Assembly (NCBI GenBank): GCA_029204225.1
Contig: CM055105.1
Span: 50,544,745 to 50,608,744 of the forward strand
DNA length: 64,000 nucleotides
Origin: Diphasiastrum complanatum
Taxonomy: Eukaryota > Streptophyta > Lycopodiopsida > Lycopodiales > Lycopodiaceae
Direction of reading: 5' to 3'
Made by a program: the position numbers and the translations under genes
Notes under the pieces: model-generated
The model's database searches: none
Seen by the model: the letters and a program-made list of their open reading frames with translations, nothing else
What the model was told of the DNA's origin: nothing
Shown here: piece by piece, positions 1 through 64,000 of the stretch
Position numbering within the stretch: the first letter of the stretch is position 1
Layout: each line of letters begins with the position of its first letter

Positions 1-452
1 TCAGGAGTTAGCAGTTTTGTGTCAGGAAGTGATAGTCATATGAATGATGGTAGATAATCTTCTGTCACACGAGACTTTATATTAAGCATCTGATGCTTTA
101 AAATATTACCCTGCAGTAATAGTCTGACAAAAGACTTATACCCAATGATGGTCTGTGTTGTACTTAATTATTTGTACTGCGGCAATTTGAGATATGGAAG
201 ACGTCACTCTTTCAAGAGAAATAATGAGTTATTGGATTAATGCATATGTATTTTGTCAAGCTGTAAATAACCGCATTTTTTCTTTTCTTTTCTTTCATCT
301 CCAAATTTTCACACTTAAACAGATATATCAGTTTGATCCTTGTAGAAGGTAACCATATTGGTGAAGGGAAGTTGAACTTCTGAGATCATATTCTGAACCA
401 CCGCCACTGTGTGAATATAGATATATGACATTCAAGTTCTCTGGTTATGTAG

Positions 453-3400
453 ATCCTGCAAACACTGCAGCAACTCAAGCCAGCAAGGAGGAAGCAGATG
501 CACGCTCTGTCTTTGTTGGCAATGTACGATCTCTAGTAGTATCATACTCTTTATCAGCTGTACTCGTTGGAACCTTGCATTCTTGCAGTAGAAGTCCCTG
601 TTTATCCTTTCAGGGGGTTATTTCTTCAATATAAAAAAGGCATTGTGAATGTGTGTTACATTGTGTTGATCTGGAAACTTTGAATCACCATCGTAAATAA
701 TGTTCTAGTAAGAATTGCATCTCGGAGAATAATAATCTTTAATTCTCATAAAGAAAGGTGCAATGCCCAGTACTTATTTTTTAACTTGCGTGCCCCTTGT
801 CAGGTGGATTATTCTTGCACTCCTGAAGAAGTTCAACAACATTTCCAGTCGTGTGGGACAGTTAATCGTGTCACCATTTTAACCGACAAATTTGGGCAGC
901 CAAAGGGGTCAGTTTCTAGACATTCTTGTCAATTGCTACAGTTGAGGTTGCAAGTTCAGTGTCCAGAGAGCTTGTTTTCAGTTGGCCGGATTTGGCTGCC
1001 ACTGACTTCCTCCAATTGTTGAATTGGACTGATCGACATTCTGTTTGCTCGATAATTTGGCACAGATATGCTTATGTTGAATTTCTTGAAGCTGAAGCAG
1101 TTCAGAATGCCATTCTACTGAGTGAATCAGAATTACATGGTCGGCAGTTGAAGGTAAAAATACAATCTAAACTGTGATTTTAGTATTGTACTTTGTTAGC
1201 ATATGCAAGATATGTTAGACATATTCATTTTTGAACCATCTGCTTCCATTTAGTAGAGATGATATTGAAAAGCGAAAATTAAGGTAATATGTAACAAGGA
1301 TTTTAGTCAGGGATCGATATGAAGGGAAGGAGTCCGTGCCAAATGTCTAGAAAACCCTATCGCAGAAGAATATGTGCCATGCATAGTACACATGACTTAT
1401 TTATGAGATGAATATCTATATACATAGTCAATTTTGGCTTTAACTGAGGTCAACTGTCATATTTAGAGGAATTTGTGCTCAGATACAAAAAGACCCAACT
1501 ATCTAAAAATTGAGCTCTCTGAAAGCAGGTGGGCTTTTTAATAGTTAACGAGTGCTTCTTGGTATTATCAACCCATAGAATCAGGTGGTACCGCCCTTAG
1601 ATCCGCGGTACCAAGGCGACACCAATAAATAATATATTTTTTTATTATTATTTTCTTAAATTTTCTAATAAAACCCCCTTTCATTAACGTAAATTAGGGT
1701 AAAAAATTCTTTAAAAGAAGGTTTAGGGTTTAGAAAAAAGGGGGGACTGTACAGGGGGCACTGTGGGGGAGCAGACCTTGGGGTCAATGGGAGTGCAGCA
1801 TGTGGGGGAGCAACAAATCCGGACAGGTACACCGTCACATGAGCACTGTGGGGGAGCAGACCACGGACCCAATCGGAGTGCAGCACGTGGGGGAGCAACA
1901 CATGGGGGCAGGTACAATAGCACATGGGCATTGTGGGGAAGCAGGCCATGGGGCCAATGGGAGTGCAGCACGTGGGGGAGCAACAAATGGGGGCAGGTAC
2001 AACGGCACATGGAGGGATCATCAACAAAAACAGGCAATGGTGTTAAATAGGCACTCACGAGGCTGTGAGAGAGCCAGTGAGAGGTTGAGAGCCAGTTTGA
2101 GAAACAGGGTGTCGTGAGATGGTGGAGCGCATACCACCAAAGCCCGAGGGCGAAGGCAGGAGGAAGCAAGAGGCAGACATTGCAGAGATGCTGTGACAGA
2201 CTCGGCAGAGACACCCAGAGCTGCAAATCCCCGCCCCTGATGTGGCCCCTGCCCTCGCTGTCGAGCTGGATTTGGATGAGCAGATCGGAATGAACTTCAC
2301 ACAATGGCAGCTCATCATGGTCAGGAAAAGGGCGGCCCGCCGTCGGGCTATCCAGGAGGCAGATCGGGCTAACCGGGAGGCAGAGCGAGAGTGACAGAAC
2401 AATGCACCTGATGAGGGCGAGGAGTATTCGTAGGAATGTTTAGAGCCGTATGTGGCTGACCGTTGTTATGTAGTTTTCGGCAGCAGATGAGGCAACATTT
2501 AGTGTTTAACACAGTGTAAAGAACAGCCCCAGCCGTATATGGCGGGATACGTATTGTTATTTTGATACAACTGTTGAATTAATGTTCAGTGTGTTTTTTG
2601 TGCAACGCGTGCTTGGGAAATTGCAATGTAATATATGTGTTTATGAAATGCTATCAAGGGGGGTGTATTTCTGGGAAGTGCATCTGCTATCAATCTCTGC
2701 AGTTGAAACTAATTGAAAATACGATTCAAACACACACATACCATTCGAAACATACCATTCGAAATAAAATTGAAAACAGAGCATCACATTTACAAATCGA
2801 CAAATACACAATGTGCAGCAAATAAAGTACGTCCAACAATGTATATAATATGTAAAATGGTCTGAATATAGTGTACGACCATCTGGCCGCCAAACATGGA
2901 ACATGATATCAAACTGCTAAAAATAAAATAACAGAGCTACAATCAATGTTCTGGCTCTGACTCAGACGAATGCTCCGGAGACAACTCAGGGCCCCGAGCT
3001 GACTCTCGCAACCGATATCTATGCTTGTTTGGTATTGGCATGGGCTGTGTATCCGAGGAGGAGGGCTCGTCATCCACATCCTCCCAATCAGCCTCCACAT
3101 CAGCCCCCAAGAAAGCCAAACCGACTAGACCTGCTACAACTGGCTGTGATAGTGCACCTCTACATGCACCTGGGGCCCTGCAAGGTTGTCCTCTCTTCCC
3201 TGGCGGTTTCTGTGCTCTGCCTTTTTTGTTCGGTGCACCCTTGGGCCTTCCTGGTCTCTTGCGGACGAGGGGAGCTGTCAATGCCTCATCACCCCCATGC
3301 AGATCACCTGGTTGGCTAGGCTGGGCCCAAGCTGAGGCCGGCTGGGATAGAGAAGCCAAAGAGGGGTGTCCCTGTGCAGTTCATAGAGGAGGATGAGCCT

Positions 3401-6400
3401 GTAGAGTGTGTGCCTGTGGGGCTGCTGTTGGTGGAGGAACTGGCTGTGGAGGGGCCGTCCCTACAAGAGGAAAGTACAACGACGATATGTACTGAAAGGG
3501 GCGCTGTGGTGGCCGGTACTGGTACATCCTGGGTGCTGCCAAAGGAGGAACCAATGGAGTGGGTGCTGCCAGAGGAGGAGGATGTGACGTGGGTGCTGCC
3601 ACTGGAGGAGCCACTGTGGATGTGGGCGCCGCAAGAGAAAACCTAGGCACAGATGGTGGCCTGCCATGGAGACCTGGTGCTGCAGAAGTGGATGGCGATG
3701 GAGGGGCTGCAGGCCTCAATGGCATCGGTGGCACTGGAGGTGCTGTGTGGCGCATATGAACCCTCTGAGGAACCGCAAGCACCTCATGTAGCTGCTCTGG
3801 CTGAGACTTTGTGTAGGGCATGCTGGCTAGAGAGGATGGGGGCGCCTTGACGCTCGACATCTGTTGGGCCTCTGAATCCAACGTGGCAATCAAGTCGTCC
3901 AGCTGGGCATCCGGATACAAATGCTCTGGGCTCTGGGACTCATCATGTGCACCATCCTCTGGATCATCCCGTGCCTCATCCTGTGCACCATGTGGACCCT
4001 GCATGGCCTCCCAATCGGTACAATCAAAGTCATCTGGTGTGCTGTTGTAGTAATGCCCCTGACAGCCTGTTTCTTCGCCTCGTGTGAATGAGTGCCCATG
4101 TGCTCCAATTACGCTCACACACGGAGGCAGCGCAATCCTGTGGTACGTGCAATGAAATGCTTCAACACATGTGCAACGAAACACAATGGAGGATGAAATG
4201 AGATGCATACCTGAGAAAGGACACGCAGTGCAAGACGCTGTATGGATGGATAGGTGCTACCGAACATGGTCCACTAGGTAATGGGAAGCTGCCTCCTCTC
4301 CGGATCCTAAGCAGCCGGGTGGCCGAACGTGCCCATGCCGAAACGAAATGCAACTAGCTCCTCCATGAGCCTGATAGGATCCAAACCAATGTGTGGACCC
4401 ACCCTGTGAATGTACTCAAGCCAATCTGCCTCGAGCTCCCTGTCTGCGATCTGTGTCGGAGAGAGGAAGAGGGGATGCAGTATGTGTGCAACGTTGTGGA
4501 TACTCCTGTGGAAGTAGTTCCACCGCGTCTCCCAGATGAACTTCAGCTCGGTCATCCTGCAGGTGAGAGGCATGTGGTTTAGGGCATTACGGAAAAACGT
4601 AACATCGACAAAAAAACAAACTAGCAACTACTGAAAAGATAAAGACCAATTACATTACTATACTGCTTACCTCTCTGGCTGCAAGATGGGCAGCTGCAGG
4701 AATTGTCCAATCTGGTCCATGAGCTCATACACCAATCCAAGTGTCGACCCCTCGTTGTCAGCCATGCGGAGCACAATGTAGAGTGGTCGAAGGAGTCCTG
4801 ACAATGTCTGTGCATCCCTCTAGAACTGGTCTCCCCTCACCGTGGAAGAAAAGTGCTCCCCATTCTCTGTGTGCTGAAACGTACTGGCACGCCAAAGATC
4901 ACTGACAACCATTTGTAGAAGCTGCGCCCTACACCTGATCAAACGGTCGATGACCACCAAGTCGAATGCAAAACGTGTGGGGCTGGCTTATGGAGGTCCA
5001 GATGGCTGAACACCCGGAACATGGCAAGAACATACCTCTTCTTGGTGACAAAAGTCACCAGGAAGAGGGCCTCACAGACGATGGCTCTAACCCAGGGAAG
5101 TGCACCTATGTCCCCCATCAGAAGGTCTATGCCGTGCGTTGCATAGGGGGTATGAACGATGTGAGGGAACTTGGCCTCTAGCAGTACACCCACTTGAATG
5201 TAGCTGGTGGCATTGTCCGTCACCACCGTGACGACATGCCGTGGGCCTATGGACAGGATGGAAGACCTGATGACATCAAACATGAACTCTGCAGATATGA
5301 CTCTCCCCCCCTGCTGCAATCCACGGCCCTCAAAAACTGTGTGCCCATGCAGCTGGAGACCAAGATGTTGAGGATCAGCCTCCTCCTGACATCAGTCCAG
5401 CCATCGGACATGATGCTGCAATCGTAAGTGGCCCAGTGGCGACGTAGAGGCTCCATCTCTCTAGACAAGGACTCGACCCTATCCCTTAGCATGTGTGTGC
5501 GGACAACCTCTGAACTAGGGACTCTCCAGCTAGGGCTGACAGACTGTGCAAGGCGGAAGGCCCTTTTGAAGGGCTCAGAGTCGGTGATGGCAAATGGAAG
5601 GTTCAGCTCATAAATCAGACTGGCCACGGCCTATGTGGCCTCTCTGTCCATGTGCGGCTGATGCGCGCCGCGAATACTCTGCTGCCTAAGAACTCTCCCA
5701 GCACGGGTAGCGGACCTCCAGCACGGTGCACCAACCGTGACGGGAATGGATGATGACGCGACAGGCTGGGCACTAGTGGATGCATCGGCTGTAGACGTGG
5801 AATGGGGAGAGTGGGATGCATTGGCAGGGATGGGTGCAGCAGCATAAGTGGGGTGCACTGGTGGAGGGGCGACATCTGGCATGAGATACGAAAACTGTTG
5901 GCTAGGGAGGTCATCCGGATGGGAAGGGAGGGAGAAAGGGATCTCCTCAACATTCTCGAAGGCCTCGTCACCAGCATCTTGGGCTTGCTCGGGTGGCGGA
6001 GAGTCCATGAGAAAGTCGTAGACTGGGGGAGTGCGAGCAATAGGACGTGGTGCTGGAATGGCAGTGGCAATTGGTGGACGTAAGGGGATGGGTTCCATCG
6101 GAATGGGCGCAGATGGGGGTGCGTGTGGCGGAACTGTCTGAGGGGGATGAGGGGCAGTGGGACTGGACGAGGATGCACTCCCTCTCCTCGTGCGTGCCAG
6201 CCAAGCAGGCAGCAACTCGGGGTCAACCACGTAAGGAGCGGTGCAAAACTGGAGAAAACCCTCCGAAATGGTGTTCTACCCCGCCACAAGACGTGGCCCA
6301 TAGGTGTGCAGAAGTCGCTGCCTGACGGGGACGGACATGCTGCCACAAGGGGCAGCATTAAGTGTGCCACCATTTTTGGCGCGTGCACCGAGCAGGTGGC

Positions 6401-9400
6401 CTTTAAGGTGAGTGAGGGTGGCAATTAACTCGACCAGGCAATATCGACAGCGCACGATCTTTGCACCGGACTTGTTGGACTTGTCGGGAACCCGCCTGAC
6501 AATGTCCACCTCGTCCCACAGATCGGCAAGGTTGGAATGCACCATTTCTGTAGAAGGAACTGGGGAAAAAAGGCAGAGATGATCGTGAGTGCGATAGGAG
6601 GCGGAAGGCTGGAAAATCCTCAGCAATGGCCGAAATAGCAGTAGCAGGGGCGGAAGCGATCTGTGCAATGCGAAGACAGTGTGATGGCGAGGAGGGCGCG
6701 GACAGCAAGGAGGGCGCGGACAGCAGGAAGAGGGCGCGGACAACAACACGATGGGCAGGGAGAGAGATGAAGCGAGGGGGGGAGATTAGGGCAAATATAT
6801 ATACATATACATATATATACATTAAATATTAAATATATTAATTTATTGTGGTACCGCGGATCAGTGTGGATCTCCGGTACCAGTGTGGATCCGCGGTACC
6901 GGGATCCGCGGATCCTGGTACCGCTGGATCTATGTATCAACCTGTGGGATCATAAAGAATCGAATCTGGGTGGGCGAGCCAAATACTTGCTGAATGGAAT
7001 CTCCTTAGGTTGATTGTGTTGCCATGACTAGTAAATAACATAATTCTGTATGAGTGGTGGCAATTAGATGAGCCACATGACAAGAATTAACCAACCATGT
7101 TATAAGGCTTCAAAGCTTGCTTGATGAGAAGTTTTGCCCTCATGATGTGCAGAATGTCATGCGCTGTAGCATAGTTGCAGCGCGATTCCCGAATCGCGAT
7201 TCAGAATCGCGATCAGAATCGCTATTCAAAATCGCGATTCGGGATTTTCCCAGAATCGTGTAGAATCGATTTTTTTTTTTTTTTTTTTTTTTTGAAATAT
7301 TTTTAGGCAATATGGGTATCAGATGAAAGCTCTGATCGAGGGGATTATGATTGTGTAGTTTGCCGACTGTTTCGGGTGCGAAACACCAAAAAGTGTGTTT
7401 TCACTCGGGGAGTTGGAAGGCCACTCTCAAATCTTGCCACTCAAGTTTGATGCCTATACTCCTCGGCTATCAAGACTCCTTGTAAGGCTACTAAAGAGGG
7501 TAAGTCCTCTTTAATTGCATAAGATTGAACAATGGTATCAAAATCCTCACTTAATCCATTCAAAATAACTTGAACAATTTCTTTGGATTTGATAGAATCA
7601 TCTATGCAACAAAGATCTTTATGGAGATCCTTGACTCTAGAAACATAGGATGAAGCACTTTCATCCTTTCTTTGAAAACTTTGAAAAATCATATTTCTTA
7701 GAGTAAGGACCCTTGAAGTGTTTTTAGACTCATAAATGGACTGAAGAGTACTCCATGCTTCTTGAGCATTGACACAAGAGCTAATCTCTCTTAAAACTTC
7801 ATTAGAGACATTTAGCTTTAAAACATGAAGAGCAACACGTGCTCTTTTCTTGAACTTGGGAATTTCTTGAGGATTAGTAGGCTCCTCCTCATTCCCATTC
7901 ACTATATCTATTAGATCTTGAAGTACAAGAATGGATTCTATCCTCACTTTCCATGTACCATAATTTGTAGAAGTGAGTCTCTCACTTTGTTCTAATAGAT
8001 AAGATCCCATTGAAGTCATGCCTAGAGAATTGATTTTGGCTTACTAAATGAATGTTTTCAGAGGTTCAAAACTAATCAAATGTAAACTATTGATCACTTG
8101 GAATCAAGTAACAAATGATGAGAACTCAAAGAAGGCTAAAAAACAATTTCCAGGTGCTAGTCAAAATTTGCACTTAATTTTTCAAAGCAAAAGTGGATGA
8201 AGTAAATCTGAGTTCACACGTGTGAAATAGCTTAAAAAAGTCAGATTTATCATTTAGAAAGTTTCATCCATTCATAGGATCATAGATCCAAACAATGCTT
8301 CTTAGATTGAAGAAAATTGAAAAATAGTCAAAATTTGCTATTTTTGACTCCTACAATAAAGGATCTTTGATAGTACAGCCTTCAAGCATGTAAAACTCTG
8401 TTGTTCTTCTTCAATATGCCTCACTTTGAGTGCAAAGAACTCTCCTTAGGATCCACCAATCCTCTTGAGGTCACTTGCATCACAATCTACACTTGATTAG
8501 CTTTCCATTCATATGCAACATGGATGGAAAAGATGAGAAGTAACATAGCCCCCACTCTATCTTGCTTAGAGGCCTCACACGTGCTGCTACAGTAGGCCGT
8601 ACAGCTCTGAAATCAGAGAAAAAGATACATTAATAAGTGATGATGAGAGTGGATCTAGTTAGCTCAAAATCGAGTGCTAGTAAGAGGCAAAATTTCACCA
8701 ACAATGATGAGAAGTCATTCCATTTGACAACGCAGTGATTAGATGTGTATTCTCCTATCAAGCTCTGATACCAAGAGAACTTTTCACACGTGTGAACCAA
8801 CTGCAAGTACAAAGGATCAAGAGAATGAATGATTGCACACTAAACTAGCTTCTATTCCAAAAACAATGAGATGGAAAACATTGGCAAGCTAGTTAGCATG
8901 AAGGCAAGAGCATTCATCACAATCTAACTATCATTACACCTCAAATGGATCAAATGGAAGCTTTCCTTGAAAAAGTGTGTTCTTGTGGTACAAAGCCACC
9001 TTATTTATAATACAAGAGGCCTTCTAGAACTCGTGGAGAGAGAGAACAATCTAGATGCCACATTGCCTCTACCTCTCTACTAGATGACAAAAAGAGAGAT
9101 GGATAAGACTTGAGAATCTCTCTTTTTGAGAATCCTTTGACCTACAAGAGTAGCCTCAAATGCTTCTTGGTAGGTTCTAGACCTACACATCACTATGAAG
9201 ACACAAAACTAACTTGACTCTAATTGGAAAGTTACTAGACTAGTCTACCTCAAGTTTGGACAAACCCCAACACTTGAATCTCTAAGTTTAATATTATTTT
9301 AATTTTACAATATTTTCACACAATATAATTATGTTCTCATGTAACACTCCCCTACGATGTCTTGTCAGCTTTTGTCTTGTCTTGTGTCAAAATGTGAGTT

Positions 9401-10387
9401 TGTGGTTTATGCTGCAGACCTTTTCAAATTTCCAAACATATGTTTGTGCAAAAAGCTCGAGTCCTTGAGGTTGCTTGTTAGGAGGTCATATCCTGTGGTG
9501 CCTACCTCACTCAAGGCTGTACATGAAAATAGAACTAGATGCTTAACAGTATTTTAAATCATTTGGTTTTTGAAACGTTTGTAAATAAAAAAAACGTAGA
9601 AAAATTCAATTCTTATGTTCTTTGCACATCTAATTCTCAATATGTTTTAGGAACTGTGCAAAGAGAGGGTGCAAAACTTTCCTTTTTGGAAATGCTTCCT
9701 AAAACAAATGTATGTGTGAAGTGTGCTTCACAAAGCCATCAGCTGCCCCCCGTGCCTTCTCCAAATATGCATTATAATTTTAATAAGTGATTACCTCTAT
9801 GGATTTTGAGCCCTCTTCCCAAGAATATTTCTAAGGTTTAAAGTGAAATCCTGTGTTCTGCCTTTTTAAGGGCTTTTTCCGAGATGCTGAGCTATTTCTA
9901 GTTGTTGACTATCAAGAAATTTTTTAGGAGTAGCATCGCACACATAGCAATTGGATGAAACTGAGCATGCAGAAAGTTTTAAGCGCTTTTTTATGTCTTG
10001 CATTATTGTTTTACTTCAGACGAAACTATTGAAAATTCACTCTCTTTTCTAAGCAATCATGTTATGTGCTCATGATATGGGTCATATCATATGCAGGTAA
10101 CGGCAAAAAGGACAAACATTCCAGGTATGAAACAGTTTCGTGGTCGCAGATTTAATCCATTTTATGGGTATCGACCAGGAAGGCCTTATTTTCCTTCATA
10201 TGGATATGCCCCATATGGATATGGGTAGGTACTTTTTTGGCTCAAGCATATCTTTAAGCCTGTTTATCTTATCATAGTTATGAGGTAACATTCTTTTTTC
10301 CTAATGTACCAAACCGATCTTCTTTGATAATCTATCAGCAAAATTCCAAGATTCAGAAGACCCCTTCGATACCGGCCATACTACTAA
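453..10387 (+). CDS. PABN: Nuclear poly(A)-binding protein (PABPN1/PABN-type), last five exons
   Basis: Nuclear RRM protein that binds growing poly(A) tails and stimulates poly(A) polymerase (family knowledge). I read five exons: 453-523, 804-907, 1066-1153, 10097-10224 and 10339-10387 (TAA). All introns are GT-AG, and the 440 exon bases leave exactly 146 codons after a leading 2-base remainder. The RRM starts at exon 1 ([15 protein letters not shown]2), runs through [18 protein letters not shown], and has a perfect RNP1, KGYAYVEF, across the exon 2/3 junction. The tail is rich in Arg/Tyr/Pro ([31 protein letters not shown]), as in plant PABN proteins. The N-terminal acidic/coiled-coil exons lie left of the window. 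The third intron (1154-10096) is 8.9 kb and holds a hAT transposon and a copia fragment; splice sites and reading frame are undamaged, so the gene is probably functional. An in-frame ATG at 425 belongs to the intron, because the acceptor AG is at 451-452. Confidence 0.93.
1566..1573. repeat. Left target-site duplication of hAT element (TATCAACC)
   Basis: The 8-bp TATCAACC directly precedes the CATAGA terminus and is repeated exactly at 6935-6942 after the other end. An 8-bp duplication is the hAT superfamily hallmark. Confidence 0.93.
1758..2012. repeat. Three tandem 85-bp units inside the hAT element
   Basis: Units start at about 1758, 1843 and 1928, each with GCAYTGTGGGG(G/A)AGCAG, GGAGTGCAGCA and GTGGGGGAGCAAC blocks. 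The reading frames here are open on both strands only because of the repeat composition. The units sit at the left end of the element, beyond the transposase stop, and may be sub-terminal regulatory repeats or part of the plus-strand reading frame next to them. Confidence 0.8.
2119..2490 (+). pseudogene. Possible second, convergent hAT-borne gene (broken)
   Basis: From ATG 2119 one plus-strand frame reads [18 protein letters not shown], hits TGA at 2194, then runs 65 codons with a strongly charged helix-like segment ([20 protein letters not shown]) to TGA at 2392, TAG at 2431 and TGA at 2488. The two internal TGAs could each derive from CGA. Composition (acidic/basic, helical) is unlike the adjacent 85-bp repeats and unlike the transposase. 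I do not recognise the protein. It converges with the transposase gene, inside the element. It could be an accessory protein gene, a captured host exon, or chance open frame in GC-rich DNA. Confidence 0.35.
2943..6545 (-). pseudogene. hAT transposase, BED/DUF659/dimerisation type, multiply disrupted
   Basis: Start ATG at 6545 ([14 protein letters not shown]). Then a BED-like zinc finger (VRCRYC...THLKGHLLG, to 6276), a Pro/Ser-rich linker (6230-5631), a DUF659-like domain (5630-5320: [26 protein letters not shown]), a catalytic-core segment ([16 protein letters not shown], 5319-4950), then QMVVSDLWR...[16 protein letters not shown] (4900-4672). An intron at about 4671-4563 is followed by [47 protein letters not shown] and, after another intron, [22 protein letters not shown] (about 4125-4060), the classic hAT C-terminal dimerisation motif. 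A Pro-rich tail and an AT-hook-like [13 protein letters not shown] end at 2943. In-frame stops lie at 6276, 5631, 4820, 4307 and 4274 (all TAG) and 3381 (TGA). Frameshifts occur at the C7 run 5305-5311, near 4960, and near 4065. Non-functional. Confidence 0.88.
6935..6942. repeat. Right target-site duplication of hAT element (TATCAACC)
   Basis: Exact copy of 1566-1573, immediately after the ...GGATCTATG terminus. Confidence 0.93.
7181..7293. repeat. Cluster of GAATCGCGATTC-type palindromes followed by poly(T)
   Basis: About 90 bases hold at least seven degenerate copies of AATCGCGATT and its halves (CGATTCCCGAATCGCGATT, CAGAATCGCGATCAGAATCG, ATCGCGATTCGGGATT, AGAATCG), then a run of about 23 T. 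Each unit is its own reverse complement. It lies between the hAT element and a copia fragment. It may be the end of an unrecognised DNA transposon; no matching partner end was found. Confidence 0.75.
7441..8019 (-). pseudogene. Copia gag polyprotein fragment (UBN2-type), 192 residues
   Basis: Structural gag of a Ty1/copia retrotransposon that forms cytoplasmic virus-like particles (family knowledge). The frame starts [15 protein letters not shown], then [58 protein letters not shown] and [14 protein letters not shown], all standard UBN2-type gag blocks. It lacks the CCHC zinc knuckle and all of pol because the element is truncated at 7441. The 192 codons are uninterrupted, so the insertion is not very old. 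It is related to the gag frames at 42635, 33692 and 57380 but is not the same copy family. Confidence 0.88.
7441..9272 (-). mobile_element. 5' part of a Ty1/copia element (LTR, PBS, gag), minus strand
   Basis: Read on the minus strand: an LTR begins TGTTGGGGTTTG at 9272 and runs to about 8775. It is followed at once by a primer-binding site TGGTATCAGAGC (8773-8762, complementary to initiator Met tRNA), a leader of about 740 bases, and a gag start at 8019. Everything downstream of gag is missing; the sequence stops matching copia near 7441. A CACACGTGTG palindrome lies in the LTR end (8785-8794) and another in the leader (8215-8224). The element sits inside the large intron of the poly(A)-binding protein gene. 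Confidence 0.8.
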
Positions 10388-13300
10388 GGAGATCGAGGTT
10401 TTTTCAAACTCTTCTTTAGCTTATGCCTAAATTTTATCTGGAAATGTCTTGAGCATTTTTATCCTTTTGGTATGTAGGAAAGCATCTACTTTTTCTTGTC
10501 TAGTATCTTTACTTTTGGCTATTTCTTGTTAAGTTTTGATTACACTTTAAGGTCCCTGGCATTGCTTTTCGTTTCGTGTGCCTTTTTGTTTTTGTCTTTT
10601 TTTGCTCTTGTTGGTTGTCGTTTGCTTCTTGATCGGCACCGGGTCTACCCAAGAGAATCCAGATTCTTTTGAAAGCCAAATAGCAACTTATTGGGTACAA
10701 AAAAGATCACATTTCCTGGCATGTGATCTGAATTTGGCCCCTGTTATTCTTATTGCCTTATTTTGCGTGAATCATGATGTTTTTATAACATGCAAATGCG
10801 ACGTTTCTGATTGCTGCATGTTGGGATCTATGGATGCGCTTAACGATTCAAAAGGAATGACTTTATTGAAAATAGGATTTATGTAAATGTTGTGTGTTGG
10901 GATCTGTGGATGTGCTTGATAATTCAAAAGGAGTCATTTGCTGGTAGTAAATAGGATTGGTTGTTTCGAAATCATATGCATTGGGCACTGCAGGCAGGAC
11001 ATGGTACTGTTTATGCTCCACATTAGGCTAAACTTATGTCATCAAGTTGTGTTTTCCAAATCTGCATGAAGCATGAAAATGTAACATGTGTAAGAGAACT
11101 AGTTTTTGACCCGGACTGCTGTTATCTGTATTTGCAGAGCATAAAACCTCGTATTCCTGGTAGAGTAATGCAAACTGTTCCTTTCAAGAGCTCTAAGCGT
11201 CCTAGTCTAGTCCTTCGTCTCTCTTCGCTTCTCTTCGCGGACCATGCGCTACTTACAGGTTTCCTATTTTTTTGTTGCATTGGCATCTCCAGGATATTCA
11301 AATCCTTCACCAAAAGTTCAGTTTAATATAGTTGGGCCCTACATTTCATGCAAAGTGGCTAAATTTTTTTATATTAACAGAAGTAGCTTGTGGAGATAGT
11401 TGAGTAAGGATTGGTTTAGATTGTAGTGCAGCATGTTCATGACTGCTTGTGTCCATGTCTCGTTTTCGCAGATGAATAGGATGTTCAATTGCTGTTTAGT
11501 GTGCCCGTGTTTAGCATTGGAGGAATAGGTTAGCTATTAAGTAATTCTTGAGTTCTCACACTGGAAAATACTAAGAAAGATCATTGCAACCTTGTCAACG
11601 ACAAGCATTTGAACTTTCTCTTTGTCAAGAGACCACTGGCAGCAAAAGCATAAGTTGTTCCTTTGATGGATATCAGAGCAATATTGGGTAAAAAGCATGA
11701 TAAGGCTCATGACATATCTCATCTCTCTTTTGTAAAATTATGTGAAGTTCAGAAATTATCTCCTTTGAATGTGACTGTTTTGTTGTTCGATGAGAATTTC
11801 ACAATGTGATCTGAGAAACATGTATCTAGAGGATAACCTAGAAAATGATGCTGAGATATTCAGTCAATGGTTGTTTTTTAGCTTCAATATTTACAGTTGC
11901 CTTCCAGCCACCTATGTGTCTGTATTTAAATTTTACTGATAAGCATGTACATGAGCAAATTTCAAATGGAAAAAGTATTTCTAAAAGCAGCTCCTTTTGT
12001 ACCTCTTGTTAGATCAGGAGAAATTCTTAGTTTTTGTCTTTATGATGGTTATTACCTTGTGCACTAACCTCTTTCAACTAGCTCAACTTGGAAAAGGTCA
12101 AGGTTTTCCATTAATAAGAAGTTTTATAGATTATTTAACATAAGATGTAGAGAAAATGTACTGTTGGGGCTCCTACTGATGCTAAGTAATAACATTGAAG
12201 TCCATCATCTTCATTTAGGAACTTGGTACGCTTTGTAAACTCCCAATCAAAACTCGAAGCATCATTTCAGTAATCAATATGCATGTCATATGGCCTTAAG
12301 TGATGGTTGATTGTGCTTGGGGTGCATGAATTCATTTTGATCCCCAAAGGCCTACTTAATTTTTGGGTTTCCTCAAGTCAACTTAATTTTGTCACTTGGG
12401 TCCATTCGAAGACGTTTGGCTAGTCCAGTTTTTGGTAGGGTACTGACCTTGTCATAACGCACGCAACCCTAAGTGCCATTCAGTTAGTATGAATATCAGG
12501 CATTGTCTCTGTCCTTTTTAGTAGTAATGACTAGACATATTGAGAGCTTCTTTGCGGTAGAACTCTGTGACAGTGTTCCTTTGTAGGAGGGCTTGCTAAC
12601 CAGTTTATCGTTGATTTTCATGATATCTTAGTTGGAGATTGATATGGAATTCGTGTTTTTTGTTCTATTCTACTATTTTATGGGGACATGTTCTTAACTT
12701 GGTAGTAGAGATTTGTCTGAGGCAAGCAGGAGTTTTTTTTATGTATAGGGAGAACGAGTTTCTAAACTTTTCTATGTTGACTAGATATCCAAAAGTCATG
12801 ACCTGGAAGATCTGTTTGTTAACCCTTCACCTCTCTAATGGACAAAGCGAAAGTATTCACATTCTTAGGTTCTAATTTTAATTCCTATAGTAGGGTCTCA
12901 GGAATTCTATAAATTGAGGGTTAAATATTTTAAATTTAAGGAGCTGGAAATTTGTATACATGGTCTGGCTAAGTGTTCATCATTTTTTATCTATTTGAGC
13001 ACTTTTAGGATCAACATCTTGGAGTTCTTGGCGATAAGGTGCTGAATGATTATCCTTCGGTAATTGAGTTGCATGCCTAAGTAGTGAGTGGCTGGAATTC
13101 TATCCTATGACACTCCATCTCTTGCACCTATGGTTGCAAGATTTATTTTATTTTTTAGGTCCAATGTGTTTCTAAGGACGACTTCCTGGAACTGTTTGTG
13201 TGATTTGGAGGTTTTGAGGCAGATTTGTTCATTGTCCAATGTCCTGAGCATATTCATTCATGGATTTTCTTCACCTATTGTCATTACATCAATGTTGGAT

Positions 13301-15930
13301 TGCCATCCACTAGCTGTGACTACTTCGAGGCTGAATTTGGTCCATTTTGATCAACACGCGAAAAATTGTGGGGCTGTCAAAAGCCTCATCACTTACATGT
13401 TTGGAGCTGCTGTGCCAAAATCTTCACATGCTCCAGTTTCTCGAACTAAACCTTGCTGATGATATTCTGTGCCTCTGTTGGTCTTACTTTAATGTACATC
13501 TTGGGGCTCTCTGGAACTAGGAATCGATACTACACTTTTGGACATTTTTGACCAATATTTTGGTACATTTTGGTTTCTGCGCTGAAAGGAAATCTGTACA
13601 TCATGTTTCATCATAGTAACACAACATTGTATGTTCATTTCACCTTCTAGATTACCCATGCTATCATCCTTGGAGTCACGACTATATTCTGTAGGAATCA
13701 GATCACCATGTGCATGTAATTTTTTGTTGAATCGAGCAGTATTTACTTGACCGAATGAAATTAGAAGCAATTTAATGCATAATAGCAAAACCATTTTCTA
13801 ACATCACTAATATGATTGCTATAGCTAACTTGCAGACCCATATGATTAAACCTAAGAATACATACATTACAATATATCACACTACACTACATTACATGGA
13901 TTGCATTAAAAATCGCGTGGGATCAGCTTGGCAATTGCTTTGTCATGGAATGACATCAGGGTGACATTGCATTGGAATGACATTCCACTCCATTGGGTAT
14001 GGCATGACATGGAGTTGATAGCATTGCAAAGGCAACTCATTCTATTGCATATTAGTTACATGTTTGTCCAAGATTATCTTTTGATGCAAATCCTTTGCCT
14101 ATAAGAATTGAAGCTCACATGTAGATCATTTAAAGTCCTAAGAAACATTCCCACCAACAGATTGAACCTTAGAACCTTAGCCTGTGGGCCCTAGTGTTTT
14201 GTGATTTATTGCGTTGTTTTATGTTGTTGGTAAATATATGAATTAAAGTGAAATACAATGAACTTATGGTTTGAAGTGGGACTTATTGACTTAGGAGGAT
14301 TTTTATATATTCTTTGGTCTTCTACTCATTTTCTTGTGACAATGACACTTTGTTTTGGCTTGATTCAAAGTCTTAAATGTAGTGGGGTCTTGATGGTGTC
14401 TCACTTGTGACCAAGCGGTCAATATCTAATAAAAGAATGTGCAATGTTAGCATCTTTGTCCAAATAAGGCTCAGTGAGATCCCTTGGCTTGTCGTAGTGA
14501 GTTGGCCCCATTGTAAATCTTGTTTCACCTCATTGCAGATCTTGGTACTTATCCTATTGTTTAGTCCAAGAAGAATAAGAAAGCATATCTCATTAGGATT
14601 GTCTCAAGTAATCGAAGTCCAAGTGCAGTACGTTGTGTTTTGAAGTTTGTGTTGGATGATTCATGACCATGTGATAAGTAATGGTAGTTGTTTTCAATCT
14701 TTATCCATGTCTTGTTGTAAACTTTAGCTTCAACTCAAGTTTTTAAATCATGCAATTACAAAAAAAAGGGATACCTTTCTATGTTTTTATTGAACATGTT
14801 TTAGGTTTTTGAAAGATATAAGTTTGAAACCAAGGCAATTGGGAGCGAGTGAGTTTTTCACAGGGCTTTCAAAAAACAAAGAGAATGTATTGCGTTGTTG
14901 CTAGGGAAGCTAGAAGGCAATTTGGAGCAAGTGAGTCTTTCACAGGGCTTTTAAAAAACAAAGAGAATGTATTGCGTTGTTGCTAGTGAAGCTAGATAAT
15001 CCCTCATGTACATCAGTTTATAGAGTAGCAATTTGAATAACAAGAATCTATATTGGTTTCCAAAACTCATCAAATTTGAGTATTTAGTTCACATTCAAGT
15101 ATTTTGAATGTAGTGGTAGTCTAAATAACATCGATTTATCTTGGTTTTTTTTAACTCTCATGAAGTTGGAAGTATCAATTTCATGTTACAAAGCAAAAAA
15201 AAATTAGGTTTATTTTTTTCGACACCATTAGTCTATCAAGCTCAATTTTATTCAAATTGTAGTTGGTTAAGAATCTATTACTTTGGAAGGAATTTTAAAG
15301 AGGATTGGAGTTTATAGATGACTTAATTGTTGAACAAGCTACTAAAGTTTTAAAATTCATTTCTAAGAGATATTTCAACCAGTCGATTGAAGCATGAGAC
15401 AAAAATTTAGATGCCAGAAGAAGATTTTGGAAAGAAGAAAAAGTGGCATGTGTTTGATAAATTATAGTAAACTCAAGTTGAGACAATGCTCAACTTACAG
15501 TTTATTTCTTGTACGAGTGCTTAAAGTAAACCAATGAAAATCATGTGTCTTGAAAAAAACTTAAATGTGTTACATGTGAATGAGTTCTCAAGAAACTAAG
15601 CCTATGTGATACCACTTATGCCTCAAAACACTCATGATCGAATGCTTTTTTTCTTTTTCTTGTCTTTATTGTCAGTTTGGGAAACATGAAGTTGGAATTC
15701 CAACATGTCATAAGAGGTTACATTACATCAGCATTTAGAAAGCAAGATGTAATATGATATTAAATAATGCAAAATATTTTGAGATGGAACAATATCCTAA
15801 AAAATGGGTAATGATTTTTTGATTTTTTAATTTTTGCCAAAAAAATGTATTTTCATATATTTTTTTTTTGAAAATCACAATTTTGTTTGCAAACAATATG
15901 CTCTTTAGCAAAAAAAAAAACCTTCTAAAA
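10388..15930. other. Long stretch without a recognised gene
   Basis: The start is the 3' UTR/downstream flank of the poly(A)-binding protein gene. I see only short frames with no domain. Local features are a run of related TGGAATGACAT words near 13945-14010 and a tandem duplication at 14834-15000. A moderately open plus-strand region at 13088-13459 shows no motif I know. Confidence 0.5.
14834..15000. repeat. Tandem duplication, two units of about 83 bp
   Basis: GGCAATTGGGAGCGAGTGAG at 14834 recurs as GGCAATTTGGAGCAAGTGAG about 83 bases later. Both units continue with the same CACAGGGCTT and ATTGCGTTGTTGCTAG blocks. The few differences point to a fairly recent duplication. Confidence 0.85.
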
Positions 15931-15932
15931 TG

Positions 15933-16095
15933 AATTTTTTTTGTAATAAAATCTTAAAATTAAAAATGCTCAAAATAAGCAAAATATACATACATTTATG
16001 GTGTTTTGAATGTCTTAATCGACGTTCATGAAAATAACTCGTAGAATACATTTGAAGCCAGTTACACTAAATCCACAAATTTTGAAAACACTGAA

Positions 16096-16139
<44 letters not shown>

Positions 16140-16368
16140 TAGTTCCAAGTGCATTTGTACGGCACTTGTACAGCACACATTTTTTTTGTAATAAAATTTT
16201 AAAAATAAAAAATGTTCAAAATAAACAAAATATACATACATTTATGGTGTTCTGAATGTCTAAATTGACTTTCATGAAAATAACTCGCAGAATACATTTG
16301 AAGCCAGTTACAGTAAATCCACAAATTTTGAAAACACTGAAAATAATATATATATATATATACACGAG
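15933..16368. repeat. Direct duplication of about 175 bp, each ending in an AT microsatellite
   Basis: Copy 1 (about 15933-16110) and copy 2 (about 16179-16355) share TTGTAATAAAAT, AAAATATACATACATTTATGG, TTCATGAAAATAACTCG and TTGAAGCCAGTTACA. Each runs into (TA)n, 36 bases long after copy 1 and about 20 after copy 2. Confidence 0.85.
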
Positions 16369-16636
16369 GGGCTCGAAGTGGCCCAACAGACCCCATAACC
16401 CCTTCGTTAACTTTCATTTCTCCTTATCCCTTCAATTACCTTATTTAGGAAATACCTATTGAATGAAGGAATTGCACTAATAAAAAAGTGTTGGGCTAGT
16501 TTTTTTTCTTTTCTAGGTGTAAAGCTTCTTTCTTTCTATGATTTAATAGCCTTAAGTCACCACTTGGGCAAAGTACCAGTACCAATCAGAAAATTCACTT
16601 ACTAACAAAATAGGCTTTTCGTGATTAATAAAATTG

Positions 16637-16639
<3 letters not shown>

Positions 16640-16694
<55 letters not shown>
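16640..16694. repeat. (TA)n microsatellite
   Basis: About 55 bases of perfect TA dinucleotide, directly left of a minus-strand copia LTR. Confidence 0.95.
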
Positions 16695-16702
<8 letters not shown>

Positions 16703-16705
16703 AGT

Positions 16706-17772
16706 TGAAAGTACAGTACTAAGAACCATAAATGGATCTTTGAATGATCCACAAGGTTGATTGTGTGCTTGATTAACAATCTATCAGATACTAGTCAACA
16801 AATCAAGATCTAGTTTAGCAGCTTGATAGAAAACAAGTAGAGACAATCAAAGCATTGATCAAAAACTTAACCCTTAGTTCACACGTGTGAAAAGCAAGTT
16901 GCTGTACGGCTTGTAGATAGAGTTTGAAGTGTGCCAAAGCTGGGATTCATTGGAATCAATCACTATCATCATACAAAGAGAGAAAATCCGAGTTTCTCCT
17001 TGAGGCTCCAAAAAGTTTCTACCTCCTCACTATGGAGAATGGAAATACATAGTAAAAGACACTTCCTTTGCAAAGTTAGGTGAAAATCCAGCATGTAATA
17101 AGGAAGTAGACTCAACTTTCTTGCCCTAAAGTGAAAACCCTAGCCTAGATCCTAGAGTCATGCTTGGTAGGTGCATGGTAGGTACAAATCTCATCATAAA
17201 TCAAGGTCTAAATCCTACAAAGTAGGAATCATTACCAAATGGACACAACCACTCCTCTTGACTCGTGGTTACCTACATTAGATGTAGATTGCCATGTGGC
17301 ACTTTGGCCATACAAGTGACTAGCAAGAAATATTGACAATATGTACAATATTCTACATGGCTAGATTTGCTAATGTAGGCAATTTTTCACACTCCTCAAA
17401 TCTAGCCTTGGAAACAACAATACTTTTATCAATCACTCTAATTGAAGATCTAAGCTTGACAAATGAATCTTTAGGTAAAGATTTAGTAAACAAATTAGCC
17501 AAGCAACTTGATGATGACACATGTTGGAGCTTGATCTGTTTGGCTTGCACTTTCACCCTCACGAAATGATGAGCAATCTCAATGTGTTTGCTCCTTGCAT
17601 GGAATGTAGGATTAGTTGCAAGTGATTGGGCTGATTGGTTGTCACAATAGATGATTGGGATCTCATCCTCCATGACATGAAGCTCCACCAATAGCCTTTT
17701 GAGCCACAAAACCTCCTTGCATGTTGATGTCAACATAGACACTCCTATGGATCCAGGATGCAAGCTATCCAA
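16706..17772 (-). mobile_element. 3' end of a minus-strand copia element, with LTR family A (16706-17389)
   Basis: The LTR (about 684 bp) reads TGAAAAATTGCC... to ...GTACTTTCA on the minus strand, with TGAAA/TTTCA ends. A polypurine tract (GAGGAGTG) precedes it. The same LTR, in the opposite orientation, is at 38603-39268 and 63070-63747. Upstream on the minus strand is the end of pol (RNase H, 17772-17353). The element is cut at about 17772, where a different, plus-strand copia begins. Confidence 0.85.
17353..17772 (-). pseudogene. Copia RNase H C-terminal fragment
   Basis: C-terminal pol fragment of a copia element. Visible blocks are STCKEVLWLKRLLVELHV, IIYCDNQSAQSLATNPTFHA, RSKHIEIAHHFVR and QHVSSSSCLANLFTKSLPKD, the standard order in copia RNase H ends (YCDN..A, R.KHIE, H..T..ILADIFTK). 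Integrase and reverse transcriptase are missing. The frame ends inside the adjoining LTR, as usual for this family. Confidence 0.85.
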
Positions 17773-18530
17773 AGATATGTGCCCCAGAACGAAGGCAGAT
17801 TAGCAAGAAATGTGCAAGTACCCCTATCAGTCAGTCATAGGTTCTATCATGTACTCTATGAACTGCACACGACCTGATTTTGCATATGCTGTAAGCACAC
17901 TGTCACAATTCAAGTCCAATCCAGGCCTACAACACTGGAAAGCCTTGCAAAGAGTTCTAAAGTACTATTGAAAATCTGTTGAGTGGGCAATTGTTTTTAA
18001 GCCTCAAAGCACTATGCCTTGAGTTACAACGAAAATACAGAAGGTGCACTCACACTGACTACCTATTCTGATTCAGACTAGGTAGGAGACGTAGATACCA
18101 GGAAATCTACCTCTGGCTACATTTGTTTTCTTGCAGGAGGACCCATCTCATGGAACAACAAAAAGTAGAAATGTATTTTTTTGTCCTCTACGGAATCAAA
18201 ATATGTTGTAGCTACATCAGTAGTAAAGGAAATCATTTGACTAAGGAGGCTGCTGCAGGATCTGCAATTTCCACATTTCGGTCCAACTATACTCCAGTGC
18301 GACAATCAGAGTTGAATAGCTCTATTTCTGGACCCACAGACTCATAATAGAACTAAGCATATAGAAGTTCAATTCCATTTTCTTAGAGAGAAAGTTCAGA
18401 GTAAAGACGTTGTACTAAGTTAGTGTCATACAAATAGTATGTTGGCTGATGTTTTGACAAAGCCATTGTCTAGAGATAAACATTCTACCCTAGTAGATAT
18501 GATAAATCTCAATTGCAGTTCAGATTCGTA
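17773..18530 (+). pseudogene. Decayed copia pol 3' end (RT tail and RNase H), plus strand
   Basis: In three frames: [76 protein letters not shown] and MLADVLTKPLSRDKHSTLV. These are the copia blocks Y..-VGSLMY..-RPDI..AV through LADILTKPL in correct order. Several stops and frameshifts make it a pseudogene. It abuts a truncated minus-strand element at 17772 and is followed by a polypurine tract (GGGAGAG) and the LTR at 18551. Confidence 0.8.
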
Positions 18531-18550
18531 GCAGTTAGCTTAAGGGAGAG

Positions 18551-19833
18551 TGTTGGAATTTAATCTAACTCCTACTCATCCCAACATCCCTTCTTCCTTC
18601 TCTGATTTTTACTCTCTCAAATGCAACCTATAGAAAAATGAACTGTTTTTTTAACAGTCTGCATATTTGAACTAATTGTCGCTACAGTTTGCATTTTTGC
18701 ACGGGTTTTTCCACAGGTGAAAAATCCGACACCTGACACTGTCGCTAATTTTTACCTTCATGAGCAACTAAGTGTTTAGCGACACTTATCTAAGTTGTTT
18801 TTGGGCCATTTAGACACTTCCAGAAAAGCGACACTTTTTGCGAAAAATGCGAAATTGCATTTTTACATGCAGTTTCTGACAGGCGACAATTAGAGCAAAA
18901 GCGACACTGCATTTTACATGTAGTTTCTGACAAGCGAAAGAGGTGAAAAATCCGACACTGCATTTTTCTTCGCAATTTCTGACAGGCGACAATTAGGGCA
19001 AAACATGACACTGCATTTTTACATGCAATTTATAATAGGCAAAAAATGCGAAGGTGCCCTACAAATGGCGAAGGTACCCTACACTAAAGACAAAGGCCAA
19101 AAAACGAAGGACTGGCGCGTCGTCCATCTACGGATTTAGTAAGAGATTTCAAATACCAGATCATAACGTCTTCACGATCCAACAATAAATCGATCTATTG
19201 ATCAGTTTAGCAGTTATTAACTATTTTGTAAATGTAAAGTTAGAATAATGCAAGATCTTCCAGTTGCTATAAATGTAAATGAGCAATTGAAGATGTGATG
19301 TATCAGTATCAGAAGTAATCAAAGATACAACGACCAAAACGAGTCTTTCAGTTGCTCACTCCTTAGAGTTAGTGATTATAGAGAGAGAAAAAGATATTCA
19401 TATTGTTTTGAGTCTGTAAGTAGGATCACACACTTATCAGCGCAATTGTATTGCGATCTGATCGTTGTGTTTACAACTTAATTATACATATTCGCTATTG
19501 TTCTATATACACTTTCGCATTCTTGTTGAATGATAATAACTCTCTCCTCTTACACAAACATTATTATCAGAGAAATATATGGCTGTCTCTGACGCCTAAA
19601 TTGATTTTACATTCTCTTCATATCAGGTTATCAGTATTAGAGGATTGCATGATTGTCTCAGACGCCTAATCGTTTTCTGCAATCTCTCTTTCACGGCAGT
19701 CTAAGACTCCTACACTGATAATCTGATTCAACAAAAACGAACAGCTTTGTAAACTCCATTCTCTAAGTAATCCACGATCATGCTATTAAGAATTTCTTGT
19801 TTCATCAGTTGACATCAATCCTAAACATCAACA
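18551..19833 (+). repeat. Copia LTR, TGTTGG...CAACA, about 1.28 kb
   Basis: Starts TGTTGGAATTTAATC right after the polypurine tract of the upstream pol remnant and ends CATCAACA. A near-perfect primer-binding site, TGGTATCAAAG (19838-19848), follows 4 bases later. It therefore has a 3'-LTR context on its left and a 5'-LTR context on its right. Internally, 18620-19100 holds diverged tandem copies of a 65-70 bp unit built around GCGACACTGCATTTTTACATG and TTTCTGACAGGCGAC. Confidence 0.75.
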
Positions 19834-19988
19834 AATGTGGTATCAAAGTTGATAATTCTACTTTCATTGCATCCCACAAGTGGGTATCAGGTCCCCCACA
19901 CACAAGACTAGATCTAAGCTATTGTGTTGGTAGATTAAGCCAATTTATACATCCTAGCGAGGAGCATTGAAAGCTAGGAAAAAGAGTT

Positions 19989-20563
19989 TTGAGATATATC
20001 ATGAGAACTCGAGATTTTGGCATATTGTATGAGGGATCATCATCTAACTTGTTTGGATTTTCAGATTCGGACTTTGTTGGAGATCAAATGGATAGGAAAT
20101 CTATAAGTGCACATTGTATTTTCATAGGTGATGGAGCTATAGCATGGATGTCGAAGAAACAAGCCATTATCTCATTGTCATCTAGTGAGGCCGAGTACAA
20201 AGCACTTACTCATTGCATAAAAGAGATGGTAGGGATCAAGAGGATGATCAAGGATCTTTACTTGGTGGATTTTTCAGAGAGCCCAATCATCTTTTGTGAC
20301 AACCTATCAGCCCAAAAGTTGGCAGCAATCCTATATTTCATGCGAAGAGCAAGCATATTGAGGTGGCATATCACTTTGTGAGGGAGCAAGTCATGGCAAA
20401 GGAGGTGGAGGTTCAACATGTGCCTTCAAAGGAATGTGTAGCTGATATCTTCACCAAAGCATTGGAAAAAGACTTGCTTACAAAGCATAGGACTTCACTT
20501 GGAGTATTCTCAAAGTCTATGCTAAAACTAATTGAAGAGGGAGTGCGAGAAATTGTCAACTAG
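19989..20563 (+). pseudogene. Copia RNase H remnant, plus strand
   Basis: Two overlapping frames (19989-20381 and 20363-20563) give YIMRTRDFGILYEG, FSDSDFVGDQMDRKS, AIAWMSKKQAIISLSSSEAE, IIFCDNLSAQKLA and, after a frameshift near 20370, VAYHFVRE-type and ECVADIFTKALEKD blocks: a copia RNase H from the DxD-containing start to its end. The aspartates of FSDSDFVGD and the E of SEAEY are present. One frameshift separates the frames, so the protein is broken. Reverse transcriptase and everything upstream are absent. A GAAGAGGGAG polypurine tract and an LTR follow. Confidence 0.82.
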
Positions 20564-21260
20564 TTTATTTGGCAATTGAGGCCAATTTTCATATTAGACT
20601 TAGAGTTTGAATTTTCAAAGTTATATTAGTCTAAAAGCATTTGAATTACCACTTTTAGAAAGTGAGAGAAATAGTAGGAGGTCGATTTTGGTAGATTTAA
20701 ATTTGAATGTTGGATACATTGAATCTAGTCCATATTAATGGAAGAGTTTTTGTTATGGAGGGAAACCAAGGTCATTAATGATGCATGGACCTGTTATAAA
20801 AGGATATAAACTCATGGGAGAAAGGATTCTTCTCTCTCTCATCTCATTTCATGTTTATACATGAGTTCTCTTGGGCTCATCTATCCATTGGTGCACTATC
20901 TTGATGATATCTTGTAATCTTGTGTGTAGAATGCCCATATTTTGCTATATTAGGATCCACACGTGTAAAATACAGTAGGTTCCTATTTTTGTACGGACAT
21001 CAACTTCATATTATCATAAGTTTGATGTTTGATCAATATTTTATTGAGTTTGCATCTCTTTCATTAAGTAGATTTTGATTTTCTACATTGCAAATGGTGT
21101 AAATTGTGTTGTCTTTCAAACCAAAGATCAATAGATGATTTTGGATCTTAAGGATTGACAAAATCTTCACAGTAAGATTTATTTTGTATCTTCTTGACTT
21201 GATATATAGTCGTATGCGAAGTAGCAACATTTCAAATTTGATGATTGACAATAGTCAAAG
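20544..21260 (+). repeat. Copia LTR family E (3' LTR)
   Basis: Begins near TGCGAGAAATTGTCAACTAG after the polypurine tract and contains TTATAAAAGGATATAAAC (TATA box) near 20795 and a CCACACGTGT motif near 20952. An inverted related copy lies at about 62230-62970. The right border is approximate. Confidence 0.65.
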
Positions 21261-21972
21261 CAAGTCTTATTGAGTTACTATCATCATTTGTGTTGAGAAA
21301 ATCTTCTAAGTGTTTATGATCACATTTTGTCGAGTTGTCATAATGTTATCACAAAACAACTGCACAACTTTTAATAGCTTATTTACATTTTAAACCATCA
21401 AGAAAATGAGATAGGAACACGAAATCTTATGAAACGAGAAATGGCATAAGACCCAATTTTTCTTTTTTGTGAACTTAGAATTTTTTGAAATTCAAGTAAT
21501 TTTTTAATCCTAAATTTAGAAAATTCGTTATTTTGCAAGATCATATATTTTGCAAATATTTAAAATTTAGACGAAATATTGCAAAATATTTTTAAAATTT
21601 TATACTAAACTGGCTCAAAAAATAAAAATATCATTTGTGTGCAATTTGTTATTATGAAAAGTAGTTGTTAAATTGAACAAGCGATTGTAAAATTTTAAAA
21701 ATTATTTTTTTAAGTAAAAGATAACAAAAAACACTTTAAGATAAATTTGATAACCTGTTTATAATTTGATATTTGTATTTTAAAAATCAAGTAAACTAAA
21801 CAAATCTAGTATTCAAAAAATATGCTAAATTTCTAACAAATATTATTTAACAATAAAATCATTTACCAAAAAGATAATTAAAAACATCTAAGAAATAAAC
21901 ATTTTGTACATCAATACAATAATCTTTTGAATAAAAGATATTTCTTTAAAAATAAAATTTTGTTGAGTGTTT

Positions 21973-22930
21973 TCAATTACATAGTCTCAAATTTTCATAC
22001 AATAAAAAATTCTCAATCAGATCATTTGGATTTGGAGAAGCAACCCTTCCAATCTTTGTGTCTGTTGAAGGTGTTGTCCCGTCCTGAATAGCAATTTTTT
22101 CAATCACTTTATAGCTTTGCTCAACCACCTCGGCCAGTTCTCCTTCATTACCAACAACACCACTGATAGGTGGTTGAGGCTCCTTAACAAATGGAGCGAT
22201 ACCGTCCTCAAAGGGGCCCAACTTACCAACCTCTTGAAACTCATCAGACAAAACTGAAATACCAACTAGCCTCATCTTTACAAAATTTACTAAACTCTCA
22301 TCTAATTCTATGGCCACAACATGACTGCCCTTTTGGACAACACATGCACTAGTAGTGCCACTACCACTAAATAAATCTAAAATCCAATCTGCGGGATGAG
22401 AAAACATTTCAATTGATTTATTTACAAGTTGTTGTGGCTTTTGATATGGACAAGCCACATAACCAATCATCGAATTTTTAAGTTTTTTTGTCACTGTAGG
22501 AAAATTAAAATGATTTCCAAAATCTGTGTTCACTGTAGTGTTGTAGTGCAACATGGATCTCTTTCCATCGGTAGGGAAGTAACTGATGCTGAGATATCCG
22601 ATCTCATTACAGAGATGTGCACACCACCAGAATTGCACACATTTGGCTTGTACCTACAAACATTGAAAGCAAATAGTCAAAAAACCAAATAACATAACAT
22701 GTTTAAAATATCAAAAAGACTTGTAAATATATATGTTTAATTACAATCAGTACTTACCAAATGACATTCTCTATTCCTATATTGCATACTTCTAATAGGG
22801 CCTTATGAACACCTACTTGTTGCCAACTGAAGTGAAATATCACTATCCTCCAAAGCGAAGCTGTAGTGATCTCCAAGAAACCAGCAACAACATCTTTCAC
22901 TTCTGTCAACAAATTCCTCGGTGCGTGCAC
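21973..22930 (-). pseudogene. DNA methyltransferase of the N4-cytosine/N6-adenine (beta-class) family, truncated and frameshifted
   Basis: Transfers methyl from S-adenosylmethionine to DNA bases (family knowledge). Two exons are readable on the minus strand. Exon a (about 22930-22758) ends ...LWRIVIFHFSWQQVGVHKAL, then IENVIW, and donor GTAAGT. Exon b (22653-21973) opens YKPN after acceptor TTTGTAG, changes frame near 22630, then runs 216 codons to the stop: GYLSISYFPTDGKRSMLHYN, YQKPQQLVNKSIEMFSHPAD (motif X-like), WILDLFSGSGTTSACV (AdoMet motif I), SHVVAIELDESL (motif II). Order and motifs fit beta-class enzymes, in which the catalytic S/DPPY (motif IV) lies N-terminal; that part is not visible, and a putative LTR lies directly upstream. 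The C-terminal 90 residues match nothing I know. Splicing in phase gives the YKPN frame, so one 1-base indel is needed: probably a pseudogene or a diverged copy. A relative of plant DN4MT is possible but unproven. Confidence 0.75.
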
Positions 22931-22952
22931 TACTATTAACAGTAGGCGAAAC

Positions 22953-23912
22953 TGTTAGGCGAACACAAAATTAAACTTGAATTTAAATGCGCGGTTGTTT
23001 GCGGAAGCACAAGAGCAGACAATCGGACAAAGCAGTAAGAATGTCAGACAGGAAGACGTAGTAGCTTAGACATACAATACTGACAACAACTCTGAACGCA
23101 ATAAAGACAGTGTGAGAGTAGCGGAATGGCTCATGATGTCAATTTTGTTGGAAAATGAAAATAAATTGCATATGAGTCGAACAACCATTCGACAATTTCG
23201 ATTGTAAGAAGAACAATAGTTAATATAATAAAAAACTATTTCGATCCTATCATAAACACAATTTATTATCATTCACAAGTGCGAAAAATGAAGGATAGAG
23301 AAAGATCGTTTCATTGCCAATTATCATAACTTAGATCGAAATATCATGAATAACAGAAACTATAAGACAAGTCATGTGTCGTATTGTCAAATATAGAATG
23401 TCTTGTTGAATGACAAAAAATACATCCGTTGTCTACTTTGATTGCACTATAATAATAGCACATCTAATTCTGTTATAAATTTCACTCATACACAATCGAT
23501 CTATCTAGGTCTATGGTGGAATAGAGAAAAAGGAGAAGAAGAAGAATGACTACTCCTGAAACTTGAACCGATTCAACTTGAATGAATGAATAAAATGAAC
23601 TAATTTACTGATCTATTTATAGTTGTTGATGGCACAGCCCTAACATAATGCGCTGTCATCCACCTTGTAGGTGCCACGTGGAAATAAGGGATTGGACCCG
23701 AAATATGTAATGGATAAGACTCCACAACCAAATATGATGAAGTCTTTATTTGGAAACTCTCGAATAATCATTTTAGGTCTATTTGGCATTGTGTCGACAA
23801 TACTTGTGTTTCTGCAGACAGTTTCAAATTCTTCGACATTTGTCTCGACAATGCAAGTTAAACTGTAGAGTAATTCCACATTACAAAATGATTGAAAAAT
23901 TGAAATCCAACA
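22953..23912 (-). repeat. Putative solo copia-type LTR, about 960 bp
   Basis: On the minus strand it starts TGTTGGATTTCAATT (23912), has a TATA box CTATAAATAG near 23620 and a GCTTCCGCAA-type region shared in style with other LTRs here, and ends near CGCCTAACA (22953). No internal retroelement sequence adjoins either side and I could not find a target duplication. It lies directly upstream of the methyltransferase exons. Confidence 0.55.
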
Positions 23913-24289
23913 AATTATTCATAGAACAAATCAATTGATGGTATGATACTTTTCAATAAATAACTTATTGGAGGGCTTTATTGATTAATCATCGTTTGAA
24001 TCCTATGTATACATTTAAAAAATGTCTGTGAATCACTACCACATCATTGGCATAAAAGACAACCTAGTAGTTCGTAAAGATCTACAAGTGGCCAACGTGA
24101 AAAGACCCTATTGGATTCAATACACTGAAAGTGGAGATGAAATTCTACCTAGCGTGCCATAAATTTTTGCAAACGAAAAAAAATTAGAACTCTAACAAGC
24201 TACAAACACTGTGAAAATTCCTAATATATTTCGTGTTCAGATTGCTGATGAAAATTTTTTCACCTATGAAAATTTAAGATATGGATGGA

Positions 24290-24790
24290 AATTAGTTGAT
24301 GCAAAACCGATAAATTCAAAGGTGCAATACGTTTTGGATAAGTTTAAAGACGTGTTTCCAAGCACATTAGCAAAATGAAAACTTGCAACAAGACTTAATA
24401 GACCATGTTATTGAGCTAGAATCGGGATCGAAACCTGTCAACATCACTCCACCCAAGTTGTCTTTGTTAGAAAGAAGAGAAGTTCAAAAAGAGATCCAAG
24501 AGTTAACTGATCATCACTTTGAGCAAATCACCCTTCCCTTCATTGATACTCCTTGTTAAGAAAAAAGACAAACTTTTTGGATCTGCATAGATTATCGTGC
24601 ACTCAACAATATCACTATTAAGAATAGATTCTCAAATTTTCGTGTGAATGAATTAATGGATGCTCTTAAGGGAGGACATATGTTTTCTAGGATTGATTTG
24701 CTCCAATAATCATCACATCAAAATTAGTGAAGAGAATCAACATAAAACCGCTTTTTGAACTAACTGCGAGCATTATCAATTCCACAAGGA
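24290..24790 (+). pseudogene. Decayed Ty3/gypsy reverse transcriptase (N-terminal half)
   Basis: Across shifted frames: VLDKFKDVFPSTLAK, a DHVIELESGSKPV block, RREVQKEIQELTD, a VKKK-like remnant, FWICIDYRALNNITIKN and MDALKGGHMFSRIDL. These are the gypsy blocks F.DVFP, DH.IEL..G, CVDYR.LN..T.K and LD.L.GA..FSK.DL in the right order. Stops and indels throughout make it non-coding. The DD-containing second half of the domain was not found; 24800-25640 is too decayed to read. Confidence 0.8.
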
Positions 24791-24799
24791 GTTGTATGT

Positions 24800-26160
24800 C
24801 AACGAATAATTCAAAGCCCAATAGATTGAAACTATTTAGATTGTGAAATATATTTTTGGATAATGAATATTTTGTATGTAAGTGGGAGAAAGCAAATTCC
24901 ACAACAATAGGTTGTCAATATTCATAAACATTTTACTTCAACTTAACTCTTGCATACACATCTATGGATAGATACACACAATTATTAAAGGTTGATTCTA
25001 AGGACAATATTTTAAAAAATGCACTACTTGCACATGAATATGTCTACTGTGCTTAGGATTGAGTCAAACACTACGGGAATCTTTTGGGTACATTAAAGTT
25101 TGTGGATGACAACTAGATGTACCACAAGGTCTCGTAAGGAAGAACCTTGATTCATTTATTGATAGAAAACTTATAAGAACATTGGTGAAAAAAAGAAACA
25201 TAAGTTCCCATGGAGAAGTTTGAAGAGTGGAGCTTGTACTACAACTCCACTCTTGAAGTTATCTATGGATGAAAAGTTGAGTTAGTGTAAGAATCCTAGT
25301 GTATCCAATTTGTCATGGAAGATAACCTGTCAAAATTCACATACAAGGATAAAATTTCTTTTGGGGATAGATTAGTCCAAGCTAATAACATGTCATTTAG
25401 AATTCTTTTAGAATTTAAAAATGTAAACACGATCAAAGAAAAAGATGATTAAAGATTTGTGTTTGCTCTAAGTACTTGATTAAGTTGGGAGGACATGCTT
25501 GAGATATTTTTATAAGTTTGTTTTGTAACTTCATTGGTAGGGACAAAGACATTCACAAGGAAGGATGTTGCATTCTTAGCTAACCAAGGTAAGTTAGGAA
25601 CTAAGTAGGACTAGATAACTTGTAGTTGGCAAGAGTTGGTGTTTGACCTTTGAGTATGAAAACAAAGAATCTTCGATTAAACTAGAATCACCACCTATTA
25701 TAGCACAACATGCATGGAACAATAATCACCCAACAAGCACATTTGGGTTAGGGCCTTGGCCATGGTTATATAAAATATTGTTTGGGCATCATTTGAAAAA
25801 TTACAATGATTTTGGCAAAAGCTATTGGACGAGTCCAATAGTCATCCAATCTATGCAAAGTGTATGCTACGATGAAGGATGATAGATGGGATATAAAGTC
25901 ATAGGCTTGATGTTTAGGTGAACACTGATGGGAGGAGCAACCTAGAAAGATAGATAATTGGCTTTCTTTTTCTCTTTTTCAGAGAGAGAGAGAGAGAGAG
26001 AACTGCTAACCAAACATAATACATTGTAAGCTCAAAAAGACATACATAAGGTCATATACTATGTTGCAACTTATGGTACCACCTATTGCAATCAGATCCC
26101 TACAAGACTTGTATCAAAAATTCTTAAAATTATGAATAAAATGGGCTGAGATCGTGCAAA
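24800..26160. other. No recognised gene
   Basis: Probably further decay of the gypsy element on the left. A plus-strand frame at 25643-25882 has no domain I know. A short (AG)n run is at 25981-26001. Confidence 0.5.
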
Positions 26161-26402
26161 GTTAATGCATAGGTCATGTTTGCAAATGTCTCCTTCACAT
26201 AATGTTTATATGATCAATGAGAGGAAGAGATATTGCCCAAATGTCACCAAATCCAAGCTCTATGAGTTATTAAATAATAGATCCCCCATAAAAGTCTTAC
26301 ATCCATCCACTTCCAGTAAAAAATATAATTTTTGCATGGATCGAGATTGAATTTTGCATCTGCTGTTAGTAAACCATAAAATCCAGATCATTGTTGTTTG
26401 GA

Positions 26403-28804
26403 TCAAATTTTCATTTTTGTTGAGCGTGTTTCTAACACACCCTGAAAGAATAACATAATTTGCTTTACAATCCATTCATAGTCAGTCTTAGCATACAAAT
26501 TTTCAAGTCCATGCTCGATAAGCTGCTCATGTAACAACAAATGTTTTCTGTCATACTGCAACAAATGTTCTAGGACCTTTGGTTCATGTGAATAATCAGG
26601 GTGCCTAAGAGCAAGCCAACATACAAACAAATGTAAGGCAGGAAACATATCACAGAACAAATGTAAGGCAGGCAACATATCATAGAAGAAATCGATACTT
26701 TATCATTTGTCACAGCAAATAATCAGCATAGTAAGTTGAGCGAAATGATTGTGCAAAAAGACAAACATGAAACCATCTAGGCTAACAATAACTGTAAGCA
26801 CACACACGTCAAGGCTTCAAAGAACTAAGAGCAAGGGAGAGAAAAAAATCAGAATCTTACCCACAAAATGTAAGGAGATGGGGATGTTTATACTGTATCA
26901 CAAATTTGCAAAATAAACGAACAGCAGACACAGGCAAAGAAGTTAACATTGGCTTGTCAACAAACTGAAATGGATTTTGATCTCTAGAAACAAAGATTGA
27001 CAGATCGAAAACTGCATGCACAAACATGAACTTGAGCTGAAATGACTACGAAACCAAACAAAAAAAAAAGAAACAAGTATTTGGGAACTAGGCTCGTATT
27101 CTATACTCACCAGAGCTTGATATTTAGTGACATTATTGTAAGCCAAAACCCATAAGTCTGGAGGCAAATCTATAATCGCATCGTTATGGTGATAGTGAAG
27201 CTTGAACTCCCTCCTGCTTGTTCCAAGCAACTCTTTTCCCTTGCATGTCAACACTGCTGACCTTACTGAAACCTCAGAACCCTGCGCCAAAGGATACATG
27301 CAGTTATATTGTGGCACCCATTAACCCGACAATTCTTTCCTACGACACAGCCATCTGAATGTTGAAAAGTGCCATTTCAAGCATGAGAACATCATTGAGA
27401 ACTATCGGCCTCTGCTACCTATAAATGATTCATAACATACCTTAGGATTTCGCTTCACAGTGCCGCCCAAAGCTTTCGCAATGGCTTGATGTCCAAAGCT
27501 GATACCACAAGTTTTAATCTTTTGCTTGTCTAAGAAATTTATCTCCTGCCAGAACACAAACTATCAGAATCTATCCACGTCAAAATCAAGAAGCAAGCGT
27601 CACACACTGGTAGGTCACATTGCCATCACAGAATCTGCTTTGTGCTCTCATTATATAAATTATACACAGTCAGAATGCCTTTCCGAACAAAAGCTAGCAA
27701 AAACACGTTTCGAGAATCAATTATATTGGAAGCATACCCCCTACCTTCAAGAGACGCTTAATCCAGGGCTCTTCATCATAAACTCCACTCAGAGAACCAG
27801 ATATCAGTACTCCCTCAAAGTTCATTAGATCGGCAGGGTATTTTTCAGCCTTGACGTCAAAACCTACACGGCCCTTCCAGAAAGAAGATGGAAAGGATGA
27901 TATAAGCAGAAAATTCAAACAAATGGAAACAAAACCAACTGTTTTCAACAGCTGCCTTGTATTTCAAGTGCAACAGAAGATATTATAAACATAAGCATGA
28001 GGAATCGAATTAATGTTATATCGCTGCAATTATGATGGTTCAGTTCAAAAAGAGAATGTGGAAGAATGTGAGCTGTTGTGGAGAGAAGAGCCTAATCTAA
28101 AAGCTCATGAAGCTACATCACCGTCAGGCGGTCACCAATTCATATGCCATGTGGGCTATCCATCTGCCCCATAAGTAAATCTCAAAACTAAACCAGCATG
28201 TTTATACAGCTGGCTTCGGGAGCAATATTGATGCAATCCATATAATAGGCACTAAGAAATCCTAGATTTCAAATAGGGTTTCTGAGTTCGAAATATTGAG
28301 GGGGAAATGGGGCTAGAGTACAGGAGGGAGAGCAATAGAGAGTACAGAGAGCAGTGATGAAGAGAGAAATGGCTAGTAAAACTCATCACAAACGAAGGGT
28401 TTTTTTTTTTTCCTTTCATGCTTGATAAATGATCTTGTTGCAATCACTAAGATTTGAAGCACATTTTCAGTACACATGTTTCTTCATAGTGCTCTGAAGT
28501 AAACTACATATACCTAGCTCTCAGCAGATCAATTCGGTTATAATATAGGAGCGTCTAACTGGATACACAAAACTAAAATCTGGAAACATTAAAGAGGGAC
28601 GCTAGGCATACCCGTGAAAGCCACTGAGGGTGGAGAGTAAGAGAAATCGGGCAGTAGTTGCGCAGGAGGTAGGCTAGAGACGTGATCGAAGGCACGCTGT
28701 AGGAGCGTGAGGTAGGAGAAGACGCGGCCCTGATGAAGAGCAGGGGGGAGATGATCCACCAGACGCTCGCATTCGAAGACAGCAATTCTGAGCCTCCTCG
28801 CCAT
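26403..28804 (-). CDS. Class I glutamine-amidotransferase-like protein, 273 aa, six exons, Ser in place of catalytic Cys
   Basis: Exons on the minus strand: 28804-28612, 27863-27745, 27545-27441, 27281-27111, 26892-26861, 26604-26403 (stop). All introns are GT-AG, phases agree, and the total is 822 bases. Start: ATG 28804 (MARRLRIAVFECERL). Fold landmarks: FEGVLISGSLSGVYDEEPWI (oxyanion-strand region), TCGISFGHQAIAKALGG (nucleophile elbow, normally G-I-C-F-G-H-Q), LHYHHNDAIIDLPPDLWVLA and LTFCGHPDYS (catalytic His, with Asp in the usual Glu position). Length and order resemble GMP-synthase-like or gamma-glutamyl-peptidase-like amidotransferases that act alone. The nucleophile Cys is read as Ser and the Glu as Asp, so glutamine hydrolysis by the normal route is unlikely; it may be a pseudoenzyme. 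The intact frame over six exons suggests selection. The 26.6-kb intron has a small 27-bp tandem repeat (26632-26685). Confidence 0.87.
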
Positions 28805-28919
28805 AGCTAGCTAGCACCACTCTCTCGCTCTCCCTCTCGTGGTCGGCCTTGAACCTGATTTCATGTGAGGGCAGCCCCATATGCAACCCTGAACAGGCCA
28901 TTTTTATCTAAGGCTGCCC

Positions 28920-30669
28920 TTTATCAACCAAATGACACCTCATTGCACCAAGTGTTGGATTGTTCACCCACCAATAGGGAACGCGAGCTGGGTCTAGCAC
29001 TTCGAATTCGAGTCTCTCTTTTCCATTACAAATTGTTCTCCTAATGATACCTACCAACTTATTGTTCGTTATATGGTGTAGTTTTATCGTGCTTAATAGT
29101 CATCCTCTTTGTAAGATCCTACATCACCTTAGGCTCAAAGCAAGCCTCAATGCCACCATAGTTAATATTGGGATCAATGCACACTTAATCATGATTGAGG
29201 ATGGAGGCAATGGTCCACAATGGTGGACAATCTTCCATGACGATGAAGAAACCATGATAACATGTATCAAGCATGCTCCAATGTTGCTATATCTCAATCA
29301 TTACTGGATATATGTTGATCTATAATTTGGAGAAGCATATTCTCAATAATACCTCAAGTTGCAGGCTGGGCCCTGCTCAAGGGTGGTCGAAATATCCTTG
29401 TCTTTACCATCATATATGAACAATCTAGGATCTCTCCATCACTCTTGATGGGAAAGGGACCCTAGCTACATTGAAGATATTGTCTTCCTTACTACTACTT
29501 ATACATGCCTTCCATGGTGTGGACATGGCCCTTTTGAATCAACCTTCACCTTGTCTTTGATCATTGTGAAAATTTCTGAGTTTCATTTGCCAATGTGCAT
29601 GTAATGGTATTTAACCTCAAGAATATCAATGGAATGTAGAGGTGTAGGATTGCACTCCATCACACCTCCCTTGTTCAAATGATCCACCTCATCTTGGTTG
29701 AAATTAGTCCTTGCTACCACACACGTTCTTTTCATTCTTTGTGGGAGGTTTGACGATGTTATGGTTGGGACACCATGTGTGCATCATCACTATAATAAAA
29801 CCACATGGTCCACATTGTTTCCCACTTGCCATGACATCAAATTCTTGAAAAATTAGGAACAACTATTGTAAAGATTGCCAAGTGTAGATCCTTAATATCC
29901 TATTGCAAATGCCAAAAGGAGTGTTGTGGAGCCAAACCACTCAATACCACAATGATTGAATACAGGAGATGAGACGTTTCTTACAAGTGAACACCAAAAT
30001 CTGAAAGTGGAGTAGGGCAAGTCTCTACAGGTATACATAGACCCCTAGATCCTAGGAATGTCCCTTCCATAATCCTAATCCTTTACTAAACTCATATTCA
30101 ATCACTATTGATATTCCTACATGCCTGGACACGTTAATCACCATGTACTTCTCCACATGTCCTAATTAAAGTGTCTGGGCTTCACAAGGTTATTAATTTA
30201 CATTTCCGGCCTAGTTCAAAATGACGAGACATAACACCACGTCAAGGATTATTCTGAATCCTCTGAATTGGACATGGACATAACATTCTTCTCCAACTCT
30301 GTTTAGATGAATGAATATTTTTAGAAGTGTCTAAAAAATCCAACTATAAACAAGGAACTTTTGAGACTCCAATACAGAATGATGTCCATGAAGGATCTTT
30401 CACCACCTCTTAAAGAATCCCTTACAAGAATTTTCACAAATGTGTCTATAAACATGTAGCACACTTCAAAAACTATACATCATGCCAAGCCATGGATTCC
30501 AAGGCATTTTGTGCACTTGAAGATACATCAATTAAATTTTTAAGTGCATACATAATGTTGCCAAAGACAACTTGCCTTGCTTGATCCATATGATTGAGCC
30601 TTGATGGCTCCATCTTGATACTCAAAGTTCTTCTTGGAGTCCTCGGGTCTTGAGCTTGCTCATCCACTT
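28920..30669. other. Upstream flank of the amidotransferase gene; no recognised gene
   Basis: 28805-28920 should hold the promoter and 5' UTR of the divergent upstream side; no clear TATA box is seen. The rest has short frames only. A weak Cys/His pattern (CGPCG...H..C) on the minus strand near 29790-29830 hints at a decayed gag zinc knuckle, without other support. Confidence 0.45.
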
Positions 30670-31008
30670 TGTTGGATTATTTTCCTGATTATTGACTAGT
30701 CGATCTTTTAATCTTCATCCACTTATTATCCAGTTCTGCAGTTCTCTTCGTGTTTCTACATAGTTTGCAAAAATACTGGGAAAATCGCTCATAGGTGGAT
30801 CCAACATATTGGACATTATTCGACAAACTTCGAGGACTTCGGACACTTCGGTGACTTCACAAAGTTTGAAGACCTACGACCTAATTAGTTGCCCTATTGG
30901 ACAAGCATTTTCTTTAGTATAAATAGCTGATCATACTTCTATTATTCACAATGCATTTTATAGAGTATTGTAGCGGCTCTCTCAAGCTTTTAAGCTTGAA
31001 CACTTCTT
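30670..31008 (+). repeat. Truncated 5' LTR of copia family C
   Basis: TGTTGGATTATTTTCC... matches the first part of the LTR at 36653-37618, including AATCTTCATCCACTTATTATCCA, the GACTTCGG/CACTTCGG repeat (shorter here), the TATA box TAGTATAAATAG and CTCTCTCAAGCTTT. It breaks off at about 31008, where a gag frame of another copia begins. Confidence 0.85.
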
Positions 31009-31082
31009 GAGATGAATGATGTTTTGGATATTGTTGTAGGTTTGGAGGAGAGACCAACAATAAAACAAGATCAAGTGAGGTA

Positions 31083-31757
31083 TGTTTAGAGACTTTACAC
31101 TTAGAATCTGTTTACTGGTTACGGTTTGCTGTTAGTTTACTTTGTGTTCTTTCCTCAGGTTGTTAACAGGTTTATTATTCCTTCTTCTGCCTGTCAACAG
31201 AGACAGTGGGCTTTCTTAATGATTATCTTACTTTTTAAGGCCCAAATAAGACAAAATGGACTGATATCGATGTAGCAATGTCCTGTTTGTCAGAGGACAA
31301 TCCATGGAAGTCACTCTTGAACTGAAAGCACATGCATAAACAACCAATCATACATGCCAATGTGTTCAACCAAGAAATCAGTGTGCAGATTCATTGAACA
31401 ACCATGAAAACCTTCTTCTAACTACTGCAAAATCAAAATGGACAGGTTCTTGAAATTTGAAAACTAAACTAACATACACATTCTATCTAAATGCAGGAAA
31501 CAAGAAACTAATCTAACATCATTTTAGTTATCCAAGGATCAAGAAACACTCATTTCTTGATTCTTGGACAGCCCAAGAATATCAAGAACTAGAATGTCAA
31601 GAATCTGCAAGATTTACACCACATTTCTAGCCTCTATAGTTTACCTGAATGCTAAAACCTACATTAATCCACAAGCAAGCCTCCTCGATCTAAGGTGAGA
31701 GGTGCTCTTGGGTAGCTCTGGTCGAGTATCTTGGAGATTCGTCAGAATCAGCCAACA
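31083..31757 (-). repeat. 3' LTR of the non-autonomous element
   Basis: Matches 32502-33691 apart from a missing internal segment of about 530 bp. TG...CA ends are intact. Confidence 0.88.
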
Positions 31758-32501
31758 TCATCCCACCCCTAATGTGTTGCAGGACCCACTGCAATCCATA
31801 TTGAATGATATTGCTCCGCATTGGCATTCACATCTTCGTTTGTCACTTGGAAAAGTGTAGATCCTCGTTCGCTTGAATAAAGTGTTTATTGTCACCAGTC
31901 TTTACCAAAAATTGCTTTTCGCAATCTGCCGCAATGTAACCAGAATGTCTTATTGCTGCAAGTAGTTGACATTCTCAAAATTGGAGAGCTCCCAATAGCT
32001 TCACAATTTGCTTGTCTGAGTGCTTTCCTCATGTCTTTTTGTTTTATGACTTGTATCTGTCATTAACAATTTCATCTTTGGTTTCTTGGAGGGATGCTGG
32101 TGAAGGTCACGAGGGAAGATGAAGACAGGGCTGTGAAGAGTAGAGGAAGGAATAGAGTGTGTAGCGTGGTCAGGTAGGGATGTGAAACATCTATCGTGGA
32201 CCAGTTTCAGGTTGTTTAGGTGCCCATCTGGTGTCGTTTGTTTGCAAGTTGGCAGGCAGCTCATGTGGTTGCAAGTTTATACATGTCTCCTTTGTATGCT
32301 CTTGTGCAGATCCTCAGGTGTTTGTCATAGTCAAAAGGATTGTGGATAGGTGTTTCTAAAAACTATGGATGAGGAGAGGTCTGAAGAACTCAGAACTGTG
32401 TGAAAAGATTTAGATAACATTTGCAGTGATCTGGGCATTGACTGTGTTGCAGCTACATGGATGAATGATGTGTGGTAGTGCAAGCGACAACAAGCACCAA
32501 A

Positions 32502-33691
32502 TGTTTAAAGATTATATACTTAGAATTTGTTTACTGGTTATAGTCTGTTGTTAGTTTACTTTGTGTTCTTTCCTCAGACTGTTAATGGGTTTATTATTCC
32601 TTCTTCTGTTTGTCGTAGAGACAGTGGGCTTTTTTAATGATTATCTTACTTTTTAAGGCCCAAATCAGGTAGAAAGAGACTGATATTGATGTAGCAATGT
32701 CTTGCCTATCATAGGACAATCCAGGGAAGTCACTCTTGAACTGAATGCACATGCATAAACAGCCAATCATGCATGCCAATGCGTTCAACCAAGAAATTAG
32801 TGTGCTGATCCGTTGAACAACCATGAAAACCTTCTTCTAACAACTGCAAAATCGAAATGGACAGGTTCTTGAAATCTGAAAACTAAGCTAACATATACAT
32901 TCTACCTAAATGTAAGAAACAAGAAACTAATCTAACAACATTTTAGTTATCCAAGGATCAAGAAACACTCATTTCTTGATTCTTGGATAGCCCAAGAACA
33001 TCAAGAACTAGAATGTCAAGAATCTGCAAGATTTACACCACATTTCTAGCTCTATAGTTTACTTGAATGCTGAAACCTACATTAATCCACAAGAAAGAAA
33101 GAAAATCTAATCCACAACTAGGAAAGCAAGAAAACTAATCCACTCTAAGTTCCACAACCACACACAAAGGGAATGGAAGGGCAAGATCATTAATGCATCA
33201 CTCAAGAAAAAAGAATGATCAAAGAGCTCAAGAATGCATCAAACTCATGGAAGTTATTCTCATTTCAGCATGGAGTAGATACATTACACAAAAAGCTCCT
33301 CTTCTCAAAGAGGGAGTATCTTAAATAAGCAAGAGAGCTCCTTAGGTGGCATCCTAGTTGCATTTCCACATTACACAAATTACAAGTGGAATTATGCTCT
33401 CCACTAGATGTCACCATCAAAACGTGGCTCACTCTACTTTTCTAAGAGGGGCCTACTTGCATTTATTACTTCGCCTAGAAATACTAGTTCCTACCATTCT
33501 ATCTTTCGGGATTCACCATGAGGCTTGCACAGTTCTTGCTTGTCATTCCTTACTAGTACTTCTCGGCTCCCATACTCGGCTCTTAGTCTTCGTTCGTCTC
33601 ATCTTCTCAGAGACCTCCTCGGTCTAAGGTGAGAGGTGCTCTTGGGCAGCTCTGGTCGAGTATCTTGGGGATTTGTCAGAATCAGCCAACA
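32502..33691 (-). repeat. 5' LTR of the non-autonomous element
   Basis: Full-length 1190-bp copy; contains the extra 33090-33615 block absent from the other LTR. Confidence 0.88.
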
Positions 33692-34764
33692 AGGTATGAT
33701 AAGAGGGCTAAAAAGGCTCGACACATTATCAAGATGAATGCTACCAATGAGCTTCTCAAGGAAGTTGGTAAGTGTACTTCATCTAAGGACGCTTGGGATT
33801 CATTGAAGAAGCTTTATGAATCCAAGTCTACTTCTAGAGTGTTGACTCTAAGAAGGCAAATCTTTTCTTGTTTGCAAAAGAATGAAAAAAGTCCAAGTAC
33901 TTTTGTTTTTAGGATGAAAGCATTGAATGATGAGTTGGCTTGCATTGGTGAGAGCATTAAGGAAGGAGAGCTCATTGAAGTGATTCTTAATGGATTGTTG
34001 GATGCTCATGCTAACATTGCTCAAACTATTGCTATTCAAAAGACTTTTCCAAGTTTGATGGATCTTCAAGAGATCTTGATCAATGAAGAATATAGGCTTC
34101 AAGCAAGAGGTGGATCTACATTGACACTTCAAGAGGAAGCTATGTTCACAAAGGGCAAATTCAAGGGCAAAACCAAAAGTATGTGGTCTAAAGGGCAAGA
34201 TCAAGTGGATGCTTCTTCAAGTGGCAAAAAGAAGGATAGATCAAAGCTCAAGTGCTTCTATTGTGGCATCAAAGGACAGTTTGCAAGTGAGTGCTACAAG
34301 AAGAAGAGAGATCAAGGAGACAAGCAAGGTAATCTTACTCTTGATGAGGATGGTTTGGATGTTCAAGATGCAGATGATGATGCTTTTGTAATGTCTTTAT
34401 GTATGCTTGCTAATGAGGGAGATCTAGATCCTTGGTGGATTGATAGTGGAGCAAGTTCACACATGACTTTTCACAAAGAGTACTTCACTTCTTTGTTGGC
34501 ATATGGAGATAGGCAGGTTGTGGATCCAAGAGCTTTACGGCTTCCTTGTGAGTCTTGCATTGGTCAAGGTTTGACAAGATGTAACCGCCGCGCTCCTTCG
34601 ATGGATATTTTTGTGCAAACTCTTGGGAGATGAGGCATGTGTGAAATTGACCTTTCTATGAATGTGGAAGACTAGCTTTTTGTTTTCTAGCCAAAGAGAA
34701 TAGTCAACTTTGGGAAATGAGCATATATGGCTCCCATTGGTGGATTTGGATGACTAGGCACTCT

Positions 34765-34812
34765 TCATAAGAGATCACAAGAACATGTTGTGGACAGTCC
34801 ACACGTGTGAAT
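34765..34812 (+). repeat. End fragment of copia LTR family B
   Basis: GATCACAAGAACATGTTGTGG and CAGTCCACACGTGTGAATTT match, in reverse, the LTR termini at 53960 and 58203. It marks the right border of the copia segment nested in family C. Confidence 0.75.
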
Positions 34813-36590
34813 TTAACAAAGCTCATATAGTTGAACTCCCGGACTCTTCTAGAATATCAAACTTTCCAGTTCTAAAGTTGACTAATTCTATTGAAGGTCC
34901 AAGCTCATCTACTCTCGATGAACATCTTATCAACAACAAATCTGAAGAAGAAGATGTTGCAGTCCACAACAACTACAACATGATAAAGACTATCAACTTC
35001 GCACACCACCCAAAAGATCGACAGGAGTTAGCAAACCACCTATCAAATATATCGACGAGTCTGCAGCTTACCTTGTTCAAGAGCCGACGATTGTCAAAGA
35101 GGCACTCAGTCCGATCTCTGGAAAGAAACTACGAATAAAGAGTATTCATCTCTTATCAAGAACCAGACATGGACAATTGTCAAATTACCTGCTAGAAGAA
35201 ATGTAGTTGATTGTAAATGGTTGCTTAAAATCAAGTACAAGGCAAATGGAAGTATTGATTGAAGAAAGACTCAACTTGTTTCTAGAGGATATTCTTAGGT
35301 ACAGACGTCAACTATACTGAGACCTTAAGTCCAGTAGTTAAACATTCTTCTATCAGACTTCTATTGTCATTTGCTAATGCAACAGATTTAGAAATACATC
35401 AAATGGATGTACAGACATCATATCTTAATGGAGTTATTAAAGAGGACATTTACATGGTGCAACCTGAAGGTTATTAAATCGAAGATAAACATAGCCATGT
35501 GTGTAAACTCCATAAAGCACTTTATAGCTTGAAGCAATCTGCTCGAGCATGGTTTCAAAGAATCAATACTTTCCTTATCGGTCACAGCTACACACCAAGC
35601 TCTTCAAATTTGAATGTGTAATTCAAATTAGTGCAACATCCCTTTGTCATTATTACTTTGTATGTAGGCGACCCGTTGCTTTTTAGCAACAATATCGATT
35701 TGATAAAAGAAGCTAAGACAATGCTATCTTTCGAATTCGACATGACTGACTTGGGAAAAGCTAATTATTGTCTAGGTATTCAAATCCAAAGAGACAAAAA
35801 GCATAAGTTGATTTATATTACTCAATAAAGATACATTCACAATGTCTTAATCAGATATAATCTGATAAATTGCAAATTAGCTCTCTCACCAATGGATCCA
35901 GGACTCAAGATGTCGAAGAACCGGTGTCCCCAAACAATAGAAGAGAAGGAGCGCATGTGTGAGTATCCTTATCGTTCGATAATAGGATCTCTTATGTACT
36001 CCATGATCTATACCAGGCCAGACATAGCTTTTGCAGTCAGTTCCTTAAGTTAGTTTATGACTAATTATGGTATAGCACATTGGAAGGCTCTTATCAGAGT
36101 CATGAGATATCTTCGAGCTACCATGAACTTTTGCATTTGTTATGGAGCAATCGACAACGAAAAACTCAATATTCTCAGTGCTTACTCAGATGCAAGTTGG
36201 GCAAGAGACGCAAACACTAGTAAATCCACTTTTGGATTTACATTCTTCCTCAATAATGGTCCTATTTCATGGAACAGTTGCAAGCAAACTTTGATAGCTC
36301 TATCTTCTACTGAATCAGAGTATATTGCAGCCTCTCAAGCTACAAAGGAAACAGTATGGTTGAGAAACTTACTTTCAGATATTAGTCTGAATCAATATGC
36401 TCCGACAATTCTATTTTGTCATTGCTTTATCAGCCAATCCTAGATTTCATTCTAGGAGTAACCACATTGGAATTAAGTATCACCATGTTAGAAGAAAAGT
36501 TCTTGACAAAGAGGTTAACTTGAAGTACTGTCGAACACAAAATATGACAGTGAATATTTAAACTAAAGCATTAAGCTTCGATGCACACAA
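34813..36590 (+). pseudogene. Copia family C reverse transcriptase/RNase H, decayed
   Basis: Fragmentary frames in order: RT N-terminus (TWTIVKLPARRNVVDCKWL, KIKYKANGSID) near 35160-35265; then EIHQMDVQTSYLNGVIKEDIY-like blocks at 35390-35460, LHKALYSLKQSARAWFQRI near 35505-35565, ITLYVGDPLLFSNN (the usual YVDD replaced by YVGD) at 35651, FDMTDLGKANYCLGIQIQRD at 35736, IGSLMYSMIYTRPDIAFAVS near 35980, and RNase H AYSDASWARDANTSKSTFG, GPISWNSCKQTLIALSSTES, WLRNLL. Stops and frameshifts separate them. It is followed by PPT AAGGGAAAG and the LTR at 36653. Confidence 0.85.
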
Positions 36591-36652
36591 GAAATTTTGT
36601 GTAGAACTAAGTTTCAAGGTCAAAGCATTCATGGATTCAAATTAAGGGAAAG

Positions 36653-37618
36653 TGTTGGATTCTTCTTCTGATTATCGACTAATAGATGTTTTAATCTTCA
36701 TCCACTTATTATCCAATTTTGTTTGTGTTTCTACACAGTCTATAGAAATACTTGGAAAATCGCTCACAGGGACAAATTTTGAAGACTTTGGACACTTCGG
36801 TGACTTTGAAGACTTTAGTGACTTCACAAATTTTGAAGACTTTGGTGACTTCGGCCACTTTGGCTACTTCGGCCACTTCAACTACTTCGGCCACTTCGGA
36901 TGAATGACAGTTAATTGTTCCACTTGAAATAAAGCTATAGACTTGCCCTAATTGTTTACTAGATGGATGCCAACCCACTATGGCCAACTGGCCATTAAGA
37001 TCTACGACCTAATTAGCTGTCCTACTGGACGTGCCGCATTTTTCTTAGTATAGATAGACGTTGATCATACTTCTTTCACAATACATTTTATAGAGTATTG
37101 TAGTAGCTCTCTCAAGCTTTCATGCTTGAACACTCTTGAGTATTCTAGCTCAGTTCTTTAGAGTTCATTTAGAGTTTTGTTATTAGCGCTCACTACTTAT
37201 CAGCGGAAGTGCAATCAGACAAAGATCATTAGTTACTCAAAAATAACTTAGAGTACGCGATTTCTATCTGCAATTTTTTTGTGCTTATCATCATCTATTT
37301 TTATGCTAAATCAATCTATTCTTTATTGTGTTTAGTGTTATGTCAGAATGTATGCATCTTTTAAATTATTTTGTGGCTGATAAATCTCATATTGCTTTTG
37401 TCTAATAATTCAATATTTTATTGTTTGGCTACGTAATCATTGTAGTACTGACGATTTCAAAGTTAGTTACTATGAGATTGAACGTGACATTTGTCACTAT
37501 ATTTTGTTTAATATTGATAAGCATAGTCATGCATTAGGAAAGCAAGCTCCATTCCGTTGCTCTCGATAAGTCACCACAGTCTTTGACTTGTCGTTATTGC
37601 TATCACCTCTTTCCAACA
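36653..37618 (+). repeat. 3' LTR of copia family C, 966 bp
   Basis: TGTTGG...CCAACA ends, preceded by polypurine tract AATTAAGGGAAAG. Contains a CACTTCGG minisatellite at 36776-36901, a TATA-like TAGTATAGATAG near 37047, and a 3' part with TTTGGCTACGTAATC shared with LTR family D. Confidence 0.88.
36776..36901. repeat. Minisatellite of GACTTYGG/CACTTCGG units in the LTR
   Basis: About 14 near-copies of a 9-bp unit (GACTTTGAA, CACTTCGGT, GACTTCGGC, TACTTCGGC, CACTTCAAC) in tandem. The related LTR at 30670 has only four or five. The open frames seen on both strands here are by-products of the repeat. Confidence 0.88.
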
Positions 37619-37869
37619 CACTTGACTTGACTCCAAACCATCAGTGATTTGAATAAGGTGTTGATCCAAAGGTGCTTATTCAAGTTTAAAAATCTTGCAC
37701 TCTTGAAATATTACATTTCCACCATTGACAACTTCTTTGGTGAAAAACATATAGACTCTACAATCTCTACTTGAAGAGCAAAACACTACCATGATGTTTC
37801 ATCTTTTATGACACTATTCAAACTATTACAAAAATAGTTATCCAATGAAATTGCTTTATCAACAACAAA

Positions 37870-38390
37870 TGTAGATTGAAAAGCATTCAACTTCATTGTA
37901 TGCCACTAAAGAGTTGTCCGCCTGCTAGGAGGCAGCCAATCTGCCAATATTTTTGAAGGATACATGGATGCAGATTGGGCAAGGGATATTGACACTAGAC
38001 GACTTATGGTTTTGTATTTCTATTCAATCAAGGCCCAATATCCTAGAACAACCAAAAATAGATCTCAATAACATCATCTTCAATAGAATCGAAATATATT
38101 GTCGTGACAAATGCTACACGGGGGCAATTTGGCTCAGAAACTTGCTTGTAGAAATGGACCTTGCTCAACAATAACCAACCATTCTCTATTGTGACAATCA
38201 AAGCACAATAGCACTATCCTTGAATTTGAGATTTCACTCTCAAAGCAAACATATCAAAATCAGATACCATTATCTCAAGAAAAAAGGTGCAAAGCAAAGA
38301 AGTTTCACTCATTTACTACAAGACATATTTTATGGCAACAAATTACTTCACAAAAGCACTAACAAAAGACAATCATATCATATTTCATAA
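37870..38390 (+). pseudogene. Second decayed copia RNase H
   Basis: Remnant blocks WLRNLLVEMDLAQQ, PTILYCDNQSTIALSLNLRF and SKHIKIRYHYLKKK give the copia RNase H signature (CDN...A...KHI...H). Upstream, DTWMQIGQGILTL corresponds to the DADWAGD block. Frameshifts and stops are frequent. It is a different, older copy than the one ending at 36590. Confidence 0.72.
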
Positions 38391-38399
38391 TATTTTAAA

Positions 38400-38600
38400 T
38401 TTACTTTTGACCCCTAAATCAAAAATCAATTTTTGATATTGGCCTAGGTCAAAAGGATCAAATCAATTCGACATCTATTTTGACCTGGAACCTGTTTCAC
38501 CCTAGCATCGATTTCAATGCAACACCTATTTTGACTTAGCATCTATTTCGACCCAAAATCTATTTTGATACTATGAACCATTTTGACTTAGGTCATGATC
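38400..38600. repeat. Diverged tandem TATTTTGAC/ATCTATTTCGAC words
   Basis: About ten spaced copies of TTTTGAC or TTTCGAC with CATCTATTT or CACCTATTT between them, directly left of an LTR-A copy. Confidence 0.6.
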
Positions 38601-38602
38601 TG

Positions 38603-39268
38603 TGAAAAATTGCCTACATTGGCAAATCTAGCCATGTAGAATATTGTATATTTTGTCAATATTTTTTGTTAGTCACTTAAATGGCCAAAGTGCCACTTGT
38701 CAATCCACACCTAATGTAGGTTATCACGAGTCAAGAGGAGTGGTTGTGTCCATTTGGTAGTGATTCCTACTTTGTAGGATCTAGACCTTGATTTATGATG
38801 AGATTTGTACCTACCAGGCATGACTCTTGGATCTAGGCTAGGGTTTTCAATTTAGGGCAAGAAAGTTGAGTCTACTTCCTTATTACATGCTTGATTTTCA
38901 CCTAACTTTGCAAAGGAAGTGTCTTTTACTATGTATTTCCATTCTCCATAGTGAGGAGATAAAAACTTTTTGGAGCCTCAAGGAGAAACTCGGATTTTCT
39001 CTCTTTGTATGATGATAGTGATTGATTCCAATGAAACCTAGCTTTGGCACACTTCAAACTTTGTCTACAGGCCATACAGCAGCTTCCTTTTCACACGTGT
39101 GAACTGAAAATTAAGTTTTTGATCAATGCTTTGATTGTCTCTACTTGTTTTCTATCAAGCTGTTAAACTAGATCTTGTTTTCTGTTGACTAGTATCTAAT
39201 AGATTGTTTAGCAAGCACACAATCAACCTTCTGGATCATTCAAAGATCCAGTTATGGTCCTTAGTTGT
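38603..39268 (+). repeat. Truncated copia LTR family A, plus orientation
   Basis: Begins TGAAAAATTGCCTACATTGG and follows the LTR at 16706-17389 (inverted) and 63070-63747 closely, including TTTTCACACGTGTGAACTG. The last about 20 bases (GTACTTTCA end) are missing; a gypsy fragment starts here. Confidence 0.85.
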
Positions 39269-39479
39269 AAGAGAAGCTCCTTAGATCCTGCTTACAAATC
39301 CTAAACATAAAACCTAAAAAATACTTTACCTGCCTCACAATTTTCGGAATTGGCCACTCAATCACAATCTTGATTTTATTCTCGTCAATCTTGATCCCAT
39401 TTATTGTGATCTTATGACCGAGATAAAGCAACTCTTGCTTAAAGAATTCACACTTGGACTCTTTAGCGTAGAGTAACTC

Positions 39480-40212
39480 CTAACGGAACTTCATCAAGAC
39501 GATTTTTAAGTGTTCTGCGTGTTCCACCAAGGATTTACTATAAACGAGAATATCATCTAAGAATACTACCACAAACTTCCCCAAATATGGATGAAATAAA
39601 TCGTTCATCATTTGCTGGAACGTTGCTGGAGCATTCGTTAATCCAAATGGAAACACTAAAAATTTATAATGACCATATTTAGAACAAAATCTTGTCTTTT
39701 GGACATCTTCTGACTTAATTCTTATTTGATGGTACCCTGTCTTGAGATCTATCTTGGTGAAATATCGTGCTCCACCCAAGCGATCTACAAGGTCATCCAT
39801 CCTGGGTAATGGATATTTATTCTTTATAGTCACTTTATTAAGGCCCTTGTAATCCACACATCCGGAAACCTCCATCTTTCTTCGCTTTAAGAAGAACATG
39901 AGAGCCCCATGGTGATTTACTAGGTTGTATATGTCTCATCCTCAAATACTTTTCTATTTGATTTGAAATCTATGTCTCCTCTTTCTGAGATAACCTATAA
40001 GGTTGTCTAGAGACAGGTTGACTTCCTAGAATTAACTCAATCATGTGGTCTACTGACCTAGACGGTGGTAAACCATGAGGTAATTCAGATGGAAAAACAT
40101 CCCTAAATTCATTTATGATCTGTTCTTTCACTGCTTGTTCATGATCTAAATTTACTGAGTTAAGAATTGCTGAGAATTCACAACCATTTAGATTCATTTT
40201 AGGAACATCCAC
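39480..40212 (-). pseudogene. Gypsy reverse transcriptase
   Basis: Two frames. 40212-39970: FRDVFPSELPHGLPPSRSVD, MIELILGSQPVSRQPYRLS. 39899-39480: [57 protein letters not shown] and [14 protein letters not shown], with the catalytic DD of FLDDIL intact. A frameshift or short gap at 39970-39899 separates them. The thumb and RNase H are absent beyond 39300. Confidence 0.88.
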
Positions 40213-40790
40213 AACTGGAGTAGCATAAATTGAAAAAAACTTCGTACTCGGAATAATCCAATGCTTCCATTTTATTAACTATAAAAATCTGATCCAACGG
40301 ACGTACAAAATTACAACCAAATAATGTAACTATCTTATCATCCTCCTTGAAAGTGAGAACATGCTTCTCAAAATCAATTAACAGAGAAGGCGATTTATTG
40401 AATAACCATTTGTAACCTAAAATTAAATCAATACGAGCTAGGTGTAAAACATGAAAATTAACTAATTTTGTGTGTCCTTGCACCAAAACTGGGAGCTTTG
40501 GGACTTTTACGTTCCAAGTCTCCAACTCTGCTCCTAAAGCTAGATAAACTTTATATCTATGATTGTTGGCTTCAGTTTCCAAGCTGAGTTTCTGCACAAG
40601 ACAAGAATTAATAAAGTTATGAGTTGAACCACTGTCCAATAAAATACTCACTTCTTGATCTTTAACTGTGCCAATTAAACGGAAAATTTCGTTAGGCAAG
40701 AAAGAAGTAGTACTAAAAGAACGTTCACACTCACAATCCATCCGGTTAATTTTTAAAGTTTTATCATTGCCTCCTGGGATTTCTATCATG
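40199..40790 (-). pseudogene. Gypsy retropepsin domain
   Basis: Aspartic protease that matures the gag-pol polyprotein. EIFRLIGTVKDQEVSILLDS precedes the active-site GSTHNF (LLDSGSTHNFI), then a LILGYKWLF block (equivalent of DVILGMDWL) about 90 residues later and DFEKHVLTF. The domain is complete in one frame of about 197 codons. Upstream gag with zinc knuckle is absent. The frame begins in foreign copia sequence. Confidence 0.83.
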
Positions 40791-40811
40791 TGAGTAGCGT
40801 AGTAGATGCTC

Positions 40812-41207
40812 CTTTCCTTGAGGGATGTAACCTTCTGGTTGATAGATGTAGACATTTTCTTGTATGTATCCATGTAGGAATGTCATCTGGACGTCCATTT
40901 GGTGAATATCCAGATCTTCTACAGCAGATATAGCCAATAGAGTACAAATAGACTGATGTTTTACTACTGGACTGAAGGTCTCAGTGTAGTCTATCCCATA
41001 TACTTGTTCAAAGCCTTTAACTACCAGTCTAGCTTTCCATTTGGATATAGATCCATCTGGCTTAAGCTTCAGCTTAAAGATCCATTTAGAATCAATTGGC
41101 TTTACACCTGTAGGAGGAATGACAAGACTCCAGGTCTTCTTCTTCATTAGAGATTGATACTCAACATCCATGGCAGCTTTCCATTTGTCTGCATCGGGCA
41201 TTGACAA
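40812..41207 (-). pseudogene. Copia reverse transcriptase, N-terminal part
   Basis: DADKWKAAMDVEYQSLMKKK, TWSLVIPPTGVKPIDSKWIF, GSISKWKARLVVKGFEQVYG, IDYTETFSPVVK, DLDIHQMDVQMTFLHGYIQE, then VYIYQPEGYIPQGKEHL: the opening of the copia RT domain, with the DVxxAFLHG block altered to DVQMTFLHG. The catalytic YVDD region is gone, as the frame runs into gypsy sequence at about 40812. No stop lies inside the preserved part. Confidence 0.88.
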
Positions 41208-41366
41208 TGCTTCTGCTATGGTGGCAGGTTCGTCATGACTAATGAAAGCCTGAGAGATGAATCGGTCAGGTTGTTGTCATTGTCTCACAGATCTTCTTGA
41301 TCAGACGATTCTCCTTGGTGAATGATTGGGACCGTAGTATTTTGCGCTTGAATGATCGTGGGCTAG

Positions 41367-42012
41367 TGTTAGAATTAAGCAACTTTCACATGGTTTTTGA
41401 TGTATTTTGACATCTATGTGGATCCACACGTGCGAAGATCTATCCACACGTGTGAAATGACACTTGTTAGCTTTCATTTGAGTCTAATATGACATCTCCT
41501 AAATTATAGAAGTTAGGTCCTGGATTATAGGAATCTAGAAGGTCAACACAAACCACCAATGGATGATGTGGCAAACTTGATAGATCTTATCCAAAGTGGA
41601 TATGGATGAGTACAATGAGCTGTCCCACACGTGCTGGATGCAGCTTAGAGAGAGAGTATTGTGATTTTGTACTTGATCCATGATGGATCCATTATTGAGA
41701 AAATGATGAGAAATCTTGGTTTGTGAAGCAATCTTTGTGTTTTGACTCTCTTAAGCAGTTTCTTTGTGGATGAATGCTTAGTAAATGATAAGTAGACTAT
41801 TTCTCTGTTATCAGGCCATATAGTAGCTGTACTTCACATGTGTGAAGCCGTGGATCATCATTTTTTATTGTTTTTGCTTGAAATCACAAAGATTGTCAAG
41901 TAGAAGCTAGATTTGGAAGCCAGTCTTGGTATAGATCAAGATCCCAAGCTACCAATCACTCTTTGTGATCATTTGTAGATCAATTTCAGTCCTTAAAATC
42001 TGAAATTTGACA
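41367..42012 (+). repeat. 5' LTR of mini-copia
   Basis: 646 bp, TG...CA; carries CACACGTGCG at 41425, CACACGTGTG at 41445. Confidence 0.92.
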
Positions 42013-42634
42013 TGGTATCAGAGCCAAGTTAGAGAGCTTAGTTGATGATCCAAAAATCTTCATTTTGGTGAAAGCATTGGTGCTAGATTCATTTTGAAGG
42101 AGGGCGACCTTTTCTAATAGTTTACTTGTAATGTTGAGGTTCAGATTAGTGTGGAAAGTTCAGATGTACTTCTCACACGTGTGAGAGGCTGCTGGAGTTG
42201 TACTTTCACCAAAATTTTGTGTTTTTTCAATATTTGAGCTTCAAACAAGTTGTGTAGAGTGAAACTAGTGATGTGCTTATGAAAAACCATTGTTTCCTTC
42301 ATAGATTTGATGAGTAAATGGTGTTAGAAGCTTATTAAACCTACAAATTCTTGAAAGAGAGTTTGAGGCTTATGTTATTTAGTTCAAGAGTGAAACTAAA
42401 ACCATTCTAAACACCATTGGAAGGCATTGGCACTTCCAAGAGTCAAATTTAAGCTTCTAAGTGAATAGATTGTGTAGAATACTTTTTTCCAAATCTTTTT
42501 GAGCTCAAGATCAGTATAGATCTTGATTTTTGGGTCTAGTGAGATTCAAGAGAGTAGAATCTTAGCAAAATTCTGAGAAAGGAAGAAGGGAGAGCCTTTG
42601 AATAGTACATTTGTTGTACTTGTTACTAGATAGA

Positions 42635-42970
42635 ATGGGTTCAATTGGAGCCTATCTTCTTGAGGCTAGTGAAAGGATAAATTCTAATAATTATTCAACT
42701 TGGAAAGTAAGAATGGAGTCACTACTTGTGCTTAAAGATATGTTTGATCTTTTCATAGGTGAGGAAGAAGAACCTCAAGGAGGGCAAGATCAAGTGAGGT
42801 ACAAAAAGAGAGCTAGACTAGCATTACATTGCTTGAAAATGAATGTTAGTAATGAACTTCTAAAGGAAGTGGCATCTTGTACCTTGGCCAAGGAGGCTTC
42901 ATTTATCAAGTTAAGATCAGCCTTAGGAGTTGTAGATAGATGTACTATAGTTGTATCATGTAAAAATTGA
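42635..42970 (+). CDS. Gag/RNase H fusion ORF of the mini-copia, 111 aa
   Basis: Starts MGSIGAYLLEASERINSNNY and reads the gag N-terminus (STWKVRMESLLVLKDMFDLF, KKRARLALHCLKMNVSNELL) to CTLAKEA at about 42898, then passes in frame into SFIKLRSALGVVDRCTIVVS, the last residues of a copia RNase H (compare DSFVKLRSSIRVIDKSIVVS at 17440-17400). The internal deletion has thus removed most of gag and all of protease, integrase and RT while keeping an open frame. It may be a chance in-frame junction. The element must use proteins from relatives to move. No stop or shift occurs in the frame. Confidence 0.8.
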   Translation: MGSIGAYLLEASERINSNNYSTWKVRMESLLVLKDMFDLFIGEEEEPQGGQDQVRYKKRARLALHCLKMNVSNELLKEVASCTLAKEASFIKLRSALGVVDRCTIVVSCKN

Positions 42971-42977
42971 GGAGGAG

Positions 42978-43643
42978 TGTTAGAATTAAGCAATTTTCAC
43001 ATGGTTTGTGATGTAGTTTGACATCTATGTGGATCCACATGTGTGAGGACCTGTCCACATGTGTAAAATGACACTTGTAATATTCAGATTCATTTTGATT
43101 AGCTTTCATTTGAGTCTAATATGACATCTCTTGAATTATAGGAGTTAGGTCCTAGATTGTAGGGATCTAGAAGGTCAACACAAACCACCAACGGATGATG
43201 TGGCAAACTTGATAGATCTTATCCAAAGTGGATATGGATGAGTACAATGAGCTGTCCCACACGTGCTGGATGCAGCTTAGAGAGAGAGTATTGTGATTTT
43301 GTACTTGATCCATGATGGATCCATTATTGAGAAAATGATGAGAAATCTTAGTTTGTGAAGCAATCTTTGTGTTTTGACTCTCTTAAGCACTTTCTTTGTG
43401 GATGAATGCTTAGTAAATGATAAGTAACTATTTCTCTGTTATCAGGCCATACAATAGCTATACTTCACACGTGTGAAGCCGTGGATCATCATTTTTTATT
43501 GTTCTTGCTTGGAATCACAAAGATTGTCAAGTAGAAGCTAGATTTGGAAGCTAGTCTTGACGTAGATCAAGATCCCAAGCTACCAATCACTCTTTGTGAT
43601 CATTTGTAGATCAATTTCAATCCTTAAACTTTGAAATTTGACA
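42978..43643 (+). repeat. 3' LTR of mini-copia
   Basis: 666 bp, same ends as the 5' LTR; CACACGTGTG at 43466. Confidence 0.92.
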
Positions 43644-43816
43644 TCTAGGCCCATCGACGGTAAGTGGATCCATTGGGAGGAACTCCGTTGAACAATCGTA
43701 GGTCGTAGCCTATCGCTAGAAGGTGGAGCTACTATGACAATATCTTGTATTGGTTGCTTCTGTTTGAAATCGTAATATTTGTCTTCAATGAAGACAACAT
43801 CACGATTGACCGAGAT

Positions 43817-44697
43817 CTAGCCCGTAACCACATCGTAAACATAATATGCCTTGTGAGAAGTTGAATAGCCGCTGAAAATGCTTTTACAGCTTACTTGGTC
43901 CAGCTTCTTCCTCAGATCAGATGGCACTTGTACATAGTAGAGACATCCGAAGAAACACAGCTGTTTCAAACTTGGTTTGTAACCGTAGTAGGCTTCAAAT
44001 GGTGTCTTGGAATCAACCGCTTTAGTGCTAGAGTAATTTTGCAAATAGCAAGGCGTAGAGATAGCCTCCTGCCCAAAAAGTTTGAGGCAAATGCAAATTT
44101 GCTGTCATGGATCGTGCAGCTTCCAATAGTGTGCGGTTCTTCCGCTCTGCTACTTCATTATGTTGTGGAGTGTAGCTCGTAGTAAACTGGTGGTGCATGC
44201 CACATGAAGATAGGTAGTCCTTCATCTCATTTGACAAGAACTCTCCCCCCTTAATCAGACCGTAGGGCCTTGATCCTTTGACCAATTTGATTTTCAGCGT
44301 ATTGCTTGAAGTCTTTGAAGCAACGAAATGCTTCTGACTTGTTCTTAAGGAACATTACACTGGCAAATCGGGAGTAATCATCAATGAATGTGATAAAATA
44401 CAGAACTTGATCTAAAGAAGGTATGCTCATAGGACCACACAAGTCACTGTGTATTAGTGACAAGATGGACTTCGCCCTTTTGGCTTGTCCTCTGGGAAAT
44501 CTCATTCTAGGTTGTTTTCCTAGTAGACAATTCTCACAGATAGTCTGATTAGCTGTGCTGACAGCAATTATATTCATATCCTTGACCATTTTGTCGTGAT
44601 GCATGTACAAGATTGAACGCATGTTTAAAAGACCTAATCTTTGATGCCATAAATTTGCATCTGAACAACTCACAGAAAGTGCAACATCATGACTCAC
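43817..44697 (-). pseudogene. Copia integrase
   Basis: Joins element cDNA to host DNA. Pre-integrase zinc region: DANLWHQRLGLLNMRSILYM, ICENCLLGKQPRMRFPRGQA (H...C..C). Core: LIHSDLCGPMSIPSLDQVLY (first Asp), ITFIDDYSRFASVMFLKNKS, then a shift near 44280; YTPQHNEVAERKNRTLLEAA (third-position Glu region), FWAGG. C-terminal: TPFEAYYGYKPSLKQLCFFG, SGYSTSHKAYYVYD. Frameshifts near 44270 and 44035. The second Asp region (DNGGEF) is altered to a GGEFLS remnant. Confidence 0.88.
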
Positions 44698-45484
44698 AAT
44701 ATGTACAAATTTTCTTCTCTGTAAGCAGAGAGGATTTCTTTTGAGTTCTCATCTAAAATAGTACATCGGTTGGCAGTGAACAAAGCTCTATGGCCCTAAT
44801 ATGTGATCTTGCTAATAGACAAAAGTTCTTTGTTAATTTGGATACATAAAGTACTCCATTAAGCTGCCTAGTGATGCCATCAGAGAACTGCAGTCGAATA
44901 GACCCTTGGCCTTCAACTTGGTGTGAACTGGAGTCACCAAAGAAAATGTTCTTTGATTCTGTAGCTATGAGTGTGGAGAAGAGGTCCTTCATGGCGTCAT
45001 GTGCTGAGAAGAACCTGAATCGAGATACCAGTGATGGGCATCTCTACTGGATTGATCTTGTACGATCAGCGCCTTCTCTTCATCTTGAGATCCTTTGACT
45101 GTGTCAGAGTTCCCTTCTTGGTGCTGCTGCATCTTCTTCTTTAAGTAGTGTAGTTGGACACATGAGCAATTTGAGTGTCTTTGAGGTTAGAGATACAATG
45201 GCAAGAGCATTGCCATCCTTGGCTTCCCAAGCTGGGAGCTATTCGGGTTCTGCCGGTTTGGCTATAGAACCGTTAACGTATCTCCATAACTCCATTTCAA
45301 TCAGGATCATCCTCATTTTGAACTTCCACATGTGAAAGTCATCTCCGTTGAATTTATTGATCAGGCAGACCTTTGAGGTGTCTTCCATAGTGATCAAAAT
45401 TATACAAAAACAATGTAGAATAGCTTTGGAAAAAGATCCTGGACTCTAGTGATCCACTGAACCAAGGCTCTGATACCACTTCTA

Positions 45485-46760
45485 TTGCTGTATGATATGA
45501 AATGCTTGGTCTACGATTGATTACAATTGCAGCAGATGTGACAGAAGCAGAACACGAGAGGCGATTACAATGTAAAACGATGCCTCTACCAACAGTAAGA
45601 AAATAATGAACAGAGTAGTAACTGCGATTTCAGGAATGTGGATTGACTAGGAAACGAAATCAAAAGCTTGTTATCCCTTTGGTTTATCTGAAGAAACAAA
45701 GTGTTTCTGATTACAAAGCCTTGCTAGCTTTCAGCCCTTCACCTAACAAAGATGTTTGCGAACTCAAACATCTAGAGACACAAAACACGAAGAGTTTCGC
45801 GAACATGAAAGTCAACGGAGACGAAGAGAACGGTTCGCGAACACGAAGGATCCACGAACGAGGTTCCTTTGCGGTCCAGCAAGAGAGAAAGGTAGACGAG
45901 GTAAACGAAACCAATGGTGGAAACAAAAACCCGTTCTGTCCTCACGTTCCAAGGAGTACCACTAGAGGTCACGCAAGTACCCAGAAGTACAAAGATCTGA
46001 CCTGATGGCATGACATCAGCAGATACTTCCTAGGTCGTGGCTAATCTGCCACTCTTGTAATTTCTTAATTAGTTGTAGATGTATCTAATCTTAGGTTTAC
46101 ATAGAGAGACCGTACTTACTAGATAATACTTGACATATATCAGAATAGGATACACAAAGTGTAACTAAGATAAGAGACACTGAAGAAGTCTGAAGGCAAG
46201 TAAGCAATCAAGACGAACACAGACAGAAGCTCCGCTTGCGTGAGAAGATAATCTTGTCTAGGATCAGAAGATCCGATTGTCTGCTAGTGAAGCGAGATTA
46301 CTACTCATGAGAGAACCGTGCTTCTCTCACGCCAACGCACTGCGTGGATTTGCATGCAGTGCTCTAAAGAAATCAAAAAAATTTAATATAGATTATTTTT
46401 CAGTTGTGTCTGATCTTTGATGTTGAATGCTTATGCTGTGTATTTCATATGTTTGAGTTTTCTTGTTCCCTTTGAATTCCGCACCTTGGTTGAAATTAAG
46501 TCAAATGTTGTATTAATGTTATGAACGTAGATCAGTAGTAACTGACTACTCTCTGGAGGATTGTAGGAGTGTTTCAGGTGGCAGTGCCCAGCGAATGCAT
46601 CTAAACTCCATCCGAATCTTGAAAGAGAGTCGCGACTGTTTCGTGAATTTGTTCTCCTAGATTCATTACACGTATCAGAGCATCTCACGATTCTCATCAT
46701 TATCAGAGTAGGAGTCTGAGACTATCGTAATAGTAGGATTGCAAAGCATTAGGCACCTTG
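45485..46760 (-). repeat. Probable LTR region, borders uncertain
   Basis: Lies just upstream of the minus-strand primer-binding site at 45467-45478, so the 5' LTR is expected here. It contains repeated CGCGAACACGAAG words (45780-45860). On the plus strand CGTATCAGAGCATC at 46671 resembles another primer-binding site, so a second, plus-strand LTR end may also be present. Confidence 0.4.
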
Positions 46761-46769
46761 GACTGTAGT

Positions 46770-47490
46770 CTATTAAATCACCAATAAAACTCAAACATTT
46801 TGAAACACAATTACACTAATGGTTTTCTTACAAACAAACCTACTTGCTCATGTACTTAGCTATAGATTTTTCAAACTTAATTGAGGTAGCCTCTTGATTC
46901 TTTGTCTTTCAATTCACAATGCAACGGACACATGATTTGTGCTTATGTATATGTATGTTATAAAAAAAGTTATTTTTTTATTTATTACGATGTGTTAACT
47001 TGATGATAATGTAATAAGGCATGGAATCGAGTAGACTACCCTAGTATCAAATTCAATTGCAAATATAGTATGGCATGGATAGGTCTTGCTTGTTTGAGAA
47101 CTATATGAATATTGCATGACATGCATAGGTCGAGCTTGTTTGAGAAATATATTCACCATCTTGTAGAGAATAATCAATAACAATGTTAAAAAAAAGTAGT
47201 TCCAATACTTAGTAGAAACTTTATGCTCACTAATATCAAATTTGTACTGTGGATTTTTTGTCCATCCTCAAATTTCATTTGCAAAAAAAATTTGACTTAT
47301 TAATCTTGCATGGCAATTTATGTCACAATTCCTCACTACGATGTGCATTGCAAAGGATCTAAATATTGGTGAAAGATGTTTTGTTAGAAACTATTCTTAG
47401 TCACAAACATGATATCGAAAGAGAAAGTAGAATCTCAGGATATCAAAATTGTTAAATGCAAGTAAATATGCAACAACATGAATGAATCTA
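46770..47490. other. No recognised gene
   Basis: AT-rich. A short imperfect duplication of GCATGGATAGGTC..GCTTGTTTGAGAA lies at 47071-47150. Confidence 0.5.
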
Positions 47491-47499
47491 GATTAACAA

Positions 47500-48720
47500 A
47501 AACACATTTTGAAATGCGTACGAAATGATCCCATGAAACATTGGACAAGAGTATAAATAAGATGAGTAATGCTCTTAAGGAGGCTTGGTTGTGGCATAAA
47601 TAAATTGAAAGTCAAGACATGTAGGATAAGCATTAGCAAGGGCATCAATGATGTGGGAGCATATGCATCGGCATTATTTTTTCGACAACGATTTGAAATG
47701 TTCAATAAAACTACATCCAGCAAACTATCAATCCCTAAGTGTCTTCTGAGAATGCAATTATTGAAGAGACCGTTGATTAAGATGAAGGTCAAAAGAGACA
47801 TGTCTAAAGCAATGGTGCCGTTTTTTCAAAGCATAGACAAGAGCAAGCAATTTTGTTTCATGCATAGAATAGCATGTTTCATAAAAACATAAATGATACC
47901 CCAACAGGGTGACAAAGAATAGCACCAACACCAACAACACTGGCGTCAATCTCAACAAATTACTTATGATCAAAATTTGGTAGAGCTAATTGAATGACTC
48001 TTGATAAATAATTGTTCAATGAAAAATAGATTTCTTCCATAACAACACATGTCAAGAATAGACTTATGTAAATGTGCAGCAAGATTGAGAAACATTTCAA
48101 CCTCATGGACGTGGTGGCAGCAAATTTGGAACGTTTCACACATATAAATCGAGCAAAAGCCAAAAAACCAAAAAATTGATAAGCAATTCCTAGATCTAAA
48201 AGACATTTGTTCTTAGAAACAAAAAGAAGACTTGGATTGTTTAGCATAAAGCAAGTGTGATCATAAGAGTTCAAAAACCAAGGATAAATGAAGAATATGA
48301 GACTAACAGTTGTGACTAAAAACTAGAATTTATCAAAATAAAGTAGCATGCAAACATCAATGAGAGATCAAAAGATTTTACTCATGACGTTTTGGAAAGT
48401 AGCATGCCCAATAGAAATGTCAAAAGCTAAAACACAATTCTTATAACCAAAAATGTACAAAAATCAATCTTCTACATGTCACCTAGGTGAATACAAATCT
48501 AATGATAACCTTTACAAAGATCAACTTTAGAAAAGATAGAAGCTCTATCCAGGTGGTCAAATAGGTCATCTATGTCGGGAATAGGATATTTATTTCAAAT
48601 AGTAAGACAACTAAGAGCACCATAATCAATACAAAGACGATTTGTACCGTCTTTTTTATCACAAGTAAAACAAGAGTGTAATATAGACTTTGACTGGGAT
48701 GGGCAAGACCTCGAACTAAA
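47500..48720 (-). pseudogene. Decayed Ty3/gypsy reverse transcriptase/RNase H
   Basis: On the minus strand, in shifting frames: [20 protein letters not shown] at about 48575-48515 (RT palm start), a LGFLGFARFI-like block near 48145 (lGFTnyYRrFI), then VEIDASVVGVGAILC at about 47965-47920 (RNase H catalytic Asp, normally CDAS..G.GAVL) and ETKLLALVYALKK near 47850. The order matches gypsy pol. Many stops; an old copy. Confidence 0.75.
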
Positions 48721-48729
48721 AGATAAAAA

Positions 48730-50855
48730 AGCCATTAATTAATTAATTAATTAAATGCTATGGTCCTCCCCAAAGAAATAAATAAACTTCCCAAAGAAAT
48801 AAAATCAGAGATAAACAATGAAAATTACCTAAGTCTTTTTGCTCTTGACTTAAGTTTCAAGGGATGTTAAGGGTCTCTCTTCAGCAGGTAACCGGTTCTT
48901 TAATATCTTCACTTTTCCTTCAGCTTTTACTTTTTCAGAACGTTGTTAATCTGTCAGCAAAGTTTGGACACACAAATCTTTAACCAGTCGTCTCTCTCAC
49001 AACCTTATTCAAATTGTGATTGGATAAAAACTTTTCAACAGATCAAGGCTGCATTACACGCTCTATGAAAACATTGTGCCTGATTGATAACAAATCAACA
49101 AAAACTTTCAATTTCTCTGCTGCAAGGATTGGTTAGTATTTATTCATGCCTTGTACAAGGCCAAATCAGATCGCTGTTCAACCGAAGTTCAAGTGTTTCT
49201 TGATCGTTGCCAGACTTTTCACAAATCAACATTTGCTAATAAGGACTCAAAATCGGTTGTCATCATGTCCACATAGATCTACCAGGAATTATTTCAACTG
49301 GCTATAGGTCTGATTCGTAGCCTACAGCCTACATGAACGATTGAATTACCACAGGGTATGCAGATTATCAATCACTTCAGTCGCTGGCTGAGCGCACATT
49401 GGATGATTAGAACCAAGAGAATGCATTCACCAGTAGCAAGGCAGCGCTGGAGACCCTTCAGAGTCAGATTTCTCACGCAGAGAGAGAGAGAGTAGTAACT
49501 TCATGGGACAGTAGGTATGCTTCACGCAGGCAGCAATGATGGCCGTGCTTCAGAACAGGAAGGCTGTTTCTCCCCATCGGTGTCCTGTATGGATTTGGGG
49601 AATGTGCTTTCTTCAAATCTTCCAGATCAGCAAAATCACCAAGATTTATTCACATAACAGGTTCTTTCTTGCATTCATCGGCTCAGCACACTGTCGTCAT
49701 GAATAGCTTCTTCAAATTTTCAGCATAGTACTTTCGGCACAACGATCATCTTAACTATAAAAGAAGAATATAATCTCCCCACTCGGCTGATACTGAACTT
49801 CCGAGTATCGGCGATGGAGGAAACCTCATCACTCTCCTCTCTCCAAAAACAGGAATGCCTTCACTCTTGCCTGCCTTATTCTCTCCAAACATGAAGGCCG
49901 TGCACGAACCACCCGCTTCATAACAACCTTTCAACGATTGCCAACAACTTCAAGAACCTTTCATAATGACAAAAGCCTGTATAAGCTCTTCAGTTTTCCA
50001 TAGTCTTAATCCACTTGAGTTCATCTTAAACCTTGTCATTCAAACCTCGAACAACAATAGTCATTGGGAAATCGGCCGAAATTCCAACCAAGGCAAATTG
50101 CTTGATTACTAGGTTTCCAAATTCGGTAAAAACTTTCATCGTCATCACATTGATTCCAATTCGAAAATCGGCATAGTACTTCAAATTGGCAATTCTGAAC
50201 TGACAATTTTGCTTCTTTTCCTTAGTAACACATTTTAACTTGTGAACTACTCGTCATTGAAACGTGTTTTCGTTTGCATGACCCATAACCTTAGGACACT
50301 CCCTTGAACTTTAAGGAAGAACCTTAAGAGTACCTGGGTTTTTTTTTATTAATCATGATATAAATAAGATACATTTCATCATACCATATGGCATAAAATT
50401 GCCATTTTAATAAAACTACTTAGCAACTGTCCATATTATTGTCCATTAGAGTCACTTATGGGCACTACTATAAACAGCATATTGCTATTTAACAAAATTA
50501 CTAAAAATAGTAAAGAATTAAAAATAGCTTTAAATCTTTCGATATAACTATCATTTGAGAACCGATTGTGACGTTTGAACTTGCCATAGAAATTTATAGC
50601 TAACTTTTAACATAGCCACATTCGTATATCAGCAAAAAGTGGCATAATAGTAGATTTTGTGCATATGCCATACATATAGCATATTTTCTTCTAGGAAATC
50701 AGCATGAATGATTATATATATTGTGAGATGACAATGACTTTTCAGTTTAGAGGTAGAGGGGCTGGTTGCATGTGAAGGCCTATGAAGTCAAATTCTAATC
50801 GTCGAATAAAATTCTATCAGGTTCTTTTGTGATTTGTGAGAGAAGGGACATGTAA
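48730..50855. other. No recognised gene
   Basis: A (TTAA)n run at 48734-48754, then about 2 kb without long frames or a domain on either strand. The slightly higher GC at 49300-49950 differs from the neighbours. It may be LTR or untranslated DNA of an unrecognised element. Confidence 0.45.
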
Positions 50856-50859
50856 TGAG

Positions 50860-52109
50860 TGTAGAAAATGTTCGTGCGCAGCGGAATGAACTATACGACT
50901 CTCTCCGTAAGCATGACTACGCCTATCAGAATGACAAAACTTTAGTGATAGAAATCATGGTCATTTCAGATTACGTAGCCAAACATTAATAGATGAAGCA
51001 CCAGAAGAATAATTTGTTGCGAATAGCAAGACAAATTATATGTCGCGAATGGTTTGCAAAGAGCTAGAGTGTGCTCGACTGATAATTAGTCGCGAATGAT
51101 TCGCGAAAGAAAAGGCTAAATGTTAATCGTCTATTACCAGTAAGAACAACTAGAAAGGTCAGACAGAATGAAAGATAAGCATAATAATATTAACATAGAT
51201 CTGAACGCAGAAAAATGAACTATATCAAATTAAGTATATCATGTATACATGTCAATAATGCAGTAGAGCACAATACAGTAGCGGACGAAATTGCGTGCCC
51301 TACAAAGCTTATTTCAATATGTAAAAAGAAATTAAACCTTAATTCTGACAAAGTAAGGAATCAATGCTCAGGGCATCCACTTCGTTTATGTCGTCTTCTT
51401 CTGCTCTCTTCATCATCTCTTACACGAATGGTGTCCAATATATATATGTTACATAATATTACAGGTGTGTAGATGTGAAAGTACAGAGTGGATGTGTTGT
51501 CAGTAGGAGATCGTGGGTGGCTGCAATCGTTGTCCAATCCGTTAGCACAACTGCATGGGGTGAGCGTGAAAAAGGGTGCGACATCAGCCAGTGCTGAAGT
51601 GAACGTTGGTGATGATGCAAAAAGTGCATCACTCTTACGAATGGCCTTAGGATAAGATTTACAAGGTGTCATAGCTTTTAGGGCACTTTTGGCATTTGGT
51701 AAGATAATGTCCCCTTTTCGCCTGTCACCTTAAATTGTGTAGAAACACGGTGTTGCGATTCTTTCGCCTTTTCTTCGTCTGTGCGAATTTGCATGTAAAT
51801 ATGCAGACTGCGTGACAACGTTAGTAAATATACAACATGAATGGATGTCAACAATCAGAAATGCAACATCAAGCATTCACCATAAACAATCACCAAGTAG
51901 GGAGACAAAAGAAGAACACAGAATATCACTCTATCACGCCACTGCATACTGAATGTAAAATGTACATATAAACCCTAAACCCTGATAGAGAGGGAGAACC
52001 TAGGAGTAGACTACTAGACTAGCCAATGACTAGTTACAGCTAGTAATAAAGTACATCGTAAATAGTAACTAAGAAGTGTAACAATGAAGTTTATCATTGA
52101 TTTCTAACA
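50860..52109 (-). repeat. Copia LTR family D (3' LTR), about 1.25 kb
   Basis: On the minus strand it begins TGTTAGAAATCAATG after polypurine tract GAGGGAGAG and ends near TTTTCTACA. Its downstream third shares TTTGGCTACGTAATC, GTAGTCATGC and ATTCCGCTGC with LTR family C. TCGCGAAT words repeat at 51015-51105. Confidence 0.7.
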
Positions 52110-52119
52110 CTCTCCCTCA

Positions 52120-53110
52120 ATGATAAAATTACATTCTTTTATTCCTAGTAGAGTACGAAACTTTTCAAATTTACATCTACCTAATGACTTAGTAAAAATA
52201 TCTGCCACTTGATCTTCAGATTTACAAAAAACAAGATCAATGGCTCCATAAATTTTTTTCTCTCGAACAAAATGATAATGTATTTCGATGTGCTTGGTTC
52301 GAGCATGTAAAACTGGATTTTTGGCAATGTCCGTGGTGCTTGCTTCAATCTATAAATAGCTTTGTTGAGCTTACAAGTAAGGTGCCCTCTCCCTGGTTCA
52401 ATAAATCCTTGAGGTTGTACAAGGTACACCTCTTCATCTAGCACTCCATTAAGAAAAGCAGATTTAACATCCATTTGTTGGATCTTCCAACCATAGAAAG
52501 CAGAAATAGCAATCACAGAACGTATAGTTACCATCTTAGCTACGGGTGCGAAGGTTTTCTCAAAATCAATACCTTCCTGCTGCTCAAATCCTCGCGCAAC
52601 CAACCGTGCTTTGTATTTGTTGAGTTGCCCATCAGCTCCATATTTGATCTTGTATATCCATTTACAAGTGATAGGCGTCTTACCATTAGGTAGCTCAACC
52701 AAGTTCCAAGTCCTGTTTTTTGATATAGCTTCCATTTATGTTTCCATAGCTTCACGCCACTCCTCGTGCTCCTTTGCTTTATCAAAGGTTTTTGGTTCTT
52801 GAGCCTTGAGCACAAAACCAATTAGGGCTAGATTCATCTCTAATCTTGCAGGAGGTTTTCAATTTTTACTTGATCTTCTAAGCTCTCCCTGCTCACTAGA
52901 TTCGGGAGTATCTCCCTTCTTTGCACCATCTGTGACTGATAAGTTCCATTTAGGTACTCTCTTGGGAATTTTAGCATCAGGCTTGCCTTTCTCCAAGGGA
53001 TTTTCTATATCAAAATCCACTTCCTTCTTGACCTGTACTTTCGCTCCTCATCAAAAGGTCCAGTGATTATTTCAGATTGTTCACCTTGGCCCATCTTGCT
53101 CATAAGAACT
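52120..53110 (-). pseudogene. Copia reverse transcriptase joined by deletion to RNase H end
   Basis: A pre-RT linker (about 53110-52740) is followed, after a stop near 52737, by MEAISKNRTWNLVELPNGKT, CKWIYKIKYGADGQLNKYKA, FEQQEGIDFEKTFAPVAKMV, IQQMDVKSAFLNGVLDEEVY and NKAIYRLKQAPR. At about 52335 the frame jumps straight to the RNase H end (in another frame: NPVLHARTKHIEIHYHFVRE, ADIFTKSLGRCKFEKFRTLL). So the YVDD half of RT and most of RNase H are deleted. A primer-binding site TGGTATTAGAGC at 53339-53328 lies a short leader upstream, so gag, protease and integrase are deleted too. Confidence 0.87.
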
Positions 53111-53339
53111 TTCTAATTTGGTTTGGTTGAATGGAAATGGGTCAATCTCGGTTCCTACAGCTATAACTCAGCAAAACAAGTTCCCTTTGATCTATTTTCA
53201 CTCAAATGGAACCAAATTTGGAAGTACAATCACTAGATTAGTAACTAGTAACAAGGACAAAGCCAATACTACTCAAATCTAGGATCTAAGCTTGAGAAAA
53301 TCAAATCTAAAGTTCACTCTTGATTAGGCTCTAATACCA

Positions 53340-53955
53340 TGACAAAATTTTACAACAAAATGAATCCCAATCAATCCTAAAAGTGATGGAGGATGCACAA
53401 ATCAAAGATCTAGATCCAAACTATGAGCTAGAATCAAGAGTAGTTACCAAAACTAGCAAATTTGGCATTTAACTCCACATTAGGCACATAGATTTGATCA
53501 AATGAACCAAAGTAAAGTACAACAAGCTTCTTAGACCTGTAAACAGGTTCAGTACCTTCCAAACCAAGCAATTAATGCATAAGAACACTCATATCCAATA
53601 GCAGAACTCGCCACCAAAAGACAATGTTGATAGAAGTGGAAAAACTTGACTTTTCTTCATATTTGGATGGAGATCCCATCATACATTTATACATTTCAAG
53701 CTTGGATCTGAACGTTTTAGGGAATCTCTATACTTATCATCACCTAACCCTAACGTCTAACCTAATAGGTCATTGGATCCACCCTAATATGGGGTCAAGA
53801 TCTCAGGATCCAAAAACAATGTAAAACATGCTATTTGTAGCTCCTAGAATTTCTTTAGCTTATCTAAGCACACTTTGGCCTCATTTCAAAGATGCTATCA
53901 CAATGTAATATGTGGAATGAAGTCTCTGGAAAGCATCCTACGTGATTTGGCACGT
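53340..53955 (-). repeat. Likely 5' LTR end, minus strand
   Basis: Directly upstream of the primer-binding site at 53328-53339 and ending ...AAAATTTTGTCA on the minus strand, like the LTR end at 58900. The far border was not found. Confidence 0.45.
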
Positions 53956-53959
53956 GTGG

Positions 53960-54755
53960 TGTTGAATTTCACACGTGTGGACTGTCCACAACATGTACTT
54001 GTGATCTTCTAAGGTGTGTAGATGCACCAAGATCAAGATTAGATTGAGATTCAAGATCTATCTTTGATTCTATGGCAAAAACACACTACTACATGCATTC
54101 AATCACGTCCAACTCGTGTGGGAAGTGTTCCAAAAGTATTCTAAGTAAAAACAAGCTGCTCTCCTCGGGTAGAGAGAGAAAAACCATCATGAGCTCTCGG
54201 GTAGAGAGAGAAAGCTAGAAATGACACTCAAAATCCACTCAATCTCAAAATCCATTAGATCCAAAAGGAGGAGTACAATGATACTAATAGATTCATGAGC
54301 TACCACTATGCTTAACTATGATTGGATCACACTTTGCCACCTCTTAATCCTATTGGACCATTGATCCATGCACCTCTAAATTCTATTGGACTATATTCAA
54401 GCACACCTCAATTTTCTATTGGACCTCACAAGGTTCCACCTCTAAATCCTATTGGACCTCTTAAGCTTCATCAAACAAAAGCATGACACTTGTCTACACT
54501 CTAATTGGCACAAGTTTGGCTCTATTTTGGCTCAATATTGGCATTACAAGTGGAAATGGATAATTTGCCATCTATGCCAAATTTGACCCTATCAACATCC
54601 TACACCTAAATGCTTGACTACTATGAGACCCCTATATCAAACATTTTGATTTACTTTACAATTCTCCACACGTGGGAACATCGTCCACACATGTGAGATT
54701 CACTTACAAACTTCTATCATAAAAAATACCAAGCTAGAATTTTGCCAATTTCTCA
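53960..54755 (-). repeat. 3' LTR of copia family B
   Basis: TGAGAAATTGGC...GAAATTCAACA on the minus strand, 796 bp, with two copies of TCGGGTAGAGAGAGAAA (54168, 54200). Confidence 0.85.
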
Positions 54756-54880
54756 CACTCCTCAAAAAATAGCTTGGAAATGTACTAGATCACTTGAGAA
54801 GTTTGTAAATCTTTTTGAGTGGATCCTTTGGTATGCATAAGAAGTGAAGATTAGCCAAGGGATCCATCATAGCAGCACCC

Positions 54881-55897
54881 TCACCATATCCATGATAAGA
54901 TCTCTTTGGTAGAGATCTCTTGCCAATGCCTTTGAAGAGTGCTCCACAAATATGCCACTATTATCATGGGCTTCCTCCATGCTTGATGATGATCTTTGCC
55001 TTGAAAGTTCCACTTGCATGATGGATGCACCATAAATAGAAAAATCTGAGGCTTCCAAGCCTCATAAAGATCATGGAGATCAACATCATAAGATGTGAAA
55101 CAATGATGATTATCAAGATTATGCTTTCTAGCTTGACTAGTCCACATACAATGAACTATATCCATGATGGATCTAATCTTGATATCAAAGACTATCTTGA
55201 TCTTTTTTAGGCTAGTTACTCTCTCAATGATGTAAGTGTCTACTTTGGATGCTTCACTTAATCTCAAGAGGAGTTTACAATTTGCCTCAAAACATGTGAA
55301 AACATGATTTTCAAAAAAGTGAGTACCAAGCTCAATCTTGTTCTTACTAGAACCAAGAGCATACTTTTGACAATACAATATCTTGCTTTCAAAAAGTATT
55401 GGAAACACATCTAAGTCAATAATGACAAGAAACATTTCCATACCATAAGCATCATAAAAAACTAGTATAGCTTTTCTTGAACTTTGAGATCCAAAAAATT
55501 CAATAAAGCAAGATAGCATTTCAAGCAAAGGAAGAGAAGCATATATGAATGTGTTGTAGTAGATACAACATGAAAGATACCCCTCTTTGCCATGTAAGGT
55601 GAGCCATAAAGACTCGACCATGCATCTTGAAGATCTTCTTGAAATCATATGAAGAAGAAACTCCTCCTCACACATTGGCCCCATCATAACTTGAATACCT
55701 TCAAAAAGGATAACTTGTGATGCTTCTTGAGAAGCCTTGATCTCGGCCACTTCCAAGATTGAATCTTCATGCAATATGACATCTCTATTCACCATCACAT
55801 TTGAAATAGAGAGTGTAAAGACACTAAAGGCCTCCTTGATGGATGAGTATCCAATCATGATCCATGAGCTTGGATCATCCTTCCTTCTTGTTTCCAA
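54881..55897 (-). CDS. 338-codon frame: integrase C-terminus plus about 270 unidentified residues
   Basis: The first 50 residues (ETRRKDDPSSWIMIGYSSIK, VMVNRDVILHEDS) are the copia integrase C-terminal region that normally leads to reverse transcriptase. The rest, about residues 65-338, has none of the RT or RNase H blocks (no W..A...E, no MDVKTAFLNG, no YVDD, no KHIE). Visible features: a hydrophobic stretch with Cys (LSCCIYYNTFIYASLPLLEM, LSCFIEFFG), basic segments, and Trp-rich end. The frame has no stop for 338 codons in AT-rich DNA. It stands between integrase and the 3' LTR. There is no proper ATG at its start; it would be read as part of the pol polyprotein after a shift near 55900. 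Captured host sequence or a rearranged pol are alternatives. Confidence 0.55.
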   Translation of the reverse strand: METRRKDDPSSWIMIGYSSIKEAFSVFTLSISNVMVNRDVILHEDSILEVAEIKASQEASQVILFEGIQVMMGPMCEEEFLLHMISRRSSRCMVESLWLTLHGKEGYLSCCIYYNTFIYASLPLLEMLSCFIEFFGSQSSRKAILVFYDAYGMEMFLVIIDLDVFPILFESKILYCQKYALGSSKNKIELGTHFFENHVFTCFEANCKLLLRLSEASKVDTYIIERVTSLKKIKIVFDIKIRSIMDIVHCMWTSQARKHNLDNHHCFTSYDVDLHDLYEAWKPQIFLFMVHPSCKWNFQGKDHHQAWRKPMIIVAYLWSTLQRHWQEISTKEILSWIW

Positions 55898-56665
55898 GGG
55901 AATATATGCAAAGCAGCACTACCAAGTTCACTAAGGTGATCAACCTTAGGCTTCATCTTGAATAAAACTTCATATGGTGCTATTCCTTCAAGAGCTCCAA
56001 TACTCCTCAAAGCTTTGATCTTCAATGAGAATTTCTTCTCAACATATGCTTTGAATAATAAGGAATAATCATACACCATAATACTTGAAGAGAGAAGATA
56101 TGTGCATCTTGTGTAATCCTCCTCCTTTGAAATATTGGAAATATAAGAAACATCAAGAGAGTTTGCACTCTCACTTGGATCAAATTTGTAGATGCCTTCA
56201 AATCTTGATCCATATGCAAGGATCTCACCATCCTTCTTAATCACACAATTGTCAATATTGAAATTGACATCAAAGCCACTATCAAGAAGTTGGCCAACAC
56301 TTAAGATGTCCTTTGTAAGATTTGGGACAAAAAGAACATTGTTGAGAAAGAGATCTTTAGAAGATGCAAGCTTCAAGGGAATAATCCCTACTCCTTCAAT
56401 ATTGCACTCATGCTTACTTGCAAAGTATATGGTCTTCTTGACTCCATCATAAGGCATAATACATGAAAAAAAGTTCTTGGAGCCACACATATGTGAAGAT
56501 GCTCCACTATCAATATACCATGAGTCATCCTTGTTGAAGGTGGAAGAGGAGAAGCTTGATGCCATAAGAGAGCCTTATCCATCACTTGCAATATAGTCTT
56601 CTTTCTCATTGGTGATGTTGGCTTGATTGAGTTGATTCTTCTTCTTGAAGCAATTGGTGGCATAA
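55855..56665 (-). pseudogene. Copia protease and integrase with deleted catalytic core
   Basis: Starts at a damaged zinc knuckle CFYFGKKGHYATNC (second Cys is Phe) near 56690. Then protease: DDSWYIDSGASSHMCGSKNF (active site DSGA), VLFVPNLTKDILSVGQLLDS, IKKDGEILAYGSRFEGIYKF. After this the integrase reads KIKALRS, then jumps to APYEVLFKMKPKVDHLSELG, so the core with the first two acidic catalytic residues is missing. A TGA lies near 56573. The frame continues after a shift into the 55897-54881 frame. Confidence 0.85.
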
Positions 56666-56696
56666 TGGCCTTTCTTGCCAAAATAAAAGCACTTGA

Positions 56697-57440
56697 TCAT
56701 CTTCTTCTTGAGATTTGAATTAGAAGCATGAGAGGTATCCTCCTCCTCTCCATCTTGGTCTTTAGCTTTGTCATTAGAGAAGTGATGGTGTTGCTTCTTA
56801 CTCCTCTCTTTGTCTTGGCAAATAGAACTTTGCCATCATCATGATTGAGTGATAGCTTGTCCATCCTCAAGAGTTTGTACTCTTGTCTTGATTCTTCAGA
56901 AATAAGCACACTTTGAAGGGCCTCCAAACTTTGTAGCTCCTCCTTAATAGCATAGGATTGGACAAGGTTGTCATATTCATCTCTCAAGCCATTGAGAATG
57001 ACTTGGACTAGCTCACTTTGATTGATTGAGTCACCAATACATGCAAGCTCCCTATGAATATCTCTCAAAACATAATTAGATGCACTATCATCACTCTTTT
57101 GACTACTTTGGAATATTTTATTTCTAAGAGTGAGGAGCCTAGAGGTGTTCTTAGCCTCATAGATGGACTTGAGACAATCCCAAGCTTCCTTGGATGTAGA
57201 ACAATCACCAATCTCCCTCAATATCTCATTAGAGACATTCATCTTAATGTAGTGGAGAGCCATCCTAGCTCTCTTCTTGTATTTTTGTACTTCTTGAAGG
57301 ACTTGAGGCTCCTCCTCAATCCCAAGTACAATGTCCATCACATCTTGGAGTATCAAGATGGACTCCATCCTAACTTCCATATTGAATAATTGGAAGTAGA
57401 CAATCTCTCACTTGGTTGCAACAAGTATGAACTCATTGAA
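56697..57440 (-). pseudogene. Copia gag, family B
   Basis: Begins near 57440 (MTSMSSYLLQ-like), with a frameshift at about 57385; then [112 protein letters not shown]. It shares about every block with the gag at 7441-8019 and 33692. The C-terminal 30 residues are out of frame because of an indel before the zinc knuckle at about 56690. Confidence 0.87.
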
Positions 57441-58511
57441 GTCATGTAAAGTGGAGATAAATAAAAGTGATGAACAAAAAATGTTGCTTATCTCTCACTA
57501 TAGGATCCAATAATGGTGTGCTACCATCTCATATGCAAGATCTTGCAACAAACTGTGAGATGATTCTCACTAGCTATCTCAATCTCTCCAAAACTAGATC
57601 TACTTCACATCAAATGATGGAGTATGGGCAAAGTTAGGATCAAACACTCTTAGCACGTGTGAAATACACTAAGAAATCAAATTTGACTCAAATACAATGA
57701 TATTGCATGAAACAAAATGGCTAAGATCTCAAAACAGTGCCTAGATCACATATATATGAGATTGGTAAGCATTCAACTGTGATTCTGGATCAAACAAGCA
57801 ATCTTTTGACCAAACCAAATGTGTCCACCCAGGTCTAGGTGCCCTACCTAACCCTCTTCAAAAGCTTATAACTTTTGATTGGCTCAACCAAATGGAATGA
57901 AACTGATTGCATCAGAAACTAGACAAAAATAGCTTCAAAACAAGCTATCTAGCAAGATTTTTGGATCAAACATGAAAGAGAATTCCCAAACTGAAATTGG
58001 ATGTTCCTCACACGTGTCTGAGCACCTGATTCCATACAGTACCAGGTTAGACCCAATCAATGTCCTTTTGATCTCTTTTGATCCAAAATTGAACAAGATA
58101 GCTAGGAAAATGGGCCTTGACAATTTCTAGCTCAAGATTGATGAATAGTTTTCACTCAAATGGATCAAAATGCATGGTAACCTTAGGTAGGCTCTGATAC
58201 CATGTTGAATTTCACACGTGTGGACTGTCCACAACATGTACTTGTGATCTCCTAAGGTGTGTAGATGCACCAAGATCAAGACTAGATTGAGATTCAAGAT
58301 CTATCTTTGATTCTATGGCAAAAACACACTACTACATGCATTAAATCACTTCCAACTCGTGTGGGAAGTGTTCCAAAAGTATTCTAAGTAAAAACAAGCT
58401 GCTCTCCTCGGGTAGAGAGAGAAAAACCATCATGAGCTCTCAGGTAGAGAGAGAAAGCTAGAAATGACACTCAAAATCCACTCAATCTCAAAATCAATTA
58501 GATCCAAAAGG

Positions 58512-59765
58512 AGGAGCTAGTAAAGTCATCAATAAAGGTGACAAAACATGTTGCACCACCTCTTCAGTTTCTTGTGTGGGATGCTCAAAACAATGGATTC
58601 AGAACAAAGCAAGATTAAATCAAATCAAAGTGCTGTCACTCGGATTTTGGACCTATCCCTATCCTCTTTAAGAGCTTATAAGTCTTGCTAGACACATTAG
58701 ATTGATTTGGTTTCAATTTCTATGAAAAGTACAGATCATAAGCTTTCGATCAAGCTATAACACTGTTATCTTTGGACCCAATCCGATTTGATCCAAATAC
58801 ACTTCAGAGAAAGGTGAGAAAAAGTGCAAAACTGCTTTTCTCAATTTCTTGTACAATCAGAGATGTTAGCATGCAAAGCTTAATTTGGCTCTGATACCAT
58901 GACAAAATTTCCAAATTTCACATGTGTGGGGAATGTCCACAAGTATGATGGATCTAATTAAGCTTTGTGATTAGCACAATAACCTGATTCTAGATTGATT
59001 AGCAAGATCTAGTTCAGAAGAAATGGCTTAACCACAATCTAGCATGCTAAGCAACTGAATATGATAGCAACGAATCAATAATGAGCAAAAGTACAAGATA
59101 TCAGTGTATAAGCATTAGCTTCAACACGAGTTAGAGAGAGAAAAGTTGAGAGATAACAAGAAAAATACTTTAGATCCAAAATGGCACTCGAGGTAGAACC
59201 ACATCCATCCATTACAAAATGACATCTAAAGTGACATCTAGAGTCTATGTGACATTTGTCACTTTCCATGCATGAAATTCTACCAACTTTTTACAAGTGT
59301 GCTAGCTCTAATAGCAAAGTACAAATCATTATGCATGTGTCCATTACACTTTGTGCATGCCTTGCATGTCACTATGGATCACTTACACTTAATGCATGTG
59401 AATTGCCACGAGTTTCTACAAGCATGACTTTGCTAATTCTATGTCTACAAACTATATGCAAGTTGTATTCTTCAATCTAGATATTACATAACCATGTAGT
59501 TCGAGTTCTATCTAGGCCAAACTTGGCATTTTGCATTAATGAGCTACATACTTGCATGGTACAACATTTGTAGCAAGCCAAGAAATCAATATGTATTGTT
59601 TTTCAATTTGAACGCATATGCACAAATGTATACAAGTCTTAGTTTGCTTTGCATGCCACTTTTGACAGACTTGACTTAATGCATGTGAAGTGGCTCGAGT
59701 TCCTACCAAGCCAAATTTGGCCTTTTCATGTTCTACATCTCCATGCATGATGGAAAACTTCATCA
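58512..59765 (-). mobile_element. Copia fragment: integrase scrap, leader, PBS and LTR
   Basis: 58512-58575 on the minus strand encodes ATCFVTFIDDFT, an integrase core block. A leader follows toward higher coordinates, then a primer-binding site TGGTATCAGAGC (58899-58888), then an LTR whose end ...AAATTTTGTCA is at 58900. The LTR start is placed near TGATGAAG at 59765, with low certainty. A large internal deletion joins leader to integrase. Confidence 0.6.
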
Positions 59766-60039
59766 ACCCCAAAAGTAAAGATAGATGGATTTCTTATTTT
59801 CTGTAGCTTGTTTACTTCCTATCCTATCCTCAACCCAAGATCCAAGCAATCAAGCATCAAGGAGATGAAGTTAGTTCTCACACACAGGTTTGATCCCATG
59901 AGAGCGATAGCATATCTCAGAATTCAGCACGTATGAAAGATCCACATCTAACTCTAACATCCATTAACCCTAAGCACTAACACTACACAAACATCACTAC
60001 ATCCATTAACCCTACGATCTACAATGAGATAGATACTTG

Positions 60040-60042
<3 letters not shown>

Positions 60043-60115
<73 letters not shown>
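60043..60115. repeat. (CT)n microsatellite
   Basis: About 73 bases of perfect CT. Confidence 0.97.
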
Positions 60116-60117
<2 letters not shown>

Positions 60118-60773
60118 CCTTTCTCTCTCACAAAAAGCATAAGAACATACAATCCCAATAATATTCAGATCCAACAATTAGCAAGATACAACAAAAGCAT
60201 GAGAGATGGAGGAAAAAGGATAGAGAGCAAGGACATTCACAAGTCCATTTCATAAGAGAGCCAATCTGCTTATATTGAAATGAAGATTTGAACATGAGGA
60301 GCAACTCGAGTTTGCCCCTATTTATAGTGGAGAGGAGGGCCTTGGCATCAAAATTCTATTGGCCCATTTCTAACTCCCTAACTATTCAAACTTAAAAAAG
60401 ATTGGGAACCCATTCAATAATTGGAGGGAACCAATTTGAATTTGAATTTGAACCAATTTTGGTGGGAGTCCCAACTTTATTCACTAACTTGACATTTAGG
60501 TCGACGACATCAAAAGTCCCGCAAAAAGGCCTAAAGTCCTTTTATTAACTTTCTAGTTATCAAATAACAATGTGATCATCGGGTTGGACTTACACACGCA
60601 GGGTGCCAAATCCCTCTCACTTACATTCAGTTGTTAGATGCAAAAATAGTCTAATAAAAAGCTCAAGCTAAATATAATCACAGTTTTAAGTGTTCTAATT
60701 TCCCAACAGGATCTTAAAAATTAATTCATACTCACAAAAACAAGAGTACAGTCCACCTGAGAGACTAGAAATG

Positions 60774-60775
<2 letters not shown>

Positions 60776-60804
<29 letters not shown>
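60776..60804. repeat. (GT)n microsatellite
   Basis: About 29 bases of GT. Confidence 0.95.
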
Positions 60805-62229
60805 GTGTTACTGAAAATCGGATTCAATATGAAGTTTAGTTCTGAAATTGATTGAAATAGTAGTGTAATAGCGCAAGTTCCTTAGACGTCAAAGACAACC
60901 ATCGTTTGATCAGAAGCGAAGTAGTCATAGCCATTCGTGTTTTGATCAGAGTGAGTAAACAAGTGCGATCAAACAACGATAAAGTGCATTCAATCACAAC
61001 AAGCATTCATCTACGTTATACACAGATAGAAAAGCATGCTGCTGCTATATTACACTAAAGCACAATAAAATAGCAACTACAACCAAAATGATGGTGTAAT
61101 TGGGAGGCTCAAATAATATGTCTCATGGACGGAGCCTCTCAAGTAATCTATGCTAGGATGATCTGTTTATAGATTGCATTCATGTATTAACTACATTAAA
61201 TGTTTGTCACCTAATTAGGTAAGCCCTTGTACTTGGAAGTATATGGCTTTTGTGACAATTGTACATAGTGTATACTGTCAACCCATAGGGAATGTTGACA
61301 TGGACAAGGACGTCGCGAATTCTCTCACTTCGCATTTTACGTGAAGTGGTTTTCTCTCACTTTGCAAATTTCGGGAAGTGGTTGGGAACGTTCCTCATTC
61401 AAAATAGACGACCTTCGACATTTTCTCTCTCTTCGGGATTTTGCGAAAAAACCGAAGGTGCTCTTAAAAAGGCGAAGTGCCCTCAAAAAGACGAAGATGT
61501 CTTTAAAATAGTTTAACTCATGAAAATAGATGACCTTCGGGAATTTTCTCTCTCTTCACATTTTTCGAGAAAATGTGAAAAAGCCAAAACAATTAAACCT
61601 TTGAACTACACAAGTTAAACTTTTGAGCTACACAAGTGTCACATTTCAGATAAATGCGAAAAAGCTGAAGCTGTTGAAAACATAATTCATTTTTGTAGAC
61701 TGTCACGACACTTAGTATTTTTGCAGACTATTGCGAAAGTAATGTATTTTTGCAAACTTGTTTTGAATGTTAATTTTGTGGAAGCCTTTGAAGATGGCCA
61801 AGTCTTCAATTCCATTCATCCATGCAGAAGAAAGCCTCAAAGTTTCAACTTTTATCTGAAACTCTAAATTTTGTGCATTTACCATTCACTTCCAATATAT
61901 TAACCACTTCCACACTGTTGGTAGTTTTTTTATAGTCGGTTGCCAGATTAATACCACTTTTTCCATCCTACTTTACCTTTATTTTAATCCGACTGACTTT
62001 ATCTCTTTTTACATCCTACCTTACCTTTTTTTCTAACTTACTTTTTTTACATCTGACAGAGATTATACAACTACATACGACACTATTTTTTGCATTTGCA
62101 TCCGAGACTTTTTTTATCATCTAATCACCTGCATCTATTTCTGAATTCAACAGAGTCACATCCAAAACTTGATATGCAATCTTGTAGCCACCACTTAGGC
62201 TTTTCCAATTCTCTAAAAATTGGCCAAGT

Positions 62230-62970
62230 CCAACATGTAATGTGTGAAATTGGAATCGATCAAGTACATAAACCTAATTTGAGTTTTGATCTACAAAAGA
62301 TCCAATCTACATATGCAAGAAACTCGATTTTGGTGTAGAATCCAATCTAGCATGCTAGGATCTTGGGTTTAGAAAGACAACAAATCGTCAATCTTGCCAA
62401 TGTAGAAAAACCAACATCTACACTATGAATGAGATGCAAGATCTAATAGATCTTGATCAAACATCAATCAAAACATGAATTGAAGTTTTTGTCCATACAA
62501 AAACAATAAGCTACTATATTTCACACGTGTGGATCTGAAAATAGCATTTAATGAGCATTCTACACACAAAATTGCAAGATATCACAAATGTAGTGCACCA
62601 ATGGATAGTAGAACCCAAGAGAACCATGCATAAGCATGAATGAGATAAGAGAGAGAATATGTCTTCTTTATCCATGAGTTACATCCTTTTATAACAGGTC
62701 CAAACCTAAATTCAAACTTTGATTTCCCTCCATAATGAAAATCTACTATTTTTAGATTTAATGTATCTACTACTCAAATTTCATCTCTCTAAAATTCGTG
62801 TTCTATAGTTTTCCACACTTTTCAAAAGTGTTTATTCAAAAGCTTTTAGACTAATCTAACTTTGAAAAGTCAAACTCTAAGTCTAATATGAAAATTGGCC
62901 TTAATTGTGTATTTGGCAATTTATGAAACTATGACCAATCTTGACTAAACTAGTTGAAAACTTCACAATA
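62230..62970 (-). repeat. Copia LTR family E, inverted copy
   Basis: Reverse complement resembles 20544-21260: shared CAACTAGTTTA, GGCCAATTTTCATATTAGACT, a TTATAAAAGGATGTAACTCATG TATA region, GGATCCACACGTGT-like and TTTTTGTAYGGACA blocks. Borders are approximate. Confidence 0.65.
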
Positions 62971-63069
62971 GATATACAACTAAGTTATTTGAAAAATGCA
63001 GTGTCACCTTTTTCGCATTTTTCGCCTGTCAAGAATCTCGTGTAAAATCACAGTGTCTCATTTTTCATG

Positions 63070-63760
63070 TGAAAAATAGCCTATTTTGGCAAATCTAGCC
63101 ATGTAGAACTTTGTAAATATTGTGTATAATTGGGTTCCACACATGGAAGGCTAAGATGCCACATGGCAACATACTCCTAATGTAGGTTAGGTCAAGTCAA
63201 GAGAGTTGGCACATGTCTATTTGGTGACTTTATAGGGCCTACACCTAAGTTTAAGGTGAAAATTTGACCAACTAGCTACCTACCAAGCATAACTCTAGGA
63301 TCTAGGCTAGGGTTTCATTTTAGGGCAAGAAGAGTGAGTTAACTTCCTTATTACATGCTGGAAATCCACCTAACTTCAAGAAGGAAGTCGAATTTACTAT
63401 GTATTCCAAGCTCCCATAGTGAGACGATAGAATATTTTTGGAGCTCATTGGCAATCTCAAGCTAGTTCACTATGTACATTGAGTTTTTGTGATCCAAATG
63501 AAACCAAATCCATTTCTACTTGTTTCTCAGCTTAAAGACCATACTACAGCCTATAGTACACACATGTGGGCTTGTATCTCAATGTTGATCAATGCTTTTG
63601 ATTGTTAATGCTTGTTATTTGTCAAATTGCCAATCGAGATCAACTTTTTTGTGTCTAGTTTTTTGATAGATTGTTAAGCAAGCATCCAATCACTCTTGTG
63701 GATCTTTTGTAGATCCATTTATGGCCCTAAAGTACAGTACTTTCACATGGTATCAGAGCC
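63070..63760 (+). mobile_element. 5' LTR (family A) and primer-binding site of a copia element leaving the window
   Basis: LTR 63070-63747 (TGAAAAATAGCC...ACTTTCACA), then TGGTATCAGAGCC (63748-63760), complementary to initiator Met tRNA. A leader follows to the window edge; gag, if present, lies beyond 64000. Confidence 0.88.
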
Positions 63761-64000
63761 AAGTACAAGAGCATAAGCCATTGATCTAATGCAAATCCAT
63801 TTTTAGCAAGTTTTGTTGCTAAAAACTAGTATTGAGAGGGCAAGCTAGAATCTTGATTTTGGTGAGGAGGTTTGATCCCAAACTTGGTAGGAGTACAAAT
63901 ACGTATTGTTCACATGTGTGGGCACCTCTGAACCTGCATTTAATGCATGGTATTCTTTTGATCCAAAGAAATTCAATTTGTTTTCTTTTGATGTAATTTT

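What the first reader, a model, noticed from the sequence alone, without database searches (positions are those of the whole stretch)
21973..22930. Bacterial-type beta-class DNA methyltransferase (N4C/N6A) locus in a plant genome
Two exons carry FHFSWQQ, IENVIWYKPN, a motif-X-like QKPQQLVNKSIEMFS, motif I DLFSGSGTTS and motif II AIELDE in the beta-class order, quite unlike plant cytosine-5 methyltransferases or MT-A70 proteins. N4-cytosine methyltransferases are known in some land plants (Marchantia DN4MT) and in bdelloid rotifers. This copy has an intron, so it is not a contaminant. It is followed by about 90 unexplained residues, needs one frame correction near 22630, and lacks motif IV here. 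Whether a full copy exists elsewhere in the genome is the key question.
Basis: partly seen in the sequence, partly recalled or inferred. Interest (0 to 1): 0.78.

Follow-up and report, generated by a model that had tools for sequence, protein, structure and literature searches.

The report
Transposon remnant carrying a DNA methyltransferase
The sequence is not a plant methyltransferase gene but the broken end of an old jumping element, present in many copies in this genome, that carries its own bacterial-type DNA methyltransferase next to its transposase gene, as was recently reported for elements in algae.

Summary
In detail: window 21973-22653(-) matches Pfam N6_N4_Mtase (E 6.8e-14), with motifs X, I and II in beta-class order and a GT-AG intron. 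The reading as a plant DN4MT-like gene does not. In the window's own 1.745-Gb genome the domain is massively repeated (1605 candidates; all 150 scored exceed the cut-off). The window copy is a 1.5-kb relic (21416-22906): broken upstream at 22906, ending downstream at an 18-bp terminal inverted repeat that occurs 121 times in the genome, against 1 for a reversed-pattern control.

Other copies supply the missing motif IV (mostly DIPYG or near variants), a ParB-looking domain, and a second gene on the opposite strand; a diverged relative of that gene matches Pfam DUF7869, read here as the transposase core. Of 150 places of that gene, 15 lie within 20 kb of a methyltransferase place, all 15 on the opposite strand. 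Between subfamilies the methyltransferase exon shows dN/dS 0.19 (0.9-1.2 in shifted frames), so it was probably needed while the element was active.

Closest known: ParB-methyltransferase accessory genes of algal transposons (Ectocarpus Sola1-1). This looks like a land-plant member. Weak points: the ParB label failed every sequence test, no intact copy was seen, and activity is untested.

The parts
21416..22906 (-). right-hand (methyltransferase-side) 1.5-kb fragment of a DNA transposon; unrelated sequence begins on either side
   Evidence: blastn of the window against fetched copies: homology starts at 22906 in most and ends at 21416 in many, with unrelated flanks
21417..21434 (+). right terminal inverted repeat, ACACGAAATCTTATGAAA on the + strand
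   Evidence: genome-wide pattern count 61 forward + 60 reverse against 1 + 0 for the control
21973..22653 (-). last coding exon region: C-terminal half of the methyltransferase domain plus a tail shared with other copies
   Evidence: PF01555 E 6.8e-14
22399..22455 (-). motif X (ACPYQKPQQLVNKSIEMFS)
22348..22383 (-). motif I (ILDLFSGSGTTS), S-adenosylmethionine-binding loop (role from general knowledge)
22297..22320 (-). motif II (VVAIELDE)
22654..22757 (-). intron, GT..AG, 104 bp; same splice site in copy L004
22758..22906 (-). remnant of the preceding exon (TEVKDVVAGF ... IFHFSWQQ ... IENVI)
   Evidence: broken at 22906, where other copies continue into motif IV
15772..16361 (+). separate fragment(s) of the opposite, transposase-side end of the same family, terminal repeat degraded, doubled (about 15772-16115 and 16208-16361)
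   Evidence: blastn of L029, L039 and L060 left ends against the window; sequence read

Best explanation
The locus is a dead, 5'-broken copy of a DNA transposon. Shown: the family has about 18-bp terminal inverted repeats and two genes facing away from each other. One gene belongs to a family that has a DUF7869 core, read here as a DDE-type transposase. The other is an intron-containing protein that ends in a beta-class DNA methyltransferase (order IV - X - I - II, motif IV DIPYG). Inferred: a ParB-looking domain before the methyltransferase binds the element's own DNA, and the methyltransferase puts N6-methyladenine or N4-methylcytosine on it. That self-mark would help the element, either by keeping its chromatin open against the plant's 5mC silencing or by tuning transposase action at the ends. 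The element would move by cut-and-paste, making a 4-bp target duplication, and the window copy is a relic of it.
For: Copy number: PF01555 1605 candidates, 150 scored, all over the cut-off; window DNA 1326 candidates, 40 scored, 81-91% identical apart from the window itself and one 96% piece of 100 bp. Ends: the same 3' terminus at 15 of 29 distinct fetched places with unrelated flanks; terminal repeat 121 exact copies against 1 control; L060 and L029 homology starts exactly at the left repeat; C12:7058093-7069999 is bracketed by both repeats and has AATA on both sides. Transposase: L066 hits DUF7869 E 6.5e-38; 2954 DUF7869 candidates in this genome, none of 14 control prokaryotes; 8 of 150 DUF7869 places lie within 6 kb of a place of the divergent gene's N-terminus, all 8 on the same strand about 1.0-1.1 kb downstream, and C8:59803893-59809845 shows methyltransferase, divergent N-terminus and DUF7869 in order. 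Pairing: 15 of 150 divergent-gene places within 20 kb of one of 177 methyltransferase places, all 15 opposite strand, 13 divergent, 12 of 150 PF01555 places paired, against a random mean of 0.5. Selection: median dN/dS 0.19 between subfamilies in frame, 0.89 and 1.21 in shifted frames. Precedent: Ectocarpus Sola1-1 (PMC12477816, passages).
Against: The ParB label has no sequence support: no hit for the 8-copy alignment in PDB, none in NCBIfam and no ParB model in Pfam, phage tblastn nothing better than E 9, hhalign E 0.13 and 0.51, shuffle test z 1.3 and 0.4. DUF7869 was seen in L066, a relative only 49% identical to the query and without a listed methyltransferase within 20 kb; in the window's own subfamily the core was not seen (L060 looks internally deleted there, the L018 stretch ends before it). 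Two copies with both ends (L029, L039) show no target duplication (by eye). In the C12 copy the methyltransferase stretch itself was not read. 14 of 29 distinct places show no such 3' end: cut short, diverged (L020 and L037 match weakly) or not fetched that far. Copy counts are candidate counts. 2 of the 15 pairs (a C6 cluster) have the nearest partner downstream, and one of four DUF7869 places near a methyltransferase (C15) lies downstream on the same strand. Within the window's subfamily dN/dS is 0.66 in frame and 0.48-0.54 in shifted frames, so no constraint is seen there. No intact copy seen; no expression or methylation data.
Confidence: 0.84

Rival explanations
1. A host gene: a horizontally acquired N4C/N6A methyltransferase like Marchantia DN4MT or rotifer N4CMT, working on the plant genome.
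For: PF01555 hit, introns, precedent in Marchantia and Adineta (PMC8885841 passages; PMC12344493 passages; PMC10952607 passages).
Against: Very many dispersed, decayed copies, half of the distinct ones read sharing one terminus; terminal inverted repeats; recurrent divergent partner gene.
Confidence: 0.04
2. Pack-type capture: an unrelated transposon picked up a host or microbial methyltransferase gene and spread it passively.
For: Some copies are internally deleted and keep both ends plus part of the methyltransferase (L039, L029); such derivatives would look like capture.
Against: The methyltransferase is present in several deeply diverged subfamilies (dS about 1-2, up to 3) with frame-specific constraint, and the two-gene divergent layout recurs. 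A passive passenger should not be under purifying selection.
Confidence: 0.09
3. Remnants of an endogenous DNA virus, or prophage-like contamination.
For: ParB plus N6_N4_Mtase fusions are typical of phages (PMC12704722 passages; AcaML1 Gp25 has both Pfam domains).
Against: Introns, chromosomal dispersal, short inverted repeats, no close relative in viral contigs or prokaryote genome contigs; phage relatives in the listings about 29-40% identical. I did not search for virus hallmark genes.
Confidence: 0.03

Closest known systems
Sola1-1_Ec32, 21.5-kb DNA transposon of Ectocarpus (PMC12477816; passages seen)
   Same: Methyltransferase gene on the strand opposite to the transposase; methyltransferase of the N4C/N6A type; a ParB-like domain in the same protein (assigned by its authors; here only by eye).
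   Different: Host is a brown alga, element 21.5 kb, protein 1104 aa; here a probable land plant, one copy with both ends 11.9 kb including a nested stretch of another repeat, very high copy number. Sequences were not compared; whether DUF7869 is the Sola1 transposase core was not tested.
ParB-methyltransferase proteins of green and red algal transposons (cited in PMC12477816 as its references 50 and 51; neither was read; reference 51 is not held, reference 50 was not looked up)
   Same: ParB-like plus methyltransferase carried by transposons.
   Different: Known to me only through that citation; no comparison possible.
Phage ParB_N - N6_N4_Mtase fusions, e.g. Acidithiobacillus phage AcaML1 Gp25
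   Same: Same order of domains; methyltransferase part homologous (29.9% identity over query residues 26-138, E 4e-4).
   Different: No significant similarity in the ParB part; an annotated phage gene of one piece, no transposase partner among the nine features of the stretch seen.
Marchantia DN4MT and rotifer N4CMT
   Different: Those are functioning host genes; this is a decayed transposon gene. No sequence comparison was made.

Membership tests
beta-class N6A/N4C DNA methyltransferase (PF01555) | significant profile match | tested here: met
   E 6.8e-14 for the window exon, 8.4e-16 for L004
beta-class N6A/N4C DNA methyltransferase (PF01555) | motif order IV - X - I - II with (D/N/S)PP(Y/F/W) at motif IV (rule recalled) | tested here: inconclusive
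   order met across copies; motif IV is DIPYG in 7 of 17 distinct places that give a reading, near variants in the other 10, never DPPY, and is missing from the window copy
beta-class N6A/N4C DNA methyltransferase (PF01555) | methylates DNA | not testable with these tools
   needs a biochemical or methylome test
TIR DNA transposon | terminal inverted repeats shared by dispersed copies | tested here: met
TIR DNA transposon | target-site duplication | tested here: inconclusive
   4-bp AATA at C12:7058093-7069999; none in L029 and L039, read by eye: 1 of 3 copies with both ends
TIR DNA transposon | encodes a transposase | tested here: inconclusive
   divergent gene of a family with a DUF7869 core; Pfam calls it unknown function, so the transposase reading is mine (recalled resemblance plus position)
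Sola1 superfamily | Sola1 transposase | not tested
   no Sola1 sequence was at hand; the defining paper is not held; the 4-bp duplication fits what I recall of Sola
ParB/Srx (ParB-CTPase) fold | significant similarity to ParB_N | tested here: not met
   resemblance by eye only
plant DN4MT-type host gene | low-copy functional gene not inside a mobile element | tested here: not met

The most novel reading that the evidence does not exclude
Transposons that carry their own DNA methyltransferase have long lived in land plants, mark their own DNA with a non-5mC modification against host silencing, and are the source from which host enzymes such as Marchantia DN4MT were domesticated, instead of a direct gift from bacteria.
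Probability: 0.1. Interest if true: 0.85.

Novelty: new member of a known kind. Interest (0 to 1): 0.52.

Why it matters
It turns a suspected host epigenetic enzyme into a transposon-borne one, and extends methyltransferase-carrying transposons from algae to what is very probably a land plant, in very high copy number. Frame-specific constraint on the methyltransferase suggests that the elements needed it, which makes self-methylation by a transposon testable with long-read base-modification data. It also warns that PF01555 hits in plant genomes should be checked for transposon ends before being called DN4MT genes.

Tried and rejected
Helitron: no Helitron-type 3' end, and the base after the common end GTGTT varies. 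Retrocopy: rejected because the intron is kept. Early idea that 22906 or L043:1613 was the element's 5' end: both are breakpoints of single copies; the sequence 5' of L043:1613 is a different repeat. ParB assignment by profile, hhalign, tblastn and shuffle test: all failed. Phage proteins looked at as possible ParB fusions: four only in annotation, two scanned, of which Amgine gp37 shows no ParB domain and AcaML1 Gp25 does. Close relatives in viral contigs and prokaryote genome contigs: none. PMC8226300 holds none of the terms sought. Literature: ten searches; no title listed names such an element in a land plant, but only the top of each list was seen and only open-licence PMC papers are held.

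Full report
WHAT WAS CHECKED. The minus-strand frame 21973-22653 is open for 226 codons and matches Pfam N6_N4_Mtase at E 6.8e-14, but only profile positions 134-218 of 221, the C-terminal half. NCBIfam gives adenine-specific methyltransferase models (PRK11524 E 4.7e-11, CcrM E 9.6e-10), far below their curated cut-offs; the PDB gives RsrI, CcrM and MboIIA; PHROGs gives phage DNA methyltransferases. Motif places and the 104-bp GT-AG intron (22654-22757) are as described; the frame break near 22.63 kb follows from the two frames that carry YKPN and the rest. The upstream exon has no Pfam hit of its own.

IT IS ONE OF A VERY LARGE FAMILY. The window lies in a 1.745-Gb assembly of 5176 contigs. 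PF01555 has 1605 first-look candidates there; the best 150 were scored and all 150 exceed the curated cut-off. The window's own 988 bp finds 1326 candidates, 40 scored; apart from itself they are 81-91% identical, plus one 100-bp piece at 96%. These are candidate counts, not resolved copies, and some pairs are near-identical placed and unplaced contigs. Phage relatives of the L004 last exon number 411 records at E <= 1e-3, all below 60% identity. No close relative was found in prokaryote genome contigs or viral contigs; those scans reach close relatives only. So it is neither a contaminant nor, as far as these collections show, a recent transfer.

THE WINDOW COPY IS BROKEN ON ONE SIDE AND ENDS IN A TERMINUS ON THE OTHER. 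Against the fetched copies, homology begins at 22906 or a few bases inside it in most, and ends at 21416 in many. At 22906 the window copy breaks away while most others run on upstream with sequence reading like DIPYGFKLAGSLNDDRPFKY, which supplies the missing motif IV. Collapsing near-identical loci gives 29 distinct places, and 15 of the 29 stop at the same terminal sequence, followed by unrelated DNA. The other 14 are cut short, diverge earlier or were not fetched that far; L020 and L037 match the end weakly. The inverted form of that end was found at the far side of the element in L060 and L029, exactly where their homology to each other begins, and with one mismatch in L039. The 18-bp repeat ACACGAAATCTTNTGAAA occurs 61 + 60 times in the genome against 1 + 0 for the pattern read backwards. 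C12:7058093-7069999 is bracketed by a left-type and a right-type repeat facing inwards, 11.9 kb apart. It is flanked by AATA on both sides, taking the repeat as AACACG...CGTGTT. It holds the divergent gene and the ParB-looking exons and a stretch shared with another repeat; its methyltransferase stretch was not read. Two other copies with both ends, L029 and L039, are internally deleted and show no target duplication by eye. The 4-bp duplication therefore rests on 1 of 3 copies.

THE ELEMENT HAS TWO DIVERGENT GENES. Beyond a promoter-like stretch with tandem repeats, a second gene runs the other way. Its N-terminal part, taken from L018, finds 2023 candidates in the genome; 150 were scored and all match, from 100% down to about 41% identity. 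One of these read further (L066, C23, 49% identical to the query) hits Pfam DUF7869 at E 6.5e-38. DUF7869 itself has 2954 candidates here, 150 scored and all over the cut-off, and none in 14 prokaryote controls. Of 150 DUF7869 places, 8 lie within 6 kb of a listed place of this gene's N-terminus, all 8 on the same strand, 1.0-1.1 kb downstream. In the window's own subfamily the DUF7869 core was not seen. Of 150 places of this gene, 15 lie within 20 kb of one of 177 distinct methyltransferase places; all 15 are on the opposite strand and 13 are divergent. Two in a C6 cluster have their nearest partner downstream. At least two of the pairs look like duplicate assemblies of one locus (C4822 with C17, C3616 with C20), so independent cases are fewer. 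With PF01555 places alone, 12 of 150 were paired where random placement gave a mean of 0.5. Of four DUF7869 places within 20 kb of a methyltransferase place, three are divergent and one (C15) is downstream on the same strand; C8:59803893-59809845 shows methyltransferase (-), divergent N-terminus (+) and DUF7869 (+) in order. Reading DUF7869 as the transposase core is my inference, from position and from recalled resemblance; Pfam names it unknown, and a paper search for the name found nothing.

THE METHYLTRANSFERASE WAS PROBABLY UNDER SELECTION. For the last exon, median dN/dS between eight copies of the window's subfamily and five copies of three other subfamilies is 0.19 in frame, against 0.89 and 1.21 when the same columns are read in shifted frames (38, 39 and 39 pairs; pairs with under 55 comparable codons or undefined values were dropped). 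dS there is mostly 1-2, up to 3, so the values are rough. Within the window's subfamily the median is 0.66 in frame and 0.48-0.54 shifted (27, 25 and 25 pairs), that is, no visible constraint. L004-L007 gives 1.13 and L006-L008 0.51 (one pair each). This fits elements that needed the enzyme while active and are now mostly dead copies. Pairs share sequences and are not independent.

THE REST OF THE PROTEIN. Upstream of motif IV, copies share a stretch that by eye reads like a ParB N-terminal domain (FFVLGGIHSLQARKEL ... ELTVEEAKLLAWDHNI). It failed every sequence test: PDB, NCBIfam and Pfam with an 8-copy alignment (Pfam gave only three unrelated weak hits), phage tblastn, hhalign against the ParB_N region of phage AcaML1 Gp25 (E 0.13 and 0.51; the aligned block falls in the expected place) and a shuffle test (z 1.3 and 0.4). 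AcaML1 Gp25 itself is a ParB_N plus N6_N4_Mtase fusion, and such fusions are enriched in phages (PMC12704722, passages). So 'ParB-like' is a lead supported by precedent, not a test passed.

HOW IT PROBABLY WORKS. Shown: a mobile element with inverted repeats, a methyltransferase gene under past constraint, and a divergent gene of a DUF7869 family. Inferred: cut-and-paste movement with a 4-bp duplication; the accessory protein binds the element and methylates it at N6-adenine or N4-cytosine. The motif D-x-P-Y leans to adenine by a recalled rule, but that is weak. The likely benefits are open chromatin against 5mC silencing (6mA is enriched in permissive chromatin of unicellular eukaryotes, PMC12695648, passages including part of the abstract) or control of transposase action at the ends.

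COMPARISON WITH WHAT IS KNOWN. The closest match is Ectocarpus Sola1-1_Ec32, a 21.5-kb DNA transposon with a 1104-aa ParB-like plus N4C/N6A methyltransferase protein on the strand opposite to its transposase; [quoted passage not shown] The two works they cite were not read (reference 51 is not held; reference 50 was not looked up). Our element works like that one. Membership in Sola1 was not tested. Ten literature searches listed no title naming such an element in a land plant, but the library is limited and only the top of each list was seen.

HOST. Of ten frames scanned (two of them phage proteins), a copia gag, a reverse transcriptase, a DUF659 protein (hAT-type by recall), an RRM exon and a pectate lyase exon beside copy L060 fit a land plant; three window frames gave nothing.

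VERDICT. Real, well supported as a transposon; the host-gene reading fails; a new, probably land-plant, member of a recently noticed kind of methyltransferase-carrying transposon. After the recount the confidence was lowered slightly, from 0.85 to 0.84, because the DUF7869 core was seen only in a diverged relative of the divergent gene.

Noticed in passing
window 15772-16361: A second, separate fragment of the same transposon family: the transposase-side end, doubled, with a degraded terminal repeat.
   Followed up: partly
L063 about 4300-5000 (gene-sense), L061 about 4040-4650: Promoter-like region between the two divergent genes is built of tandem units of roughly 200-250 bp with a TATTTAAG box; the number seems to vary between copies.
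   Followed up: no
L063 about 5239 onwards (gene-sense), L001, L004, L060, L061: An N-terminal exon of the methyltransferase protein (MTKHMFYFTKGYEGQKLIDLFLW...) shared by subfamilies; no domain known to me, not searched in Pfam.
   Followed up: no
L043:1-1613, and positions 16-190 of the query (L063): Other dispersed repeats that abut copies; the second one is 91-96% identical between listed copies and so probably younger.
   Followed up: no
G000:C22:12333634-12347569 and G000:C6:50520926-50532279: Four methyltransferase places about 4.5 kb apart on C22, and two methyltransferase plus two divergent-gene places on C6: apparently local arrays of the element.
   Followed up: no
window 684-1019 and 4942-5391: An RRM exon near the window start (PABN-like by recall) and a DUF659 (hAT-type by recall) transposon protein.
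   Followed up: partly
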